Source of the DNA: Ancylomarina salipaludis
GTDB taxonomy: Bacteria; Bacteroidota; Bacteroidia; Bacteroidales; Marinifilaceae
Direction of reading: 5' to 3'
DNA length: 64,000 nucleotides
Assembly: GCF_004122035.1 (NCBI RefSeq)
Contig: NZ_SAXA01000007.1
Span: forward strand, 1 to 64,000
Below, piece by piece: positions 1 through 64,000 of this stretch (positions are counted from its first letter, which is position 1; every line of letters begins with the position of its first letter). A program made the translations under genes and the position numbers. The notes under the pieces were generated by a model, which saw only the letters and a program-made list of their open reading frames with translations, had not been told where the DNA came from and searched no databases.

Positions 1-121
1 GAATCTTTTCTTAGATAAAGAATAGGAATAAGATTTTTATAACTTTGGATAACCGTAGATGGATAAAAAGATGACACTACTATCCAAAAAATACTAATAA
101 TCTGTCAAGCTATTTCAGGAG

Positions 122-312
122 AAGACACTCCCTTATAAGTTTCCAACATTCCCCTGGTGATTTTCAGTCTTCCCTTTGTCATTTCCAGCATTCCCCCAAA
201 GGTTTTCCACATTCCCTTTATTATTTTCAGCCTTCCCCCGAACGTTTCTACAATTCCCCTGACTCATTTCCAGCTTCCCCTTTAAAAGTTCTTTATTCCC
301 CTGAACAACATC
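122..312. repeat. Array of about nine diverged units with an exact 21-bp period
   Basis: A TTCCC core recurs at 149, 170, 191, 212, 233, 254, 275 and 296, and a weaker one at 128, always exactly 21 bp apart. The unit is roughly TTCCAGCATTCCCCNNANNN. The array lies just past the 3' end of rimO. On the minus strand a 44-codon frame (267 down to 133) reads as heptads of the form G-(N/K)-x-(E/G/R)-N-x-(K/Q/R/W). The glycine codon is always GGG, so the conservation looks nucleotide-level and not clearly protein-level. The plus strand is also open across the array but has no ATG. No gene is called here. Confidence 0.8.
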
Positions 313-468
313 TAAAGGACAATATCAAAGTTCTGCTTAATAATTTGCATCCACTATATGATAAAGAAAAAGCTTTCACCTGTTTCCATCATTGAAAACA
401 TGCAAAAGCTTTATATATTTTTCCCGACAAACTCTGGCCAGGCGATAATCACTCTAATTAGTAGCGAA

Positions 469-1767
469 TTAGATCACAACAGCGAACAAATCGTAATCTT
501 CGGCATCGGTTATCTCAACTTCACACATCTCACCTATTTTAAGATCAAAGTCTTCACTTGAAATCAAAACCTCGGGATCTACTTCATAAGAATCAAACTC
601 CGTACGTCCGTAATAAAAATCATCATCCTTTCGGTCGATAATCACTTTCATGCTTTCACCAATACGAGCCTGATTGGCTTGGCGCGAAATCTCCTGCTGA
701 AGCTCCATAATTTCATCCTTACGTGCCTCTTTAACCTCTTGAGGGATATCATCAGTATAATGAATCGCAGCATACGTATCATCCTCGTCCGAATAAGGAA
801 AAACTCCCAAACGCTCGAACTTCATTTCCTGAACAAAAGCTTTCAAATCTTCCATATCAGCCTCCGTTTCGCCAGGATGTCCAACCAACATGGTTGTACG
901 CAAAGTGATACCGGGAACCTCTTCTCTAATCCGATTGATTAATTCAACCGTTTGTTCACGATTAATCCCCCGACGCATTAACGACAGCATATTATCACTT
1001 GAATGCTGAAGAGCGATATCCAAATAACGACAGACCTTTGGGTTTTCGCGCATCACCTTAAGAATATCGTAAGGAAATTGTGTTGGATAGGCGTAGTGCA
1101 ATTTAATCCACTCCAAACCTTCAACCTCTGACAGTTTCTCAATCAGCTCAGCCAACATCGATTTGCCATACAAATCGTGCCCGTAATACGATAAATCCTG
1201 AGCAATAACCAAAAATTCTTTCACTCCAGCAGCTGCCAAATTGGTTGCTTCTTCAACAATTTCTTCAACCGGACGAGAAATATGCTTACCGGTAATAATA
1301 GGAATCGCACAATACGAACAACCACGATTACACCCCTCTGATATCTTCAGGTAAGCAAAATGCTTGGGAGTTGTAATCATTCTCATGTTCGAGAAATCAG
1401 GCTTATAGTCTTTGTTTAGTTCTTTAACGATAGACTTCCACTCAAACTTGCCAAAAAACTTATCAACCTCAGGAATTTCAACAGCCAAATCGTCACGATA
1501 GCGTTCCGACAAACAGCCCATAACAAAAAGGGTATCGATAAGGCCCTCTTTCTTAGCATCGGCATATTGCAAAATCATATCGATAGATTCTTCTTTAGCA
1601 TCGCCGATAAATCCACAAGTATTAATAATAATGGTACGGGCATCGCTATTGTCTTCGTCACAGCTTACCACAAACTGGTTCGCATCCAACTGCTTCATCA
1701 AAAGTTCGGTATCCACCAGATTTTTAGAACAACCTAAACTAACGATATTGATTTTATTTTGACTCAT
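469..1767 (-). CDS. rimO: Ribosomal protein S12 methylthiotransferase RimO
   Basis: This 432-residue protein is a radical-SAM methylthiotransferase that adds a methylthio group to a conserved aspartate of ribosomal protein S12. The N-terminal UPF0004 domain carries the three cysteines of the auxiliary iron-sulfur cluster (C13, C51, C85). The radical SAM motif CNRGCSYC places C146, C150 and C153 on the second cluster. A TRAM-like RNA-binding domain fills the last 65 or so residues. Length and motif order match RimO; the YLDIALQHSSD stretch is typical of the family. The paralogue MiaB is less likely, because the acidic C-terminus and the N-terminal SLGCSKN motif fit RimO. It is followed by the 21-bp repeat array. 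Confidence 0.96.
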   Translation of the reverse strand: MSQNKINIVSLGCSKNLVDTELLMKQLDANQFVVSCDEDNSDARTIIINTCGFIGDAKEESIDMILQYADAKKEGLIDTLFVMGCLSERYRDDLAVEIPEVDKFFGKFEWKSIVKELNKDYKPDFSNMRMITTPKHFAYLKISEGCNRGCSYCAIPIITGKHISRPVEEIVEEATNLAAAGVKEFLVIAQDLSYYGHDLYGKSMLAELIEKLSEVEGLEWIKLHYAYPTQFPYDILKVMRENPKVCRYLDIALQHSSDNMLSLMRRGINREQTVELINRIREEVPGITLRTTMLVGHPGETEADMEDLKAFVQEMKFERLGVFPYSDEDDTYAAIHYTDDIPQEVKEARKDEIMELQQEISRQANQARIGESMKVIIDRKDDDFYYGRTEFDSYEVDPEVLISSEDFDLKIGEMCEVEITDAEDYDLFAVVI

Positions 1768-1990
1768 GATTATTTGGTATGAGAGTGTTGATATCAGATT
1801 ATAAATAAAAAGATCAGCGTAATTATTGCCTACTTCATTCTATTTTAGCGCACAAAAATAAGACAAAAAAAAGGGCTTTCCCACTCTTTGCATGTATTTT
1901 GAATACAGTTCTTATGGAATAAACAAAGACAAACGAATCCATTAACTCAATTTAAATCTTTCTTTTCTATCAGGATCTCATCTGTTTTAA

Positions 1991-2025
1991 CAAAAAAAAG
2001 ACCCTTACAAGAGTAAGAGTCTTTC
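1991..2025 (-). terminator. Intrinsic terminator after ftsY
   Basis: The stem AAGACcCTTAC / GTAAGaGTCTT has an AAGA loop and is followed, on the minus strand, by a run of T residues. It lies just past the ftsY stop codon. Confidence 0.8.
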
Positions 2026-2044
2026 CATATATATCTTATTCAGC

Positions 2045-2995
2045 CTAACTGAAAAGCGAATCAACAAATTCATCACGGTTGAAAACCTGAAGGTCGGTCA
2101 TTGCCTCTCCAATTCCAATATACTTCACCGGAATTTTAAATTGATCAGAAACACCAATAACAACACCACCTTTTGCCGTACCATCAAGCTTTGTAATCGC
2201 TAAAGCATTCACATCAGTTGCTAAAGTAAACTGTTTGGCTTGTTCAAATGCATTCTGCCCGGTTGAACCATCCAAAACCAACAAGATTTCATGAGGCGCA
2301 TCAGGAATAACACGATCCATTACACGTTTAATTTTACTCAACTCATTCATCAGGTTAATTTTATTGTGCAAACGTCCGGCTGTATCAATAATCACCACAT
2401 CAATACCATCTTTTTTGGCTTTTGTTAATGTTTCGAATGCCACCGAAGCAGGATCAGCACCCATCCCCTGGTCGACAATTGGTACTTGAACTCTGTCAGC
2501 CCAAATATGTAATTGATCGACAGCAGCTGCACGAAAAGTATCCGCAGCACCTAACATCACCTTGCGTCCTGATTGTTTAAATTGATAAGCGAGTTTACCA
2601 ATAGTGGTCGTTTTACCTACACCATTAACACCAACAACCATAATCACATATGGATTGTCAGATTTTGGTAATTCCCAGGCATCATATTCGCCTTTATTGT
2701 TCTCTTGTAAAAGCCCGGAAATCTCTTCTTTAAGAATGCGATTTAACTCAGATGTACCTAAAAACTTATCTTCGTCAACGCGTTTTTCGATCCTCTCAAT
2801 GATTCGAACAGTTGTATCCACCCCTACATCTGATGAAATCAGAATTTCTTCCAATTCATCCAATACGTCTTCATCAACTTTCGATTTACCAACAACTGCT
2901 CTGGAAAGCTTTTTAAACACACTTTCCTTCGTTTTTGCAAGTCCTTTATCTAGGTTTTCTTTTTTCGATTTTGAAAAAATGCCAAATAATCCCAT
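2045..2995 (-). CDS. ftsY: Signal recognition particle receptor FtsY
   Basis: FtsY is the membrane-associated GTPase that docks the signal recognition particle with its ribosome at the Sec translocon. The 316-residue protein has the helical N domain (about 20-100) followed by the SRP-type G domain. Visible motifs are GVNGVGKT (122-129), DTAGR (204-208) and TKLDG (268-272). The N-terminal acidic A domain of E. coli FtsY is missing, as is usual for short FtsY proteins; only a short basic lead remains. It appears to be a single-gene unit closed by a terminator, transcribed in the same direction as the ribosomal genes upstream. Confidence 0.97.
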   Translation of the reverse strand: MGLFGIFSKSKKENLDKGLAKTKESVFKKLSRAVVGKSKVDEDVLDELEEILISSDVGVDTTVRIIERIEKRVDEDKFLGTSELNRILKEEISGLLQENNKGEYDAWELPKSDNPYVIMVVGVNGVGKTTTIGKLAYQFKQSGRKVMLGAADTFRAAAVDQLHIWADRVQVPIVDQGMGADPASVAFETLTKAKKDGIDVVIIDTAGRLHNKINLMNELSKIKRVMDRVIPDAPHEILLVLDGSTGQNAFEQAKQFTLATDVNALAITKLDGTAKGGVVIGVSDQFKIPVKYIGIGEAMTDLQVFNRDEFVDSLFS

Positions 2996-3152
2996 AGTCT
3001 ATTATACAGTTTAGGCCCGCTAAATTACAAAAAAAATGCTGCTATCGGTTTATAATTATTTTTTTATTTGACTTATCAAGTCTTTAGCAAAAAGATTTGA
3101 AAGCAAGACAAATTCCAGCCCTTCATAAAAAAAAGTTTACTGAATTTTAAAG

Positions 3153-3187
3153 CAAAAAAAAAGCTCCTCATAATTGAGGAGCCTTTA
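3153..3187 (-). terminator. Terminator of the rpmB-rpmG-DUF4295 operon
   Basis: The perfect stem GGCTCCTCA/TGAGGAGC-type hairpin is followed on the minus strand by nine T residues, directly downstream of the DUF4295 gene. Confidence 0.85.
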
Positions 3188-3208
3188 AATCGATATAGAA
3201 ACTCTTTA

Positions 3209-3361
3209 CTATTTAGCAAAGAAATCTTTTACGTCTGCATTAGGAACGATCTCTTCTTTAAAAGAATATGCTCCTGTTTTAGGTGATTTAACCATCTTGA
3301 TTACTTTGGCGTAACCACGACCTTCACCTTTTTGTAAGGTTGCTACTACTTTCTTAGCCAT
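3209..3361 (-). CDS. Small DUF4295 protein downstream of rpmG
   Basis: This 50-residue basic protein begins MAKKVVATLQKGEGRGYAKV and ends VKDFFAK. It starts 9 bp after the rpmG stop and ends just before the operon terminator. A short lysine-rich DUF4295 protein in this exact place is a hallmark of Bacteroidota. Its position and composition suggest a ribosome-associated role, but no function is established from the sequence. Confidence 0.88.
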   Translation of the reverse strand: MAKKVVATLQKGEGRGYAKVIKMVKSPKTGAYSFKEEIVPNADVKDFFAK

Positions 3362-3370
3362 AACTTAATA

Positions 3371-3553
3371 TTATTTAATTTCTCTATGAAGAGTAACTTT
3401 TTTCAAAATTCTATTATACTTCTTCAACTCCATACGATCAGGAGTATTCTTTTTGTTCTTAGTAGTAATGTATCTTGAAGTTCCAGGCATTCCACTATCT
3501 TTATGCTCAGTACACTCAAGAATTACTTGTACTCTATTACCTTTTTTAGCCAT
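3371..3553 (-). CDS. rpmG: 50S ribosomal protein L33
   Basis: This 60-residue protein of the large ribosomal subunit starts [18 protein letters not shown] and ends with the [17 protein letters not shown] region typical of L33. Only one cysteine (C14) is present, so the zinc-binding CxxC pairs are absent and this is the zinc-independent form. It lies 12 bp after rpmB and 9 bp before the DUF4295 gene, so the three are presumably co-transcribed. Confidence 0.97.
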
Positions 3554-3565
3554 TTTATATGCCTT

Positions 3566-3808
3566 TTAATAATTTTTAATAAATCCTTTTTCTTGAGCTT
3601 TTTTCAAAGCACCTTGAACACCTAATTTGTTAATTAGACGTACACCGGCAGCAGAAATTCTTAATTCAATCCAGCGATCTTCCTCAGGAAGATAGAACTT
3701 CTTATCGAATAGATTTGGATAAAATCTTCTCTTAGTTCTTCTTTTAGAGTGAGAAACATTATTTCCCACCATTACGCTCTTTCCAGTAATTTGACAAACT
3801 CTTGACAT
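3566..3808 (-). CDS. rpmB: 50S ribosomal protein L28
   Basis: This 80-residue large-subunit protein opens with [20 protein letters not shown], the standard L28 signature, followed by a basic [12 protein letters not shown] stretch. It is the first gene of a three-gene ribosomal operon (rpmB, rpmG, DUF4295). Its start is fixed by the conserved MSRVCQ N-terminus. A candidate promoter lies about 75 bp upstream. Confidence 0.97.
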
Positions 3809-3880
3809 AGTCCAGATTATTTTTTTTCCTTAAATGCTTTTCAAACAGTGCGCAAAATACGCAATAATTTTCGAATTATT

Positions 3881-3888
3881 CAAATCTA
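3881..3888 (-). promoter_or_regulatory. Candidate -7 box for the rpmB operon
   Basis: On the minus strand the octamer is TAGATTTG, matching the Bacteroidota -7 consensus TAnnTTTG, about 73 bp upstream of the rpmB start. No well-spaced -33 TTG was found, so support is moderate. Confidence 0.4.
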
Positions 3889-4062
3889 TTTGTAAGTTTT
3901 TTACAGTGAAATAGCAAATTTTATTTTCCGACTGACATGTAGCATCGAGAAAGTCCAATAATAAAGTAGCACACAGCTTTTTCTTCAAATTATTTGAGCG
4001 GACAAAGTTAGCATAAATACCTACTTACACGCTATAATTCGCAAATATTTCAAGCCTATTTT

Positions 4063-4668
4063 CTATAAAACCTCCTTTATCATAGGAATCAAGGTTCTTA
4101 TTGAAACCGCAACATTGGTCATAAAGAGCTTAACTGAAATAGCTAACAAGATGATTCCAAACACTTTTCGTAAGATATGAATCCCACCTTCACCTAAAAA
4201 TCGTTCCACAATAGAAGTCGATCTCAAAACAAGATAAACAATGAATAAATTAAGAACCAGAGCAGCAATAATATTCTCAAGAGCATATTCTGCACGCAAA
4301 GCAACAACCGAAGTAAACGATCCCGCTCCTGCAACCAAAGGAAATGCAATCGGAACAATAGATACTCCGGAAGGGCCATCGTATTTAATAATTTCAATTC
4401 CTAAAGCCATCTCCACTCCCATTATAAACAAGATAAACGAACCTGCAATGGCAAAACTCGAAATATCTACTCCAAAAAGCCCTAACAATTTCTCACCCAA
4501 AAAAGTGAATCCAATTAATACAACAAGGGCAACAACACTTGCTTTTAGCGCTTTAATTTCGCCTCCTTTTTTCTTTAAATCCACAAGTATTGGAATGGCT
4601 CCAATAATATCAATTACGGCAAACAGTACCATAAAAGCAGAAACGATCTCAATAAAACTAAAATGCAT
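4063..4668 (-). CDS. MarC family integral membrane protein
   Basis: This 201-residue very hydrophobic protein has about six membrane segments and the MarC/UPF0056 (NAAT) pattern, with an IDIIGAIPILVDLKKKG stretch near residue 20 and FPLVAGAGSFTS near residue 110. MarC proteins sit in the inner membrane. Their substrate is not settled; despite the name, a role in multiple antibiotic resistance is not supported. It stands alone, convergent with nothing close, and has a 250-bp gap to rpmB. The family call is solid and the function unknown. Confidence 0.9.
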   Translation of the reverse strand: MHFSFIEIVSAFMVLFAVIDIIGAIPILVDLKKKGGEIKALKASVVALVVLIGFTFLGEKLLGLFGVDISSFAIAGSFILFIMGVEMALGIEIIKYDGPSGVSIVPIAFPLVAGAGSFTSVVALRAEYALENIIAALVLNLFIVYLVLRSTSIVERFLGEGGIHILRKVFGIILLAISVKLFMTNVAVSIRTLIPMIKEVL

Positions 4669-4864
4669 ACTCTTTTCTTTTTAAGCCCCGATTCGTATCA
4701 GGATAAAACATATTTTCTAATCCAAATTGAAACAATGACACTTCGCATTGTTTAAAAGTATGACCAATTAAACAAGTTTAACACATCTCATTTTCTCAAA
4801 ATGCGTGCAAATATAATACAGTTTTCTCAATTTTTGTTAAAATTACAACAATTCAATAGGCTTT

Positions 4865-5371
4865 CTAAATCAAATCTTCAATTGCAATCACAAGTTTTGC
4901 ATTTATACGAACCATCAACTTTTCAATCAAGCCCAGAAAGTTTTCAAAAAAAATATCCGACTCAACCAATTCGTCAAGTCTGGACAAGTCATCACCAATT
5001 TGCCAATAATCCTGTTCTGATTTGTTCCAATTCTTTATCATTTCAAGACAATGAATTGGTAGAATAATAGAAAAACCATAAATAGGAATAGGCATTAATC
5101 CAAAAACATCATCCTCAAAAATCTTATCTATCTCTTCAGCCAGAGCATTCAAATAACCATTAAAACAATCAAAAAGATCTTCTAAAAAATCCACATCGTT
5201 TATATCCAATTCAGCAAGTTCGTTCTTCGAATCATTATATATGGCATGTATTAATAACAAATATGCCTCGATTTTCTCAATTTTACCATCTTTAGTCATT
5301 CCAGGCTGAACTTTATAAAATTCCAATATATTATTTAAAATCTCCAATCGAGAGATATTTTCCTCTTCCAT
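4865..5371 (-). CDS. Hypothetical acidic protein
   Basis: This 168-residue protein is predicted mostly alpha-helical and acidic (ELAELDINDVDFLEDLFD around residues 50-68). It has no signal peptide and only one hydrophobic stretch (PIPIYGFSIILPIHC, about 95-109), probably buried. No family is recognised. It is divergent from the DUF6155 gene, and the 103-bp gap between them contains a 15-bp tandem repeat. Codon use and composition resemble neighbouring genes, so the frame is probably real. Confidence 0.65.
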   Translation of the reverse strand: MEEENISRLEILNNILEFYKVQPGMTKDGKIEKIEAYLLLIHAIYNDSKNELAELDINDVDFLEDLFDCFNGYLNALAEEIDKIFEDDVFGLMPIPIYGFSIILPIHCLEMIKNWNKSEQDYWQIGDDLSRLDELVESDIFFENFLGLIEKLMVRINAKLVIAIEDLI

Positions 5372-5383
5372 TATTTAAAGCTT

Positions 5384-5415
5384 AATATTACTTATTACAA
5401 TATTACTTATTTTTG
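5384..5415 (+). promoter_or_regulatory. 15-bp tandem repeat overlapping a candidate promoter
   Basis: AATATTACTTATTAC (5384-5398) is followed directly by AATATTACTTATTTT (5399-5413). The second copy runs into TATTTTTG (5408-5415), a perfect TAnnTTTG -7 box for the DUF6155 gene 60 bp downstream. The repeat lies between two divergent genes and could be an operator. No -33 element is evident. Confidence 0.4.
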
Positions 5416-5474
5416 ACAAACCAATGATCAATTGTTAAGTGGAAGTAAACACAATTGAATAAAACCGGACTTTT

Positions 5475-5999
5475 ATGAGTAAACGCGATTTAAAACTTTA
5501 TTTGCATGATCTGAATAAAGAACAACTCCAAGATCAAGTTACAGAACTCTATTCACGTTTTAAGGAAGTGAAAGAATATTACGACTTTGCTTTTAATCCA
5601 AATGAAAACAAACTTATAGAAGAGTGTAAGTTTAAAATCTCAAAAGAATACTTCCCCAATACAAAGAGAAGAGCTAAGTGCAGGCGTTCTGTTGCACAAA
5701 ACTATATTCGTCACTTTAAACGTTTAGGTGTTGAACCGTCTCACATTGCAGATATCATGCTCTACAATATCGAAATTGCACAAACATTCTCTTCAGAAAA
5801 AGAAAACATTCAGGATGCTTTTTGCAAAAGTATGTTAAAATCATTTGAAGAAGCCCTTACCTTCACTTCAGACAATGGTCTGTTAAAGGAGTTTTCTTCA
5901 CGAATTGAAAAAATCGCAGACGAAAGTTCAATCCAAAGGTGGTTTAATAAAGAATCTTTTGTGAAATTGACCGATCACCAAAACTTAACATATCATTAA
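5475..5999 (+). CDS. DUF6155 family protein
   Basis: This 174-residue soluble protein starts MSKRDLKLYLHDLNKEQLQ, has a conserved FNPNENKLIEECKFKISKEYFP block (about 42-63) and a basic patch TKRRAKCRRSVAQ. This arrangement matches the DUF6155 family as I remember it. The function is unknown; the helical, basic middle could bind nucleic acid, but that is a guess. The gene is monocistronic, preceded by a TAnnTTTG-like promoter. Confidence 0.75.
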   Translation: MSKRDLKLYLHDLNKEQLQDQVTELYSRFKEVKEYYDFAFNPNENKLIEECKFKISKEYFPNTKRRAKCRRSVAQNYIRHFKRLGVEPSHIADIMLYNIEIAQTFSSEKENIQDAFCKSMLKSFEEALTFTSDNGLLKEFSSRIEKIADESSIQRWFNKESFVKLTDHQNLTYH

Positions 6000-6148
6000 T
6001 TAAGAGTACTATGTGGAATATCATTTAAACACGATAAAACAATAAAATCACATGATAAATTGATCAATAATAAGTGTATCCTTTTTATAAAATCATTATA
6101 AACAAGGAAAATAAAAACAAAATTTAGCAAATAGTTCAATAAAATTTC

Positions 6149-6156
6149 TAACTTTA
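6149..6156 (+). promoter_or_regulatory. Candidate -7 box for a small RNA
   Basis: TAACTTTA differs from TAnnTTTG only at the last base. It lies 5-8 bp before the start of a stretch that ends in a strong terminator and has no good ORF. Confidence 0.3.
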
Positions 6157-6162
6157 GTTCGG

Positions 6163-6286
6163 AAATTCTATACAGAACATAGGATTTGCAAACTAAATGA
6201 TTGCAAGCGAAAGCTTGGTTAGTAGGTTAATTAATCCTTTAGAATTATTTGCCCATGTTTCCCCTAAAACATGGGCATTTTTTTTC
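6163..6286 (+). ncRNA. Putative small RNA with GNRA hairpin and strong terminator
   Basis: This intergenic stretch of about 120 nt carries two clear RNA elements. CAAGC-GAAA-GCTTG (6204-6217) is a perfect hairpin closed by a GNRA tetraloop. A 10-bp perfect stem (6251-6260 with 6267-6276) is followed by eight T residues, a textbook intrinsic terminator. The nearest upstream gene ends at 5999 and the next begins near 6796, so the terminator has no obvious protein-coding client. A weak -7 box precedes it. It could instead be a long 3' UTR of the DUF6155 gene. No known RNA family is recognised. Confidence 0.5.
6251..6286 (+). terminator. Strong orphan intrinsic terminator
   Basis: GCCCATGTTT / AAACATGGGC with a six-base loop, followed by a T run. 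It ends the putative small RNA. Confidence 0.9.
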
Positions 6287-6766
6287 AAATTCCCCCTTCC
6301 TCTCCTAAGATCCATTTGACTCAGTTCAAAAGAAGAATACAAGCTCTTGTAATTCTATATTTTTTTTTACATTTGGTTTGCTCCTTATTTTTAATTAAAT
6401 TATGTAATCGAAAACGAAAGTATTTAATCAATTTTAAAGAGAATTTATTTTTAATATTTTTTTAACACAACGCCAAAAATCATCCCCGTTTTCAATTTTA
6501 TCAACGCGCAAACGAAATCGTTTGCATAAAATATGATTAATTTATTTTTTCTCTAATCAATCACTATTAAAAGACATAACGGTCCGAAACAATTGAAAAT
6601 TAAGAAGTAAGAGTTGGAAGTAAAATAGAAAACTTGGAAAAAGCTACTGTATCAGGAAGATATACAACTTCTTTCCCACGTTAAACCTACAAAATATCAA
6701 TGAGAATAAATAAAAAATAAATGTAAAAAATAGATTTACATATTAGGATAGTTAAATATCTCGTCA
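6287..6766. other. AT-rich intergenic stretch, nothing recognised
   Basis: About 480 bp of very AT-rich sequence between the small-RNA terminator and the pckA promoter. A 64-codon plus-strand frame (6271-6465) begins inside the terminator hairpin and has low-complexity hydrophobic content, so it is not called. No repeats, tRNA or riboswitch-like folds were noticed. Confidence 0.6.
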
Positions 6767-6774
6767 TAGTTTTG
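6767..6774 (+). promoter_or_regulatory. -7 promoter box of pckA
   Basis: TAGTTTTG matches TAnnTTTG exactly. Transcription would start near 6780, giving a 5' UTR of about 15 nt before ATG 6796. This argues against the TTG at 6772 as the start codon. Confidence 0.5.
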
Positions 6775-6795
6775 GGCTTCCAAACTAAAAAAAAT

Positions 6796-8457
6796 ATGAT
6801 GAGTACAATTGAAATTAGCATGATTGAAGAACTAAAGAAAGTTTTAGAAAAACATCAAGATGTTAGAGATGATCTTTCAAGAGAAGATTTAATTACAAAA
6901 GCTGTTGAAAATAAAGATGCCATTGTAACACCCAACGGTGCACTTGCTACTTGGACACCATCTAATTCAACTGGTCGTAGCCCTAAAGACACATATATTG
7001 TTAGAAACCCGGAAAGTGAATTAAATATTGACTGGACATCACCTAATAATATCGGCCTCAACCCGCAAACGTTTGCGCTCATCTATGAAGATGCTCTAAA
7101 AACAATTCAAAGCAAAAAAACCATATTTACCACTACACGAGTAATCGGTGCAGATGCTAAATATGCACTCCCAGTAAAAACAATTTCTGACAAAGCTCTT
7201 AATCAGGTTTTCATCGACAATATGTTTCGACCTGTACCTGAAGATATTCAGAAATCGATTTTTGCTGATCAGGAATTCCAACTAATTGCACTTCCTAACG
7301 ATGAATTAGATAAAGACCGTTATAAAGGTCTTGTGCGTGATTTGCCAAACGGAGAAACATCAGGACTTTGCGTTGTTGTTGATTTTGACAAACGAATCGG
7401 TATTGTTTTCGGTTCAAAATATCAGGGTAGCATGAAAAAATTGATGTTTACCGTGATGAACTACCTGCTTCCTTTTAATGGTGTATTGCCATTACATTGC
7501 TCAGCGAATGAAGGAAAAGATAAAGATTCTGCTTTACTATTAGGTCTTTCAGGAACTGGTAAAACAACCCTTTCTGCTGATCCTAATCGTGCCCTTTTAG
7601 GTGACGATGAACATGGATGGAGCGACAATGGTATTTTCAATTTCGAAAACGGATGTTATGCCAAGATGATTGATATGGAGCGTAAAAACGAACCTGAGAT
7701 TTGGGATGCCGTTATGCACAATGCAGATTACAAGAAACATGGTGCGATCATTGAAAATGCAATGATGTATCCTAATGGAGAGATTGATTTCTTCGATACA
7801 AGATACACACCAAACTCACGTGCATCTTATCCTCTTGAGTTCTTAAACAATATCAAACCTGAGTCTACAGCTGGTCATCCTAAAACAATTCTATTCCTGA
7901 CTGCTGATGCTTATGGCGTATTGCCTCCTGTATCAAAATTAACAAAAGAACAGGCTATGCTTTGGTTCCTAATGGGATATACCTCAAAATTAGCAGGTAC
8001 CGAGACCGGAGTTACTGAACCTCAGGCAACTTTCTCTCGTTTCTTCGGACAACCATTTATGCCTTGTAATCCAAACATTTATGCAGATATGCTTGGAGCT
8101 AAAATGGATGAGCACAACACCAATGTATTCTTAATCAATACCGGATGGAGCGGCGGATCATACGGAACCGGATCTCGTATCAAATTAAAGTATACAAGAG
8201 CAATGGTTGATGCAGCTTTAAATGGTGAGCTTGATAAGGTTGAGTATGTTAAGGACGAATTATTCCACGTGAATGTTCCGACAACTTGTCCTAATGTTCC
8301 TACTGAAATGTTGCTTCCAATCAACACTTGGGAAGATAAACAGGCTTACAAGACTACTGCAGAAAACTTAGCGAAGAAATTTTCTGAGAATTACGACAAA
8401 GCATATAGCAAGCAAGATATAGATGCTGCTATTATTGCCCAGTGTCCAGGAAAATAA
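6796..8457 (+). CDS. pckA: Phosphoenolpyruvate carboxykinase (ATP)
   Basis: PckA converts oxaloacetate and ATP to phosphoenolpyruvate, CO2 and ADP. In anaerobic Bacteroidota it often runs in the carboxylating direction toward succinate. From ATG 6796 it is 553 residues, the usual size. The kinase-1a P-loop GLSGTGKT lies at 250-257 and the metal-binding GDDEHGWSDNG follows at about 269. The NYLLPFNGVLPLHCSANEG block and the C-terminal GGSYGTGSRIKL are typical of the ATP-dependent family. The frame extends upstream to a TTG at 6772, but that codon overlaps the promoter box, so the ATG pair at 6796/6799 is preferred. Confidence 0.97.
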   Translation: MMSTIEISMIEELKKVLEKHQDVRDDLSREDLITKAVENKDAIVTPNGALATWTPSNSTGRSPKDTYIVRNPESELNIDWTSPNNIGLNPQTFALIYEDALKTIQSKKTIFTTTRVIGADAKYALPVKTISDKALNQVFIDNMFRPVPEDIQKSIFADQEFQLIALPNDELDKDRYKGLVRDLPNGETSGLCVVVDFDKRIGIVFGSKYQGSMKKLMFTVMNYLLPFNGVLPLHCSANEGKDKDSALLLGLSGTGKTTLSADPNRALLGDDEHGWSDNGIFNFENGCYAKMIDMERKNEPEIWDAVMHNADYKKHGAIIENAMMYPNGEIDFFDTRYTPNSRASYPLEFLNNIKPESTAGHPKTILFLTADAYGVLPPVSKLTKEQAMLWFLMGYTSKLAGTETGVTEPQATFSRFFGQPFMPCNPNIYADMLGAKMDEHNTNVFLINTGWSGGSYGTGSRIKLKYTRAMVDAALNGELDKVEYVKDELFHVNVPTTCPNVPTEMLLPINTWEDKQAYKTTAENLAKKFSENYDKAYSKQDIDAAIIAQCPGK

Positions 8458-8493
8458 GACCCAACTTTTTGATTCTATAGGAATCTCATAAAT

Positions 8494-8535
8494 AAAAAAT
8501 GGCTATCGGTTGATTTCGATAGCCATTTCTTATTA
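8494..8535. terminator. Bidirectional terminator between pckA and the NRDE gene
   Basis: The 11-bp perfect stem AATGGCTATCG / CGATAGCCATT is flanked by an A run on the left and a T-rich run on the right, so it can stop both convergent genes. Confidence 0.8.
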
Positions 8536-8556
8536 TTATCATTTAATTACAAAATC

Positions 8557-9264
8557 TTAATCTGTTTTATTAAGGTCGTCCTCAGTTAACTCTATATATC
8601 GCATCTTATACTCACTTCCGAATCCTAATATCTGAGTGATACAAACTGTCCTCACAAAATTTCTTCTGTTCATCAATAAGCCGTACTCCTTATTCCCTGA
8701 GCCTCCTGTTTTATGAAATTCTAATATCGAATCTGCATTTAATTGGCTAGCATTATTCAACCAATCCTGAAACCACTTCTTCCGCTCAAGCTTCATCGCA
8801 TCAGTATACAAGCTTGTTGACGACCAGATATGAGACTTAGAACTATCAAATTCCTTAATAAATAATTTTTGTTCATCCCAAACCAACTCAGTCAACCTGA
8901 TCCCGGTTTTGTTTTCAACAACAATTAAGGTAAAAGCCTCAATGCCATCAAAGGGATAGTTTTTAATAAAATCATCGAGATTGGCATATCCAAAAAAATC
9001 AAGAAGCATCAAACCCCTACTCTGCCTGTAATTGGCTTTACGTTTATGCTTTTTGAAAGCACCATTAAGCACACACAGACATGTGTCTTTACAATTGCTG
9101 ATTATCCAGCTACCATTAGCTTTTGAATCTTTAGGATAAAACAATTCAAAGCCATTGTAAATATATTTTTGAGGCCTTAGAGCAAGTCGGCTAGGATCTT
9201 CATCTCTATTGACCGTGATAATAAAATCACGACCAACAATTGGAATATAACTTAATGTGCACAT
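8557..9264 (-). CDS. NRDE (TANGO2-like) family protein
   Basis: This 235-residue protein begins MCTLSYIPI, with a cysteine right after the start methionine, and contains VNRDEDPSR near residue 18, the motif that names the family. The N-terminal Cys and beta-rich start resemble N-terminal-nucleophile hydrolases, so the mature protein could use Cys2 after methionine removal. The biochemical activity of the family is unsettled; eukaryotic TANGO2 is linked to heme and lipid handling. The start codon overlaps the end of the upstream DinB gene by 13 bp, indicating translational coupling. Confidence 0.85.
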   Translation of the reverse strand: MCTLSYIPIVGRDFIITVNRDEDPSRLALRPQKYIYNGFELFYPKDSKANGSWIISNCKDTCLCVLNGAFKKHKRKANYRQSRGLMLLDFFGYANLDDFIKNYPFDGIEAFTLIVVENKTGIRLTELVWDEQKLFIKEFDSSKSHIWSSTSLYTDAMKLERKKWFQDWLNNASQLNADSILEFHKTGGSGNKEYGLLMNRRNFVRTVCITQILGFGSEYKMRYIELTEDDLNKTD

Positions 9265-9764
9265 TGGTCTTTATTATAACGAATTGTTGAATAAGCAACT
9301 CCAAAATTTGCATCAACCTTCACATGAGGAAATTGCTGATTAAGTGCAATGCGTATTAAGGCCATATGATGAATGGCATGCTCTAAATTATAAGCCAGCT
9401 CGCGCATCAAATTCGACTTCACTTGTTTGACTGCCCCACTATCCTGATCAAAATTGAGATACAAACTTAAATTCTTATTCACCGATGATTCTTCTAACCA
9501 AGCTAGAATTAAAGCCAGTCTTTCCTTGGCTACCAAAGGTTCGTTCTCTATTTGAATGGAACGCACACGTGTGTCATAATTGATTTCCCCAAGTTCGGAA
9601 CCTTCTCTTAATATATCGAAGAATTCAATAATATGGCGCATATGCTTACCGATAGAACTGCCTAACAATAACGACGAACAGTGTGAATATTCATCTTTTT
9701 TTAAATTCTCACACAAGTGAAATAGCTGAGTGCATATTTCTTTAGAAGCGTTTATAATCTGCAT
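9252..9764 (-). CDS. DinB-like four-helix protein
   Basis: This 170-residue helical protein is consistent with the DinB/YfiT fold, a four-helix bundle that usually binds a divalent metal through three histidines. Candidate ligands are in GKHMRHIIEFFD (about 40-51) and in LEHAIHHMALIR (about 135-146). Related proteins include thiol transferases and stress-induced proteins. It is the first gene of a two-gene operon with the NRDE gene, overlapping it by 13 bp. The pairing suggests a joint function, but none is known to me. Confidence 0.75.
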   Translation of the reverse strand: MQIINASKEICTQLFHLCENLKKDEYSHCSSLLLGSSIGKHMRHIIEFFDILREGSELGEINYDTRVRSIQIENEPLVAKERLALILAWLEESSVNKNLSLYLNFDQDSGAVKQVKSNLMRELAYNLEHAIHHMALIRIALNQQFPHVKVDANFGVAYSTIRYNKDQCAH

Positions 9765-9935
9765 AGAGTCTGTTTCAATTATAAAAACAAGATATTAAAA
9801 ACAAGTCGTAAAATATAATTCTAACCAGATGAATTTTAATGCACCCCACATTTAAGATTTACAGGTCTTTTTTCATCCCCATCATCACGAGCGTAATTAT
9901 ATTTCTTATATATTTAGGTAGTAAAAACCTAAACT

Positions 9936-10976
9936 ATGCCCTTAAAGAAAAGATACTACCCGCAATTTATTCTCAAATGGATCAAATTTGAATTTTGGCC
10001 ATCATGGGTTTTCTATGCTCCCATGTTTTTATATGGATTTGTTTTAGCTCTAAAAAGCGGATCATTTAGTTATTTTACAGCTACAAATCCCGGACTGGCC
10101 TTTGGAGGAGCATATGGCACAGATAAAACCAAACTACTCAATTCTCTCTCTTCAAAATACCATACCAAAGACTTTTTAGCTAAAAAAAATAAATCCGCAG
10201 ATGAAATCATTCATTTGATGCAAGAAGAAAACATCACCTTCCCTATTGTAGCAAAGCCCAATATTGGCGAACGAGGCCGTGGTGTTGAAAAAATAGATAA
10301 TAAGCTTGCCCTGGAAAACTATTTAAAAATCATTTCTGAAGATTTAATCATTCAGGAATTTGTTGATTATCCTATCGAATTGGGCATTTTTTATCATCGC
10401 TTTCCCAACAGCACACAAGATGGTATCAGCTCTGTGGTGATGAAAGAGTTTTTAAGCATTACAGGTAATGGTCGGGATACCTTCGGAAGACTGGTTTCGA
10501 GAAATTTCAGGGCAAAATCGCGTCTGAAATATCTCAAAGCCAAGTATGCGAGCAAATGGAATCTTATTATACCTGAGGGCATCACGTTTAAAATTGAACC
10601 CATAGGGAACCATTGTCGGGGAACCACATTTCTGGATGGTAACCATTTAATTGATGATAAACTGGTACAGGTCTTTAGAGAAATATCAAAACCATTAGAG
10701 GGATTCTATTATGGTCGTTTTGATATTAAAGTCAATAGTATTCGTGACTTGTACGAAGGTGAAAACATCAAAGTATTAGAGATTAACGGAACCAATTCGG
10801 AACCTGCCCATATTTACGATCCGGATTATTCCTTATTTAAAGCTTACAGCGAGATTATTAAGCACATGAACCTGGTTTATAAAATCAGTAAGGCGAACAG
10901 GGCGCTTGGTATAAAACCAATGCCTTTTTCTAATCTGATAAAAGGCCTGTTTCATCATTTCTTTGGAAAAAAATAA
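9936..10976 (+). CDS. ATP-grasp domain protein with membrane-like N-terminus
   Basis: This 346-residue protein has a hydrophobic, aromatic-rich N-terminus (WPSWVFYAPMFLYGFVLAL, about 21-39) followed by an ATP-grasp fold. ATP-grasp features are FPIVAKPNIGERGRGV (about 103-118), LIIQEFVDYPIELGIF (about 137-152) and the metal-binding VLEINGTNSEP (about 283-293). ATP-grasp enzymes join a carboxylate, as acyl phosphate, to an amine or thiol; the D-Ala-D-Ala ligase-like order fits. The substrate cannot be told. It stands alone between divergent and co-directional neighbours. Confidence 0.85.
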   Translation: MPLKKRYYPQFILKWIKFEFWPSWVFYAPMFLYGFVLALKSGSFSYFTATNPGLAFGGAYGTDKTKLLNSLSSKYHTKDFLAKKNKSADEIIHLMQEENITFPIVAKPNIGERGRGVEKIDNKLALENYLKIISEDLIIQEFVDYPIELGIFYHRFPNSTQDGISSVVMKEFLSITGNGRDTFGRLVSRNFRAKSRLKYLKAKYASKWNLIIPEGITFKIEPIGNHCRGTTFLDGNHLIDDKLVQVFREISKPLEGFYYGRFDIKVNSIRDLYEGENIKVLEINGTNSEPAHIYDPDYSLFKAYSEIIKHMNLVYKISKANRALGIKPMPFSNLIKGLFHHFFGKK

Positions 10977-10996
10977 ATACGCTTGCACCATGCTGC

Positions 10997-11042
10997 AAAG
11001 TAGATTAGCAACGGCTTCGTAAATCCAGCTCGCATCTACTTT
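10997..11042 (+). other. Long-loop inverted repeat after the ATP-grasp gene
   Basis: AAAGTAGAT (10997-11005) and ATCTACTTT (11034-11042) form a 9-bp perfect stem with a 28-nt loop. There is no T run, so it may be a weak terminator or a 3' RNA structure. Confidence 0.3.
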
Positions 11043-11115
11043 ACAAAAACAATAAATTCCTGCCCATTAAAAATACAATTTTACTAAATTGCAGCTCAAT
11101 TTTTAAAAACACACT

Positions 11116-12285
11116 ATGGATTCATACATTTCTCCCGACAGTCATTTTATTCTCTTTTTTATTGTAGCAGGTGCCGCAGCTTTTGGTATCTATTCGGAAC
11201 ACAAAAAATGGTTTGGTAAACTATCGGGGATACTGGTTACAATGATATCCATGTCGATATTAGCCATGTTGGGCGTTCTTCCCGTTGCTTCAAACCCCAA
11301 TGTTAAAGTTGAGGTGTACGATATGGTTTTCACCTATTTTATTCCCATTTCGATTCCCATGCTTTTATTTAGTTCGAACCTAACAAAAATTATTAAGGAA
11401 AGCGGGAAATTACTTTTGGCCTATACTATTGGTGCAATAGGAATTGTGCTTGGCTGTTTCCTTGCCGTTTCGTTAATCGATTTGGGTACTGATGGCGGTA
11501 ATACTGCTGGTGTTATTGCGGCCACATTAATTGGGGGAAGTGTCAATTTTATAGCCGCTGCCGAAAGTTTGAATTTTAGTACAAACCCAATGTTTACAGC
11601 CACAATTGCTGTAGATAACTTGGTGTCAAACCTATACACACTTTTCTTATTCCTGACCCCCTCATTGGTGTTTCTATCGCGTTTCTTTGTCAAACCAAAA
11701 AAAGAGAACGAAATCGACTCTAATGAAGGCAGCCAGAAAAATGAATACCCTATGACTCTGGAACGCATCGCGGTTTCAGTTTTTATTGCCGCACTTATCG
11801 CTGGTGCAGGAACCTTTATCGCTCCATACTTAGAGAGATTGATTCAGACCGAAATAAACTTAAGCATTCTACTTATTACTCTATTTGCCGTATTGGCCGC
11901 CAACCTTTTTCCTAAACACCTAAAAGCATTAGAAAATACAGCTTTCTCGATTGGTATCTGGATGATGTATATTTTCTTAGCCGTAATTGGTGCCGCAACA
12001 AATATTCATCAAATTTTCGAAATAGGTCCTGCAATTCTGGCATTCTATATTGTTATTATGATGTTTCATTTTGTTTTCTTACTGGCACTGGCAAAACTAT
12101 TCAAACTGGATGTTTACGAAGTGGTTATTTCTTCTGCTGCCAATATTATGGGACCTTCTGTAGCCGCACCTATGGCTGCTTCGATGGGACAAAAGAAACT
12201 CATTACGCCCGGAATTCTGGTGGGGATTTTAGGTTATATCATTGGTACATTTGTAGGTGTTTCCATAGCCGTTTTTCTAAGCTAG
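11116..12285 (+). CDS. DUF819 family membrane protein
   Basis: This 389-residue polytopic protein has about ten hydrophobic segments in two halves separated by a charged loop near 195-215 (FVKPKKENEIDSNEGSQKNE). The repeated glycine-rich stretches LIGGSVNFIAAAES (about 139-152) and ANIMGPSVAAPMAASMGQKK (about 350-369) are typical of DUF819/YjcL-type membrane proteins, thought to be transporters. The substrate is unknown. It ends 13 bp before the Nudix gene, so the two are probably one transcript. Confidence 0.85.
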   Translation: MDSYISPDSHFILFFIVAGAAAFGIYSEHKKWFGKLSGILVTMISMSILAMLGVLPVASNPNVKVEVYDMVFTYFIPISIPMLLFSSNLTKIIKESGKLLLAYTIGAIGIVLGCFLAVSLIDLGTDGGNTAGVIAATLIGGSVNFIAAAESLNFSTNPMFTATIAVDNLVSNLYTLFLFLTPSLVFLSRFFVKPKKENEIDSNEGSQKNEYPMTLERIAVSVFIAALIAGAGTFIAPYLERLIQTEINLSILLITLFAVLAANLFPKHLKALENTAFSIGIWMMYIFLAVIGAATNIHQIFEIGPAILAFYIVIMMFHFVFLLALAKLFKLDVYEVVISSAANIMGPSVAAPMAASMGQKKLITPGILVGILGYIIGTFVGVSIAVFLS

Positions 12286-12298
12286 CCTGCATCAAAAT

Positions 12299-12700
12299 AT
12301 GACATCGAAAAAAATAATTGAAGTTACAGCCGCGATTATCCGAAAGGGTAATCGCTTTCTTTGTGCGCGACGAAAAGCTTCAAGCGAACAAGGCGGGAAA
12401 TGGGAATTCCCAGGTGGCAAGATTGAAACCAATGAAAGTCCTGAGCAATGCCTCGAAAGAGAACTTCATGAAGAATTTGCAATTCAGTCTGTTTGCGGAA
12501 AGTTTCTGTGTGAGAACACACACGACTATGGTGACAAAATCATCAAGCTAAAGGCCTACTTTGTCAAGCACACAAGTGGCGATTTTCAACTTTTGGCACA
12601 CCAACAGATACAATGGCTGAACCTGAATGAAATGCAACAACTCGATTGGGCCGAAGCTGACCTACCCATCGTTGATAAACTCACAAGCCATTACAAATAA
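12299..12700 (+). CDS. Nudix hydrolase, MutT-like (8-oxo-dGTP diphosphatase type)
   Basis: This 133-residue protein has a complete Nudix box, beginning at GGKIETNESPEQCLERE and ending LHEEFAI (about residues 39-62), which binds the metal and the diphosphate. The opening EVTAAIIRKGNRFLCARR and a WLNLNEMQQLDWAEADLPIV tail match the MutT branch that removes oxidised GTP/dGTP. Other nucleotide substrates remain possible. It follows the DUF819 gene by 13 bp. Confidence 0.88.
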   Translation: MTSKKIIEVTAAIIRKGNRFLCARRKASSEQGGKWEFPGGKIETNESPEQCLERELHEEFAIQSVCGKFLCENTHDYGDKIIKLKAYFVKHTSGDFQLLAHQQIQWLNLNEMQQLDWAEADLPIVDKLTSHYK

Positions 12701-12829
12701 GGCAACGAATCAATACCGACTGAGTGTTTTAATCATTTTATCTACTTGCACAAGATAGCTGAAAATGAAGTTTAGTTCATTCACAAAGCTCATGAGTACG
12801 CAAAACCTCATTTGAAAGCGAAGTTGTTA

Positions 12830-13552
12830 CTAAATCAGCTGCTCGCCCCCATCGCAATATAAAATTTGCCCGGTCAGGAAGTGATTATCCAGAATATAAT
12901 CCAGCGATTTAAGAATAGGTTGCATGCCACCCGGTTTTTTCATTGGGGTTTTAGCCGCCCGATTTTCCAGATAATCTTCCTCAGCGTTAATAGGAGCAAT
13001 GGTTGAACCCGGCGCAATGCCATTGACTCGAATATCCGGTCCAAATTCCAAAGCACCCATTTGAGTGAGATGAGATAAGGCAACTTTCGACAGACTATAA
13101 GCCGCATAGTCAGATGCAAACCTTGATATTCGTGTATCCAGGAAATTGACAATAAGGCCACGTTGACAGATATTCGCAAAATCGCGCATTAAAATAAAGG
13201 GTGCTCTAAAGTTGATCTGCATCTGTTCGTTAATCAGGTCGAGACTTGTATTTTTAATCGAACCAGGACTATAAACAGAAGCATTATTAATCAGCAAATC
13301 GATCTGCCCAAATTCTTCACTGACCTCAGCGATTAGAGATTCACAGGCAAGCTCATCGGAAAGATTACAACCAAACACTTTAAAAACCTGCTTGGGATAA
13401 AGAGCTTTAAGGTAATCTCTCAAAGCCATCGCCTCAGCTTTCGACGTATTGTAATGAAGGGCCAAATTCCACGACTGCTTAGCCAAATGAAGCGCCAACT
13501 CCTTTCCTATTCGTTTTGCCGATCCTGTAATTAATGCTGTTCTGGTTTCCAT
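12830..13552 (-). CDS. SDR oxidoreductase, pteridine-reductase/FolM-like
   Basis: This 240-residue short-chain dehydrogenase has the cofactor-binding TGSAKRIG (9-16), NNAS (89-92) and the catalytic YSLSK (Y152, K156). The usual catalytic serine before the tyrosine is replaced by an aspartate in the NFLDTR stretch (D139). In established families this Asp replacement marks pteridine reductase and the bacterial dihydromonapterin reductase FolM, and RIG after the glycine motif points to NADPH. The enzyme therefore probably reduces a pterin. It lies at the left edge of the palindrome-rich region and seems monocistronic. Confidence 0.78.
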   Translation of the reverse strand: METRTALITGSAKRIGKELALHLAKQSWNLALHYNTSKAEAMALRDYLKALYPKQVFKVFGCNLSDELACESLIAEVSEEFGQIDLLINNASVYSPGSIKNTSLDLINEQMQINFRAPFILMRDFANICQRGLIVNFLDTRISRFASDYAAYSLSKVALSHLTQMGALEFGPDIRVNGIAPGSTIAPINAEEDYLENRAAKTPMKKPGGMQPILKSLDYILDNHFLTGQILYCDGGEQLI

Positions 13553-13662
13553 ATCTTGATCTTAAATAGCTTAGCTGTAAAAGTACATCAATTCTAGAGT
13601 TTGAAGCCATCTTAACCTAATGGTTTTTCCACTGTCATGATCTGCCATACGATTTTTATTAG

Positions 13663-13755
13663 CTTCGTCGAACTTCGCTACGGTTCCCTACCCCTAAATC
13701 CCCTGAAGGGGACTCAAAAGACACTCCACTTAAGCCCCTTCAGGGGTTTGGGGTA
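13663..13755. repeat. Palindromic element copy A
   Basis: A flanking module like CGTCGAACTTCGCTACGG leads into the inverted repeat 13689-13755: TACCCCTAAATCCCCTGAAG on the left and CCCCTTCAGGGGTTTGGGG on the right, with a short A/C-rich centre. Each half also contains its own smaller palindrome. It lies between the SDR gene and the lipoprotein gene. Confidence 0.9.
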
Positions 13756-13828
13756 ATAGATTCTCTTAATTGTGTCGCTTTTATAAAAAAGCTTGATGGC
13801 GTTGAGCGCTAGCGACATCATTTTATTC

Positions 13829-14695
13829 CTAAATAATTTCAAATGGTTCGATATCTTTTCTGGTTTTGTAATATTCTAAGAGCGTTTTTTTAAGCGTCCC
13901 ATCTTCTATAAGCATTCTATGAAGCTCTTTTTCATACTTTTTACATATTTCATCCGTATTTTTCATACTCCCTTCTTCAGCTTCAATCTTCTCACTTAAA
14001 CTCTTTATTATTTGAAGATGTACCTTTCGCAAGTTTGGATCATTCAATGCTTCCTGACAGAATCCGGCAATTAAAAAGTTAACTTTATTTTCGAGTTTGT
14101 AAGCAAAAGGTGGTGCTCCACATCCAAAGTGAAAAGCAAAACCTCTATCCGGAATATATCCGGCAATATCGATATAAGCAAAGGAAATTTGCAAGAGACT
14201 GTCTATTCCAATACACGTCTTATTGGATTTAATAATATCCTTATATTCTTCCGTTTCGGTTTTATTCATATAATAACTTGAAAAAGCCGTATTGAAGATT
14301 CCTGCAAAAACAGGATCATTACAATAATGCGCAGTAATAAGCTCTCTAACCTTATCACAATTACAACCTTGTGTTACAAATAAAGAATCAACGCATTCAC
14401 CTGCTTTTGCATTAAGACTGGAATAATAGGCATTACTAATCCTATTTGAATAAGCACTGTAAAAACCAGCAAATTTGACACTATCCGGAATATGAAATTC
14501 CAGTATTTTCTTTTCCTGATTAAAACCAAAATAACGGAAATTAAGCTGAACTCTATTTTGTGTACTATCAGAACATCTAAATTCTGTCATGGTATCAAAA
14601 AAAGTATGAATATACTGATGCTCCTTTTCTTTGGTCGATTGGCACCCGACTATGCAAGACGCTATAATCGATAAAATTAATAGGTGTTTTTTCAT
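13829..14695 (-). CDS. Hypothetical lipoprotein
   Basis: This 288-residue protein has a lipoprotein signal peptide: a short basic start, a hydrophobic stretch and the lipobox IVGC with C18 as the lipidated residue. The mature part has several cysteines (for example the CNCDK region near 118 and FGCGAPPFAY near 198) and a charged helical C-terminus. No family is recognised. Palindromic elements A and B flank it on both sides, so it may be a recent acquisition. The reading frame is intact and probably expressed. Confidence 0.7.
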   Translation of the reverse strand: MKKHLLILSIIASCIVGCQSTKEKEHQYIHTFFDTMTEFRCSDSTQNRVQLNFRYFGFNQEKKILEFHIPDSVKFAGFYSAYSNRISNAYYSSLNAKAGECVDSLFVTQGCNCDKVRELITAHYCNDPVFAGIFNTAFSSYYMNKTETEEYKDIIKSNKTCIGIDSLLQISFAYIDIAGYIPDRGFAFHFGCGAPPFAYKLENKVNFLIAGFCQEALNDPNLRKVHLQIIKSLSEKIEAEEGSMKNTDEICKKYEKELHRMLIEDGTLKKTLLEYYKTRKDIEPFEII

Positions 14696-14720
14696 TCTGT
14701 TTTTAAAATTATAAAATAAA

Positions 14721-14845
14721 CGTCGAGTTACGCTTCGCTACGGTTTCCCACCCCAAGATGGACTACGTCGAGCTCCGCTTCGCTACGGTTCCCTGAAGGG
14801 GACTCAAAAGACACTCCACTTAAGCCCCTTCAGGGGTTTGGGGTA
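14721..14845. repeat. Palindromic element copy B, rearranged
   Basis: The flanking module occurs twice in tandem (14721-14750 and 14765-14793). The outer left arm is disrupted: CCACCCCAAGATGGACT replaces the normal ACCCCTAAATCCCCT. The rest of the palindrome, CCCTGAAGGGGACT through GGTTTGGGGTA, is intact and nearly identical to copy A. Confidence 0.85.
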
Positions 14846-14968
14846 ATGACTCTACTAGCTCCCACACAATAGTTGGCTTTTATTTTTTTATCAAGGAACG
14901 CGATACAACCGACCACAGAGAGCTCAGCGAAGCTAATCGCGCACCAGCGGGGTGCAACGGTTACTTTT

Positions 14969-15622
14969 GTTGGCACTTGTGCGTTATAGATATTTTCTCA
15001 GAGCTTTATAAAAATTATATTTTTCTTTGTGTAGTATTTTCAATTCATCCCGAACATCATTATGCCAATTCATATTTTCTATTGATTCATTAAGGTTTTT
15101 TAAGAATTCATCGTCTTCCTTTCTAGCCTTCTCAATATTGAGCCTATACTCATCAGTTCGTTTTAAAATTTTGCTCAAGATGGATTCGACTTTCTTTACT
15201 TCTGGTTTTAAATGAAGACTAGGAAACAAATAATCCTTATTCATGTTTACTGAAGATCCTATTCGGTTAATTTGATTCATTAAAGAGCTTACGAAACCAT
15301 GTATATTCTTTGATTTTGGAATTTTCATTTCGTTATTTAATGTTTCCAAAATTGAATCAATTAAAAAAATGAAATCTTTATATGTTTCGTATCTCAGGTC
15401 GAATAATTTCCTATTCGTAGTGTTTATTTCATGCATCCAAAATTGGAAAATACCAAATCCAAGTCCCAGAATTGAAAATATTCCTGCATATCTTTTTTCA
15501 TTGTCTGTAATTAACTCAAGTTGGAAAAATAATATCCACGTGAGGAATATAATTGCAATTAAAAATGAAAAAGGTAAAATATATCTAATGTATTTCTTCA
15601 TATTTTTAGCATTGGTGCCAAC
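14969..15622. other. Cassette-like unit bounded by inverted ends
   Basis: GTTGGCAC (14969-14976) and GTGCCAAC (15615-15622) face each other across one gene (14984-15601), with about ten base pairs of matching over the terminal 14. The gene fills the unit almost completely: 7 bp at its 3' side and 13 bp at its 5' side. A GCACC/GGTGC hairpin lies beyond the 3' boundary. The layout resembles an integron gene cassette, but the ends do not match the standard attC core (GTTRRRY), so this stays tentative. Confidence 0.4.
14984..15601 (-). CDS. Hypothetical two-pass membrane protein with helical cytoplasmic domain
   Basis: This 205-residue protein has two N-terminal membrane segments (about 7-30 and 38-56) followed by a charged, coiled-coil-prone helical region (about 60-205). 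No family is recognised. The unit is A/T-rich and carries a 5' untranslated tract of only a few bases inside the inverted ends. Its isolation inside a cassette-like unit suggests horizontal acquisition. Two-TM plus coiled-coil proteins occur in phage defence and stress systems, but nothing here proves such a role. Confidence 0.6.
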   Translation of the reverse strand: MKKYIRYILPFSFLIAIIFLTWILFFQLELITDNEKRYAGIFSILGLGFGIFQFWMHEINTTNRKLFDLRYETYKDFIFLIDSILETLNNEMKIPKSKNIHGFVSSLMNQINRIGSSVNMNKDYLFPSLHLKPEVKKVESILSKILKRTDEYRLNIEKARKEDDEFLKNLNESIENMNWHNDVRDELKILHKEKYNFYKALRKYL

Positions 15623-15628
15623 GAGAGA

Positions 15629-15649
15629 ATAAAGTGCAATGCACTTTAT
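15629..15649. repeat. Perfect 10-bp arm palindrome
   Basis: ATAAAGTGCA and TGCACTTTAT flank a single central A. It sits at the 5' edge of the cassette-like unit and before the next terminator, and could be a recombination-site hairpin or an operator. Confidence 0.6.
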
Positions 15650-15676
15650 CCCACTTATCTGTCATTTGTTATTATT

Positions 15677-15714
15677 CAAAAACTAAGGGCTTCACCTCCG
15701 GTGAAACCCTTAGT
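15677..15714 (-). terminator. Terminator after the DUF6261-like gene
   Basis: ACTAAGGGcTTCACC / GGTGAAaCCCTTAGT forms a 15-bp stem with one mismatch. On the minus strand it is followed by a short T run, 11 bp beyond the stop codon. Confidence 0.8.
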
Positions 15715-15724
15715 CGATGTTTTT

Positions 15725-16453
15725 TTAAATCACTTCGCTGTCTACTTCCTTTGTTTTATGACGGCGTTTTACCATTTCGTTATTTCTATCGATCAACTCG
15801 GCAATAGTTTTGGTGGTAGCCTCGTATGTGGCTGGGTTTACCTTTGCCATGGTATTCAGATACCCCACCAGGTTGGTGTTGATTTCCGTGATCGCCACTT
15901 TCTTCAACATACTGGCCGAAGCCAAATCTTTCTTCAGGCTCTCACCCTCAGCCTGCTGCAAAGCCACATTTTCAAAATCTTTTTGAGCCGCATCCAAGGC
16001 TGCTATGCTTTCCTGCACCCCCTGTAAGTTTGCTATGGCAGACAGGGCATTGGGCTTGCTTAAATCTTTAAGTAAAGACTCAATATCGGCCGATTCTTCG
16101 GCATAGTCCTCATTCTGTATGCTCAAACCATACTGCTCCAATATACGGTTCAGCACCAAGGCAGCTTCTTTCATTCCGGCAATAGGAATATGAACATAGC
16201 CCTCAACCAGCTTAAACAAAGCTCTGATGGCCATATCACGCACATGGTCCTTCTCTGCCATCTGAGAATAAGCTGTCAATCGCCTCAGAGCCTCAATCAG
16301 TGCGATGTTAGTAGCACTTATCTTTCCAATTACAGGCGTTAAATAAAGGTCCAAAGTCCAATCATTCTTCGCAAATGCTTTAAGAATAAGGGTTAATAAT
16401 GCACTAATGTCGCCATTGCGACTGCTCGTCATAATTCTCTTAATCGATACCAT
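15725..16453 (-). CDS. DUF6261-like helical protein
   Basis: This 242-residue protein is predicted all-helical, with no signal peptide or membrane segment. Features include a LTLILKAFAKNDWTLDLYL region near 20-38 and a C-terminal basic stretch EMVKRRHKTKEVD. It resembles the DUF6261 proteins common in Bacteroidales, which lack a known function; this assignment is from memory and moderate. Unusually, a five- to six-unit 41-bp repeat array lies directly upstream, between about 50 and 290 bp before the start codon, where its promoter should be. Confidence 0.55.
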   Translation of the reverse strand: MVSIKRIMTSSRNGDISALLTLILKAFAKNDWTLDLYLTPVIGKISATNIALIEALRRLTAYSQMAEKDHVRDMAIRALFKLVEGYVHIPIAGMKEAALVLNRILEQYGLSIQNEDYAEESADIESLLKDLSKPNALSAIANLQGVQESIAALDAAQKDFENVALQQAEGESLKKDLASASMLKKVAITEINTNLVGYLNTMAKVNPATYEATTKTIAELIDRNNEMVKRRHKTKEVDSEVI

Positions 16454-16868
16454 GGGTCGTAATTTTAAATTAGTATGTATTGATTATTTAAACTCTGATC
16501 TTTTGCTTTGTCATTTTGACAATGGGCAAAAAATCAATTTTTCAGACTTTATCATTTTGACAAAGGACAAAAAACCATTTTTTCAAACTTTGTCATTTTA
16601 ACATTGAGCAAAAAAGCATTTTTTCAGGCTTTATCATTTTAACATTGCCCCAAAAACCAATTTTTAGAGCTTTGTCATTCTGACATTGAACAAAAAAACA
16701 TTACATCAGGCTTCACCCCTACAGATATTGAGCAAAAAACCATTCATACCAATCAACATCTAACTCAATACGACTCACTTATCTTTATCATCTGTGAAAA
16801 ACTTAATAAATATAACGATTTTTTAACTGAACAAAAAAAATAATAATAAATGGGCTTTGGTGAGTTTT
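16454..16868. other. Gene-free stretch carrying the 41-bp array
   Basis: Apart from the 41-bp repeats (16505-16745), the stretch holds only A/T-rich sequence. Short frames inside it follow the repeat and are not considered genes. Confidence 0.6.
16505..16745. repeat. Tandem 41-bp repeat array upstream of the DUF6261-like gene
   Basis: TCATTTT (or TCATTCT) recurs at 16511, 16552, 16593, 16634 and 16675, exactly 41 bp apart, with a decayed sixth unit near 16713. Each unit reads roughly CTTTGTCATTTTGACAATGG followed by CAAAAAACCATTTTTTCAGG. The first unit contains the dyad TTGTCA-TTT-TGACAA and the fifth TGTCA-TTC-TGACA. Because 41 is not divisible by three, the array cannot be a repeated protein motif. 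It may be an operator array. Confidence 0.9.
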
Positions 16869-17051
16869 GCTTTGCTACAGATCCCTACCCCTAAATCCCC
16901 TAAAGGGGACTAAAGTGAATACTTGAAAGCCCCTTCAGGGGTTTGGGGTAAAGCGAGCAAACAATAGAAAACCACTCACATAAATGCAAGTGGCTTGGTT
17001 TTTCATTACTTAGGTTTAGCTTGGTTCTCTACCCCTAAACGGACTACATCG
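16869..17051. repeat. First copy of a 183-bp direct repeat (contains palindrome copy C)
   Basis: This segment recurs 234 bp later (17103-17285) with only about two differences (a T/G near 16991 and a C/T near 17033). It contains palindromic element C (16886-16950) plus about 100 bp of unique spacer. The near identity implies a recent tandem duplication. Confidence 0.9.
16886..16950. repeat. Palindromic element copy C
   Basis: TACCCCTAAATCCCCTAAAG with the matching CCCCTTCAGGGGTTTGGGG arm, in the same orientation as copy A and preceded by the flanking module TTTGCTACAGATCCC. Confidence 0.9.
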
Positions 17052-17120
17052 GGTTTCGTTTCACTGCAGATCCCTACCCCTAAATGGACTTCGTCGAGCT
17101 CCGCTTTGCTACAGATCCCT
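17031..17120. repeat. Two 45-bp iterations of the element's left module
   Basis: ACCCCTAAAC at 17031, ACCCCTAAAT at 17076 and ACCCCTAAAT at 17121 are spaced exactly 45 bp. In the first two the arm turns after CTAAAT/C into GGACTWCRTCG and repeats the flanking module, so partial elements are nested head to tail. Confidence 0.8.
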
Positions 17121-17285
17121 ACCCCTAAATCCCCTAAAGGGGACTAAAGTGAATACTTGAAAGCCCCTTCAGGGGTTTGGGGTAAAGCGAGCAAACAATA
17201 GAAAACCACTCACATAAATGCAAGGGGCTTGGTTTTTCATTACTTAGGTTTAGCTTGGTTCTCTACTCCTAAACGGACTACATCG
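17103..17285. repeat. Second copy of the 183-bp direct repeat (contains palindrome copy D)
   Basis: Near-identical to 16869-17051. Palindrome D spans 17120-17184. Confidence 0.9.
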
Positions 17286-17298
17286 AGCTACGGTTCCC

Positions 17299-17365
17299 CA
17301 CCCCTAAATCCCCTAAAGGGGACTTAAAAAAACAACTTTGGAAGCCCCTTAAGGGGTTTGGGGTA
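17299..17365. repeat. Palindromic element copy E, next to the DUF559 gene
   Basis: CACCCCTAAATCCCCTAAAG on the left and AAGCCCCTTAAGGGGTTTGG on the right. The copy ends 52 bp beyond the 3' end of the DUF559 endonuclease gene. Confidence 0.9.
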
Positions 17366-17417
17366 AACAGGTTTTTAAAAGTTAAGATTTGCTGAAGTTT
17401 ACGACCGCTACAATACA

Positions 17418-17825
17418 CTAAAGGGAACTTGCCAGCTCCAATTTTCGATCAACACAAATTTTATTAATTCTATTAAAGACACCATCTATTTCTTTTTCAA
17501 TTTCATCATTGGTAAAACGAATTATTTTTATCCCCCAATGACTTATTTCAGCCTCTCGTCCGATATCATATTCTTTTTGTTCAGGAGATTGATGTATTCC
17601 CCCATCAACCTCAATAATCAGTTTCAATGAATGACAGTAAAAATCAGCAATAAAAATATCAATTGGGTGCTGAGCTCTAAAACGTAATCCCTGCACCTGC
17701 TTATTTCTTATTAATTCCCAAAGTTTTAATTCGGCAAAAGTCATATTGTTTCTAAGAGCTTTTGCTTTCTCAAAAATATGAGGCTTTGCATTATAAAACA
17801 TCGATACTTGATCACTAATGCTCAT
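17418..17825 (-). CDS. DUF559 (Vsr-like) endonuclease domain protein
   Basis: This 135-residue protein is a single DUF559 domain of the restriction-endonuclease-like fold, related to very-short-patch repair nucleases. The predicted active site is intact: D61 in IADFYC, then E72 and D74 in KLIIEVDGG, and H78. The N-terminal half (KALRNNMTFAELKLWELIRN) is the usual DUF559 helical lead. No substrate is known for these stand-alone proteins. The gene lies exactly between palindromic copies E and F, with no methyltransferase or other restriction gene nearby. That arrangement suggests it works on the palindromes. Confidence 0.88.
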   Translation of the reverse strand: MSISDQVSMFYNAKPHIFEKAKALRNNMTFAELKLWELIRNKQVQGLRFRAQHPIDIFIADFYCHSLKLIIEVDGGIHQSPEQKEYDIGREAEISHWGIKIIRFTNDEIEKEIDGVFNRINKICVDRKLELASSL

Positions 17826-17885
17826 AATTTCATATTTAAATTCCTATCTCACCTTCTAATTAAATGTACAAAAAAAGACTAACAA

Positions 17886-17920
17886 AAGCCCCTTTAGGGG
17901 TTTGGGGTAATACGAACGTT
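17886..17920. repeat. Palindromic element copy F, right half only
   Basis: Only AAGCCCCTTTAGGGGTTTGG and the following TAATACGAACG tail are present, 60 bp upstream of the DUF559 start codon. The same 35-bp piece occurs 132 bp downstream in copy G. Confidence 0.85.
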
Positions 17921-17975
17921 AGAAAATAAATCAATCAGTACAGATTTCAAAAAGTTTCACTTCACTACAGATTCC

Positions 17976-18052
17976 TACCCCTACATCTCTAAAAGGGGAC
18001 AAAAAAACACTCAACTAAAGCCCCTTTAGGGGTTTGGGGTAATACGAACGAT
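17976..18052. repeat. Palindromic element copy G
   Basis: The left arm TACCCCTACATCTCTAAAAG is slightly decayed. The right arm AAGCCCCTTTAGGGGTTTGG and tail AATACGAACG match copy F. The next gene begins about 40 bp later. Confidence 0.85.
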
Positions 18053-18093
18053 TGAAATATAATACTTACATTTGAGCTTAAACAAAATAAGCT

Positions 18094-18756
18094 ATGAACC
18101 ACACTATAAGCATAGAATCTCAATTAACAAAGCTTTGTCCTGATCTTAAATTAGGGGTAATAGAATGTAAAGTAAAGGTCACAGAAAAGAATCAGAAACT
18201 TTGGGAAGTGATCAACAAATATATCAGTCAAGTAGAGCAAGAAATGACGCTTGAGGCTATTCGTGAAATGCCAACAATTTTATCCTCCAAAAATGGCTAC
18301 CGCAAAGTAGGAAAAGACCCCAACCGATACCGCCTTTCAGCGGAATCCTTACTCCGCAGAATTGTGAACGGGAAAGGTCTGTACAAAATCAATAATGTGG
18401 TCGACCTACTCAATTTTGTTTCCATTCAGTCGGGTTTCTCCATTGGTGGGTACAATGCCGATAAAATAGTTGGCAATATTACGATGGGACTTGGGCAGGC
18501 AGATGAAGCTTACCAGGGCATTGGACGAGGCGATCTGAATATCGAAAACCTGCCCGTTTTTCGCGATGAGATCGGCGCTTTTGGCAGTGCAACCAGCGAT
18601 TCGCTTCGTACACAAATCGAATTAGATTGCCAGAATTTTCTGATGGTATTCTTTTCGTATCAGGGCGAAAAAGAATTGGTTGAAAGTCTGAATTTGGCAG
18701 AAGAACTCTTAATAAAATATGCCGAGGCTGAAACTGTCAAAACGGCAATTGTTTAA
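18094..18756 (+). CDS. B3/B4 domain protein
   Basis: This 220-residue soluble protein resembles the B3/B4 domain of the phenylalanyl-tRNA synthetase beta chain, which in the synthetase belongs to the non-catalytic core. The recognisable block runs from RLSAESLLRRIVNGKGLYKINNVVD-like sequence (about 80-104) through GGYNADKIVGNITMGLGQADE to PVFRDEIGAFGSATSDS (about 153-169). Free-standing B3/B4 proteins are widespread and may edit mischarged tRNA or bind amino acids, but their role is not established. The gene appears monocistronic. Confidence 0.85.
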   Translation: MNHTISIESQLTKLCPDLKLGVIECKVKVTEKNQKLWEVINKYISQVEQEMTLEAIREMPTILSSKNGYRKVGKDPNRYRLSAESLLRRIVNGKGLYKINNVVDLLNFVSIQSGFSIGGYNADKIVGNITMGLGQADEAYQGIGRGDLNIENLPVFRDEIGAFGSATSDSLRTQIELDCQNFLMVFFSYQGEKELVESLNLAEELLIKYAEAETVKTAIV

Positions 18757-18816
18757 GATTGAGAAAATCGCAGTTCTTGAATTTTGGGTGCATTTGATTC
18801 AAGACAAAAAATAAAA

Positions 18817-18850
18817 AACCTGAGATTTTATCCGGATCTCAGGTTCTATG
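18817..18850. terminator. Bidirectional terminator
   Basis: The 10-bp perfect stem AACCTGAGAT / ATCTCAGGTT has an A run on its left that gives a T run for the minus-strand omega-amidase gene. It may serve the B3/B4 gene as well. Confidence 0.8.
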
Positions 18851-18858
18851 TTCGCTTA

Positions 18859-19641
18859 TTACAGCTTTATTTCAAAGTCATCGGCATCAAGATAAACCGG
18901 AAATTTCTTTCTAAAAGACTGCAAGTCAATCAAGGATATACTGACCGTCTCAATAGACTCCTTATAGTCTTCACATTTGCCAAGCACACGGCCACGGGCA
19001 TCAATCAATGAGGTATCGCCGGCGTAGTTTAGGCCCATCCCATCAATCCCGATACGATTAACCCCGGCCACATAAGCCTGATTGTCAATGGCACGTGCTT
19101 TCAACAAGGTATTCCAAACATCGCGACGGGCATCGGGCCAATTGGCCACACAAACAAGCAGATCGTAGTCCTGCTGATTGCGTCCCCAAACCGGAAAACG
19201 CAAATCGTAACAGACGATTGGACGAATGCGCCACTCTCCTATCCTGACAATGCCCTTTTCTTTTCCACCCACAAAGTGATGATGCTCGTTTCCCATTCGA
19301 AACAAGTGTCGCTTATCGTAAGTCGAAACATCGCCATGAGGCGAAACCGTATACATGCGATTATAAAAAGACTCATTCTCTTTCACAATCAGACTTCCCA
19401 TGATATGGGAATTCAGGAGTTCAGCTTGCTCTAACATCCAGTCAATGGCCGTATCGGTGTGCGACGCAATTTCGTCTTTACCCGACATCATAAAACCAGA
19501 GCTAAACATTTCCGGCAAAACAATCAAATCTGTCTTGTTCTTAAGAACTGAAAGGGTTTCTGAGAAATGCTGCAAATTGGCTTTCACATCCCCCCAATGC
19601 AAATCGGATTGAATCAAACTAAGTCGTAAAATATCAGTCAT
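18859..19641 (-). CDS. Omega-amidase, nitrilase superfamily (YafV/Nit2-like)
   Basis: This 260-residue carbon-nitrogen hydrolase has the Glu-Lys-Cys triad: E44 in VLPEMFSSGF, K110 in STYDKRHLF and C144 in IVCYDLRFP. The YDKRHLFRMGNEH segment is typical of omega-amidases, which hydrolyse alpha-ketoglutaramate or alpha-ketosuccinamate to the keto acid and ammonia. The enzyme may repair products of glutamine transamination. It follows the acyltransferase gene by 35 bp and is probably in its operon. Confidence 0.9.
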   Translation of the reverse strand: MTDILRLSLIQSDLHWGDVKANLQHFSETLSVLKNKTDLIVLPEMFSSGFMMSGKDEIASHTDTAIDWMLEQAELLNSHIMGSLIVKENESFYNRMYTVSPHGDVSTYDKRHLFRMGNEHHHFVGGKEKGIVRIGEWRIRPIVCYDLRFPVWGRNQQDYDLLVCVANWPDARRDVWNTLLKARAIDNQAYVAGVNRIGIDGMGLNYAGDTSLIDARGRVLGKCEDYKESIETVSISLIDLQSFRKKFPVYLDADDFEIKL

Positions 19642-19676
19642 ACCACAATTGTATAAAGATTCGTCTTAAAATATAT

Positions 19677-20225
19677 TTAATCCCCCGTTGAAAACAATTC
19701 GGGATACTTAGGCTTTGAATTTTTGTACTTGCTTTTGATATAAGCCATATCGGCTTCCACATCTCCGGTTGGGTAAAAGGTCTCTATAAAACTCAAGGTT
19801 TTAGTCTCGTAATTCAAATCTCCCAACAAAATAGGCACTTCGGCTTTTAAAGCAATATAATAAAAACCTCTTTTCCATACAGGACGTCGGCTTCGGGTTC
19901 CCTCGGGCGATAAGGATAAATACAGCTCCTCCCTTTTGGCAAACTCTTCGGCCAACTGATCGGTTAAATTAGCCTTTTTGCTTCTGTCAATCGGAATTGC
20001 CCCCAACGAACGAAAGATAGATCCCAGGGGCCAAAAGAAAAATTCTTTTTTCATCAAAATCGTTGTCCGGATATCATAAGCAATAAAGGCAAGCTTTCCC
20101 CAAACAAAATCCCAATTGGACGTATGTGGTGCTGCAATCACAACTGCTTTTTTTTCAGTAGGAATATCCCCCACAAATTTCCACCCGGATAGCCGAAGGA
20201 GGAATTGACTTAATTTTATTTTCAT
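19677..20225 (-). CDS. PlsC-family acyltransferase
   Basis: This 182-residue protein has the acyltransferase motif I HTSNWD (H34, D39) and motif III SPEGTR (106-111). It belongs to the 1-acylglycerol-3-phosphate acyltransferase superfamily but is shorter than typical PlsC (about 240 residues). The short form, with SLGAIPIDRSKKANL between the motifs, is common in Bacteroidota. The acceptor could be lysophosphatidic acid or another lipid such as an ornithine lipid precursor. It acts at the inner membrane. Confidence 0.85.
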   Translation of the reverse strand: MKIKLSQFLLRLSGWKFVGDIPTEKKAVVIAAPHTSNWDFVWGKLAFIAYDIRTTILMKKEFFFWPLGSIFRSLGAIPIDRSKKANLTDQLAEEFAKREELYLSLSPEGTRSRRPVWKRGFYYIALKAEVPILLGDLNYETKTLSFIETFYPTGDVEADMAYIKSKYKNSKPKYPELFSTGD

Positions 20226-20386
20226 TCGTTCTGTTATAGTAAGATATGATCTACATTTTCACATTGGGTAGATTCCTCCGCAAAGTTACTAAAATAAAGA
20301 CGTTCCTTTTTCCTGAATCCATTTTGATTTACCCGATAATTTAAAGACATTTGCATCTTAATTTCTACACTTTAAGTCTAAAGATA

Positions 20387-21319
20387 ATGGATGCAATGAG
20401 AGATAAAGTCTTAAAATTAGCAAAAGAAAAAAATGCTATCATTTTAGCGCACTACTACCAAACTCCTGACATACAAGAAATAGCCGATTTCAAAGGCGAT
20501 AGTTTAGCTTTGGCACAATATGCCGCTGAAACCGATGCAGATATTATTTTATTTGCAGGCGTCCATTTTATGGGCGAAACTGCAAAAATTCTGAATCCCA
20601 AACGCAAAGTACTCATTCCCGATATGAATGCGGGCTGCTCACTGGCGGAATCATGTCCGAAAGAAGATTTTGCGAAATTCAAAGCACAATATCCCGATCA
20701 TATTGTTATCTCGTATATCAACTGTTCTGCCGAAATCAAAACACTTTCGGATGTTATTTGTACCTCGGGCAATGCGGTTCAGATTGTTGAATCCTATCCT
20801 AAGGATCAGAAAATCATATTTGCTCCTGATAAAAATTTAGGCCGTTACATTAATGAAGTTACGGGTAGAGAGATGGTTCTTTGGGATGGATCCTGTGAAG
20901 TGCATGATATTCTTTCTTCAGAAAAAATAATGCAGATGAAAGTTGATAACCCGGATGCCATACTGATTGCTCACCCGGAATGTCCACAACCGGTTCTCAT
21001 CCTTGCTGATTTTGTTGGCTCCACTACAGCCATGCTGAATTACACGAAGAATTCGGATGCAAAAAAATTCATCGTCGCAACCGAAACAGGTATTCTTCAC
21101 CAAATGCAAAAAGATTCGCCGGATAAAGAATTTCTGATTGTCCCTGCTGACGAATCCTGTTCGTGCAACGATTGTGCCTACATGAAATTGAATACAATGG
21201 AAAAAATTTACCTGGCTCTTAAAAATGAAAAGCCCGAAATTATTTTACCCGAGCAGATTATGAAAGATGCCAAAGCGCCGCTTGTGAGAATGTTGGAATT
21301 GTCAACTAAATCAAACTAA
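20387..21319 (+). CDS. nadA: Quinolinate synthase NadA
   Basis: NadA condenses iminoaspartate with dihydroxyacetone phosphate to quinolinate, feeding NAD synthesis. The protein has the AHYYQTPDIQEIADFKGDSL start, a cysteine in NAGCSLAESC and the C-terminal cysteines in DESCSCNDCAYM that ligate the [4Fe-4S] cluster. From ATG 20387 it is 310 residues. The frame extends upstream to a TTG at 20351, but that adds sequence not typical of the family. No nadB or nadC gene lies next to it in this window. Confidence 0.95.
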   Translation: MDAMRDKVLKLAKEKNAIILAHYYQTPDIQEIADFKGDSLALAQYAAETDADIILFAGVHFMGETAKILNPKRKVLIPDMNAGCSLAESCPKEDFAKFKAQYPDHIVISYINCSAEIKTLSDVICTSGNAVQIVESYPKDQKIIFAPDKNLGRYINEVTGREMVLWDGSCEVHDILSSEKIMQMKVDNPDAILIAHPECPQPVLILADFVGSTTAMLNYTKNSDAKKFIVATETGILHQMQKDSPDKEFLIVPADESCSCNDCAYMKLNTMEKIYLALKNEKPEIILPEQIMKDAKAPLVRMLELSTKSN

Positions 21320-21480
21320 CCAGCTCGCAGACTATTCGAACTTACTCCTGCAAGGCTTTTTTATTCAATCCAAGCAATCAAAAATTATTTGATATTGAAT
21401 ATAAAAGAATGTATTTTTATGTGACTTCGATACAACTTAGTAAATTAAGTTCCATTTTATTCACTATAATATTTTCAATT

Positions 21481-22296
21481 ATGAACACCGATAAAATTCT
21501 GGATCAACTAACTCAAATTGGAGTTGATTATGGTCCCAAATTACTTGGAGCAATTGCCGTACTGATTATTGGAGGCTGGGTCATTAAAGGACTTACAAGA
21601 GCTTTTTGCAGAATGATGGACAAAAGTAAAGTCGACGATTCGCTTAAACCTTTCTTAAAAGGACTTGTCGGAATGTTGCTTAAAGCCCTTCTATTTATTA
21701 GTGTTTTGGGCATGTTAGGTATTGAAATGACTTCCTTTATTGCCATTCTCGGTGCTGCTGGTTTAGCTGTTGGTATGGCCCTTTCAGGGACTTTACAGAA
21801 TTTTGCAGGTGGTGTCATCATCCTAATTTTCAAACCTTTTAAAATCGGCGATTTTATCGAGGCTCAAGGTTATTTGGGAACAGTAAAAGAAATCCAAATC
21901 TTTAACACCATTGTAACCACTCCTGATAACAAAACCATTATTATCCCTAACGGTGGATTGTCAACCTCTTCGCTAACCAACTACTCGGCTGAAGAAAAAA
22001 GACGAGTTGACTGGACCTTTGGTGTTGCCTATGGCGATGATGTTGATAAAGCCAAAGAAGTCATCAGAAAACTCTGTGAGGCTGATCCACGTATTCTGAA
22101 AGATCCTGAGGTATTTGTTGCCGTTTCGGCATTGGCTGATAGCTCAGTAAACTTTGCCGTTAGAGCCTGGGTAAAAGCGCCGGACTATTGGGGTGTTTTC
22201 TTCGATTTGAATGAAAATGTATACAAAACATTTGGTAAGGAAGGACTTAATATTCCATTTCCACAAATGGATCTTCATGTTCACAAAAATATTTAG
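21481..22296 (+). CDS. Small-conductance mechanosensitive channel MscS
   Basis: MscS opens under membrane tension to release solutes during hypo-osmotic shock. From ATG 21481 it is 271 residues, close to E. coli MscS (286). Three membrane segments are visible, with the pore helix GAAGLAVGMALSGTLQNFAGG and the following beta domain PFKIGDFIEAQGYLGTV. An in-frame upstream ATG at 21409 would add a hydrophobic 24-residue lead that is atypical, so the inner start is preferred. A strong terminator follows. Confidence 0.92.
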   Translation: MNTDKILDQLTQIGVDYGPKLLGAIAVLIIGGWVIKGLTRAFCRMMDKSKVDDSLKPFLKGLVGMLLKALLFISVLGMLGIEMTSFIAILGAAGLAVGMALSGTLQNFAGGVIILIFKPFKIGDFIEAQGYLGTVKEIQIFNTIVTTPDNKTIIIPNGGLSTSSLTNYSAEEKRRVDWTFGVAYGDDVDKAKEVIRKLCEADPRILKDPEVFVAVSALADSSVNFAVRAWVKAPDYWGVFFDLNENVYKTFGKEGLNIPFPQMDLHVHKNI

Positions 22297-22324
22297 ACCT
22301 TAAAAAGTTAAGCTAAAACATTAG

Positions 22325-22358
22325 GCCTGAAGAATAACTATCTTCAGGCTTTTTTTAT
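22325..22358 (+). terminator. Terminator after the MscS gene
   Basis: GCCTGAAGA / TCTTCAGGC, perfect 9-bp stem, followed by seven T residues. Confidence 0.9.
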
Positions 22359-22392
22359 TCCGATAGTTCACAATAAACTCAGGAATATAAAA

Positions 22393-22479
22393 ATGGTAGA
22401 AATCAATTATAATTCTTTTAAAGCGCTTGCAGAAAAAAGTCAAGCTCGTACTTTTGTAAAAGTGAAAGAAAAAAAATAG
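22393..22479 (+). CDS. Possible 28-residue small protein upstream of cbiA
   Basis: ATG to TAG encodes 28 residues starting MVEINYNSFKALAEKSQARTF and ending in a lysine run. It sits between the MscS terminator and cbiA, 29 bp from the cbiA start. No homologue is recognised; it may be a leader peptide or chance. Confidence 0.25.
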   Translation: MVEINYNSFKALAEKSQARTFVKVKEKK

Positions 22480-22508
22480 TTCACTGATTATTATTTTAAG
22501 AATAAGCT

Positions 22509-23807
22509 ATGCTCCCTCAATTTTTAATTGCAGCGCCATCCAGTGGTTCCGGCAAAACAACAATCACACAAGGTTTACTTCGCAGCCTGCGCAACAAAGG
22601 CTTAAAAGTTCAGCCTTTTAAGTGCGGACCCGATTATATTGACACCAAACATCATGAATGGGCTTCCGGAAATATATCCATCAATTTGGATACGTTTATG
22701 AGTAGCAAAAGTCATGTTAAAGAGATTTATGCCAGGTATAGTGCAGAGGCTGACGCATCGGTTGTCGAAGGGGTTATGGGCTTATTTGATGGCGCAAACC
22801 GCATGGAAGGCAGTTCAGCTCAAATAGCCGAATTACTGGATATTCCAATCATTTTGGTTGTCAATGCAAAAGCAACGGCCTATTCTGTGGCACCCTTACT
22901 TTACGGATACAAACACTTTTACCCCGGAATTAAAATTGCAGGCGCCATCTTCAACTTTGTCAACAGCGAATCGCATTATCAATTTATGAAAGACGCTTGT
23001 GAAGATGTCGGTATCGAAGCCTTAGGTTACGTACCCCGAAACGAAAAGATCAACTTACCCGAAAGGCATTTGGGTTTACAGATTTCGGCTGAGGATAATT
23101 ATGAAGAAACCATAAATGCCATGGCTGAGCATCTTGAAAAAACGGTTGATATTGATCGCTTATTAGAACGATGCCAATCCGATCGACCTGAATTCAAGCC
23201 AAAAAGTATTGAAAAAAGCTCTAATTTAAGAATTGGTGTAGCCAAGGACGAGGCTTTTAACTTTACCTATCACGAAAACCTGAAAGCCTTATCAGAACTG
23301 GGCGATATCACTTATTTCTCACCTATTAAGGATACTGCACTACCCGATGTCGATTTCATTTATCTGGCGGGAGGTTATCCGGAACTTTATCTTGATCAGC
23401 TTTCTGAAAATACAGAAATGAGAAAAGCTATTTTTGAATACGCCCAATCAGGAGGAAAAATTCTTGCTGAATGTGGGGGGATGATGTACCTTTCTCAACA
23501 TATTATCGATAAAGACGGTAAAAAACACCCTATGGTCGGTTTTCTGAATCAGGATGCCAGTATGGAAAATATGAAACTGAAACTGGGCTACCGAAAAATA
23601 AGCTTTGAAAAAGAAACGCTTTTCGGTCACGAATTCCATTATTCCCAACTCGTTAACTCGAAGGAAGAAAGTGATGGGATAAACGTCTTTTCGGCTCGGG
23701 ATAAACAGTTAGACACCCAAGTGATTAGAAAGAAGAATGTACTTGCTTCCTATATTCATTTCTATTGGGGAGAAAAAAATATTTACAATTCATTTTGGAA
23801 CAAATAG
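22509..23807 (+). CDS. cbiA: Cobyrinate a,c-diamide synthase
   Basis: CbiA amidates the a and c side chains of cobyrinic acid, using glutamine and ATP, in cobalamin synthesis. The 432-residue protein has the ATP-binding P-loop-like APSSGSGKTT (8-17), the CGPDYIDTKHH motif and, in the C-terminal class I glutamine amidotransferase domain, the nucleophile motif AECGGMMYLS. No other known corrin gene is close and no cobalamin riboswitch was noticed upstream. A flavin reductase gene follows by 33 bp. Confidence 0.93.
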   Translation: MLPQFLIAAPSSGSGKTTITQGLLRSLRNKGLKVQPFKCGPDYIDTKHHEWASGNISINLDTFMSSKSHVKEIYARYSAEADASVVEGVMGLFDGANRMEGSSAQIAELLDIPIILVVNAKATAYSVAPLLYGYKHFYPGIKIAGAIFNFVNSESHYQFMKDACEDVGIEALGYVPRNEKINLPERHLGLQISAEDNYEETINAMAEHLEKTVDIDRLLERCQSDRPEFKPKSIEKSSNLRIGVAKDEAFNFTYHENLKALSELGDITYFSPIKDTALPDVDFIYLAGGYPELYLDQLSENTEMRKAIFEYAQSGGKILAECGGMMYLSQHIIDKDGKKHPMVGFLNQDASMENMKLKLGYRKISFEKETLFGHEFHYSQLVNSKEESDGINVFSARDKQLDTQVIRKKNVLASYIHFYWGEKNIYNSFWNK

Positions 23808-23840
23808 TCACAGACGAAACAAGCTAATAATTCAATTATC

Positions 23841-24446
23841 ATGGGAAAACAAAACTGGAAACCAGGAACAATGGTCTATCCCTTACCCGCTGTAATGGTC
23901 AGCTGTGGTGCAAGTAAAGAAGATTATAATATTATTACGATTGCCTGGACAGGTACAATTTGTACCGATCCTGCTATGTGTTATATTTCAGTTAGACCCA
24001 ATCGCCATTCATATGACATCATCAAAAAACACGGTGAATTTGTGATTAATCTTACCACAAAAGATTTGGCTTACGCAACAGATTGGTGCGGGGTAAAATC
24101 GGGTAGAGATTTTAATAAGTTCGAGGAAATGAACTTAACACCGGGCCCATCAAAAATGCTTAAAGCGCCGATTATTGAAGAATCGCCTCTTTCAATTGAA
24201 TGCAAACTAAAACAAATCATTGAGCTCGGATCGCATGACATGTTTATAGCTGAAGTTGTAAACGTACAGGCTGATGAAAAATATATCGATCCTGAAAGTG
24301 GCCAGTTCCGCTTAGATAAAGCACAACCTCTTGCTTATTCTCATGGCCATTATTATGAGTTGGGAAAACTGATTGGGCGATTTGGCTACTCAGTTATGAA
24401 GAAAAAAACAAAAAAGAAGTTAGCAATCAAGAACAACAAAAAATAA
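23841..24446 (+). CDS. Flavin reductase-like FMN-binding protein
   Basis: This 201-residue protein has the flavin reductase-like domain: PLPAVMVSCG near the start, NIITIAWTGTICTDPAMCYISVRP-like strand pattern (about 29-53), and GEFVINLTTKDLAYATDWCG. A lysine-rich tail ends it. Such proteins reduce FMN or use it as bound cofactor. Co-transcription with cbiA (33-bp gap) raises the possibility that it reduces Co(II) of the corrin, as the CobR reductase does, or that it is a general reductase. Confidence 0.85.
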   Translation: MGKQNWKPGTMVYPLPAVMVSCGASKEDYNIITIAWTGTICTDPAMCYISVRPNRHSYDIIKKHGEFVINLTTKDLAYATDWCGVKSGRDFNKFEEMNLTPGPSKMLKAPIIEESPLSIECKLKQIIELGSHDMFIAEVVNVQADEKYIDPESGQFRLDKAQPLAYSHGHYYELGKLIGRFGYSVMKKKTKKKLAIKNNKK

Positions 24447-24466
24447 TTCATTTTGTGTCACAAAAT

Positions 24467-25483
24467 TTAACCAGCAGCAAATTCTTGTGACACAATTTCG
24501 TCTTTCTTATCGGCGTTTGGTAAAACAAGAGAAATACAGGTTCCTTTACCAAGCTCAGAATCAATTTTCAATTCTCCGTGTAATAAGAGGGAAAGTTCCT
24601 GACATAGAGTTAATCCAATGCCAACTCCCCCATATGATTTTTTACTGGTCATGTCCGACTGAACAAATGGTTTCATCACACTGAGAAGCTTGTCTTTATC
24701 AATGCCAATCCCGGTATCCCTCACATAAATTGAAACAGAATCCTTGTGCTCTGTAAACCCCAATTCAATCTTTCCCTCCTGCGTAAATTTGATGGCATTA
24801 CTCAAAAAATGAGTGATAATTTGTTTCACTCGAAATCGATCTGATTTAATCAGAAAGGGGTTATCATTAGGTAAATTCAAATCAAAACTTAATTTTTTAC
24901 TGCTGTTCATCTCAAGTTCAAACTTGTATATGGGATACAGTTCATGCAGTAAACTCACAATACAAAAGTCCTTATTATCAATATGAGTTAAATTCGATTC
25001 TAACTTGGAGATTTCAATCAAATCGTTAAGAATCGCTAATAACTGAATACTCCCTTCGTTTATATAATCAATATACTCATCTCTCTCACAAGCTTCTGCT
25101 TTGGGATTTTTAAGCAGCTCCGAAAAACCCTGTATTGAGTTTAAGGGCGTGCGTAATTCATGCGATATATTCGAAAGAAATGCCGACTTCAACCGATCTG
25201 ATTCGCGTGATTTAATAATCGCTTCTTTGAGTTTTTCTTGTAATTGAATTTCATTTTTTCTATCGTTCTTAATCAAGATATGAATTAAAAGCCCCGTCAT
25301 AAGAACAAAAAACCAGCCCTTATAGGTTTGTATATGAGTAAGTAAACCTGCATCAAAGTTAAATAACAATAATATTTCGTCAGAAGCAATAATCCATAGA
25401 GCACCAAAAAAAATATAAATAGCAGCAACTCTGTTTTCAACTTTTAAATTCAGAAATTTATTTTTTTTAAAGAAAGGATACAT
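24467..25483 (-). CDS. Membrane sensor histidine kinase
   Basis: This 338-residue kinase has two membrane segments (about 20-40 and 55-72), a HisKA domain with the phosphorylated H108 in SNISHELRTPLNS, and a HATPase_c domain with N, G1 (DTGIGID) and G2 (GGVGIGLTL) boxes. The region between the membrane segments is only about 15 residues, so it hardly senses from outside. Its ATG is 1 bp past the stop of the larger kinase gene, so the two are co-translated. No response regulator gene is adjacent. Confidence 0.9.
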   Translation of the reverse strand: MYPFFKKNKFLNLKVENRVAAIYIFFGALWIIASDEILLLFNFDAGLLTHIQTYKGWFFVLMTGLLIHILIKNDRKNEIQLQEKLKEAIIKSRESDRLKSAFLSNISHELRTPLNSIQGFSELLKNPKAEACERDEYIDYINEGSIQLLAILNDLIEISKLESNLTHIDNKDFCIVSLLHELYPIYKFELEMNSSKKLSFDLNLPNDNPFLIKSDRFRVKQIITHFLSNAIKFTQEGKIELGFTEHKDSVSIYVRDTGIGIDKDKLLSVMKPFVQSDMTSKKSYGGVGIGLTLCQELSLLLHGELKIDSELGKGTCISLVLPNADKKDEIVSQEFAAG

Positions 25484-25484
25484 A

Positions 25485-27815
25485 TTAATTCAAAGCTATT
25501 AATGGTAAATCAAAATAAACACGGGTCCCTATATTTAATTCACTCTCGATACGAATAGTTCCCTTATTTTTCTCAATTAAATCTTTAACAATGATAAGGC
25601 CTAAACCTGTTCCGGATTCCTTATGGGTTCCTTTTTTCTGGATTTTCTTATCGATATTAAACAGATATTGAATGTCCTCTTTTTTAATCCCAACGCCATT
25701 GTCCTGAACGAGTACTTCAACTCTATTATTTTTTATTTCAGCAAAAATATCAATACATCCACCTTTATGAGTAAACTTAATTGCATTGTTGACCAGATTC
25801 AAAATTACTGTTTTAATCATATTCTCATCACCGAAAGCCTTGAAATTTGAAGAAAGATGATTTTTTAAATCAATTCCTTTTGCTTTTGCAATGTTTATCA
25901 AAGTTTGCAAAACTGAATCTGTTATGATCTTTAGATCAATCGTTTCGGGATTCCACGACACTCCTCCGATTTGAATACGCCCCCATCTCAGTAAATTGTC
26001 CAAAAGTTCATTCATATCCTGAGCAGACTCGTAACAGTTATTCACAAATACGACTTTCTCTTCATCAGAAAAAATCTCTGGGTTTTTAGTTATAATTTCA
26101 AGAAGTCCCAATATGGATGATAAAGGGCCTTTTAAATCATGAGATATGATCGAAAAAAACTGATCTTTGGTTTCGTTTGATTCTTTCAATTCCACAGTTC
26201 GTTTCTCTAATTTCGCTCTATTCTCAACAATTTCACTCACATCATCAATCACCCAAATATTAGCCTCTTCAATATGAGAATAAAGCATTTCACTAATGTA
26301 AATTTTGGTCCAAAGAACACTTTCATCAACTCGTTTTAGTGGAATTTCATTTCGAATAAAAGCCTTACTGCCTTCTAATTGATGGTATTCATTCATCAAA
26401 ATCTCATAATTGCTTCTATTCAAAAAAGCTGACGCAATATTCTCACCCAAAAGATCCCCTTTATCACATCCCAAAATCTCAGAAATGCGATTGTTCTGAT
26501 CAATTATCTTTCCTTCACCATCGGTAACAACAATTCCAACAAGGGAATTATTCAATATGGCTTTTAATCGGAGATAAGCTAAATTGGTGAGTTCCTCCTG
26601 TTTTGTAATTTCGATATTCTTTCTGTTCAGGTTTTCATTTGCTTCAAGTAGTTCTCTGGAACGTTCTTCAACTTCCTGATCCAATTCTAAATTTCGTTTT
26701 TCAAGAAACTTTTTCTGGCGATACTTTAATACCGAGTAAACAAGCAATAAAAGAATGAGAACAGATCCAATTCGCAAACTGTTCTTAAATAAGATTAAAT
26801 TCCTCTCTAAGAATGTTTTCTTTTTATTTATAACTATCGATTTATTCGGCAAATGATTTTCGTCAATGCCATATTTTAGTAAAAGGGACTGATCAAACTT
26901 AATGCTCACTGCTGATTTTTCAAATACGGGAATGATACTTGGATTTGCTCCTTTTACAACTGATAAAGCCAATTCTCCAGCAAGCTTACCTTGCATATAA
27001 CCACTGGTTATATATCCCCCAACAATCCCTTTCCCCAGATAAAAATCCCATGAACCATAAATCGGTACTGAACTGACCTCGCTCACAAGTCTGACGGCAT
27101 CGTCAAAAGAATAATAGTTCCCATCAGCATCCATTGTAAATGGAGCCAAATATATCATCCAATCTTTACCCAGACTTTTAACCTTTTCCAAAATAGCCTT
27201 CATACTACCCGTATCAGAATATTCAATAAGCATCTCTTTCTGCAATTTTGGTAAAGCTTTCATGATAATAGCCTTATTGGCCAAGCCTGTCACCGTTCTA
27301 TCATTAATGATTAAAATCTTTCGCTTGGGATGCAATTTATGCATGAGCATTAGAGTTGAGTCAATTGCCGCGTATTCAACTATTCCGGTCACCTTTGTCT
27401 CTCCCTTTAAAAATTCAGGTGAATAATTATTTATACCACAAAAAATTATCGGGATATTCTTAAAAAATTCCGATCTGTTTTTGATGACAAAATTCAGGGC
27501 ATTGTTATCAGACGCAATAATGGCATCAAAAATCACTTTAGAGCACAATAATTCATATTTCTGCTCAAAAGATTTAATAAATATGGGATCAACAAAACGT
27601 TTAGAATCTAAATATTCGTAAAATGTTTCGATCTCATTCTCATAAGGAGACAAAACTGATTTGATTCCCTCTGTAATACTATCGGTCCAGACAAAACCCT
27701 GATGATATGAATGTATAACAAGAATATGTTTCTTATTCTCATTCAAAGGATTCATCGAGAAAACAGTAAGCGAACTGTTTATAAAGAGGATTAAACTAAA
27801 CAATAGATACCGCAT
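25485..27815 (-). CDS. Sensor histidine kinase with periplasmic ABC-substrate-binding-like domain and PAS
   Basis: The 776-residue kinase starts with a signal-like segment (3-20), followed by a periplasmic region (about 25-340) resembling the ABC substrate-binding family (ILVIHSYHQGFVWTDSITEG). A membrane segment lies at about 346-364, a coiled coil to 405 and a PAS domain at about 414-530. HisKA has H559 in SIISHDLKGPLSS, and HATPase_c with DNGVGI and GTGLGLIIV ends it. The periplasmic domain may bind a small solute. It is followed at once by a second kinase, with no response regulator in the window. Confidence 0.88.
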   Translation of the reverse strand: MRYLLFSLILFINSSLTVFSMNPLNENKKHILVIHSYHQGFVWTDSITEGIKSVLSPYENEIETFYEYLDSKRFVDPIFIKSFEQKYELLCSKVIFDAIIASDNNALNFVIKNRSEFFKNIPIIFCGINNYSPEFLKGETKVTGIVEYAAIDSTLMLMHKLHPKRKILIINDRTVTGLANKAIIMKALPKLQKEMLIEYSDTGSMKAILEKVKSLGKDWMIYLAPFTMDADGNYYSFDDAVRLVSEVSSVPIYGSWDFYLGKGIVGGYITSGYMQGKLAGELALSVVKGANPSIIPVFEKSAVSIKFDQSLLLKYGIDENHLPNKSIVINKKKTFLERNLILFKNSLRIGSVLILLLLVYSVLKYRQKKFLEKRNLELDQEVEERSRELLEANENLNRKNIEITKQEELTNLAYLRLKAILNNSLVGIVVTDGEGKIIDQNNRISEILGCDKGDLLGENIASAFLNRSNYEILMNEYHQLEGSKAFIRNEIPLKRVDESVLWTKIYISEMLYSHIEEANIWVIDDVSEIVENRAKLEKRTVELKESNETKDQFFSIISHDLKGPLSSILGLLEIITKNPEIFSDEEKVVFVNNCYESAQDMNELLDNLLRWGRIQIGGVSWNPETIDLKIITDSVLQTLINIAKAKGIDLKNHLSSNFKAFGDENMIKTVILNLVNNAIKFTHKGGCIDIFAEIKNNRVEVLVQDNGVGIKKEDIQYLFNIDKKIQKKGTHKESGTGLGLIIVKDLIEKNKGTIRIESELNIGTRVYFDLPLIALN

Positions 27816-27982
27816 ATAAAGAAATTTTCAGAAAATAAAAACGAATACTATGATTTTAGAATTTACAAATAAATAATGTTTTTTTACTACTAAAACAGTT
27901 CAATTAGGACAGAATAACACTCAAATTACACGAAACAAAGATTGAATGCCATTAGTTACCCATAATATTAAATTATTAATCA

Positions 27983-28009
27983 CAAAAAAAGTCTACCAAG
28001 GGTAGACTT
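27983..28009 (-). terminator. Terminator after the DUF4293 gene
   Basis: AAGTCTACC / GGTAGACTT with a T run on the minus strand. Confidence 0.85.
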
Positions 28010-28050
28010 TCTCTGTATTATATGTAATTATATCGTGCGTAATGATATAC

Positions 28051-28512
28051 TTATCGAATTCGATCCATCGAACGAACCATAGCTTCATCCTTACCAATAT
28101 GACGAATAGCAAGATAAGATAAAACTACCCCAACTAAAGGAAAAGCATTTACAATGCTGTAATTGGCAACCGCATTCATTTCTTCAACCTGCGAGTTAAT
28201 GCTGTAATAAACCAAGCCCATCATACCCAACATACAGAAAATATTAAAAACCGTCAATCGAATCTGACGAATACGCTTTTTATATGAAAAAATGGTAACA
28301 CAAACATTCAATACAATAATTGTCAATAAAATTGCAACCGGATAAGCTTTAAAAAGCATCGCTTCCCCTTCGGTTAATGAAGGAATTCCTCGGTATAAAA
28401 ATGAATAAGAAATATTTGCCGGATCGATTAATTCTGCCAAAGGGAAAAAGTACAGCATTGAGAGCAAGACTAAAACCCCCAATAGGAATAAAGTTTGAAT
28501 TCTTTGAATCAT
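28051..28512 (-). CDS. DUF4293 family membrane protein
   Basis: This 153-residue protein has four membrane segments (about 7-25, 53-73, 81-101 and 120-138), with MIQRIQTLFLLGVLVLL at the start and a basic loop KKRIRQIRLT after the second segment. This pattern is DUF4293, a Bacteroidota-specific family of unknown function. It is a monocistronic gene with its own terminator. Confidence 0.82.
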   Translation of the reverse strand: MIQRIQTLFLLGVLVLLSMLYFFPLAELIDPANISYSFLYRGIPSLTEGEAMLFKAYPVAILLTIIVLNVCVTIFSYKKRIRQIRLTVFNIFCMLGMMGLVYYSINSQVEEMNAVANYSIVNAFPLVGVVLSYLAIRHIGKDEAMVRSMDRIR

Positions 28513-28594
28513 AATTTTATAAAGATTGAATATTAATACATTTTAAGGAATAGCTTTTCTTCATGTAAAGCTTTCTTAGCACAAATTTAATCTT

Positions 28595-28636
28595 AAAAAT
28601 AAGAGCAGCAAACTTTCACCTGCTGCTCTTATATTT
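28595..28636 (-). terminator. Terminator after the DUF5916 gene
   Basis: AAGAGCAGCA / TGCTGCTCTT, perfect 10-bp stem with a 10-base loop; the minus-strand tail is T-rich. Confidence 0.8.
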
Positions 28637-28664
28637 CAACTTACAAACTACAAAATTATCATGA

Positions 28665-31091
28665 TCACCCTCTCTTTTTTAAAGACATATAATCGATATA
28701 ATACAAGAGTTTTAGTGACAAGGAATTAAATCGGGTTGCATCAAAAGTATTTTTAAGATTGTTTACAAAACGATGTGCAATTTCCTCTTTTTCATCCGCG
28801 ATAGAATGTTTCCAAACTAAAGCAAGTTCACTCCCCGGCGCAAATCGCCAGGAATAAACCATATCTATATTAAAGGCATTAAAGTTAATATCGTGATTAT
28901 CGGCATATGAGGTCGATTGCAACCGTCCGCCATCAAGCAATTTTCCAAAACGCTTATATTCTGCCTTTGCCCAATAATGACGGGCTCTAAAACTCAAAGA
29001 CATTTTATTATTGAATATGTAATTCGCAGTTATCCGATTTTCCAGATACGTTGTGTTTCTTATGCCAATATAAACATTGGTTATACCATCTACTTCTTCG
29101 TCATTCACATAGCCCATATCGTCTAACTGTCTATCCCATTTCATTCGGTATCTCATCGAGAACTTATCATTAAATCGATAACGAGGACCGATAGTCAGCG
29201 AAAACACTCTCAAATTATCTGTTGAAAAACGTTTCCCGTATTCTGCTTCAATATCAAAAGCAAATTCTTTTCTATAATCAGAAGAAAACCATAATCCTGC
29301 AAAAGCAGATGCCCCTTTTCTTAGTTTCATTCCCTCAACACGAGGTTCATAAAAATCGTATTCGTGCATTGGGCGAATATTGCCATAAATTCCCAAAGAA
29401 TTATAAGATTTAAATTTAATATTCGAATTGTAATAAATCGTAAATCGTGAATATCGAGCTGGAGAATATTGTGCTTCATGACTAATGGTCATGTTATTGT
29501 GCTGAGCAAGCATGATTCCCTTAGGTTTATAAATATGATAGCCCAAATACAAATTATTCCTGATAATATTATTCCGACTCAGATACCCCATATCATTGGG
29601 ATTATACGCATCTGATATCATTTCATTAATAAAACCCCAATTTAATTGTCCACTTATCTTATCAAAAGCAATTTGATGATGATGCCCAAGCTGAGTATCC
29701 TCTCCTTTTTCATAAAGTTGTGATAAAATGGCCTTCCCCTTAACTCGATATGTTTTTGTTTTATCCTTAAATAAAAATTCTGTCCCACTCACATTAGCTA
29801 TATAATCATCATTAGGGACAGTTACATTTGTGTTAAACAAAGACACATACGACTCGTTCTTCAAACTTTGATCAAAAACCAACATATTATAATTTGCAAA
29901 CGCTTGAGTCTTGAATTTTCGTTTCGATCCTGTTATTGTGTCTTTAATTTTGGCGTATGTGTTTCTAACCATTGAATTCAAAAAACCAATACCCAATCCT
30001 TTACTGGTTCTTCCGGATATTTTAGTCGAATTTATAATTTTAGCTTCAATAGGATTCTCATCGATGATTTCATTATCCCCCAAATCATCTTCTACGTCAT
30101 ATAGATATTTAGGTGCCCCTCCTATTCGTTTTGAATAAAAAATATCACCTCTGTTAAAAAGTTCAGTTGCTTCGGTAAAAAATTGTCTTTTTTCATCAAA
30201 TTTCGTTTCATATGGTGAAAGATTCAATATTTTGTCATCAGATTGAACTTGTCCAAAATCCGGAATCAGCATCATATCTAGCGTAAAGCTTTCATTAAGA
30301 CCATATTTCAAATCAAGTCCTCCCCTGTAGTTTGTTTCAAAAGATGATTTATCAGACGATTTATCTGCATAAACAGAAAAGTAAGGCGAGAAAGAAAGTC
30401 GTGTTGGTGGCTTAATATTTTCAATTCCTTTTAATATACCTGCTTGGTTAACCCAACCAGAAACTTTCTTGTCAACAAAATTCCAGCATACTTTTTCCTT
30501 TTCGCGTTGAATATTGCGTATAATGTTCATTCCCCACTCCTGTACATCTTTTTTGGGGAAACGAAGTGCTGAATAAGGAATCTCGAATTCTGCACTCCAG
30601 CCATTCTTTCCAATATGAGCACCGCTTTTCCACACGCCATCCCAATTGTTATCTTCTCTATCTTTAACAACTTTAGCATCAATCTGAACTCCCATTGGCG
30701 TTATAATAAATTCAAAGGCATCCAAACCATTATTAAAAGGATCAATTAACAAAAGAATAAAATCACTATTGTTAATATCATCACGCTTACTCAGTTCCTT
30801 CAATATCTTATCAGGTTGGTCATCATACATCATAACACCCACAATAAGAGAATTATCAGTATAAATAAACTTTGCTTCTGTTTTGAAGTTAGAGGGCATG
30901 CCATTGTCAGGATCTAATTGGATGAATTCTTTAGCGACAGGAACGTTTTTCCACACAGCATCTTCCAGAATACCATCAATCTTAGGACTTTGATGTACAC
31001 GTTGGGCTTTGATTTCCTTCTTTAAAATTGCTTGCGCTGGTTGGCATAGGCTAAAAAACAGAGCTATCACTAGCAGAGTTAGTCGAATCAT
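28665..31091 (-). CDS. DUF5916 outer-membrane protein with CBM9-like N-terminal domain
   Basis: This 808-residue secreted protein begins with a signal peptide (about 1-21, ending PAQA). Next comes a carbohydrate-binding family 9-like domain (about 30-215; SPKIDGILEDAVWKNVPVAK and FEIPYSALRFP). The rest is DUF5916, with FDEKRQFFTEATELF and many aromatic-ending strands consistent with an outer-membrane beta barrel. Similar proteins occur throughout Bacteroidota with unknown ligand; the CBM9-like domain does not prove sugar binding. The gene stands alone. Confidence 0.85.
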   Translation of the reverse strand: MIRLTLLVIALFFSLCQPAQAILKKEIKAQRVHQSPKIDGILEDAVWKNVPVAKEFIQLDPDNGMPSNFKTEAKFIYTDNSLIVGVMMYDDQPDKILKELSKRDDINNSDFILLLIDPFNNGLDAFEFIITPMGVQIDAKVVKDREDNNWDGVWKSGAHIGKNGWSAEFEIPYSALRFPKKDVQEWGMNIIRNIQREKEKVCWNFVDKKVSGWVNQAGILKGIENIKPPTRLSFSPYFSVYADKSSDKSSFETNYRGGLDLKYGLNESFTLDMMLIPDFGQVQSDDKILNLSPYETKFDEKRQFFTEATELFNRGDIFYSKRIGGAPKYLYDVEDDLGDNEIIDENPIEAKIINSTKISGRTSKGLGIGFLNSMVRNTYAKIKDTITGSKRKFKTQAFANYNMLVFDQSLKNESYVSLFNTNVTVPNDDYIANVSGTEFLFKDKTKTYRVKGKAILSQLYEKGEDTQLGHHHQIAFDKISGQLNWGFINEMISDAYNPNDMGYLSRNNIIRNNLYLGYHIYKPKGIMLAQHNNMTISHEAQYSPARYSRFTIYYNSNIKFKSYNSLGIYGNIRPMHEYDFYEPRVEGMKLRKGASAFAGLWFSSDYRKEFAFDIEAEYGKRFSTDNLRVFSLTIGPRYRFNDKFSMRYRMKWDRQLDDMGYVNDEEVDGITNVYIGIRNTTYLENRITANYIFNNKMSLSFRARHYWAKAEYKRFGKLLDGGRLQSTSYADNHDINFNAFNIDMVYSWRFAPGSELALVWKHSIADEKEEIAHRFVNNLKNTFDATRFNSLSLKLLYYIDYMSLKKRG

Positions 31092-31265
31092 GGTTGGTTT
31101 AGGTTTTCTATGGTTATTTTTAAGATATCTTTCCCAAGCATTTATTATACCAAAACAAACAGCATCCTGATTATCAGATAAAATCTCAATTCGAAAAAAT
31201 AAAAGGTGAACGCTGACGTTACATTCGATGTTCGAAAACGAACATCAGATCTTAGCCTAATTAAA

Positions 31266-31298
31266 TAAAAAAGGCTGCCTCAAATGAGACAGCCTTAA
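31266..31298 (-). terminator. Terminator after the prohibitin gene
   Basis: AAGGCTGcCTCA / TGAGaCAGCCTT, followed on the minus strand by six T residues. Confidence 0.85.
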
Positions 31299-31317
31299 AA
31301 AAACGTTATTAAAAAAA

Positions 31318-32130
31318 TTAGTTATTACCCAAGATAAGTGGCAATCCATTTTTTCCACTACCAACAACAACAACTTTTGAATTTGGTGATTTTGATAGCT
31401 CAATTGTTGCCTCAATTCCTCTCATCTTCAAAAGAGCATCGGTTAAACTACTATTGATAATCTTATTGGCATTCGATTCACCCTCTGCTGCAATACGCTT
31501 TCTTTCAGCCTCACTTTTCTCACGATCAAGCTTAAACTGGTAAGCTAAGGCTTCCTGTTCTTGCTGCAACTTGCTTTCAATAGCTTGCTTAATTTTTGTA
31601 GGTAAGTTAATCGAACGAATCAACAAAGCCTTCATCTCAATATTGTTTTTCTTAAGAACCAAAGACGTTTCCTGAATAATTGCATCTTCAACCTCTTTTC
31701 TTCGTGTTGAATAAATTTCTTCAGCCGTATAACGTCCGGCTACCTGACGAACCGACGAACGTACCTCAGGTACAACCAACTGATTGATATAATTCTTTCC
31801 GAATATTTCATGTAAGTATCCAATTTTATTATAGGTTGGATTAAAACGAACTGAAACGTCTATATTTACAGACAATCCACTCTTATCCAATACATCCATA
31901 GTCTCTTCACTCTTTTGCTCCTTAACGTCATATACATGTAAATCGTTCCAAGGTGCAATAACTAAAAACCCAGGCATAATAATATTATCCTTATCCAACC
32001 CTGATGAAAATTTACGAAATATTACTCCACGCTCACCTGGTTGAAGCGTTCTAAACATACTTGAACCTGAAAAAACTAAAATCAGTGCAAAAGCAGCTAC
32101 TACGATTAAAAAATACGGTTTTTGTTTCAT
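31318..32130 (-). CDS. Prohibitin/SPFH family membrane protein
   Basis: This 270-residue protein has one N-terminal membrane anchor (about 6-26), then an SPFH domain starting LQPGERGVIFRKFSSGL and a helical, charge-rich coiled coil (about 190-235; LQQEQEALAYQFKLDREKSEAE). Prohibitins form large oligomers that scaffold membrane proteases such as FtsH and organise lipid domains. No NfeD or protease gene is adjacent. The gene has its own terminator. Confidence 0.9.
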   Translation of the reverse strand: MKQKPYFLIVVAAFALILVFSGSSMFRTLQPGERGVIFRKFSSGLDKDNIIMPGFLVIAPWNDLHVYDVKEQKSEETMDVLDKSGLSVNIDVSVRFNPTYNKIGYLHEIFGKNYINQLVVPEVRSSVRQVAGRYTAEEIYSTRRKEVEDAIIQETSLVLKKNNIEMKALLIRSINLPTKIKQAIESKLQQEQEALAYQFKLDREKSEAERKRIAAEGESNANKIINSSLTDALLKMRGIEATIELSKSPNSKVVVVGSGKNGLPLILGNN

Positions 32131-32558
32131 TTTCTTGAAGTTTTATACCTAATTAATTAGATATCACCCAACTATTAAAGTTGAATTTAATTAAGCTTTA
32201 GAGTCATTATAATTTTTCACTAATAGATAGGTAAATATAGCATAATATATCCATTGTAGAAATAAGAACTCATTAAATCTAATCTCATTTTTATCTGATA
32301 TATTAGCTTCTTGTTTCTTGAATGATCGAATTATTTGTATATTTGAGATCTTGATTGAAACAAATAGTACCAGTCCGAATCAACTTCTCAGGTCTGTTTT
32401 TTCGATCAATTCTATAATTTACTCCAAGCAACCATAAAATAAAGTATTGTTAATCTGCAAACTGCTGTTTGACTATTTTCTGTGTATATTTACATATCGT
32501 AGATGCATTCACAACTTTAGTCTGACAAGTCTTTTGCAATTCAAAATTTTAAAAACAT
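32131..32558. other. Divergent intergenic region, no feature called
   Basis: This 428-bp A/T-rich stretch separates the divergent prohibitin and nucleoside phosphorylase genes and must hold both promoters. A TATATTTA near 32485 with TTTG at 32468 is suggestive, but the spacing of 13 bp is short. No repeats or RNA structures were noticed. Confidence 0.5.
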
Positions 32559-33434
32559 ATGGAACCTATCAAATCATCAGAACTAATTATCAATCCTGAC
32601 GGAAGTGTTTTTCACCTGCACTTAAGACCAGAACATTTAGCCGATACGGTTATTCTTGTTGGAGACCCCGGGCGAGTCGAATTAGTTGCCAGTTTTTTCG
32701 ACGAAGTCGAAATGACTATTTCAAATCGTGAATTTGTAACCAAAACAGGCACATACAAAGGCAAGCGTTTCTCTGTATTGTCAACAGGTATTGGTACAGA
32801 TAATATCGATATCGTGGTTAACGAATTGGATGCTTTGGTAAATATCGATTTGGAGACACGTATCCCTAAAAAAGAGCATAAATCCCTAACCCTTGTTCGT
32901 ATTGGAACATCCGGTTCACTTCAGGGCAACATACCTGTTGATTCATTTCTCTTATCAAAAAAATCAATTGGTTTTGACGGTATGTTAAACTTTTATGCCG
33001 GAAGAGATGACGTTTCTGATCTGGAATTTGAAAAAGCATTTAAGGAGGCTATGAATTGGGATGCTAAACTGGCTTCACCTTATTTTGTTTCTTCATCTGA
33101 AAAAGTTATCAAACAACTTGATGGAGATGATATGATTCAAGGCATTACGATTTCTGCCAACGGATTTTATGGTCCTCAGGGGCGAGTGCTTCGCTTGAAA
33201 ACACTGGATATGGATTTGAATGACAAGATTGAAGCTTTTGAATATAAGGGCCAGAAAATCACCAACTACGAAATGGAAAGTTCAGCCATTGCCGGTCTGG
33301 CAGCTCTTTTAGGCCACGAAGCTGCAACCGTGTGTGCCATAATTGCCAACCGTGTAAATAAGGATGCGAGTAAAGACTATAAGCCTGTTGTAAAAAAACT
33401 AATTCAAACAGTTCTCGACAGATTAAGTAAATAG
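32559..33434 (+). CDS. Nucleoside phosphorylase (uridine phosphorylase-like)
   Basis: This 291-residue protein belongs to the PNP/UDP phosphorylase family, which cleaves nucleosides with phosphate to base and sugar-1-phosphate. It has the phosphate-binding VGDPGRVE (about 34-41), LSTGIGTDNIDIVVNEL and the ribose-binding NYEMESSAIAGL near 237-248. The sequence resembles the Bacteroidota uridine phosphorylase group; purine substrates are not excluded. A terminator follows. Confidence 0.88.
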   Translation: MEPIKSSELIINPDGSVFHLHLRPEHLADTVILVGDPGRVELVASFFDEVEMTISNREFVTKTGTYKGKRFSVLSTGIGTDNIDIVVNELDALVNIDLETRIPKKEHKSLTLVRIGTSGSLQGNIPVDSFLLSKKSIGFDGMLNFYAGRDDVSDLEFEKAFKEAMNWDAKLASPYFVSSSEKVIKQLDGDDMIQGITISANGFYGPQGRVLRLKTLDMDLNDKIEAFEYKGQKITNYEMESSAIAGLAALLGHEAATVCAIIANRVNKDASKDYKPVVKKLIQTVLDRLSK

Positions 33435-33488
33435 AACCTAAGCTCTAAGATTTATTTTAAAGATTAGCTTTCAAACCAAAAAGCTCTG

Positions 33489-33524
33489 AAACCCACAAGA
33501 ATTGTTCTTCTTAGTGGGTTTTAT
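33489..33524 (+). terminator. Terminator after the nucleoside phosphorylase gene
   Basis: AAACCCAC / GTGGGTTT, 8-bp stem, followed by a T-rich tail. Confidence 0.75.
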
Positions 33525-33557
33525 TATATTTAAGAAAGAACGAATCTTAAAATAGAT

Positions 33558-34442
33558 ATGGACGAGGAAAAATTACGTGCTCTCATTTCGCTCCTAGATG
33601 ATTCTGATCCAAATGTTTACATCAACATAAGCAAAGAATTATCTAAATTATCGGCAACCCATATACCAAAGTTGGAAGATATTTGGCTGGAATCTGACAA
33701 CCCTATTTTTCAAAAACGTTTAGAGAATATTATTGATGAGATTCATCACAATTCAATAATTAAAGAATTAATCAAGTGGAAGAACTCCCCTAAACAAGAT
33801 CTGATTGATGGGGCTATTCTAATTAATCGAAGTATCAATTACCACCTCACAACCTGTAATGTAAAAACAACAATAAACAGGGTTGTAGACGAAATAAAAC
33901 CTGAAATCAGAGAACTGGAAACTAATCTGGAAAAGATCAAAATCCTAAACCATTTTCTTTATTTCATCCACAATTTCATGGTTATATCTCCCAAAGAAGA
34001 AACAAACTGGGGAGGCAATATCAGTACTGTACTCGCTCAAAAAAAAGGGAACTATATCATTACAAGTATTATATATGCTGGTATTGCGCAGGCCTTAAAA
34101 ATTCCCGTTACAGGAATTCAACTTCCTAACAGCATTCTGCTCTCCTGTGAAAGCCACGCGGCTGATCCGGATTCGAAAAAAACAAAACGAAGCTACTTCT
34201 ACATTAATCCGATTGATAATGGTGCTGTTCTATCAGCGATGCAATTGGAACTGGTTATCAAATTTAAAAAACTGAATAACTTAGCTCAATATTATAAACC
34301 GTGTAACAACCTGAATCTTATCAGGCTTCTTATTCAGAATCAAATATTCACTTATGGTCGTCAGAACAATCATAAATATGTTGATATACTGAAAGGCTTA
34401 CTGAATGTTATTCTACCCAACAATCCTAAAACAGAGAAATAG
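33558..34442 (+). CDS. SirB1/transglutaminase-like family protein
   Basis: This 294-residue soluble protein matches the SirB1-like transglutaminase fold in its centre: LNHFLYFIHNFMVISPKE (about 134-151), then IITSIIYAGIAQALKIPVTGIQLPNSIL (about 172-199). In E. coli the homologue lies near prfA. The usual GIPISL of the family is altered here to GNYIIT, and no catalytic cysteine-histidine-aspartate triad is obvious, so enzymatic activity is doubtful. The N-terminus (about 1-90) is helical with repeat-like character. Confidence 0.72.
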   Translation: MDEEKLRALISLLDDSDPNVYINISKELSKLSATHIPKLEDIWLESDNPIFQKRLENIIDEIHHNSIIKELIKWKNSPKQDLIDGAILINRSINYHLTTCNVKTTINRVVDEIKPEIRELETNLEKIKILNHFLYFIHNFMVISPKEETNWGGNISTVLAQKKGNYIITSIIYAGIAQALKIPVTGIQLPNSILLSCESHAADPDSKKTKRSYFYINPIDNGAVLSAMQLELVIKFKKLNNLAQYYKPCNNLNLIRLLIQNQIFTYGRQNNHKYVDILKGLLNVILPNNPKTEK

Positions 34443-34445
34443 ATA

Positions 34446-34484
34446 TAAAAAAAATCGCCAACTCATATGAATTGGCGATTTTTA
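34446..34484. terminator. Bidirectional terminator between the SirB1-like gene and rny
   Basis: AAATCGCCAA / TTGGCGATTT, perfect 10-bp stem with A and T runs on both sides, between convergent genes. Confidence 0.85.
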
Positions 34485-34499
34485 ATATTTAGCTAACTT

Positions 34500-36032
34500 T
34501 TATTTCGCATAGTTTATGGCTCTGGTTTCTCGAATCACGGTGATCTTCACCTGTCCAGGATAAGTCATTTCATCCTGAATTTTCTGAGCAATATCTAATG
34601 ATAAACTCTCAGCTTCCTTATCAGAAACTTTATCACTACCTACAATTACCCGTAACTCACGACCAGCCTGAATTGCATATGTTTTCAATACTCCAGGGTG
34701 AGAAAGAGCCAGGTTTTCAAGATCCTTCAAACGCTTGATGTAAGACTCAACAATTTCGCGTCGAGCTCCGGGACGAGCACCTGAAATTGCATCACAAGCC
34801 TGAATAATTGGTGCGATTAGAGTTGTCATCTCAATTTCATCATGGTGAGCTCCAATTGCATTACAAATATCCGGCTTCTCTTTATATTTCTCAGCCAATT
34901 TCATCCCTAAAATTGCGTGTGGCAATTCAGGCTCATCATCCGGCACCTTACCAATATCGTGTAACAAACCTGCACGTTTGGCTTTCTTAGCATTCAAACC
35001 TAGTTCGGTTGCCATGATAGCACAAAGATTTGCCGTTTCGCGAGCATGTTGCAATAAATTTTGTCCGTAAGACGAACGGTATTTCATCTTACCAATCATA
35101 CGAATCAGCTCAGGATGCAGACCATGAATTCCCAAATCGATAGCAGTACGCTTACCAGTTTCAGCCATTTCTTCCTCAATCTGCTTACGAGTCTTGTTCA
35201 CAACCTCTTCGATACGGGCTGGGTGAATACGACCATCTGTTACCAATTGATGAAGCGCTAAACGAGCAATCTCACGACGAACAGGATCAAATCCTGAAAG
35301 TACAATTGCTTCCGGTGTATCATCTACAATAATTTCAATACCGGTAGCCGCTTCCAACGCACGAATATTTCGTCCTTCACGACCAATGATACGCCCTTTA
35401 ATTTCATCAGACTCAATATGGAAAATCGTCACCGAATTTTCAATGGCGGTCTCAGTAGCTACACGCTGAATGGTTTTAATTACAACCTTCTTCGCTTCCA
35501 TATTGGCCGACATCTTGGCATCTTCCATAATATCGTTCACGTAAGACATCGCCTCAGTTTTGGCTTCTTCCTTTAAAGATTCCACAATCTGATTTTTTGC
35601 CTCTTCTGCAGATAAACCTGAGATTTTTTCCAACTGCTCAATTTGCTGACGCTTCGCTTTCTCAAGCTCCATCTCCTTTCTCTCAACCAATTCCATTTGA
35701 ACACTTAAGTTCTCACGAATCGTATCTACCTCTTTCTTCTTACGTTGAAAATCTTCGACTCTCTGATTTACAGCCGTTTCCTTTTGCTTCACTTTGTTCT
35801 CAATAACTAAAAGCTTCGCATTTTTCGCATTAATTTGCTTCTCGTGTTCTGTTCTCAGCTGCAAGAATTTCTCTTTTGCTTGCAGAATTTTATCTTTTCT
35901 GAGAACCTCTGCTTCGGCTTGGGCATCCCTTATAATACTTTCGCTTTTACGCTTCAATGCGCGCTGCAAAACGAAATAGGAAATAAATCCGCCCCCTACT
36001 AAAGCAATGGCTCCTATGATTATTTCTGTCAT
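34500..36032 (-). CDS. rny: Ribonuclease Y
   Basis: RNase Y is a membrane-anchored endoribonuclease that starts mRNA decay. The 510-residue protein has an N-terminal membrane segment (about 3-22), a long coiled coil (about 28-165), a KH domain with [12 protein letters not shown] (213-224) and an HD domain with the catalytic LLHDIGK (H358, D359). All family features and length agree. It lies in the order zapB-like, zapA, 6S RNA candidate, rny, common in Bacteroidota. Confidence 0.97.
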
Positions 36033-36076
36033 TGTTTTTTATATTTAGTCAATACTCGATTTTCTTTATTTCATAA

Positions 36077-36190
36077 ATAACCCGCACCATCACTCAGAAA
36101 TTCTTACTCCAACAAACCATACAAGATGATACATCTTGATATTAAATGATTTGTAAGATAACTAACTTCTAAGAAATAATGCGGGTTATT
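36077..36190 (-). ncRNA. ssrS: Probable 6S RNA (6S-Flavo type) between zapA and rny
   Basis: AATAACCCGCA (36077-36087) pairs with TGCGGGTTATT (36180-36190) to close a rod about 114 nt long. Inside, TTATTTCTTAGAAG and TTTCTGAGTGATGG-type sides extend the stem with G-U pairs, then a large open bubble, and a hairpin CAAGATG-ATA-CATCTTG (36122-36138) caps the middle. Long rod, central bubble and location after zapA are what 6S RNA shows in this phylum. The strand is not certain: on the plus strand the closing stem is followed by eight T residues, which would be a terminator for the opposite transcript. Confidence 0.5.
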
Positions 36191-36208
36191 GTTTTTTTTA
36201 AACGTATT

Positions 36209-36502
36209 TTACTGCTCTTCGTTAATAAATTCATTCAACTCCTGTTCCATAGCTTCCAACTCCTTCAGTACAGGAGAAACATCTGTTTTTGCCTCAGATT
36301 CCAATACTTTTACTACAAACTGCAACGAAGCCATAGCCAAAAAATCCTGAATGTCTTTATCTTTATATTTCTGTTGGTACTGCAATACCTTTTCGTTAAT
36401 CGTTTTTGCTGCCTTGCGAATAATCTCCTCCCTATTCCTTTTTATATTCAAAGGATAAAGACGACCCGCCACGTTTACTTTTATTAAAAACTCGTCAGAC
36501 AT
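36209..36502 (-). CDS. zapA: Cell division protein ZapA
   Basis: ZapA binds FtsZ and bundles its filaments at the division site. From ATG 36502 it is 97 residues. The SIKVNVAGRLYPLNI-like start (DEFLIKVNVAGRLYPLNIKR), the REEIIRKAAKTINEKV helix and the acidic coiled-coil end match the family. A TTG 6 bp upstream extends the frame by two codons, but ATG is preferred. It follows a coiled-coil gene by 9 bp and precedes the 6S RNA candidate and rny. Confidence 0.9.
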   Translation of the reverse strand: MSDEFLIKVNVAGRLYPLNIKRNREEIIRKAAKTINEKVLQYQQKYKDKDIQDFLAMASLQFVVKVLESEAKTDVSPVLKELEAMEQELNEFINEEQ

Positions 36503-36511
36503 AAACAATTA

Positions 36512-36805
36512 TTATTTGTTTAAAAGAGCAATACACTTGTCAATCTCCCGCACAATTTGGCTAATCTTATTTTTAGCCTGCTGCGAATCACCTGTATTCC
36601 CAGCAAAAGTCTTTGCCAATTTTAAAGTATCATATTGATGTTTGAATTCTTCATTCTCTTTACTTAAAGATTCAACCCTTTCAAGCAGTTCCATCTTTTC
36701 AAGAACTAACTTTTCTTTTTCAAGCTTTAAATCCTGATACAAAGAAATGAGACGAGAGATTTGCCCTCGTAATTCAGATACTATTTCAATTGGCTTTACC
36801 TCCAT
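36512..36805 (-). CDS. Coiled-coil protein upstream of zapA (ZapB-like position)
   Basis: This 97-residue protein (from ATG 36805) is almost wholly coiled coil: LISLYQDLKLEKEKLVLEKM and LLERVESLSKENEEFKHQYD give heptads of leucine. It lies 9 bp upstream of zapA in the same direction. Bacteroidota often have such a gene before zapA, and a partner role like that of ZapB is plausible. The sequence does not prove it. The frame extends to a TTG at 36811, but ATG is preferred. Confidence 0.75.
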   Translation of the reverse strand: MEVKPIEIVSELRGQISRLISLYQDLKLEKEKLVLEKMELLERVESLSKENEEFKHQYDTLKLAKTFAGNTGDSQQAKNKISQIVREIDKCIALLNK

Positions 36806-36947
36806 GATCAAACTTTCTAATACAAAATTAACATTGCTGTTAAGATAATCAAAAATATTGCTTTCTATTTTCGATTGAAAGCCTTAAAAAAATACATTTT
36901 TATTAGTTTTACAAACTCAGTAAAATAACAGCTCAATTTGGAATACC

Positions 36948-38693
36948 ATGAAAATAAAGCACCTAAACATAAATCTTCTTTTTTTCTTATTTATAATATT
37001 TTTTCAACCATTTTCATCACAGGCATATAATTATCCTAAAAACTATTTTAGATCGCCGGTCGATTTTAAAATAACCCTATCGGCTACTTTTGCCGAACTT
37101 CGAAACAATCACTTTCACTCCGGTATAGATATCAGAACTTTTACTTCGGGAAAAAAGGTCTATGCAGTTGCTGATGGTGTTGTCAGTCGAATTAAGATAT
37201 CTGCAGGAGGATACGGGAAAGCCCTGTATATTGATCATCCTAATGGTTATACGTCGGTTTACGCGCATCTGAGCAAATTTGCTCCCCAAATAGAATCTTT
37301 TATAAAATCTCAACAATATCAACAAAAGAGTTTTGAAATTGATATTGATTTCAATAAACTGAAGTCTCATAAAAAAGAACAATTCAAATTAAAAAAAGGT
37401 GACATCATTGCCTATTCCGGCAATTCGGGATCATCTATGGGGCCCCATTTACATTTTGAAGTTAGAGAAACAAAGAGCGAAGAACCCATCAATCCCATGC
37501 ACTTAGGCTTTAAAATAGCAGATACCAAAGCTCCAAAAATTTATAACTTATACATTTATCCTCTCGATAAAAACAGTAGCGTAAACGGGAAAAATTCACG
37601 ACAAACCTTCAAGGTGAGTGAATTAAATAATAATCATTATATCCTTAAAACTAATAATATCAAACTGCATGGTAAGATTGGATTTGCGATTCATACTCAG
37701 GATTTTTTGGATAATACCTGGGGACAATGTGGAATTAACAAACTTCAGTTGAAAATTAACGATTCGTTGATCACCAATTATACATTCGATAAATTTTCTT
37801 TTGATGAAAGCAGCTACATCAACTCGCATATGGACTATGAGCTGAGTCAAACAGATAACCGTAAAGTCCATAAAGCTTTTATCGAACCCAATAATAAATT
37901 GAACTTCTACTCAAAAATGAAGTCTGATGGCTCATACGAATTTAATGAAGATAAAAATTATAAAATTGAATTCGCGGTATACGATTCCCATCAAAACAAA
38001 GCAAAACTTCAATTTAAAGCCATGGGTGATACCACTTCTGTCAGCTTTCCTGAAAAACAATTCACCAGCAGCTTTAAGTATCAAAATGAGAATCATTTTT
38101 CACGTCCTGACATTGAAATAAAGTTTCCGAAAAATTGCTTCTATTCAGACCTGAATTTTGATTATTCAACAAGTCGTGACTCAAACTTTTTATCTGCAAT
38201 TCATCATATTCATAAATCAACGGTTGCACTCAACAAACACTATAGTATGTCAATAAAAGCTGATCATCTTGATCAGAAATTATCAGACAAACTGCTTATT
38301 GTACAAATTGATAAAGATGGAAAACTATCGTCAGAAGGTGGTATTTATGTAGATGGATTTGTTAAAACAAAAACGAAAAACCTGGGTGATTTTGCCGTTT
38401 CAATTGACACTATTGCTCCAACAGTTACGACTAAAACCGATTACAAGAATAAAGATATTAGTAAGCTTAAGTTCATCGATTTCACAATTAAAGATGAAGT
38501 CTCAGGAATCAAATCATATCAGGGAGAGATAGATAATAAATGGGTCTTATTCGAATTCGACAGAAAGAATGATCGTCTCTTTTATACATTCGATAAAAAA
38601 AGGTTGGTTAAAAACAAAAAACACCACTTAAAGTTACTTGTGAATGATGCAGTAGGTAATTCCTCACTGTATGAATGCGATTTCACCTGGTAG
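36948..38693 (+). CDS. M23 family metallopeptidase (secreted)
   Basis: This 581-residue protein has a signal peptide (1-25, ending SSQA) and a LytM/M23 domain (about 45-185) with the zinc ligands HSGIDI (H57, D61) and HLH in GPHLHFEVR (about 164-172). The catalytic HxxxD/HxH set is complete, so it can cut peptidoglycan cross-links. The domain has an insertion (about 110-150) between its halves. The C-terminal 400 residues are beta-rich, with Ig-like character and no clear family. Confidence 0.88.
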   Translation: MKIKHLNINLLFFLFIIFFQPFSSQAYNYPKNYFRSPVDFKITLSATFAELRNNHFHSGIDIRTFTSGKKVYAVADGVVSRIKISAGGYGKALYIDHPNGYTSVYAHLSKFAPQIESFIKSQQYQQKSFEIDIDFNKLKSHKKEQFKLKKGDIIAYSGNSGSSMGPHLHFEVRETKSEEPINPMHLGFKIADTKAPKIYNLYIYPLDKNSSVNGKNSRQTFKVSELNNNHYILKTNNIKLHGKIGFAIHTQDFLDNTWGQCGINKLQLKINDSLITNYTFDKFSFDESSYINSHMDYELSQTDNRKVHKAFIEPNNKLNFYSKMKSDGSYEFNEDKNYKIEFAVYDSHQNKAKLQFKAMGDTTSVSFPEKQFTSSFKYQNENHFSRPDIEIKFPKNCFYSDLNFDYSTSRDSNFLSAIHHIHKSTVALNKHYSMSIKADHLDQKLSDKLLIVQIDKDGKLSSEGGIYVDGFVKTKTKNLGDFAVSIDTIAPTVTTKTDYKNKDISKLKFIDFTIKDEVSGIKSYQGEIDNKWVLFEFDRKNDRLFYTFDKKRLVKNKKHHLKLLVNDAVGNSSLYECDFTW

Positions 38694-38710
38694 AAATTTA
38701 ATTATATAAA

Positions 38711-38745
38711 GAAAGAGCAGCGATAAAAGTGCTCTTTTTTTATAT
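38711..38745 (+). terminator. Terminator after the M23 peptidase gene
   Basis: AAAGAGCA / TGCTCTTT followed by a T run. Confidence 0.8.
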
Positions 38746-38781
38746 TCATTCTGTTACCCAAGCAGTGTTGAGATCCTGATT

Positions 38782-40095
38782 TTAAAACTTATATCGAATC
38801 CCGGAACTTAAACCAATTGAGTATGGCTTATAGTTAAAATCAGAATCCTTATTGATGGAATTCAAATAATATTTTAAAGAGGGTTCCATTGATAAACTAA
38901 ATTTAGAATTCAATTGATATTCCATCCCTAAACTAAAACTTGTACTGAAATTTGTCGTACGAATTCCATCTGTTTCCCCTATCGTTTCTCTTGTGTTTTT
39001 GTTATAAACTCTGTTACCAATCATCAGGTTGGTGCTCAAACCTCCGTTTAAATGTAGTCCAAACTTCCTATCAATTAAACTGTAGCTCAAAACAAATGGT
39101 ATCTCAATAGCCTCAAAGCTCTGAACCATATCAGGTGTGGATCTTGAACTCTTAGCAGCAAATTCGTTAGAATCAGCCAGCATAGGACTCCCTTTCTTTT
39201 TGATCTTTCCTGCCGAAGTTTTCATATCTGAAACAGCATCAGTTTGTATGGTCAAACCACTATTAAAAGCAACACTATGTAAAACCTGATTACTACCGGC
39301 CAACTGCTGTCCAAATTTATTATAAATGATTCCTGTTTGTATAGCCAGTTTTTTTCCTGTTTGCCAATTTAGCTTCACACCTCCCCCAATACTTAGCAAA
39401 CCTTGTTCCGAGTTATTACCCGATTTATCTCCGCTATATGAAGAATAGGCTGAAGACAACTGACCTAGAATTGACCATTCTTTCTTTTTGCTTTCAGCAT
39501 TATTAAATTGTTCAAGCACTTTGATATTATGGGCAATGATCAACGAATCGTTCGGAAACAAGCTTAGTGAAACCTCTTTTTTTGTAACGCTTTTTTCAGA
39601 AAGTTGCTGATTTAATTCTAAATTATCTAAAGCATGAATTTGTGATTTTGGCAAAATCATTTGCAGGCTTACTTCTCTTTCAACATTCTTATTTTCAGAA
39701 AAATGATCATCAGAACTGAAGCTTTGTTTGGTTTGAGAGTTTAATTTACGAATTGGCGTAGTTCCTCCACCAATCAACTGTTTTCCAATCGTATTCGTAA
39801 ATTTTAATTCACTCTTTTCCTTTCTAACAACAGGAGTATTATTCATTTCTGAAAACACGTTCTGATCCTGTATTTCGGTATTTTGTTGAAATAAAACTCC
39901 ATTTGCAAGAGTAAACAACAAAGCAAAAGAAGCCGCAGCCGCCAGTGTGATAAAAATCACTGCAGCACGTTTTTTTCTTCTCTCTGATTTCATATCTGTC
40001 TGAATTCTGGTCCAAAGCTCTGGCCTTGGTTGCACCGACAAATCCTTTAGTCCTTCGGAGAATAACTTATCAATATGTCCATTTTTATTTAGCAT
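38782..40095 (-). CDS. Fusion of anti-sigma-like N-terminus and outer-membrane barrel
   Basis: This 437-residue protein begins with a cytoplasmic-type region (1-44; KLFSEGLKDLSVQPRPELWTRI), a single membrane segment (about 45-67), a low-complexity linker and a C-terminal porin-family barrel (about 210-437) with a terminal aromatic, GIRYKF. No secretion signal precedes the first region. It starts 7 bp inside the end of the upstream sigma factor gene. In Bacteroidota such proteins are annotated as outer-membrane barrel proteins beside sigma genes and are presumed anti-sigma-like; this is inference. Confidence 0.7.
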   Translation of the reverse strand: MLNKNGHIDKLFSEGLKDLSVQPRPELWTRIQTDMKSERRKKRAAVIFITLAAAASFALLFTLANGVLFQQNTEIQDQNVFSEMNNTPVVRKEKSELKFTNTIGKQLIGGGTTPIRKLNSQTKQSFSSDDHFSENKNVEREVSLQMILPKSQIHALDNLELNQQLSEKSVTKKEVSLSLFPNDSLIIAHNIKVLEQFNNAESKKKEWSILGQLSSAYSSYSGDKSGNNSEQGLLSIGGGVKLNWQTGKKLAIQTGIIYNKFGQQLAGSNQVLHSVAFNSGLTIQTDAVSDMKTSAGKIKKKGSPMLADSNEFAAKSSRSTPDMVQSFEAIEIPFVLSYSLIDRKFGLHLNGGLSTNLMIGNRVYNKNTRETIGETDGIRTTNFSTSFSLGMEYQLNSKFSLSMEPSLKYYLNSINKDSDFNYKPYSIGLSSGIRYKF

Positions 40096-40652
40096 ATTCT
40101 TAAATTACTTTTTTGATCCTGATCATCCCAGTAAGCGATTAATTTACTTTTTAAAATACTTCTGGCTCTAGCCAAATTCGACTTAGAAGTCCCGATTGTA
40201 ATCTGCATAACCTCTGCAATTTCATTATGTGGGTAACCATCTAAAACATATAAACTAAAAACCATTCTATAGCGTTCCGGTAAATCCTGAACCATATTCA
40301 ACAACACATCTAAGGGAGCGTCTTTTACATCCAGTTCGTCCTCCTCTTCTATATCATCAAATTCCTCAACGGTATAGAGTTGTGTTTTACTTCTAAATCG
40401 TTCTAAAGCAGTATTAACAATTATCCGACGCATCCAACCTTCAAATGATCCTTCGAAACGAAACGATTTTAAACTATGAAAAATCTTAATAAAGCCATCG
40501 TGCAAAATATCCTCGGCTTCATCGTAGGATTTCGCGTACCTCAAACACACACCCATCATTTTAGGCGAATATTCAAGATAAAGACATTCCTGTGCTTTGG
40601 ATTTGCCTTTGATTGAATCCTTTATTATTTGCTCGAGTCTTTTGTCCTTCAA
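40089..40652 (-). CDS. ECF-type RNA polymerase sigma factor
   Basis: This 187-residue protein has region 2 (CLRYAKSYDEAEDILHDGFIKIF, near 30-55) and region 4 with the helix-turn-helix LDGYPHNEIAEVMQITIGTSKSNLARARSIL. A short acidic linker, DDIEEEDELDVKDAP, joins them. No other sigma domains are present, as expected of extracytoplasmic-function factors. It is co-transcribed with the anti-sigma/barrel gene (7-bp overlap). Its own upstream region contains ACGCAACC, also present before the divergent lipoprotein gene. Confidence 0.92.
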   Translation of the reverse strand: MKDKRLEQIIKDSIKGKSKAQECLYLEYSPKMMGVCLRYAKSYDEAEDILHDGFIKIFHSLKSFRFEGSFEGWMRRIIVNTALERFRSKTQLYTVEEFDDIEEEDELDVKDAPLDVLLNMVQDLPERYRMVFSLYVLDGYPHNEIAEVMQITIGTSKSNLARARSILKSKLIAYWDDQDQKSNLRIC

Positions 40653-41032
40653 GTTTTAGAGTGTCTTAAGTAGTTAGCTGTAATAACAAGTAGCAGAAGT
40701 TGGCATTAGGTTGCGTCAAAATTAGTTCTTTTTTATTTATCTCAAAATGACCATTTACTGACCAATGCCCATACACCTTCTAATATGACATTTACATTTC
40801 CAAATTGAAATTCACTTGCCTTTTGACATGAAATTTTCCTTTTTTTTCTGAGACCATACGCAACCATTTTTAAAATGCCTCATCTCTAAGATGAGATCAA
40901 AAATAAAAATCTCAATTCTTGGTACTAAGACTGTGAGGGTGAATATGGCCAAATTCCCTTCTATAAATGAAAAACATAATTAAAAAACAAAAAGCTTGAA
41001 AATAAACATCAAGCCCGATTAAATTAAAAGTC
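40653..41032. other. Divergent intergenic region with a shared octamer
   Basis: ACGCAACC occurs on the minus strand at 40709-40716 and on the plus strand at 40858-40865, once toward each divergent gene. It may be a -35 element for the ECF sigma factor encoded at 40652. No other structure was noticed; no small gene is called. Confidence 0.4.
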
Positions 41033-41740
41033 ATGAAAAATAAATTAATATTGGCATTAGCCATTTCTTTAGGTGCATTTACTGCATGTGATAACGATAG
41101 CAGTAAAATAGAATTTGACGGAGCCGGAGATATCTATGTAAGATGTCAGAAAATTGAAGGGGAAACTCAATATGCTCCTGTCATTTATGCGTATGGCAAT
41201 ATGTATATGTCCAGTGCAACTGTAGCTTTTGAAGACGAAGAAAGTACTGAAATTTCACTTGAAAAAATCGGACAAAATGCAACAACTTATACCTTTCTGC
41301 CAAAAGCAGAAGATTTTACAACGACTGACTTGGAAAATGGAGTCTACAATTTCACACTAACATCAACTGATGACGAAGTTCTAAATGTTACAGATAAACT
41401 TTTGGATATTAGAATCGATCCATTAGAAATTACCACATTCGAATACAATGAAGATGAACACAGTATTGAAATAGAATGGGGAACTGTAGAAAACAGAGAC
41501 ATCTACCACGTAAAGATTGCAACTGAAATTGATGGACAAATTATTTACAGCTCGAATCGCTTAAACGATAATAAACTAACAATCACACCAACAAGTGAAG
41601 GCTGGGATCGTAATTATGACATGAAAGCCGGAACGACTTATACAGTTTCTGTTAGTGCATATAAATTTGAAAATTCCAATCTTCAAAATGGTTACCACAT
41701 TAATCAGGAAAGTGTAGACTATCATGAAATTGAATGGTAA
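41033..41740 (+). CDS. Hypothetical lipoprotein with fibronectin-III-like part
   Basis: This 235-residue protein has a lipoprotein signal peptide with lipobox FTAC and C19. Residues 20-120 form an unknown beta-rich domain. Residues 130-235 have the spacing of a fibronectin type III fold (YNEDEHSIEIEWGTVENRDIYHVKIA and GTTYTVSVSAYKFENSN). It is divergent from the sigma factor operon and shares an ACGCAACC octamer with it, so it may be a target of that factor. Confidence 0.7.
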   Translation: MKNKLILALAISLGAFTACDNDSSKIEFDGAGDIYVRCQKIEGETQYAPVIYAYGNMYMSSATVAFEDEESTEISLEKIGQNATTYTFLPKAEDFTTTDLENGVYNFTLTSTDDEVLNVTDKLLDIRIDPLEITTFEYNEDEHSIEIEWGTVENRDIYHVKIATEIDGQIIYSSNRLNDNKLTITPTSEGWDRNYDMKAGTTYTVSVSAYKFENSNLQNGYHINQESVDYHEIEW

Positions 41741-41806
41741 TTAGCTTAGCGTTTTCAGAAATATCAGACACATAATAAGATTAATGACTAACTAATTCTC
41801 TAGAGA

Positions 41807-41848
41807 AAAGCATCAGGAATTCACGTTGAACTTCTTGATGCTTTTTTT
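41807..41848 (+). terminator. Terminator after the lipoprotein gene
   Basis: AAAGCATCA / TTGATGCTTT with a T run; imperfect mid-stem. Confidence 0.7.
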
Positions 41849-41876
41849 CAGTTATAAGTTCTTTCCGATAAATTCA

Positions 41877-41907
41877 AAAAAAAAGGAGCACTTAGCTCCT
41901 TTTTTTT
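41877..41907. terminator. Bidirectional terminator, mainly for the helicase gene
   Basis: AAAAGGAGC / GCTCCTTTT with an A run on one side and a T run on the other, between convergent genes. Confidence 0.85.
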
Positions 41908-41927
41908 GAATCTTATATAATTAACGA

Positions 41928-43730
41928 TTAATCTCTTCTTCTACGATCAAAAGTTCTTCCACCGTCAGATTTTTTTCTTCTGTCTCTGGAATCATCTTTT
42001 CTAAAACGAGATCTGTCGCCTCCGGAATGTCCGCCACGAGATCTTCCTCCGCCAGAATAACCACCACGAGATCTGTCACCTCCACGAGATCTTCCTCCTC
42101 TATCAGAATCAGAACTCTCAGGACGATCACCTGAAACCTCAATACGAATTGCGCGACCTCCTACTTCAGCACCAGCAAACCCTTTGATAATTTCCTCTGT
42201 GAAAGCTTTATCGACATCAAAAAATGAGAATACACCTTTAAGATCAACTCGCCCTACATTTTTCCCACGAACACCACACTGCTTGTGAATCAGAGTTAAT
42301 AAGCCAGGAACATCAACACCATCTTTACGACCGATATTAATGAATAAACGATCTTCGGTACTTACAGCTCCTTCATTTTGTCGAACGCGCTTCTGAGTCG
42401 TTGATCTCATGTTTAGATCCTGAGCATCCTTATAGTAATCCCAAAATCTATTAAACTCCAAAGAAACCATACGTTTTACTAACTCATCGCGATCAAGATC
42501 TTTCAATTCTTCATGAATAACTGGCAAGAATTGTCCAATAGCTTCTTCTTCAACATTAACATCGATAACACGATGCATGAAGTTCAAAACCTGACGCTCA
42601 CAAACCTCTGCTCCACCCGGAATCCTAACTTGTTCGAAATCCATCTTCAATCGACGGGAAAGATCACGTACACGTCTTTCGTCACGAGGTGTTACTAAAG
42701 CAATTGAAATACCTTTTCTACCTGCACGAGCCGTACGTCCCGAACGGTGAGTATAATACTCTAACTCATCAGGAAGATTATAATGCAAAACGTGTGTTAA
42801 ATCGTCAACATCAATACCACGGGCTGCCACATCAGTCGCAACTAGCATTTGTAATGATTTGCTCTTGAAACTACGCATCACTCTGTCGCGCTGAACCTGC
42901 GATAAATCACCATGCAAAGCATCGGCATTATAACCGTCTTTCATCAACAATTCAGCCACCTCCTGTGTTTCCTTACGAGTACGGCAAAAAACAATACCAT
43001 AGATATCAGGATAAAAATCGACGATACGTTTTAACACATTGTAACGATCTCTATTGTTCATCAAATAATACTGATGCTCAATATTTGTATTAGTCGTATT
43101 AGCCATACCAACTGTTACCTCAATAGGATCAGTCATGTAATTCTTTGAAATTCGGCGAACTTCAGCAGACATCGTTGCTGAAAACAACCATGTTAGCTTG
43201 TCATCAGAAGTCGAAGAAAGGATAGCATCAATATCTTCCTTAAATCCCATATTCAACATCTCATCAGCCTCATCAAGAATTACATATTCTACTTTTGATA
43301 AGTTGATAGCCTTACGACGAATTAAATCCAATAAACGACCAGGAGTCGCAACCACAGCGTGAGCTCCTCGTTTAATCTTTCTAATTTGATCGTCGATACT
43401 TGCACCTCCATAAACATTTACAACATTTAAATTTAAAATGTTTTTTGAGAATGTTTTCAGGTCTTCAGAAATTTGAATCCCTAATTCACGTGTAGGAGAT
43501 AAAATAAGAGCCTGCGGAATGTTCTCATCTGGCTCAATTAGTTGTAACAATGGCAAACCGAATGCTGCCGTTTTTCCCGTTCCCGTCTGTGCTAAACCCA
43601 CAAAATCGCTTCTTCCTTCTAAAAGAACTGGAATTGCTTTTTCCTGAATAGCAGTTGGTGTTTTAAAGCCTAATTCTGTAATGGCTTCCAAAATTGGTCT
43701 GGATAGACCTAAGTTTTCAAATGAATTCAT
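41928..43730 (-). CDS. deaD: DEAD-box RNA helicase, DeaD/CsdA-like
   Basis: This 600-residue ATP-dependent RNA helicase has the two RecA-like domains: AQTGTGKT (47-54), DEAD (153-156), SAT (184-186) and HRSGRTARAG (about 321). A DbpA-type RNA-binding domain follows near 470-545 and an RGG-like tail with repeated SRGG and DRSR motifs (about 547-600) ends it. DeaD-type enzymes unwind structured RNA in cold and ribosome assembly. A canonical -7 box lies about 116 bp upstream, leaving a structured leader. The tail is encoded by repetitive CCACGAGATCT-type DNA. Confidence 0.93.
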   Translation of the reverse strand: MNSFENLGLSRPILEAITELGFKTPTAIQEKAIPVLLEGRSDFVGLAQTGTGKTAAFGLPLLQLIEPDENIPQALILSPTRELGIQISEDLKTFSKNILNLNVVNVYGGASIDDQIRKIKRGAHAVVATPGRLLDLIRRKAINLSKVEYVILDEADEMLNMGFKEDIDAILSSTSDDKLTWLFSATMSAEVRRISKNYMTDPIEVTVGMANTTNTNIEHQYYLMNNRDRYNVLKRIVDFYPDIYGIVFCRTRKETQEVAELLMKDGYNADALHGDLSQVQRDRVMRSFKSKSLQMLVATDVAARGIDVDDLTHVLHYNLPDELEYYTHRSGRTARAGRKGISIALVTPRDERRVRDLSRRLKMDFEQVRIPGGAEVCERQVLNFMHRVIDVNVEEEAIGQFLPVIHEELKDLDRDELVKRMVSLEFNRFWDYYKDAQDLNMRSTTQKRVRQNEGAVSTEDRLFINIGRKDGVDVPGLLTLIHKQCGVRGKNVGRVDLKGVFSFFDVDKAFTEEIIKGFAGAEVGGRAIRIEVSGDRPESSDSDRGGRSRGGDRSRGGYSGGGRSRGGHSGGDRSRFRKDDSRDRRKKSDGGRTFDRRRRD

Positions 43731-43744
43731 TCGAATAATTTAAT

Positions 43745-43773
43745 TGTGACATGGCATGATGCCCCCTGTCACA
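43745..43773 (-). promoter_or_regulatory. Leader hairpin just before the deaD start
   Basis: TGTGACA (43745-43751) pairs with TGTCACA (43767-43773), and inside it GGCA (43753-43756) pairs with TGCC (43760-43763). It ends about 15 nt upstream of the start codon in the mRNA and could act on initiation, for example as a temperature-sensitive structure. Confidence 0.45.
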
Positions 43774-44031
43774 CTAAAATTTTCAATTCATCGCGAATGA
43801 AACCCCCCTGACAAAAGAACGTCTACCAAATAATTTATGAAGCCGCAAAGGTAACCATTAATAACTTAAATCATCATTTTTTTGATTTTAACTTTATCAA
43901 AGGTTCGCAGCACGAGCTAAAATACTCTTTTTTAATTAAATATACAGATTTAAAATATCCGTTTGTTTAGGTAAAAACTGAAAACAAACGTTTGAAGTAG
44001 GTTTGAAAATATTTAATTAATGTAAAAGAAT
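43774..44031. other. Rest of the deaD upstream region
   Basis: Apart from the promoter box and leader hairpin, this A/T-rich stretch shows nothing recognisable. Confidence 0.5.
43846..43853 (-). promoter_or_regulatory. -7 promoter box of deaD
   Basis: On the minus strand the box is TACCTTTG, an exact TAnnTTTG match. Transcription would begin near 43839, giving a leader of about 110 nt, usual for cold-inducible mRNAs. Confidence 0.6.
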
Positions 44032-44421
44032 CTATTTGACTAGCATGAAAACCACTTCAGATTTTATCGTTGAAGGCAAATTAATATGTCTTAACTCAAG
44101 ACTTTTTAACCAGGGTTCAATCTCTTTTTCTTTTAAACTGTACAGAACCTCTCTAAACTCATCAATTTGATCGTCGTTGTAATCGTTCTCTTCAAAATTT
44201 CTATAAACATCCAATTCCTCATCCTCATAATAGATGATTTCTTCAGACATCTTATTAAGCAGATCCGTTTCACACACCTCATGAGCCCCGCAACATTCTT
44301 CCGAAGGTTCACTAGCCTTTTCCTGTTCTTCACTTTTTTTAGGAAAAAACAACTTGCTCAAATAAGTTAAAAGCAAGGTTAATGCGGCTCCAGCCAATAG
44401 GACTAACAATAATACTTTCAT
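44032..44421 (-). CDS. Conserved single-pass membrane protein with Cys/His motif
   Basis: This 129-residue protein has one N-terminal membrane segment (about 4-24), a basic turn (LFFPKKSEE) and then an acidic domain. The motif ECCGAHEVCE (about 42-51) clusters three cysteines and a histidine and could bind a metal or a cluster. The C-terminus (about 84-129) has a conserved look: FREVLYSLKEKEIEPWLKSL. I recall similar Bacteroidota proteins but no assigned function. The gene is monocistronic. Confidence 0.65.
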   Translation of the reverse strand: MKVLLLVLLAGAALTLLLTYLSKLFFPKKSEEQEKASEPSEECCGAHEVCETDLLNKMSEEIIYYEDEELDVYRNFEENDYNDDQIDEFREVLYSLKEKEIEPWLKSLELRHINLPSTIKSEVVFMLVK

Positions 44422-44560
44422 GTTGCAAAACTAGATATTACATATTAATAAATCAAGATATACAGATCAGTTATTTTTATTCATTTTTAATTTTCATGAA
44501 ACTTTTATCAAAAAAAGAAATAACACGATTTCAAACACCACCTCATTAAAGTAAATCAAT

Positions 44561-44590
44561 AAAAAAAGCTCCCTTTTTGGGGAGCCTTTT
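44561..44590 (-). terminator. Terminator after the coiled-coil lipoprotein gene
   Basis: GCTCCC / GGGAGC with a T run on the minus strand. Confidence 0.8.
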
Positions 44591-44608
44591 TAGTCTATGT
44601 TGTAAAAA

Positions 44609-45277
44609 CTATTTCTTTGAAATAGCCTTTTCGTATTCCTTTTTATAAAGATTCATCTGATTGGTTAGTCGTTCAATTTCAGCATCGTTTTGCTTCTTAA
44701 CCTTACGCAACCAATCAATTTTGCCATTAACCACTTCCATCTCCATTTTCACCTTAGCAATCTGATTGTCTTTTTGAGCTAGCTTTTCTTCTAATTTCAG
44801 TTTTTCAGCAGCAACTTTTCTACTCTCCCACTCTTTATCCTTTAAACTAACATCCAACTCTTTAGTCAAACGATACGATTCAGCCTTCAAGCTTTTAATC
44901 TGCTCGTTCAGCTTAGAAATTATCGCCTCATTTTCAGCATTACGCTCTTGCGCAAACTTATAATTGCCAAGTGTTTCATGAAGTTTCTCTTTCAAACTCG
45001 TGGTATCAGATGCCATCGAAAACAATTCTGAACTCAATTGATCAATTTCGACATTTTTTTGAGCATTACTTTCAGCCATGCTATTTTTCATCTCGTTATA
45101 CTCAGCCAAAGTTTGCTCTAATTTTGAATTCAAGTCCGAATTATCTTTATCTAACTTTCGAACCTGTGCATCGCTCTTACGTTTAGCGTAATCCAGTTCT
45201 TCATATTTACGTTTCGAAACCACACAAGATGCAAGTGCCAGTGGTATAATTGATAAAATCAGTATCTTCTTATTCAT
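44609..45277 (-). CDS. Coiled-coil lipoprotein (OmpA-family N-terminal type)
   Basis: This 222-residue protein has a lipoprotein signal peptide with C18 (ALASC) and a nearly continuous coiled coil from about 22 to the end (VSKRKYEELDYAKRKSDAQV and similar). The start closely resembles the N-terminal part of Bacteroidota OmpA-family proteins, but the C-terminal OmpA peptidoglycan-binding domain is absent, and there is no frameshift trace of it downstream. It may act as a periplasmic spacer or stalk. Confidence 0.75.
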   Translation of the reverse strand: MNKKILILSIIPLALASCVVSKRKYEELDYAKRKSDAQVRKLDKDNSDLNSKLEQTLAEYNEMKNSMAESNAQKNVEIDQLSSELFSMASDTTSLKEKLHETLGNYKFAQERNAENEAIISKLNEQIKSLKAESYRLTKELDVSLKDKEWESRKVAAEKLKLEEKLAQKDNQIAKVKMEMEVVNGKIDWLRKVKKQNDAEIERLTNQMNLYKKEYEKAISKK

Positions 45278-45447
45278 AATCGTGTTGTATTTTCAGATCG
45301 TAGGAATCCTAATATTTGAATTGTGCAATTTACAATTTATCTGTGTACAATAACAAGTTAAATAAACTTAATAAAGATAGTCATAGAGATTTCTTTCGAT
45401 AATTTACTCTCCCATAATTTAGAAATTACCTATTTTAGCTTTTCAAA

Positions 45448-45455
45448 TACATTTG
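45448..45455 (+). promoter_or_regulatory. Candidate -7 box of the carboxypeptidase-regulatory-like gene
   Basis: TACATTTG matches TAnnTTTG. Start of transcription near 45462 would leave a 70-nt leader. No clear -33 element was found. Confidence 0.4.
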
Positions 45456-45531
45456 GCAAAACACTTATAATCCCGGATATTCATGCCTGGGTTAAAATTT
45501 CAAAATCGACTCATCTTTAGATTAATAACAT

Positions 45532-46752
45532 ATGATTAAAAAAAATATTTTCGCACTATTTATCCTAACTTATACGTTCGGATATTGTCAGGCACAGGAA
45601 GAAAAACAAACAAAAACCATCCGAATTGTTGGTCAACTTACAAATGCCGCCAACCAGCAAGCTATTCCTTTTGCTAATATTGGTGTTAAGGATACTTATA
45701 TTGGGGCTGCCACAAATTTCGACGGCTATTTTGAACTTAAAGTTCCGGGAGAATACGCCGATAAAACCATTCAAATATCAGCCGTAGGATTCAGCACATA
45801 CAATTCAAATATTGCTGATTGTAGCCAGGTTGATACACTTCGAATTCAACTAAATCCGGTTAATTATAAAATTGCTGAAGTTGAAGTGACGGCCCAATCC
45901 TTGGTTTTAATCAAAATGCTTAAAAATGCCATTGATCGTATTCCGGATAATTACCTGCAAACACCATTCAACTACGATATCTACTACCGTGCCGAAAAAT
46001 CTGAAGATCAAAACTTAGAACGTAAACGCGAAGCTGCCATCCGAATTTATGACAACAAAGGCTACGTTCGCGAAAATGCATACCAAGTGTTTAAAGAGCG
46101 TTCGTACCGCTTTTTGCAAGTGAGAAAAAACTTTGAAAACAACTCGTTGGCAGATGGCTCAACCTATCTGGATGAACTTCTTGAAATGGATATCGTCAGA
46201 AGCCGCGGTAATATTCTCAACAAAAACCACCTGAACTTCTACGAGCTAAGTCTTGATCGTGTAACAGAATATGAAAATGACTCCATTTGGGTGATTGCCT
46301 ACAAAAGCAAAAAGCCACTGTTGAGTAATACAGGCGATTATTATGCAACCAGTTATTCAGGAAAAATTTACATCAAACTTAAAGATTTCTCTGTCATTAA
46401 GAATGAAACTCATGTTGTTGCAAGCAACTACTCACCTCAGGGACGAAGTTTTTATGTGAATCCTGAACGACAAGAATGGAAACCAATTAAAATTGAATAC
46501 GATTTTAGCTCAACCTACAAAGAACATTTTGGTTATTACTATTTAAGTTACGTCGACTACAAGCGTCATCATGAACTTGAGAATAAAACCAGCGGTGAAA
46601 AGAAAGAATTGGACGTTAATGCTGAAATGCTGATAACAAAAATCATAACAACGAATCCTGAGGTGATTGAGAATCGGGCTTATTACGAAAATATGGAGTA
46701 CGATGAAAACTTTTGGAATAATTATAATATCATTTTTGATGGGGCAGAATAA
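45532..46752 (+). CDS. Secreted protein with CarboxypepD_reg-like domain
   Basis: This 406-residue protein has a signal peptide (about 1-21, ending CQAQ). A carboxypeptidase-regulatory-like beta-sandwich follows (about 28-112; IVGQLTNAANQQAIPFANIGV and NFDGYFELKVPG). The C-terminal 290 residues are a DUF5686-like or related beta-rich region seen after this domain in Bacteroidota surface proteins. It is not a TonB-dependent receptor, as there is no plug or barrel of that size. A long palindromic terminator follows. Confidence 0.78.
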   Translation: MIKKNIFALFILTYTFGYCQAQEEKQTKTIRIVGQLTNAANQQAIPFANIGVKDTYIGAATNFDGYFELKVPGEYADKTIQISAVGFSTYNSNIADCSQVDTLRIQLNPVNYKIAEVEVTAQSLVLIKMLKNAIDRIPDNYLQTPFNYDIYYRAEKSEDQNLERKREAAIRIYDNKGYVRENAYQVFKERSYRFLQVRKNFENNSLADGSTYLDELLEMDIVRSRGNILNKNHLNFYELSLDRVTEYENDSIWVIAYKSKKPLLSNTGDYYATSYSGKIYIKLKDFSVIKNETHVVASNYSPQGRSFYVNPERQEWKPIKIEYDFSSTYKEHFGYYYLSYVDYKRHHELENKTSGEKKELDVNAEMLITKIITTNPEVIENRAYYENMEYDENFWNNYNIIFDGAE

Positions 46753-46776
46753 TACCTCAACTTAAAATCTAAGCCT

Positions 46777-46812
46777 ATAATCCTGATCCATTTTAAAATG
46801 GATCAGGATTAT
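46777..46812 (+). terminator. Perfect 36-bp palindrome, probable terminator
   Basis: An 18-bp arm ATAATCCTGATCCATTTT meets its exact complement with no loop. Followed only by a short T run (TTTG), it is an unusual terminator or a cruciform-forming site. Confidence 0.65.
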
Positions 46813-46894
46813 TTGTGTCAGAACTGAACATCTGATAATATTTACCGATATTTATCTAATCAAAAAAAAATCGTTGTGATTTAAAAAAATGTGC

Positions 46895-46917
46895 AACACT
46901 CTCATTCTCGATTCGTC
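46895..46917 (+). promoter_or_regulatory. Candidate ECF-type promoter of the second sigma operon
   Basis: GCAAC with AAC at 46895-46897, then 16 bp, then CGTC at 46914-46917. AAC/CGTC at this spacing is the classic ECF pattern. It sits 21 bp before the sigma factor start, suggesting self-regulation. Confidence 0.5.
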
Positions 46918-46937
46918 ATTAGATTAGAAAATAATTA

Positions 46938-47513
46938 ATGAGCTCCAATTACCAAAATATACATCAGGATTTAATCGATGCTTGTCGCCAAGGCAATGCC
47001 AAGGCTCAATTCGAGATTTACAAATTATACTACAAAGCCATGTATAATTCATGCCTGCGTATATTAAATAACACACAGGAAGCTGAAGATGTTATGCAGG
47101 AAGCATTTTTATCGGCATTTGATAAAATAAATTCCTACAAAGGTGAGGTTAGTTTTGGAGCCTGGCTAAAACGAATCGTCGTTAATAAAGCTCTCGATTA
47201 TCTAAAAAAGAATAAAATTGATTGCCTGCCAATTGATGATAAAATCCATCAATTTAGCGAAGAGGTGACTGAAAAAGAAGAATTTACAACAAACAATATA
47301 GATTTAATCAAGCAGGCCATTGAGCAACTACCATCGGGGTATCGCATTGTTTTAAGTCTCTATTTAATTGAATCTTACGATCATGAAGAAATTGCAAAAA
47401 TATTAAATATTTCAGCATCGACCTCACGTTCGCAGTACAACAGAGCAAAAAAGAAATTGATTCAAATATTAAGTCAGACAACTGACAAGTCCTTAAAAAA
47501 AAGAATCAAATGA
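46938..47513 (+). CDS. ECF-type RNA polymerase sigma factor
   Basis: This 191-residue sigma factor has region 2 (CLRILNNTQEAEDVMQEAFLSAF, about 36-58) and region 4 (IESYDHEEIAKILNISASTSRSQYNRAKKKLIQIL, about 142-175, split here by the helix-turn-helix). It is followed, with a 4-bp ATGA overlap, by a membrane protein of anti-sigma type and then an adhesin-like gene. A self-recognised promoter probably precedes it. Confidence 0.92.
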   Translation: MSSNYQNIHQDLIDACRQGNAKAQFEIYKLYYKAMYNSCLRILNNTQEAEDVMQEAFLSAFDKINSYKGEVSFGAWLKRIVVNKALDYLKKNKIDCLPIDDKIHQFSEEVTEKEEFTTNNIDLIKQAIEQLPSGYRIVLSLYLIESYDHEEIAKILNISASTSRSQYNRAKKKLIQILSQTTDKSLKKRIK

Positions 47514-48058
47514 AAGATATTGAACGAATAATAAAACAAAACAGAGCCAGCTTCGACAATGAAGAACCTCAAAACGATCACTTCGATCAGTTCAGAGAAA
47601 AATTGCAATTGCATCATCAGAGAAAATCAAAATGGAGATGGAATACTCTGATCAAAGTAGCGGCCACTGTTGCTATTTTAATGGTTGCAGGACTGACAAC
47701 TTATCAGCTTCGTGATTTCAAACCGCAGCATTTTAGTCTGGGACAGGTTTCTCCAGAATATAAAGAAGTAGAAAACTATTTTAAAACAAACATCAACAAG
47801 CAACTGGATATCATAGATCAATTAACAAAATCATCAGATATTCAAGAACAAAACAGAATAAAAAAAGACCTTGCTGGTATGGACCAACTCTACAAACAAC
47901 TAGAAGCTGAGCTCCAAATCAACCCTAAAGATGAACGCGTTATTCAGGCAATGATTGAACACTTTCAAGCCAAAAACAATATTCTAAATAGAATTGTAAA
48001 ACAACTCTATCTGGTAAACCAACAAGACATTGCTCTTGCAGATATTATTAACATTTAA
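47510..48058 (+). CDS. Putative anti-sigma factor, single-pass membrane protein
   Basis: This 182-residue protein has a cytoplasmic N-terminal part (1-44), a single membrane segment (about 47-66; VAATVAILMVAGLTTYQL) and a periplasmic helical part (about 70-182). It overlaps the sigma gene by 4 bp (ATGA), the usual layout for sigma/anti-sigma pairs. No zinc-finger (ZAS) motif is visible. The anti-sigma role is an inference from position and topology. Confidence 0.7.
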   Translation: MKDIERIIKQNRASFDNEEPQNDHFDQFREKLQLHHQRKSKWRWNTLIKVAATVAILMVAGLTTYQLRDFKPQHFSLGQVSPEYKEVENYFKTNINKQLDIIDQLTKSSDIQEQNRIKKDLAGMDQLYKQLEAELQINPKDERVIQAMIEHFQAKNNILNRIVKQLYLVNQQDIALADIINI

Positions 48059-48076
48059 AAATAAAAATCTATTAGC

Positions 48077-48148
48077 ATGAAACGAGCCACAATAAGACAT
48101 TTCTCAAACAGAAAAATGATTATTAGGCGACTTCCATCTGACAAATAA
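48077..48148 (+). CDS. Possible 23-residue small protein
   Basis: ATG to TAA gives 23 basic residues, MKRATIRHFSNRKMIIRRLP and three more. It lies between the anti-sigma gene and the adhesin-like gene. Six arginines in so short a frame are striking, but no homologue is known; it may be chance. Confidence 0.2.
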   Translation: MKRATIRHFSNRKMIIRRLPSDK

Positions 48149-48167
48149 ATAATAAAAATACAAACAG

Positions 48168-49229
48168 ATGAAAACAACTCGATTAAAACTTACCGCTCTA
48201 TTACTATTTTTATGTATAGGCCTAAGTAACCAGCTATATGCTTCGGATGATTACACAAAAACATTTGATGGTAAATATGCCGTGAAAGAGGGCTCTCAAC
48301 TTACTATTGAAAACAAATATGGTGATATTGAAATCAAAAACTGGGAAATTGATTCTGTTCTTATAAAGGCGACAATAACTGTCCATGCCGCTAACGAAGC
48401 AAAAGCAGAAAGCTTATTTAAGGGAATTGATATTAATATGGACCAAATAGGCGAAACCATTATGGCGTTTACCGAAATGGAAAAATCCTTTAAAACAGGG
48501 AATAAATTCAGTATCGACTATGAGGTGTTTATGCCGGAATACATTCAAATTTCTTTGAATAATAAATTTGGAGATATCTACATCAATACAGTTACAGCAA
48601 AAACCAATATCAACCTAAGTTATGGCAACTTACTTGCTGAGAAACTTCTATATCCAAACGAAAAGCCATTGAGTAGTATTAATCTTTCGTATGCCAAAGC
48701 AACCATCAATGAATGTAATCGCACAAAACTGACATTGAAATATTCAAAAATGAATATTGGAACCAGCGAAGCGCTTGTTGTTGTCAGTCGATTTTCAAAA
48801 CTACATTTAGATAACAATTTGTCTTTGATTGCTGATTCCAAATACGATGCTATTGATGTTTTAAATACAGAATCATTATTGGTGAGTAAAGGACAGTATT
48901 CTGACATTAAAATTGGAAATCTAAACAAAAGTCTTGATCTAAATTTAAGGTATGGAAACTGTAAAGTTGATAATGTATCAGCTAACTTTGAATCAATTAA
49001 TGTTGATAATCAATACGTTCCTTGTCGTATAATTATTGCCGAAGAGGCATCCTATATGCTTGACGCAGAGACTGAATACTGTGGCATCAGTTACCCAACA
49101 GAATCACAAGTGATTGAAGAGTTCAAAGATAATTCCTCATCCAAAATTAAGGTTCTTGTTGGAGAAAAAACATCTCCGGAAGCCAAAGTTCATATTATTA
49201 GTAAATATGGCAATATCAGTTTAAAATAA
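48168..49229 (+). CDS. Periplasmic adhesin-like beta-helix protein (DUF4097-like)
   Basis: This 353-residue protein has a signal peptide (about 1-25) and repeated short motifs with a KYGDIEIKNW, NKFGDIYINT, SYGNLLAEK, RYGNCKVDNV and KYGNISLK pattern, spaced about 25-60 residues apart. This is the typical beta-helix-like DUF4097/adhesin type. It is the third gene of the sigma, anti-sigma operon and may be the surface output of that system. Confidence 0.7.
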   Translation: MKTTRLKLTALLLFLCIGLSNQLYASDDYTKTFDGKYAVKEGSQLTIENKYGDIEIKNWEIDSVLIKATITVHAANEAKAESLFKGIDINMDQIGETIMAFTEMEKSFKTGNKFSIDYEVFMPEYIQISLNNKFGDIYINTVTAKTNINLSYGNLLAEKLLYPNEKPLSSINLSYAKATINECNRTKLTLKYSKMNIGTSEALVVVSRFSKLHLDNNLSLIADSKYDAIDVLNTESLLVSKGQYSDIKIGNLNKSLDLNLRYGNCKVDNVSANFESINVDNQYVPCRIIIAEEASYMLDAETEYCGISYPTESQVIEEFKDNSSSKIKVLVGEKTSPEAKVHIISKYGNISLK

Positions 49230-49250
49230 AGCTTTCTAAATCTATTTCCT

Positions 49251-49286
49251 CCCTCTTTCTAAACTGAAAGAGGGATTTTTTGTTTT
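49251..49286 (+). terminator. Terminator of the sigma/anti-sigma operon
   Basis: CCCTCTTTC / GAAAGAGGG, perfect 9-bp stem, followed by a T-rich tail. Confidence 0.9.
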
Positions 49287-49414
49287 ATAACTCCCCCGGT
49301 TATATTCATAATTTCAGAAAAAAATCATATTACAATGAAATTTAAACCTGTTTATTGGGTGCATCAATAGCTTTAATCGTATTTTTAACGAATAAACAAT
49401 AATTAAACTCAATT

Positions 49415-51187
49415 ATGACCATTTTTGAAAGAGTGAATGCATTGCGTTCTCTGATGGAAGAAAAAAAAATCCACGCTTACATCATCACAAGCTCCGATCC
49501 ACATATGAGTGAGTATGTTCCGGACTATTGGACATCACGTCAATGGATATCAGGTTTTACAGGTTCTGCCGGAACTGTTGTTATTACTAAAGACAAAGCT
49601 GGTTTATGGACAGACTCCCGATATTTTTTACAAGCTGAAAAACAACTTGAGGGAAGCAGTATTCAACTTTTCAAAATGGGGATCCCTGGCGTTCCAAACC
49701 AATACGAATGGTTACTCTCAGAATTAGAACAGGAAGCTAATATTGGTTTCGATGGAACCTGTTTTTCTATAGCTCAGACTAAAGAACTAAAAAATGCGCT
49801 TGCTGATTTATCCTTTCATATCCATGAAGATGAAGATTTAATAAATGAAATCTGGAGCGACCGACCAAATCTTCCTAAACAAATGATATTTGAATATCCG
49901 GTTGAATTTGCTGGTCAATCTCGTAATGAAAAACTAGCCATTATCCGTGAAGAAATGCGTCGACTTGATGCCAAACACCATTTTGTTGGAAGTCTTGACG
50001 ATATCGCATGGATTTTTAACCTCAGAGGACAAGATGTTAATTTCAATCCTGTTGCTATTGCCTATGCCTTAATTAGTGAAGAAAATAGTTCACTGTATCT
50101 CGATCAATCAAAATTAGATAATGAAACAATTCTTAATCTTAAGAACGATGGCGTAGAAATATTTGATTATAAGCAAATATGCAACGATCTGGAAGAACTT
50201 CCCAGCTCTGAAAATGTGCTTCTTGATAATAATCGCAGTAACTTAAGAATCTACCGATCGATTACGGCTAATATTATAGAACGGGAAAATCCTTCACAAT
50301 TATTAAAAAGTCAGAAAAATTCCATTGAAATTAATGGCATAAAAGAAGCGATGGTTCAAGACGGAATCGCTTTAACTCAATTTTTCTGTTGGCTTGAAGA
50401 GAATCTGGGTAAAATCAAAATAACTGAATTTACCCTAATGGATCAACTCAGAAACTTTAGATCCCAACAAAAACATTTTGTGGGGGAAAGTTTCAGTAGT
50501 ATTGTTGGATACAAGGCGCATGGTGCATCACCTCACTATTCGACCACAGCAGAAACGGATTGTGAAATTAAAGCGGAAGGGATTCTTCTGATTGATTCTG
50601 GCGGTCAGTACATGAATGGAACAACAGATATAACGCGTACAACTGCCCTCGGTGAATTAACACAAGAAGAGAAATTGGATTTTACCTTAGTCCTAAAAGG
50701 TATGATTCAAATGAGTTTAGCTGTGTTTCCTAAAGGGACTCGTGGTTGCAATATCGATATTTTAGCGCGTCAGCCACTTTGGCAATATGGCAAAAATTAC
50801 GGACACGGAACCGGACATGGCGTTGGTTGTTTCTTAAATGTTCACGAAGGACCACAAAGCATCCGCCAGGAATTAAAGGAACAAGCAATACTGCCTGGTA
50901 TGATTAGTTCGAATGAACCCGGGTTTTATAAGGCTGGTGCCTATGGTATTCGTCACGAAAATTTGATTCTTTGCAAAGAAAAACAAAGTACTGAATATGG
51001 TGATTTTTTAGAGTTTGAGACACTTACACTTTTCCCCTTCGATACCAAAGCTCTGGATTTAAATCTACTGAACGAAGTGGAACGAAATTGGCTCAATCAT
51101 TATCATCAAAAAGTATACGACAGTTTGGCTCCTCATCTTGATGAGAAGCATAAGATCTGGCTTAAAGATAAAACTCAAGCCATTTAA
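49415..51187 (+). CDS. Xaa-Pro aminopeptidase (aminopeptidase P, M24B)
   Basis: This 590-residue enzyme removes N-terminal residues before proline. It has two N-terminal creatinase-like domains (about 5-300) and the catalytic pita-bread domain (about 310-530). Metal-ligand segments are LIDSGGQYMNGTTDITRT (two Asp), GHGTGHGVG (His), SNEPGFY (Glu) and RHENL (Glu). The length is that of the large aminopeptidase P form found in Bacteroidota and eukaryotes. No signal peptide, so it is cytoplasmic. Confidence 0.93.
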   Translation: MTIFERVNALRSLMEEKKIHAYIITSSDPHMSEYVPDYWTSRQWISGFTGSAGTVVITKDKAGLWTDSRYFLQAEKQLEGSSIQLFKMGIPGVPNQYEWLLSELEQEANIGFDGTCFSIAQTKELKNALADLSFHIHEDEDLINEIWSDRPNLPKQMIFEYPVEFAGQSRNEKLAIIREEMRRLDAKHHFVGSLDDIAWIFNLRGQDVNFNPVAIAYALISEENSSLYLDQSKLDNETILNLKNDGVEIFDYKQICNDLEELPSSENVLLDNNRSNLRIYRSITANIIERENPSQLLKSQKNSIEINGIKEAMVQDGIALTQFFCWLEENLGKIKITEFTLMDQLRNFRSQQKHFVGESFSSIVGYKAHGASPHYSTTAETDCEIKAEGILLIDSGGQYMNGTTDITRTTALGELTQEEKLDFTLVLKGMIQMSLAVFPKGTRGCNIDILARQPLWQYGKNYGHGTGHGVGCFLNVHEGPQSIRQELKEQAILPGMISSNEPGFYKAGAYGIRHENLILCKEKQSTEYGDFLEFETLTLFPFDTKALDLNLLNEVERNWLNHYHQKVYDSLAPHLDEKHKIWLKDKTQAI

Positions 51188-51226
51188 TCCGAATTGTTTT
51201 AATTCATCAGAGAATTGAGAATAAGA

Positions 51227-51273
51227 TAAAGGGGCAGTCGATAGCAAATATGCTATTTAGGCTGCCCCTTTTT
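51227..51273. terminator. Bidirectional branched terminator
   Basis: AAAGGGGCAG / CTGCCCCTTT encloses a second hairpin ATAGCA-AATA-TGCTAT. It lies between convergent aminopeptidase and msrB genes. Confidence 0.8.
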
Positions 51274-51294
51274 ACCATTCAAATGAAATCTCAA

Positions 51295-51750
51295 TTATTT
51301 ATCTTTCTTTTTTTCTTCTGCCGGGATAAATTTCAAAGAAATTGAATTGACACAATGGCGCGTGTTTTTCTCTGTGAATCCCTCATTCATAAAGACATGC
51401 CCCAGATGACCTCCGCAGTTGGCACACACAATCTCTGTTCGTCTTCCATCGGCATCCGGCAAATGCTTTACGGCTCCCTCTATTTCGTCATCGAAACTTG
51501 GCCAGCCACAATGCGAATCAAATTTATCAGTTGACCGATATAAAGGCAAGTTGCATTGCTTACACACATATACCCCTTTTTCCTTATGATTGACATATTT
51601 CCCTGTATGAGGATATTCTGTTCCCTTATAAAGGATGACGCGTTTCTCTTCCTCAGTCAACTTATTATAATTCCCTTTTGTCATCACCTTCTGTCCATTT
51701 GTTATTATTGATACCATCAATAATAATGATCCCAATATTAGTCGTCTCAT
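51295..51750 (-). CDS. msrB: Peptide-methionine (R)-S-oxide reductase MsrB, exported
   Basis: MsrB reduces the R isomer of methionine sulfoxide in proteins. The 151-residue protein has a signal peptide (about 1-19), the zinc-binding pairs CKQC and CANC, and the catalytic cysteine in [11 protein letters not shown] (about 128-138). An exported form acts outside the cytoplasm and needs an electron source there. It has no fused MsrA domain. Confidence 0.92.
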
Positions 51751-51833
51751 TTTGTTTATTTTTAATTAATCTAAAATAAAACAAGTCTGTCAGATTTCAA
51801 AATAACTGAAGCCCTTTAAGAACTTCTTAACAT

Positions 51834-52334
51834 CTAACAGTTATTAATCTTTCGACCATAAATACGTTGGCTACAAATTTCACCATCAATATTAGCGATA
51901 TCTGGCAATCTTCCCCACAATTCAAAATCAAATTTCTCAAGAAGTTTTATACTTGCTGTATTGGGTTCCAAAAGAATGGCAAACAGGTTTTTAAAACCCA
52001 GTTCTGGTGCTTTGCTTAAGGCAAAATTCATTAACTGATTGGCATAGCCTTTTCGAAAATGAGCATCATGGATATAGTAACTTACTTCAACTGACATCTC
52101 AAGAGCTCGCCTACCCAAACGCCAGGCTGAAAATGAAAACCAGGCAATCACTTCTCCATTTTCCACACCCACATATACTGGATATTTATCTTCTGAATGT
52201 GACTGAAACCAAATTTTACGTTCATCTATGCTTATGGGATCAAGATCAGCTGTGCAATATCGGGCAGCAACAGCCTGATTATAGATCGTATTGATTGCTT
52301 CAAGATCGGAGCTTTGAGCTAAGCGAATATCCAT
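51834..52334 (-). CDS. GNAT family N-acetyltransferase
   Basis: This 166-residue enzyme has the GNAT core with EVSYYIHDAHFRKGYANQLM (about 83-102), in which the R/K-G-Y/I turn binds acetyl-CoA. The order of strands and the C-terminal LLEKFDFELWGRLPD resemble phosphinothricin-type acetyltransferases. The natural substrate is unknown. It lies between msrB and the men operon, alone. Confidence 0.85.
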   Translation of the reverse strand: MDIRLAQSSDLEAINTIYNQAVAARYCTADLDPISIDERKIWFQSHSEDKYPVYVGVENGEVIAWFSFSAWRLGRRALEMSVEVSYYIHDAHFRKGYANQLMNFALSKAPELGFKNLFAILLEPNTASIKLLEKFDFELWGRLPDIANIDGEICSQRIYGRKINNC

Positions 52335-52408
52335 AACTTAATTTATTTTGAACTAATATCTAAAAATAGTGAATTTGAGCAAACGTGCGAACGACATACG
52401 CCAACAAA

Positions 52409-52433
52409 AAATGCCAACCCAAAGGCTGGCATT
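52409..52433 (-). terminator. Terminator of the men operon
   Basis: AAATGCCA / TGGCATTT with an additional GG/CC step, followed on the minus strand by T residues. Confidence 0.75.
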
Positions 52434-52456
52434 TCCTATAAATATCGTAATATTTC

Positions 52457-53281
52457 TTATCCCGGGAATTTAGGAAATTTCTGAAAATCAGGATCGCGTT
52501 TCTCAAGGAATGCATTTTTACCTTCCTGAGCTTCCTCCATCAAGTAATACATCATGGTAGCGTCACCTGCAAATTCCATCAGACCTCTTTGTCCATCAAG
52601 CTCAGCATTTAAGCCACGCTTGATCATACGAAGTGCCATAGGACTGCGCTGCATCATAATTTTACACCACTCAACAGTTGTATCTTCCAAATCCTCCAAG
52701 GCGACTACCTTATTAACCATTCCCATTTCTTCAGCTTCCTTAGCTGTATATTGCTGGCAAAGGAACCAAATCTCACGTGCTTTTTTCTGACCGACCTGAC
52801 GGGCCAGATACGATGAACCAAAACCGGCATCAAAACTACCCACCTTAGGACCTGTTTGTCCGAACTTCGCATTATCTGAAGCAATGGTTAAATCGCAAAC
52901 CACATGCAAAACATGACCACCACCAATGGCATAACCATTGACCATAGCAACAACCGGCTTCGGCATAGAACGAATGGCCTTGTGCAAATCCAATACATTT
53001 AAACGAGGCACGCCGTGATCATCAATATAACCACCTACACCTTTAACATTCTGATCGCCTCCCGAACAGAAAGCTTTGTCTCCCGTACCTGTAAATACGA
53101 TTACGCCAATATCAGAACGCTCACGACAAATTTCCATCGCATCAAGCATATCAAAATTGGTTTGCGGGCGAAATGCATTATAAACCTCAGGGCGATTGAT
53201 TGTAATTTTTGCAATTCCTTCGAAGAATTCAAATTTGATATCTTCGTATTCCTTTATCGTTGTCCAGTTTCTCTGTGTCAT
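52457..53281 (-). CDS. menB: 1,4-Dihydroxy-2-naphthoyl-CoA synthase MenB
   Basis: MenB closes the second ring of menaquinone by converting O-succinylbenzoyl-CoA to DHNA-CoA. From ATG 53281 it is 274 residues with the crotonase signature ([17 protein letters not shown] near 76, oxyanion-hole residues in [10 protein letters not shown]). The [13 protein letters not shown] stretch is characteristic of MenB. The frame extends to a TTG 36 bp upstream, but the [12 protein letters not shown] start is favoured. It is the last gene of the operon, before a terminator. Confidence 0.96.
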
Positions 53282-53352
53282 TTTATTTTGTTTTAAATCT
53301 GATTGCAGAAGAATCAAGTTCTTGATTCAATCTCCGCATTCTTCTTAAATTA

Positions 53353-55044
53353 TTATTTACGTAAATTCTTAAAATAATCTTTCAACACCACATCGTTCAT
53401 TTCTCGCGGTGTTTTTAGTTCAAGTATACAAGCCTTTTCTCCTAATTCGAAAAAGTTTGGCAAGACAGACTCTAAAGCATTTAAACTATCGGCATAAAAA
53501 TAATCCAAACCATAAGTTTCAGCAAGCTTATCGGCACGATAATCCTGAACCGTTTCAAAATATTCCTCAAGCTCAGGAGCATCAGATGGACCTGGAATAA
53601 AACGAAAAATTCCACCTCCTCCATTATTAATCAAAACGATCTTCAATCGATTATTCAAATACTTATTCCACAAACCATTAGTATCGTAAAAAAAACTAAT
53701 ATCACCTGTAATCAGAGTAGTTAGTTTATCATTCACATGACAAGCACCAACAGCTGTTGAGGTGCAACCATCTATACCTGAAGTCCCCCGGTTAGAATTA
53801 TAAAGAAGTTTCGGACTGGTTTTGAAAAGCTGGGCATAACGCACCACCGATGAATTGGACAATTGCAAATTAGCCCCATCAGGAACTGCAGCTAATACTG
53901 CTTCAAAAGCTTTCAAATCCGACCATCTTGTATTTTTCAGATAATCTTCATGAGCTGTATCACAAGCCAAATCCCGTTGCCTCCAGTCATCAGCATAAGA
54001 ACTTTCATTTTCAATCAAAAGAGACAAAATATCTTCAAAAAAGCATTCAGGCTCAAAATCGATATGAGAACTTAAAGCCCTAAAAGTATCTATAAGTCTA
54101 TCCTCTTTTCCTACAAACCAATGTTTCTTTGGAGCATGATCCCTTAAAAATGATTTGATTTTTTTAGACACCAAAGGCCCTCCAAAATTGATTAAAAGAT
54201 CCGGTTGAAAGTTTTGACTCTCCTCTTCAGAAAAGCTGGTAATCACCCTATCGATACAAGGTAAAAAAGCCTGATCGTGAAGATTTGAAATACTCTCGGT
54301 TAATACAACAACTTGTTTAAGCTTTGCCAACTGACTCAAACAAGCATTCAATTTTTCATTTTTAGGTAGCAATCCCGCAAGAATCATCACTTTGTTTGAA
54401 GATCTCCACTCCTGAACTAAAGTTTCTTTAATCTCCTCGGAAAGCACTTCCTTAGCAACAATCTTATTGACAATTCTTTCAGATTGCCCCTCTTGATTTT
54501 TTTCACCATACAAGGGCTCCCGAAAAGGGATATTGATATGAACGGGACCTAGTCTGCCGGAAATCGACTTTGAAAGCGCCTCATTCATCATTCGATTGAG
54601 ACTCCACAAATCATCAGTTCCTTCATTAACAATAGGTAAATGATAACTTGCCTTTACAAAATTTTGCAGAACATTCACCTGATTAATTGCCTGACTGTCA
54701 TCCTGACCAATCCACTCTTGAGGACGATCAGCAGAGAGAACTACTATAGGTAAACGCTGATAAAAAGCCTCAGCAACAGCGGGCGCATAATTAAGTAAAG
54801 CCGTACCCGAAGTGCAAACTAAACCCACAGGCTTTCCCGTTTGCTGGGCAATACCCAAAGCAAAATATCCCGCACTTCGTTCATCAACAATCACAGGAGT
54901 CTGTATACGATTGTCGCGTGCCAAAGAGATACTTAAAGGGGCATTTCGGGATCCGGGAGAAATAACAACATATTCCATTCCTTTTCCAACACAAATGTCA
55001 ATCAATTCTTTTACACCCTTAATATCTGAGGTTTTCTGAGTCAT
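53353..55044 (-). CDS. menD: SEPHCHC synthase MenD
   Basis: MenD joins 2-oxoglutarate to isochorismate with thiamine diphosphate, the first committed step of menaquinone synthesis. The 563-residue protein has the ISPGSRNAPLSISLA start, the conserved QEWIGQDDSQAINQ segment and, in the C-terminal domain, GDISFFYDTNGLW...NNGGGGIFRF for the cofactor. The gene is 71 bp upstream of menB. Confidence 0.96.
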   Translation of the reverse strand: MTQKTSDIKGVKELIDICVGKGMEYVVISPGSRNAPLSISLARDNRIQTPVIVDERSAGYFALGIAQQTGKPVGLVCTSGTALLNYAPAVAEAFYQRLPIVVLSADRPQEWIGQDDSQAINQVNVLQNFVKASYHLPIVNEGTDDLWSLNRMMNEALSKSISGRLGPVHINIPFREPLYGEKNQEGQSERIVNKIVAKEVLSEEIKETLVQEWRSSNKVMILAGLLPKNEKLNACLSQLAKLKQVVVLTESISNLHDQAFLPCIDRVITSFSEEESQNFQPDLLINFGGPLVSKKIKSFLRDHAPKKHWFVGKEDRLIDTFRALSSHIDFEPECFFEDILSLLIENESSYADDWRQRDLACDTAHEDYLKNTRWSDLKAFEAVLAAVPDGANLQLSNSSVVRYAQLFKTSPKLLYNSNRGTSGIDGCTSTAVGACHVNDKLTTLITGDISFFYDTNGLWNKYLNNRLKIVLINNGGGGIFRFIPGPSDAPELEEYFETVQDYRADKLAETYGLDYFYADSLNALESVLPNFFELGEKACILELKTPREMNDVVLKDYFKNLRK

Positions 55045-55123
55045 TTTTCTATTATATCTGATGCCCCTTAGGCTATTTTTTTCTTCTGAATACTATTTAT
55101 GAGAGAAAGATGAAATCATCATA

Positions 55124-56254
55124 TCAGCTAGAAACAAACTGATTGATTACCGACAATAAAGTTTGTGCCTTATGTTGCGTCTCTTCCCATTCCTTTTGCG
55201 GAATTGAATCTGCTGTTATCCCTCCACCGACAAATAAAGATAAATGATTTTCTGATAATTTCATGGTTCGCAAATTTACATACAAAGCGCAGTCTCCATT
55301 TGCATGAACAGGTCCCCAAAACCCCGCATAATATTCTCGGTCATGGCTCTCAACCCGCTTAATTAAATCGAGTGCTTTCGTTTTGGGTAAACCACAAACA
55401 GCTGGCGTTGGATGCAAAGCCGAAATTATTCTGGCTTTATTTTTAAAACTCAAATTAGCATCCGTTCTAAAGTCTGTTTTCAAATGAACAATCTGTCCGG
55501 CTTGAACGGTATAGGGGCCGATTTTCTCATAATCACAAATGGCATTATCCCTAAAAACACGTTCGATATAGTCACTCACAAATGCTTGTTCCTCAATTTC
55601 TTTATTTCCCCACTCCGTTTCCTGAATATGGTCTTTATTAATGGGCAACGTTCCGGCCAAAGCTACTGTTTCCGAATTGTTATTTTGAGATTTAAAAAGC
55701 AGTTCCGGACTCGCTCCCATCCATGAACAGATCCCCGGTAATGAAACAAAGGACACAAATGCATGTGGATAACACTGACAGAGCTGAAGAAACAAAGCAG
55801 CTCTCTTAACTTCTGAAATGCCTTTCTCAAGTTGAATCCGTGACAATATTGCTTTCTCCAAGCTCCCCGCTTTCAATTCATCTAAAAACGCTGCTATTTG
55901 AGTAAAATACTCATCTTGCTTACTTCCTGTAACAGTCTTATCTTCCTTCTCCTCAATTGTGTTTTTATATTGACTGAGAAGCTCAATTTCATCATCGCCA
56001 AAAGAACTAAAATTAAAATCGTCACGAATGAACCAGGAAGAATGTTGTTCAGTAGATACAAAAGGCGCCATTACAAAACCTGACAACCCATCCAAATCAG
56101 CGAAATCTGTATATTTCAATAAATCCATATCTTTTTGGATACCGATTTCAATATGCTGGGAATTGGGGTGTTTGTAAGCGTAAAATGCGAGATGATTGGC
56201 TAAACAGGTCGTAAGAACAGCTTCAGTTTTTTTTAATACGAAGTCCTCTTTCAT
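55124..56254 (-). CDS. menF: Isochorismate synthase MenF
   Basis: The chorismate-binding enzyme converts chorismate to isochorismate. The 376-residue protein has the catalytic-domain blocks LEKAILSRIQLEKGIS, WMGASPELLF, LHPTPAVCGLPKTKALDLI and REYYAGFWGPV. The context before menD argues for menaquinone and not siderophore synthesis (EntC). It starts 4 bp inside the end of the thioesterase gene. Confidence 0.93.
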   Translation of the reverse strand: MKEDFVLKKTEAVLTTCLANHLAFYAYKHPNSQHIEIGIQKDMDLLKYTDFADLDGLSGFVMAPFVSTEQHSSWFIRDDFNFSSFGDDEIELLSQYKNTIEEKEDKTVTGSKQDEYFTQIAAFLDELKAGSLEKAILSRIQLEKGISEVKRAALFLQLCQCYPHAFVSFVSLPGICSWMGASPELLFKSQNNNSETVALAGTLPINKDHIQETEWGNKEIEEQAFVSDYIERVFRDNAICDYEKIGPYTVQAGQIVHLKTDFRTDANLSFKNKARIISALHPTPAVCGLPKTKALDLIKRVESHDREYYAGFWGPVHANGDCALYVNLRTMKLSENHLSLFVGGGITADSIPQKEWEETQHKAQTLLSVINQFVSS

Positions 56255-56673
56255 AGCTGTTTCTTTAACACAACATTAGTCAGACGACAAATAGAAATTA
56301 ACTTATCCTGTTCGTTACAAATTGTAATCTGAACAATATGACTCGTTCTACCTTTATGGATAAACTTTGCCTTAGCTCGAAGTGTCCCTTTTTTGATGCT
56401 GCGAATATGATTGGCATTTATCTCCATGCCTTTTACATCAAATCGATTCAGGTCAACATGAATGACAGACAGGGCACTACCAACAGATTCAGCCAAAGCG
56501 AGCGTTGCACCTCCATGAAGAATGCGCATGGGTTGATAATGTTTGGAGCTTACAGGCATTTCTGCAACAAGGTAATCCTCTCCAACTTCGGTATAAATTA
56601 TTCCTAAATGTTCCATCAGCGTATCGGAGCTGATCTTATTTAGGAGTATCAGTTTTTCATCTGTGTTAATCAT
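56251..56673 (-). CDS. menI: Hotdog thioesterase, probable DHNA-CoA hydrolase
   Basis: This 140-residue PaaI-type hotdog protein has HGGATLALAESVGS (about 54-67), typical of acyl-CoA thioesterases. In the men operon, with a 4-bp overlap to menF, it most likely hydrolyses DHNA-CoA, the role of MenI. The gene symbol is inferred from context. It is the first gene of the operon. Confidence 0.8.
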   Translation of the reverse strand: MINTDEKLILLNKISSDTLMEHLGIIYTEVGEDYLVAEMPVSSKHYQPMRILHGGATLALAESVGSALSVIHVDLNRFDVKGMEINANHIRSIKKGTLRAKAKFIHKGRTSHIVQITICNEQDKLISICRLTNVVLKKQL

Positions 56674-56764
56674 CTAACAAATATATAACAATACACAGAG
56701 ATGAAAAACTTGAATACAGATAGATTTCAGGAAAATTTCAGGTGCTTTTCAAAATTCAGGACAT

Positions 56765-56793
56765 AAAAAAAGCCCAATTCACATTGAGCTTTG
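56765..56793 (-). terminator. Terminator after the cold shock gene
   Basis: AAAGCtCAAT / ATTGgGCTTT with a T run on the minus strand. Confidence 0.7.
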
Positions 56794-56812
56794 ACTAAAA
56801 GAATATGAGGAA

Positions 56813-57004
56813 TTAGTCAATTTTTACATTCACAGCATTCATTCCTTTTTTTCCTTCAACAACATCAAAAGTAACAACGTCACCCTGATCAATTTTATCA
56901 ATTAATCCTGTTACGTGTACAAAAATGTCTTCGTCTGTCTCATTGTTTTTAATAAAACCAAAACCTTTAGTTTCATTAAAGAATTTTACGGTACCTTGTG
57001 GCAT
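56813..57004 (-). CDS. Cold shock protein (CspA family)
   Basis: This 63-residue single-domain RNA chaperone has the RNP1 motif KGFGFI (about 13-18) and RNP2 DIFVHV (about 25-30). It binds single-stranded RNA and DNA and eases translation, often at low temperature. It sits alone, with a long A/T-rich upstream region and its own terminator. Confidence 0.95.
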   Translation of the reverse strand: MPQGTVKFFNETKGFGFIKNNETDEDIFVHVTGLIDKIDQGDVVTFDVVEGKKGMNAVNVKID

Positions 57005-57150
57005 TACTTAAATTTTTTGTTATTAATAGCGTGGTAAATTTACTTAATTTGATGAAATATAATAATTATGAGTCAATTATTTTTAATAATACGCAACAAA
57101 TTTTATAATTATACTGTATTAGAGCTCAATATATGGCTGATCTAACCTGT

Positions 57151-57624
57151 TTATTCAGATTTTTCTTTGCCTAAACCACTACTTCCTGCATCAAACACAA
57201 ATTTCCACTGATTATTTATATCCTTTTTCCAAATAGAAACGTAACAACCTCTATAGGTTGAATCGGGAGTAATATACTTGTAATAGCCATAAGTGTAAGC
57301 CATATCCATAGACGATGAAACATCAGCATATTGAGGTTCCCATGTTAAAATATGGTTTGTTTTTTCTGCTGATGACAATAAGGTTTTTATTTTCTCATTC
57401 CCAATGATAGGATAAGAATTATCCCGTAACATAACTGCTTTGGATGAAGCATATTTATAAAATGACTCGGCCATACCATATTCCTGCGAATAAGCAGAAA
57501 ATGCCCGGTCTGTTTCGAGCACACTGTTACATGCATCAATTAAAGAGGTTGATCGTCCACATGAAATTAAACTCCATGTTAAAATTAAAAACAAACAAAT
57601 CTGAATACAATTTTTATTTGGCAT
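57151..57624 (-). CDS. Lipoprotein with NTF2-like (DUF4440) domain
   Basis: This 157-residue protein has a lipoprotein signal peptide (lipobox LISC, C22) and an NTF2-like fold of the DUF4440 or SnoaL type. Signs are VLETDRAFSAYSQEYGMAESFYKYASSKAVML and the end KWKFVFDAGSSG-like strand. The family includes small enzymes and ligand-binding proteins; the ligand is unknown. It is anchored in the envelope. Confidence 0.8.
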   Translation of the reverse strand: MPNKNCIQICLFLILTWSLISCGRSTSLIDACNSVLETDRAFSAYSQEYGMAESFYKYASSKAVMLRDNSYPIIGNEKIKTLLSSAEKTNHILTWEPQYADVSSSMDMAYTYGYYKYITPDSTYRGCYVSIWKKDINNQWKFVFDAGSSGLGKEKSE

Positions 57625-57719
57625 AGCTTTCCTTATTTTAGATTTCTAAATTACTAAAATTTATTCCAGCAATATAAGTCTAAAGTATGATGAACGAAAC
57701 AAAATTTTAAATAGTTACT

Positions 57720-58034
57720 ATGCATACACATAAACTCTCCCAAGAAGTCGAAGTTACAGGAATCGATAAAAAAGAAATTTATAACAACGGAACTTTTGAA
57801 TCCTTAATTGTAGCTGTAAAAAAAGGTGTTGTCGTTCCCGCACAACCAGCTCCTGCCCATGCCGGTTTATATCTAATCTCAGGAAAAATTGAATTTGAAA
57901 TTTCGGGCCTTAAAACCTGTGTCGAAGCGGATGATTTCTTTTCCTTTTCTGAAGGGGAATTACATGCCATTAAGGCTTTAGAAGATTCCAAGTTTTTGAT
58001 ATCCAGAAATACTATCGAAAAAGTTCAAGCCTAA
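57720..58034 (+). CDS. Cupin domain protein
   Basis: This 104-residue protein is a single cupin barrel: PAQPAPAHAGLYLISGKIEFEI (about 40-61) and DDFFSFSEGELHAI (about 71-84) give the two cupin motifs. The first motif lacks the usual pair of histidines (only H47 remains), so metal binding may be altered. Function unknown. Confidence 0.8.
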   Translation: MHTHKLSQEVEVTGIDKKEIYNNGTFESLIVAVKKGVVVPAQPAPAHAGLYLISGKIEFEISGLKTCVEADDFFSFSEGELHAIKALEDSKFLISRNTIEKVQA

Positions 58035-58040
58035 ATAAAA

Positions 58041-58083
58041 AACGAGGCTATCAAAATAATTGACAGCCTCGTTTTATTTTTTT
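58041..58083. terminator. Bidirectional terminator
   Basis: AAACGAGGCT / AGCCTCGTTT, followed by T residues on the right and A residues on the left, between convergent genes. Confidence 0.85.
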
Positions 58084-58095
58084 CAAAACCGGTGT

Positions 58096-58512
58096 TTATT
58101 CTTCACCTGCAGTTTCTTCTTCCTCAGTTTCAACTTCATTCAACATATCGTTTTCCTGAAGAATATTGTACCATTGGAAAAGTTTCTTCATATCAGAAAC
58201 ATAGACACGATCTTCATCGTAGTTAGGCAAGATTTCTTGCATATAAGCTTTCAACTCGTTGCCAGATGCTTTATGACTGATGGCTTGGCCGCCATTCTCC
58301 TTCTCTTTGATATTCTTAAATACTTCTTGTAATTGAACATCTCCTTCTTCTGTAAAGATAGCGATATCCTCTAAAGCAGAAATCTTTGAAGTTGCGTGTG
58401 CAGGCATACGCTTCTTGTCGATTAAAGATTCAACGATAAAACCACTTTTCGAGTTTGAAACCAATTTAAACAGTCCAGTCTGTCCTGATATAGCTAATAT
58501 TCCTTTCAACAT
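58096..58512 (-). CDS. DUF5606 family protein
   Basis: From ATG 58512 it is 138 residues. The start MLKGILAISGQTGLFKLVS and KKRMPAHATSKISALEDIAIF match DUF5606, a Bacteroidota family of unknown function. The C-terminus is a glutamate-rich tail. A longer frame begins with a non-ATG codon at 58539 and is not used. Confidence 0.82.
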   Translation of the reverse strand: MLKGILAISGQTGLFKLVSNSKSGFIVESLIDKKRMPAHATSKISALEDIAIFTEEGDVQLQEVFKNIKEKENGGQAISHKASGNELKAYMQEILPNYDEDRVYVSDMKKLFQWYNILQENDMLNEVETEEEETAGEE

Positions 58513-58602
58513 ATTGTCATTTTTTAGTTGGAAGCACAAAAATAAAATTCCGGACGGTTAAAAAAAATTAATTAATACTGTTTTTTAACTCCGATCATCA
58601 TT

Positions 58603-59319
58603 TTATGCAAAAGCTCTCTCTTTTTTTATCTTTTCGTAAGCTTCACTCACTTTCTGAAACTTTTCCTTAGCAGCTTTCTGCACATCTTCACCCAAGTAGC
58701 TCACTTTATCAGGATGATACTTAACGGCCATTTTACGGTAAGCTTTTTTAATCTCATCATCGCTAGCCGTCTTATCAACTTCAAGCACCTGATAAGCCCA
58801 GCCGTTTTCCTGAATGAACATCGACTTTATTGAGTTGAAATCTGCAGATCTAATTCCCATGTGGTAATAAATCCGCTCAATCATTTTCAATTCAGAATCA
58901 GCTATAACACCATCAGCCTGAGCAATTCCAAATAAAAAATGTAAGAGTTGTAAACGTGAAGAATAATCAAGTTGCTGACTTATTTGTGTACAAACCTGCT
59001 CAACAGGAATATCACGATTTAAAATATCACGTAATATGGTTAATGCCTCTCCTGTTTTTTCGGTCCCAAAACTTTTGATCAGATATGATTTAACGTAATC
59101 AAGCTCCGATTTTAAAACTTTACCGTCGGCTTTCATCACAGCAGCTACAAGCACCAATAAGCTCATTAAAAAATCGCCTTGTGTTGTTCCAGGTCTGCCT
59201 GTTGCTTTTATATCTACGGAATCAAGAGCTGATCCCAAAAAATAGCCCAAAACACCACCAATGGGACCCAAAAATGCCCATCCTAAACCGCCAGCTATCC
59301 ACTTTCCGAATTTTGCCAT
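58603..59319 (-). CDS. TerB/DnaJ domain protein (DjlA-like)
   Basis: From ATG 59319 it is 238 residues: a glycine-rich hydrophobic N-terminus ([20 protein letters not shown], about 11-30), a TerB-like helical domain (about 50-155) and a C-terminal J domain with HPD in [12 protein letters not shown] domains recruit DnaK; TerB domains occur in tellurite and DjlA proteins. The N-terminal segment may anchor to the membrane. The frame extends upstream but the MAKFGKW start is typical. Confidence 0.85.
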
Positions 59320-59513
59320 ATTTAAATTGTATCGAATTTTATAATTGACCTGTCGCAAACTATTAGCCTTCTCCGCGACAAGTGTGAAAATCAAAGAAAC
59401 AAAAGATGTCTGAATTAAAAACTTTTTTAGGCATGAAAAAAATCAGTGTTTAACAAAGTTTAACGCCAACATCCATACATCGCCCAAGCTTCATGCAAGT
59501 GCCAAATAATTCA

Positions 59514-60107
59514 CTACAAGCAACTTAACTGCTCATGTATTGAAATGATTTGTGGTATAATCAGCTCTGAGTTATTATAGATTACAAAATCTGACAAATC
59601 TATCTTTGTTTGCTCAGAAACCTGCTTACTCATTCGCTCCAAAACGGATTGCCGAGTACACTTATCTCGCAACATCACCCTCTGAATTCGAATTTCAGGG
59701 TCAGCAGTAACCGTTATAATCCGATCAAAATTTTTATAGAGTCCCGTATCAAAAAGTATAGCTGATTCCTGAATAACGTATGGCACTTGTCCCTGCTCTT
59801 TCAACCAAGCCTGATAGTGCAAACGCACTTGTGGGTGCACAATCGTATTTACTTTTTTTAAAGCTTCATCATCATTAAAAATGATATTAGCCAATTCTGC
59901 ACGATTTAATTCTCCCGATTCGGAATAAACCGAATCGCCAAATACTTCAATCAAACTTTCACGAATAGTAATATCGGTTTGCATAAGCTTTTTAGCTTCC
60001 GCATCAGAAGTATAAACAGGAACACCTAATAAGCTGAAAAAATCAGCAACCACAGATTTTCCACTTCCTATTCCTCCTGTTAAACCAATACTAAGTGGCT
60101 TAGTCAT
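59514..60107 (-). CDS. coaE: Dephospho-CoA kinase CoaE
   Basis: CoaE phosphorylates dephospho-CoA in the last step of coenzyme A synthesis. From ATG 60107 it is 197 residues, with the P-loop GLTGGIGSGKS (about 7-17) and the VTADPEIRIQRVMLRDKCT lid region. It follows the YbbR gene by 56 bp in the same direction, an order common in Bacteroidota. Confidence 0.95.
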   Translation of the reverse strand: MTKPLSIGLTGGIGSGKSVVADFFSLLGVPVYTSDAEAKKLMQTDITIRESLIEVFGDSVYSESGELNRAELANIIFNDDEALKKVNTIVHPQVRLHYQAWLKEQGQVPYVIQESAILFDTGLYKNFDRIITVTADPEIRIQRVMLRDKCTRQSVLERMSKQVSEQTKIDLSDFVIYNNSELIIPQIISIHEQLSCL

Positions 60108-60163
60108 CAATTTCAATATTTAATTCATAATTAGTTCCCAAAGAAAAAACAACCCACTTAATT

Positions 60164-61165
60164 TCACCTATTTCTCTTCTCAATCAGGTAGACGACTTCC
60201 TCAGGATAAAACCTCACATTAGAAACATTCAGCGGTGAACTCTTAAGGTTAACTTTGATTTTATTAGTCAAGAGATCTATCGTTTTATAATCAATTTCAA
60301 GATCAAACAGTTCTGGGGTAACTGATTCATAATCCTTTAAACCAACCAAATAAGATATTTTTGCTTCATGCGGGAATAATCGTATGAATAAGGAATCAGG
60401 CAAATTAACCACTTTAATACTGACTTCTTGCTGAGCTTCAGTAAATTGTTCCACTGGCAACTCAACATCAACCTTTTTCTTTACATATTTTAACCCCTTT
60501 ATCTTAACCAAACCAAGCCTCTTTTTGGTAGTTTCATTCAACTTTTTAAGCTCTAAGGTTTCAGTTTCAATCTGCGTCACACTATCAACAATAGCCTTAG
60601 CTCCAATTACCACAATACTATCGGGGCTTAATACAACATCACCTCCCAAACGAAATTGGGGTTCAAACTTGAGTTTTGAATTGAAATGAACCGGAATCTT
60701 TTTCTCAATTAAAGGTGAAAATTGAAAACTAATGGTATCAGGAGAAATATGAGTAACACTAATTGCTGATGATAGTTGAGCGGCAACAGCACTGGTAATT
60801 CTATCGGTTGAAAATAAAAAATGATCTTCCCCCTTTTTTACCAGCCTATTATTGGTATACTCATTCACGGGAAAATTAATCGATTGAAAAAAACTAAGTT
60901 TATATCGTAATAAATCAAATCCGTAGGCACGCACTGTCAACTTCAGTCTTGAAGGCAATTCGTTACTTAACAATTTTTTTGAAGGAAAGTCACTGTACGA
61001 TACCGGGTAATTAACCGTAGTCGTATATTCTTTACTCAAAGCATTTAGAAACCAAAAGATGGTAGCCAACACGACAAAAAACATATAAATCACCAATTTT
61101 TTATTGGCTTTAATATTTTCCTTATCAAATACATCTTTAATCTGTTGTAAATCGGGTAAAGTCAA
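60164..61165 (-). CDS. YbbR/CdaR-like protein
   Basis: This 333-residue protein has a short cytoplasmic start, one membrane segment (about 24-44) and two or more YbbR-type beta domains (about 50-330). In Firmicutes, YbbR (CdaR) regulates the CdaA diadenylate cyclase, but no cdaA is adjacent here. The position before coaE and after yajC is typical of Bacteroidota. The role here is unproven. Confidence 0.8.
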   Translation of the reverse strand: MTLPDLQQIKDVFDKENIKANKKLVIYMFFVVLATIFWFLNALSKEYTTTVNYPVSYSDFPSKKLLSNELPSRLKLTVRAYGFDLLRYKLSFFQSINFPVNEYTNNRLVKKGEDHFLFSTDRITSAVAAQLSSAISVTHISPDTISFQFSPLIEKKIPVHFNSKLKFEPQFRLGGDVVLSPDSIVVIGAKAIVDSVTQIETETLELKKLNETTKKRLGLVKIKGLKYVKKKVDVELPVEQFTEAQQEVSIKVVNLPDSLFIRLFPHEAKISYLVGLKDYESVTPELFDLEIDYKTIDLLTNKIKVNLKSSPLNVSNVRFYPEEVVYLIEKRNR

Positions 61166-61251
61166 AGTCTTACATTTTAAGAGGTTAAGCCATTAGTCAA
61201 ATTCATCTACAGAACTTTCCTTATGCTAATAATTCAAGCATGAATTTAAAC

Positions 61252-61286
61252 AAAAAAAGCTATTACTCTACAAAGTAATAGCTTTT
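61252..61286 (-). terminator. Terminator after yajC
   Basis: AAAAGCTATTAC / GTAATAGCTTTT, perfect 12-bp stem with a T run on the minus strand. It separates yajC from the YbbR-coaE unit. Confidence 0.85.
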
Positions 61287-61357
61287 AGGCTAACAAAAAT
61301 ACAGGAATTGTATTTTGTAATATAATCAACAGTGAATAAACACTATTTTTTCATTTA

Positions 61358-61678
61358 TTACTTCTGAGCTACATCACTCATATCCTTAATTACAGCAACC
61401 TTATCAACCTTCAAACGAGATTTGTCTTCTACTTCCATAATAATGGTTGTTTCGTGAAGCTCAACGATTTTACCATAAATACCTCCGGTAGTAACCACCT
61501 TATCACCTTTTTTCAATTCTTCACGGAATTTTTTCAACTCTTTCTGACGTTTCATCTGTGGACGAATCATGAAGAAATAAAAAACAACAACGATTAATAC
61601 TAAAGGAAGAAAAGACATCAAAGGATTCTGACCTTCCTGAGGCTGTGCCATAAGCACAATGTTTAATAAATTAAGCAT
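61358..61678 (-). CDS. yajC: Preprotein translocase subunit YajC
   Basis: YajC is a small accessory subunit of the SecDF-YajC complex in the inner membrane. The 106-residue protein has one membrane segment (about 22-41; PLVLIVVVFYFFMIRPQMKRQKE) and the conserved GDKVVTTGGIYGKI. A shorter start at the MAQPQ residue (10th codon) is possible and equally good. It lies 46 bp after the DUF1573 gene. Confidence 0.94.
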   Translation of the reverse strand: MLNLLNIVLMAQPQEGQNPLMSFLPLVLIVVVFYFFMIRPQMKRQKELKKFREELKKGDKVVTTGGIYGKIVELHETTIIMEVEDKSRLKVDKVAVIKDMSDVAQK

Positions 61679-61724
61679 TTGAAATAAATATTAAATTAAC
61701 AAATTAAATTTTCTATCTGAAACA

Positions 61725-62174
61725 CTACTTCACAGTAGCGGTAATTTTAAGCTCTTTTACTTTTTGTTTTGTATTGGCAAATATTGTCAACACTTTATAT
61801 TGTCTGCCACTTCTCCCTTTGGAATCAAACTCGACAGTAATCTTGGATTCTTCACCCACTTTAATCGGTTTATTAGTCCATTTAACTACGGCACACCCGC
61901 AAGAACTTTCAATGGATTTAATAATCAGATTTCCATTTCCAACATTCCGAAAGTAAAATTCGCAAACAACAATCTCCCCTTCCGAAACCTCTCCAAATTT
62001 ATGTAATTCTTTAACAAACTCAAATTTTGGATAAACCTTCTCATCATCAATATTTTCTTTACTCTGAACCGACTCACTTTCTGATTTATTCTTAATATCA
62101 ACAGTCTGCTTGCAGGATGTCAAAGGTGCTAAAAAGACGAATAATAATACTATATATCGGGTAAAAAAGAGCAT
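61725..62174 (-). CDS. DUF1573 lipoprotein
   Basis: From ATG 62174 it is 149 residues with lipobox LTSC (C21), followed by a low-complexity stretch and an Ig-like DUF1573 domain. The signature is IKSIESSCGCAVVKW, with the CGC typical of the family. The domain is widespread in Bacteroidota without assigned function. It lies upstream of yajC in a conserved order. Confidence 0.88.
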   Translation of the reverse strand: MLFFTRYIVLLFVFLAPLTSCKQTVDIKNKSESESVQSKENIDDEKVYPKFEFVKELHKFGEVSEGEIVVCEFYFRNVGNGNLIIKSIESSCGCAVVKWTNKPIKVGEESKITVEFDSKGRSGRQYKVLTIFANTKQKVKELKITATVK

Positions 62175-62267
62175 CTTTTTATTTTTAACAGGTGCAATTA
62201 AAACAAAATTCAATCACAAAAATAATGAATTGTATTTTTTTAACGAAAAACTTAGATTTTCCGAATA

Positions 62268-62834
62268 TCAAATGGGTTGAGACAAATGCTCACAAAGAAT
62301 ATTCGTTCCCAAAGCTATTAAAATCACCCCACCAATCAAGGTGAATTTCACTTTAACTTTTGTTCCCAGTTGGCAACCTATAAAAACACCAAAAAATGAT
62401 AAAATAAATGAAACTACTCCAATTGTATAAACAGGGAAAGAAATAGCCATATCTAAAAATGCAAAATTAACTCCAACTACTAAGGCATCGATACTTGTAG
62501 CCAATGCCAAACCCATTACCACCAAACTTTTTTGAGGATTAAAGCAACAGTGTTCATCTTCACTTTTCAAATCATCATAAATCATCTTCCCTCCTAAAAT
62601 AAAGAGCAAAAGGAAAGCAATCCAATGATCAAAACTTACAATATAGCTCTTAAAGCCAACCCCTATCAACCAACCTAAAATTGGCATTAATGCTTGAAAA
62701 AATCCCATATAAAATGCGATTCGAAAACAATGTTTCGGAGTAAATTCTTTTAAAATAAAACCTGCTGTAATGGAAATTGCAAAACTATCCATTGCCAAAC
62801 TAACAGCTATCAAAACAACCTCAAGAAGACTCAT
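62268..62834 (-). CDS. mntP: Manganese efflux pump MntP
   Basis: MntP exports manganese through the inner membrane. The 188-residue protein has six hydrophobic segments in two repeats, each with an SxAMD/AxxID-type motif: VSLAMDSFAISITAG (about 12-26) and LATSIDALVVGV (about 110-121). The GxK/D-rich loop contains CC near residues 95-96. No manganese riboswitch was noticed upstream. It sits between nusB and the DUF1573 gene. Confidence 0.93.
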   Translation of the reverse strand: MSLLEVVLIAVSLAMDSFAISITAGFILKEFTPKHCFRIAFYMGFFQALMPILGWLIGVGFKSYIVSFDHWIAFLLLFILGGKMIYDDLKSEDEHCCFNPQKSLVVMGLALATSIDALVVGVNFAFLDMAISFPVYTIGVVSFILSFFGVFIGCQLGTKVKVKFTLIGGVILIALGTNILCEHLSQPI

Positions 62835-62966
62835 AAATTTTTAAGACTTAAAATCAAAAGAAATACAATTCTCCTGACTCTATAAACAAAGTATGCCTGC
62901 ATAAAATTCTATTGATTACAGAATTAAATGGCAGACACTTACACTCCCAGCATTCAAATAAACACC

Positions 62967-62999
62967 AATAAAAAAAGAGAATTACCTTCGTAACTCCCT
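62967..62999 (-). terminator. Probable terminator after nusB
   Basis: GAGTTAC / GTAATTCTC with a GAAG loop and one bulge, followed by a T run on the minus strand. It lies 8 bp beyond nusB. Confidence 0.55.
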
Positions 63000-63006
63000 T
63001 GTAATA

Positions 63007-63972
63007 TTATACCTTAGCAGTTTTTGATTCTTCAATCAAACCCCGTCCTATTTTATTGATCTTACCTTCTTTCTGAAGATCCTTAATCATTTTATCAAGC
63101 AAGCCGTTAATAAAAGTGCTTGAATTGTTTGTACTGTAGTACTTTGCAATTTCAAGATATTCATTGAAACTTGCTTTCACCGGAATACTCTTGAACTCCT
63201 GAATTTCAGTCAAAGACATCTCCATGATTAGAATATCCATAAAAGCAATTCGCTCTAAATCCCAATTTTTGGTATTTTCCTTGATTAAGCTCAAGTTTTC
63301 CTCATGCTTCAAAATCGTCTTACGGAATAAAACTCTCACAAATTCTTCATCATCGCTATCCTTAAATAATGGCAATAATGAGGTGTGTTCGTTGTCGTCA
63401 GCTTTAAATTGCTTGATTGTGCGAACAACCATACTTAAAATAAACTCAATTTCATCATTCCAATAGATGCTCTTATCTTCCATCAAAGAATAGAAGTTTT
63501 CATCTTTAGCCAGAATATTCATGAAAATCTTTTCAACCAACTTCTTATCGGCACTATAATCATTGGCTTCAGCATTCATATACTTGCTGTACAAATCAGA
63601 CTCTGTAATTGTTTTATACAAACGATTTACGAAACCATCCTGATCTGCCCACGAAATAGAATTCGATTGAAGATAGCTATTCAACTGAACATTCTCAGCC
63701 AATTGATTCAATACTTTATTCTCAATAAAACGGGTGTTGGGATGAATATCTACGGGAGTAGGTACCAATTTGTTGCGACCAGCTTCAATTTTCTTTTCAG
63801 CTATAAATGCAACATCTACAAGTAGTAGAAGCAGGTAATGATATAAATCGTAAGCTTTTCCAATACTGAAAAACAACTCTTTTTCGGCTTTTGCTAATGA
63901 ACGATCATCATTCTTGTAATAAGCGTAAAGCATCTGTAACACTTTCACACGCAGCAATCTTCTACTAATCAT
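63007..63972 (-). CDS. nusB: Transcription antitermination protein NusB
   Basis: NusB binds boxA RNA with NusE to prevent termination in rRNA operons. This is the long Bacteroidota form, 321 residues (E. coli has about 140). The start MISRRLLRVKVLQMLYAYY and the C-terminal ILIMEMSLTEIQEFKSIPVKASFNEYLEIAKYYST-type core (about 240-285) are the NusB fold; the extra middle part is typical of the phylum. It is the last gene of the window and ends with a basic, lysine-rich tail. Confidence 0.93.
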   Translation of the reverse strand: MISRRLLRVKVLQMLYAYYKNDDRSLAKAEKELFFSIGKAYDLYHYLLLLLVDVAFIAEKKIEAGRNKLVPTPVDIHPNTRFIENKVLNQLAENVQLNSYLQSNSISWADQDGFVNRLYKTITESDLYSKYMNAEANDYSADKKLVEKIFMNILAKDENFYSLMEDKSIYWNDEIEFILSMVVRTIKQFKADDNEHTSLLPLFKDSDDEEFVRVLFRKTILKHEENLSLIKENTKNWDLERIAFMDILIMEMSLTEIQEFKSIPVKASFNEYLEIAKYYSTNNSSTFINGLLDKMIKDLQKEGKINKIGRGLIEESKTAKV

Positions 63973-64000
63973 ACTTTTAAAGAACTTTGTTTATACCTGA

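Follow-up and report, generated by a model that had tools for sequence, protein, structure and literature searches.

In Ancylomarina salipaludis, a solitary nuclease gene of the DUF559 family is surrounded by nested palindromes, which raises the question of whether gene and palindromes form a functional pair or are merely neighbors. The locus lies in the window (the whole stretch of 64,000 nucleotides that was analyzed) and comprises the features below, given with the evidence for each; R1 is a covariance model of the window palindrome.

13665–13688, plus strand: flanking module before copy A (direct reading)
13689–13755, plus strand: palindrome copy A, complete (alignment, folding, R1 search)
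14721–14788, plus strand: two flanking modules before copy B, at 14721 and 14766 (L004, 2533–2555 and 2578–2600)
14790–14845, plus strand: palindrome copy B, left outer arm lost, with the flanking module in its place (sequence, alignment, R1 search)
16847–17314, plus strand: tandem duplication of 234 bp that holds copies C and D (repeat family D4, 90% identity)
16886–16950, plus strand: palindrome copy C, complete (alignment, folding, R1 search)
17092–17114, plus strand: flanking module before copy D (L005, 1707–1729)
17120–17184, plus strand: palindrome copy D, complete (alignment, R1 search)
17299–17365, plus strand: palindrome copy E, complete, 52 bp from the DUF559 stop codon (alignment, folding, R1 search)
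17418–17825, minus strand: solitary DUF559 gene, 135 amino acids, nuclease fold like a homing endonuclease domain (PF04480, 113.4 bits)
17886–17909, plus strand: palindrome half copy F, right half only, 60 bp from the DUF559 start codon (direct reading; absent from the R1 search output)
17976–18041, plus strand: palindrome copy G, complete, left half degraded (alignment, folding, R1 search)

The palindromes are co-oriented, as an earlier note on this DNA had stated, but its count of seven copies of 65 bp was too generous: five are complete at 65–67 bp, one is truncated, and one is a half. Copies C and D are not independent, because both reside on the 234-bp tandem duplication, whose units (16847–17080 and 17081–17314) are 90% identical. 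The nested structure was borne out, with outer arms and one 12-bp palindrome per half, as was the shared flanking module, found at about 13665, 14721, 14766, and 17092. A similar module adjoins palindromes in Ancylomarina euxinus (L121). The window copies consist of two REP-like hairpins in inverted orientation, an arrangement recognized by eye in other genomes. Their unequal linkers (TAAAT versus TTT) leave two unpaired T residues on one strand only, so that the two strands of the palindrome differ; this exact five-against-three asymmetry occurs in 43 of 71 rows, 15 rows not being classifiable. DNA folding was compared with shuffled sequences for five copies: A, C, and E stood out (z = −4.9, −4.5, and −3.2, respectively), and G and F did not (z = −1.2 and −0.9). 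In an alignment fitted to the model, 95.4% of cells are paired and four pairs changed on both sides, a number reached by 2 of 500 shuffles; the covariation score itself was matched by 32 of 500 shuffles, and covariation lends the palindrome structure weak support. The single match in an Rfam search fell far under the cut-off (22.8 of 100 bits, E = 0.58).

The intact DUF559 reading frame lies between two copies, 52 bp from E and 60 bp from F, exactly as had been described, and its product passes the curated PF04480 cut-off (113.4 versus 20.6 bits; E = 6.2e-33). Residues D60, E71, and H77 are invariant across 65 homologues, and dN/dS ranged from 0.04 to 0.43 in 15 of 16 pairs, the remaining pair having a dS of 0. 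The Pfam entry is still titled "protein of unknown function"; PF04480 is present in 171 of 296 sampled Bacteroidota genomes, solitary and fused forms pooled. A search with the AlphaFold model (mean pLDDT 86.4) in Foldseek matched 3hrl and I-Bth0305I. Among the 50 matches listed, no solved structure of known role is nearer than that of the homing endonuclease I-Bth0305I (catalytic-domain fold, probability 1.00, TM 0.57–0.58 on the query; hmmsearch 1.5e-4), and no Vsr structure appears. Homing endonucleases of the EDxHD family cut an empty allele and are then copied into it, and Vsr nicks DNA next to T:G mismatches within methylated motifs. The structural match is a point in favor of a first alternative explanation, namely that DUF559 is a homing-type selfish gene that inserts in or beside palindromes spread by other means, which would make the palindromes landing sites and not cargo; we regard this as unlikely, for reasons given below. 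The PDB entry of I-Bth0305I is named as a mobile intron protein, whereas the companions of DUF559 here are palindromes. In the accessible portions of the literature, a DUF559 gene is assigned to the EDxHD family (PMC9403480), and Caulobacter VsrA, a Vsr-like protein that shares the DUF559 domain and whose gene is unlinked to a methyltransferase gene, has a proposed role in repairing T:G mismatches, with palindromes unmentioned in the portion covered (PMC12907096).

Flanks were compared at solitary DUF559 loci (40 sampled across the phylum, 40 further, and 80 named), taken as the short-frame loci among the strongest PF04480 matches in an E-value-limited list that misses weak members. Structured DNA peaks at both gene ends, in 23.5% and 29.1% of scanned windows within 100 bp, and falls to ~1–3% beyond 500 bp. 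Where 200 bp were available on both sides (38 of 40 sampled and 75 of 80 named loci), both flanks were strongly structured at 23 of 38 sampled DUF559 genes versus 17 of 343 control ORFs, and structured at 20 of 75 named genes versus 39 of 763; for fused DUF559, the figures were 3 of 20 versus 5 of 154. A repeat common to the upstream and downstream flanks was present at 26 of 38 sampled loci (controls, 10 of 339), 49 of the 74 named loci (of 80) used for this measure (controls, 21 of 759), and 2 of 20 fused loci (controls, 1 of 150). Sequence comparison thereby establishes the association, and the spatial link seen in the window is general rather than a local accident, since solitary DUF559 genes are strongly enriched beside palindromes in related and distant genomes alike. 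A lack of such enrichment in relatives had been named beforehand as grounds for refutation, a test that the spatial link passed.

Alternatively, the palindromes could serve as terminators or insulators, or they could be neutral islands rich in repeats where small genes are tolerated, in which case nothing mechanistic would connect them to DUF559. Hairpins are frequent at gene ends, downstream of 105 of 343 control ORFs, and a looser measure finds one in at least one flank of 145 of 343 controls, a high baseline. Repeats also surround other small nuclease genes, and the window locus occupies a growing gap: the SDR and B3/4 genes that bound it are separated by 158–205 bp in 11 loci of other genera in the family. 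Yet sampled DUF559 genes are structured upstream as often as downstream (29 of 38 each), whereas only 57 of 343 control ORFs are structured upstream, and the repeats belong to a class specific to this nuclease family and to its clade; together these observations make the explanation decidedly improbable. A combined measure was likewise passed often, by 19 of 25 GIY-YIG and 16 of 28 GxxExxY genes. Adjoining repeats are not unique to DUF559, as judged from these flanks, but the class of repeat is.

That class was defined by a CCCC..GGGG motif, picked after flanks had been inspected. The motif occurs in the flanks of 109 of 161 DUF559 genes versus 18 of 230 control ORFs, 1 of 20 fused DUF559 genes, 1 of 28 RAYT genes, and none of 25 GIY-YIG or 28 GxxExxY genes (comparison loci used: GIY-YIG, 25 of 30; PDDEXK_3, 28 of 30; RAYT, 27 or 28 of 32). 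It is retained in 48 of 84 DUF559 representatives at 60% identity, and composition-matched random flanks contained it in 21.8 ± 4.5 of 158 cases; class specificity is established on this comparison. The motif also accompanies 11 of 16 DUF559 loci in Cyanobacteria, Deinococcota, and Alphaproteobacteria. One laboratory strain with a DUF559 unit is Picosynechococcus sp. PCC 7002, in which it resides on the plasmid pAQ6. The other ground for refutation named beforehand, palindromes as common in genomes that lack DUF559, was addressed with random 20-kb segments, which showed no excess in either genome set, with 14 sites versus 12.4 expected and no clusters in genomes without PF04480 (17 of 20 usable), and 20 sites versus 48.2 expected and two clusters in genomes with solitary DUF559 (19 of 20 usable); the motif is crude, the sets differ in G+C content, and the comparison lends a partnership no support.

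These counts also bear on the possibility that the palindromes are moved in trans by a RAYT, a Y1 tyrosine transposase encoded elsewhere in the genome, with DUF559 as a passenger. The earlier claim that no transposase is present held for the contig of the window, searched for the Y1_Tnp family, but not for the genome, which encodes three Y1_Tnp proteins elsewhere; three window-type palindromes lie 0.3–1.0 kb downstream of one of these RAYT genes. The REPIN layout and strand-asymmetric linkers of the palindromes fit such a mover as well. We nevertheless consider it very unlikely, given that the CCCC..GGGG class is found at a single RAYT gene of 28 and that none of the window copies has a GTAG 5′ of its hairpins; copies A, C, D, and G do have a bottom-strand GTAG at their left end, where it lies 3′ of the hairpin.

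Window-type palindromes also occur on their own. At least 18 distinct sites were found in the same genome at E ≤ 0.01 (150 of 1386 first-look candidates scored). Adjacency to a DUF559 gene within 200 bp, the relationship proposed from the window, applies to two of the 18 sites (E and G, plus half copy F), and 16 lie farther away; one copy is 313 bp from a GxxExxY nuclease match. A single-contig genome (G179) has one DUF559 match and 92 palindrome pieces, many of them partial, at 38 loci. These distributions demonstrate the dispersal of solo copies. Around the named loci, window-type palindromes are 48-fold denser within 500 bp of DUF559 than elsewhere (63 of 85 palindromes), and only 36 of 80 named loci have one within that distance. 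Phylum-wide, R1 matched at least 9 of 296 genomes, with the genome of the window contributing 16 of the matches (17 candidates per genome scored); the palindrome sequence is lineage-specific, making R1 too specific at this scale, and its use as a co-occurrence test was dropped.

Palindromes away from the gene also speak for a homing-type gene that lands in resident palindromes. The closest relative searched (G323) has decayed palindromes and no DUF559 at the orthologous site, a state that could reflect either loss or gain of the gene. Insertion points offer a further parallel: 15 of 162 DUF559 loci follow a permease-like ORF ending in ..NPVEALRYE, and at three of them a ~57-bp copy of the permease 3′ end matches the adjoining permease itself (L135, 56/57; L142, 56/59; L185, 56/57), resembling a target event at insertion. 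At the other 12, the copy is weak, nearer to the permease of another locus, or absent. Target-site duplication was not borne out as a general rule, a close match being found in only 3 of 15.

The type of palindrome follows the clade of the DUF559 protein and not the host genome or locus, as judged from 161 aligned proteins (L198, a long frame, was left out), 158 of them with usable flanks. Between genomes, flanks at non-syntenic loci were similar in 39 of 43 pairs at ≥70% protein identity, 241 of 334 pairs at 60–70%, and 57 of 8736 pairs below 45%; non-synteny was judged within 4 kb, 40 loci having only ~2 kb per side, and the pairs are not mutually independent. Palindrome type was shared by 280 of 377 non-syntenic pairs at ≥60% identity and by none of 49 same-genome pairs below 50% identity. 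To this extent the palindrome type is established as independent of host genome and locus, and this counts against the homing explanation, because a gene using resident repeats should show the repeats of its host. At four Deinococcus loci, moreover, the DUF559 gene sits between the inverted halves of a palindrome, which is likewise at odds with palindromes as mere landing sites.

The best explanation, favored with somewhat more confidence than doubt, is that solitary DUF559 genes form one co-inherited mobile partnership with the REPIN-like nested palindromes that surround them, one that would work like REPIN–RAYT systems with a hydrolytic nuclease replacing the tyrosine transposase. Gene and repeats look as though they belong together in several phyla and move between genomes together, suggesting a hitherto unrecognized kind of mobile repeat with a nuclease in place of a transposase. 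In its simplest form, the autonomous unit would be the gene in the loop between two halves of one palindrome, and gene-free palindromes would be its short non-autonomous derivatives. The nuclease may spread the palindromes: it would recognize the palindrome as a hairpin or cruciform and nick or cut it or a target, and repair would copy the palindrome, at times with the gene, into the break. Such a model would explain the local tandem amplification and the ~57-bp duplications at the three insertion points.

As far as the accessible text of PMC3116915 and PMC3733652 goes, REPIN–RAYT systems combine inverted pairs of small hairpins that form a larger palindrome, dispersed solo copies, clusters with flanking DNA, and single distinctive enzyme genes, and where one genome has several such genes, each has its own palindrome family alongside. 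DUF559 loci share these features, including many dispersed copies beside one enzyme gene, and also a palindrome family matching the enzyme lineage. In contrast, the enzyme there is a Y1 HUH transposase that acts on one strand of the single-stranded palindrome, GTAG stands 5′ of the hairpins, and it is the DUF559 gene that can occupy the loop of one palindrome. MITEs are short non-autonomous copies of the ends of a gene-bearing TIR-flanked element, from which the putative DUF559 unit differs in having nested hairpins as ends and the nuclease gene as its only gene. TIRtrons are TIR-flanked elements, and CGTC-tagged REPs, found also in Bacteroidetes, are a class without a dedicated transposase, according to the accessible part of PMC3733652.

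More generally, though this extension is doubtful, there might be a whole class of nuclease-driven mobile palindromes, in which each solitary nuclease family would own a separate repeat class, break DNA at the palindrome, and have repair copy it, allowing spread without a transposase and supplying the missing enzyme for CGTC REPs. The candidate pairings are DUF559 with CCCC..GGGG nested palindromes, GxxExxY/PDDEXK_3 with ACCACAGAGG-type inverted repeats, and GIY-YIG with GTCA..TCGAAGGG or CGTC-like hairpins. If solitary DUF559 genes are palindrome partners, an enzyme would become available for a set of intergenic palindromes that now lack an explanation, how REPs spread without a tyrosine transposase could be tested in common laboratory strains, and homing-type and Vsr-like nucleases would be placed in a new setting. 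A search of the open-access literature, to which subscription journals contributed little, found no paper linking DUF559 to palindromic repeats.

A reading of the window palindromes as CGTC REPs found no support, a crude CGTC-like motif being found at 14 of 161 DUF559 genes versus 21 of 230 control ORFs. The same motif may be enriched in GIY-YIG flanks (9 of 25).

All copies of the palindrome between 13.6 and 18.1 kb of the window share one orientation, as the earlier note had described; of the seven 65-bp copies that it counted, five are complete (65–67 bp), one is truncated, and one is a half. Each half, in which it placed a smaller palindrome, is a 12-bp hairpin plus a G-rich tail, and the DUF559 gene that separates copies E and F is indeed intact (135 residues) and lies 52 bp from E and 60 bp from F, the distances claimed. 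When five copies were folded as DNA, A, C, and E were more stable than shuffled sequences (z = -4.9, -4.5, and -3.2, respectively), and G and F were not. Copies C and D are carried by a 234-bp tandem duplication. Copies of a 41-bp tandem repeat lie at 16506–16751, upstream of the DUF6261 gene, and similar, diverged arrays are found at the same place in two relatives (loci L307 and L308).

The two linkers of the palindrome are unequal (TAAAT and TTT), which leaves two T unpaired on one strand. An exact 5-against-3 asymmetry is kept in 43 of 71 related rows, some sites being entered as both strands, with 13 different and 15 unclassifiable. According to PMC8266576, TnpA-REP does not act strand-specifically without a GTAG foot; in E. 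coli a bulge is required as well. The unequal linkers are a formal parallel. The only GTAG tetranucleotides in the window copies stand 3' of a hairpin on the bottom strand, at the left ends of A, C, D, and G.

The association of DUF559 genes with such structures is not confined to the window. PF04480 is present in 171 of 296 sampled genomes, mostly in open frames of two sizes, ~115–200 aa (solitary) and ~800–1400 aa (fused). Loci were fetched for 40 solitary and 20 fused genes (up to 8 kb per side), 80 named relatives of the window gene, and 40 further solitary genes. Control ORFs came from the fetched stretches, and GC-corrected folding energy was computed in sliding windows around the sampled solitary, named, and fused genes. 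Within 100 bp of sampled solitary genes, 23.5% of upstream and 29.1% of downstream windows are strongly structured, falling to ~1–3% beyond 500 bp; the corresponding values are 8.9% and 10.4% in the named set and 5.0% and 9.2% for fused genes. Both 200-bp flanks are structured at 23/38 sampled loci (control ORFs, 17/343), 20/75 named loci (39/763), and 3/20 fused loci (5/154). A repeat common to both flanks was found at 26/38 sampled and 49/74 named loci, compared to 10/339 and 21/759 control ORFs, and at 2/20 fused loci.

RAYT genes are the known partners of REP elements. A looser combined flank measure, whose baseline is high (a hairpin occurs in at least one flank of 145/343 control ORFs), is passed by 36/38, 37/40, and 66/75 solitary DUF559 loci, 22/27 RAYT, 9/20 fused DUF559, 19/25 GIY-YIG, and 16/28 GxxExxY loci. 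The enrichment of the window's own palindrome type beside DUF559 genes of related genomes, on which the earlier proposal depended, is borne out among the 80 named loci: with the window's own palindrome as model, 63 of the 85 sites fall no further than 500 bp from DUF559, where they are 48 times denser than elsewhere, though at only 36 of the 80 loci.

The association is also class specific. The motif CCCC followed by GGGG within 9 bases, picked after the flanks had been viewed, occurs in the flanks of 109/161 solitary DUF559 genes, as opposed to 1/20 fused genes, 18/230 control ORFs, 1/28 RAYT, 0/25 GIY-YIG, and 0/28 GxxExxY genes. Random flanks of equal dinucleotide make-up gave 21.8/158, and 48 of 84 DUF559 representatives at 60% identity carry the motif. 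Solitary GxxExxY/PDDEXK_3 nuclease genes of Bacteroidota (L351–L380) have a repeat class of their own: they lie between inverted repeats of the ACCACAGAGGCACAGAG type, and CACAGAG/CTCTGTG occurs in 12/28 of their flanks versus 1/161 for DUF559 and 3/230 for control ORFs. Less sharply, solitary GIY-YIG genes (L321–L350) have another class, often being flanked by GTCA..TCGAAGGG or CGTC-like hairpins, with a crude CGTC-like motif in 9/25 versus 21/230 control ORFs. One in the own genome (L336, G000:C54:28338-28565) has CGTCATCCTGAACTCGTTTCAGGATCT on one side and its inverted partner opposite. GIY-YIG genes might be the missing partner of CGTC REPs.

Comparison of DUF559 protein identity with flank similarity at 158 solitary loci indicates what the palindrome follows. 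When the two loci come from different genomes, their flanks are similar in 94% of pairs at ≥70% identity (n = 106), 74.5% at 60–70% (n = 373), 21% at 50–60%, and ~1% or less below 45%. Within a genome, flanks are shared by 0/49 pairs below 50% identity, 2/8 at 50–60%, and 2/2 at ≥70%. Among non-syntenic pairs (between genomes, no homologous neighbor found within 4 kb), 39/43 are alike at ≥70%, 241/334 at 60–70%, 315/1665 at 50–60%, 63/1214 at 45–50%, and 57/8736 below 45%. Although the pairs are not independent of each other, the direction is plain: the palindrome tracks the DUF559 gene across places, not the host genome or the locus. The closest protein to that of the window (A. euxinus, 87% identical) is such a case, its gene being non-syntenic within 4 kb and sharing the palindromes; as judged by this protein, the own genome is probably close to Ancylomarina.

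The own genome (4.15 Mb, 55 contigs) holds two DUF559 genes. Around the second, which lies on contig C2, stands another palindrome family; of its 9 matching pieces, 8 map to C2 at 89–147 kb. For the window family, 18 distinct sites were found at E ≤ 0.01. Two of these (E and G) are no more than 200 bp away from DUF559, as is, in addition, half copy F. Three others are 0.3–1.0 kb downstream of a RAYT (Y1_Tnp) gene on contig C34, and on C23 a GxxExxY nuclease match lies 313 bp from one site; at five further sites (L001, L002, L003, L025, and L030) no nuclease was evident by eye among ORFs of at least 75 aa. Next to that RAYT gene, on its 3' side (L202), several small palindromes and the three window-type ones form a mosaic with a period of ~300 bp.

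Eleven loci of other genera in the family have the SDR and B3/4 genes side by side, 158–205 bp apart. Within the genus this gap measures 0.96, 2.6, and 8.6 kb, and 4.5 kb in the window (13552–18094), and is filled with small genes and repeats. The genome whose neighboring genes are most like those of the window (G323) keeps decayed palindromes at the orthologous site, and a search of that site found no DUF559 gene.

The DUF559 protein is under purifying selection, with dN/dS of 0.04–0.43 in the 15 pairs, of 16, that gave a ratio. Invariant positions across 65 homologues include R24, T28, E31, W35, D60, E71, H77, and R102. The AlphaFold model of the window protein (mean pLDDT 86.4) has matches to the putative endonuclease-like protein 3hrl and to the homing endonuclease domain of I-Bth0305I, and a sequence profile picks up these two as well. 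A simple model would have the protein recognize the palindrome as a hairpin or cruciform and nick the DNA, whereupon repair would spread the palindrome. At L135, L142, and L185, ~57 bp from the 3' end of the upstream permease-like gene are repeated downstream of the DUF559 unit, with the locus's own permease as best match. Staggered breaks at insertion would fit these duplications; at twelve further permease-adjacent loci the copy is less clear (weak, decayed, or absent). The literature searched, partial in coverage, yielded no link between DUF559 and palindromic repeats. PMC12308824 reports recombination hotspots, unconfirmed by its authors, at segments carrying both a transposase and a DUF559 gene, and also close to GIY-YIG genes.

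DUF559 genes with such flanks also occur in other phyla. A plasmid collection contained 39 records with a PF04480 match, and 16 were fetched (Cyanobacteria, Deinococcota, and Alphaproteobacteria). The combined flank measure is passed by 12/16, and CCCC..GGGG occurs in 11/16, on both sides in 7; none was found at L275, which adjoins a BREX gene. At four Deinococcus loci (L277, L280, L281, and L283), the two inverted halves of a single palindrome enclose the DUF559 gene. Three hpa clusters were seen, each with the gene in a different gap:

L277: DUF559 gene in the gap between hpaB and an oxidoreductase gene
L281: DUF559 gene in the gap between the oxidoreductase gene and hpaE
L283: DUF559 gene in the gap between a VOC gene and a hypothetical gene

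The oxidoreductase and hpaE genes overlap by 4 bp in L277 and have the DUF559 unit between them in L281. Among the sampled Bacteroidota, genome G179 (one contig, 4.8 Mb) shows dispersal within a genome: it has one DUF559 match, and the 138-bp unit flanking that gene is matched by 92 pieces, many of them incomplete, which are spread over 38 loci separated by more than 2 kb and form tandem rows of up to eight. One such row (C1:1457443-1458582), far from the DUF559 gene, consists of eight palindromic pieces in tandem at ~167-bp spacing.
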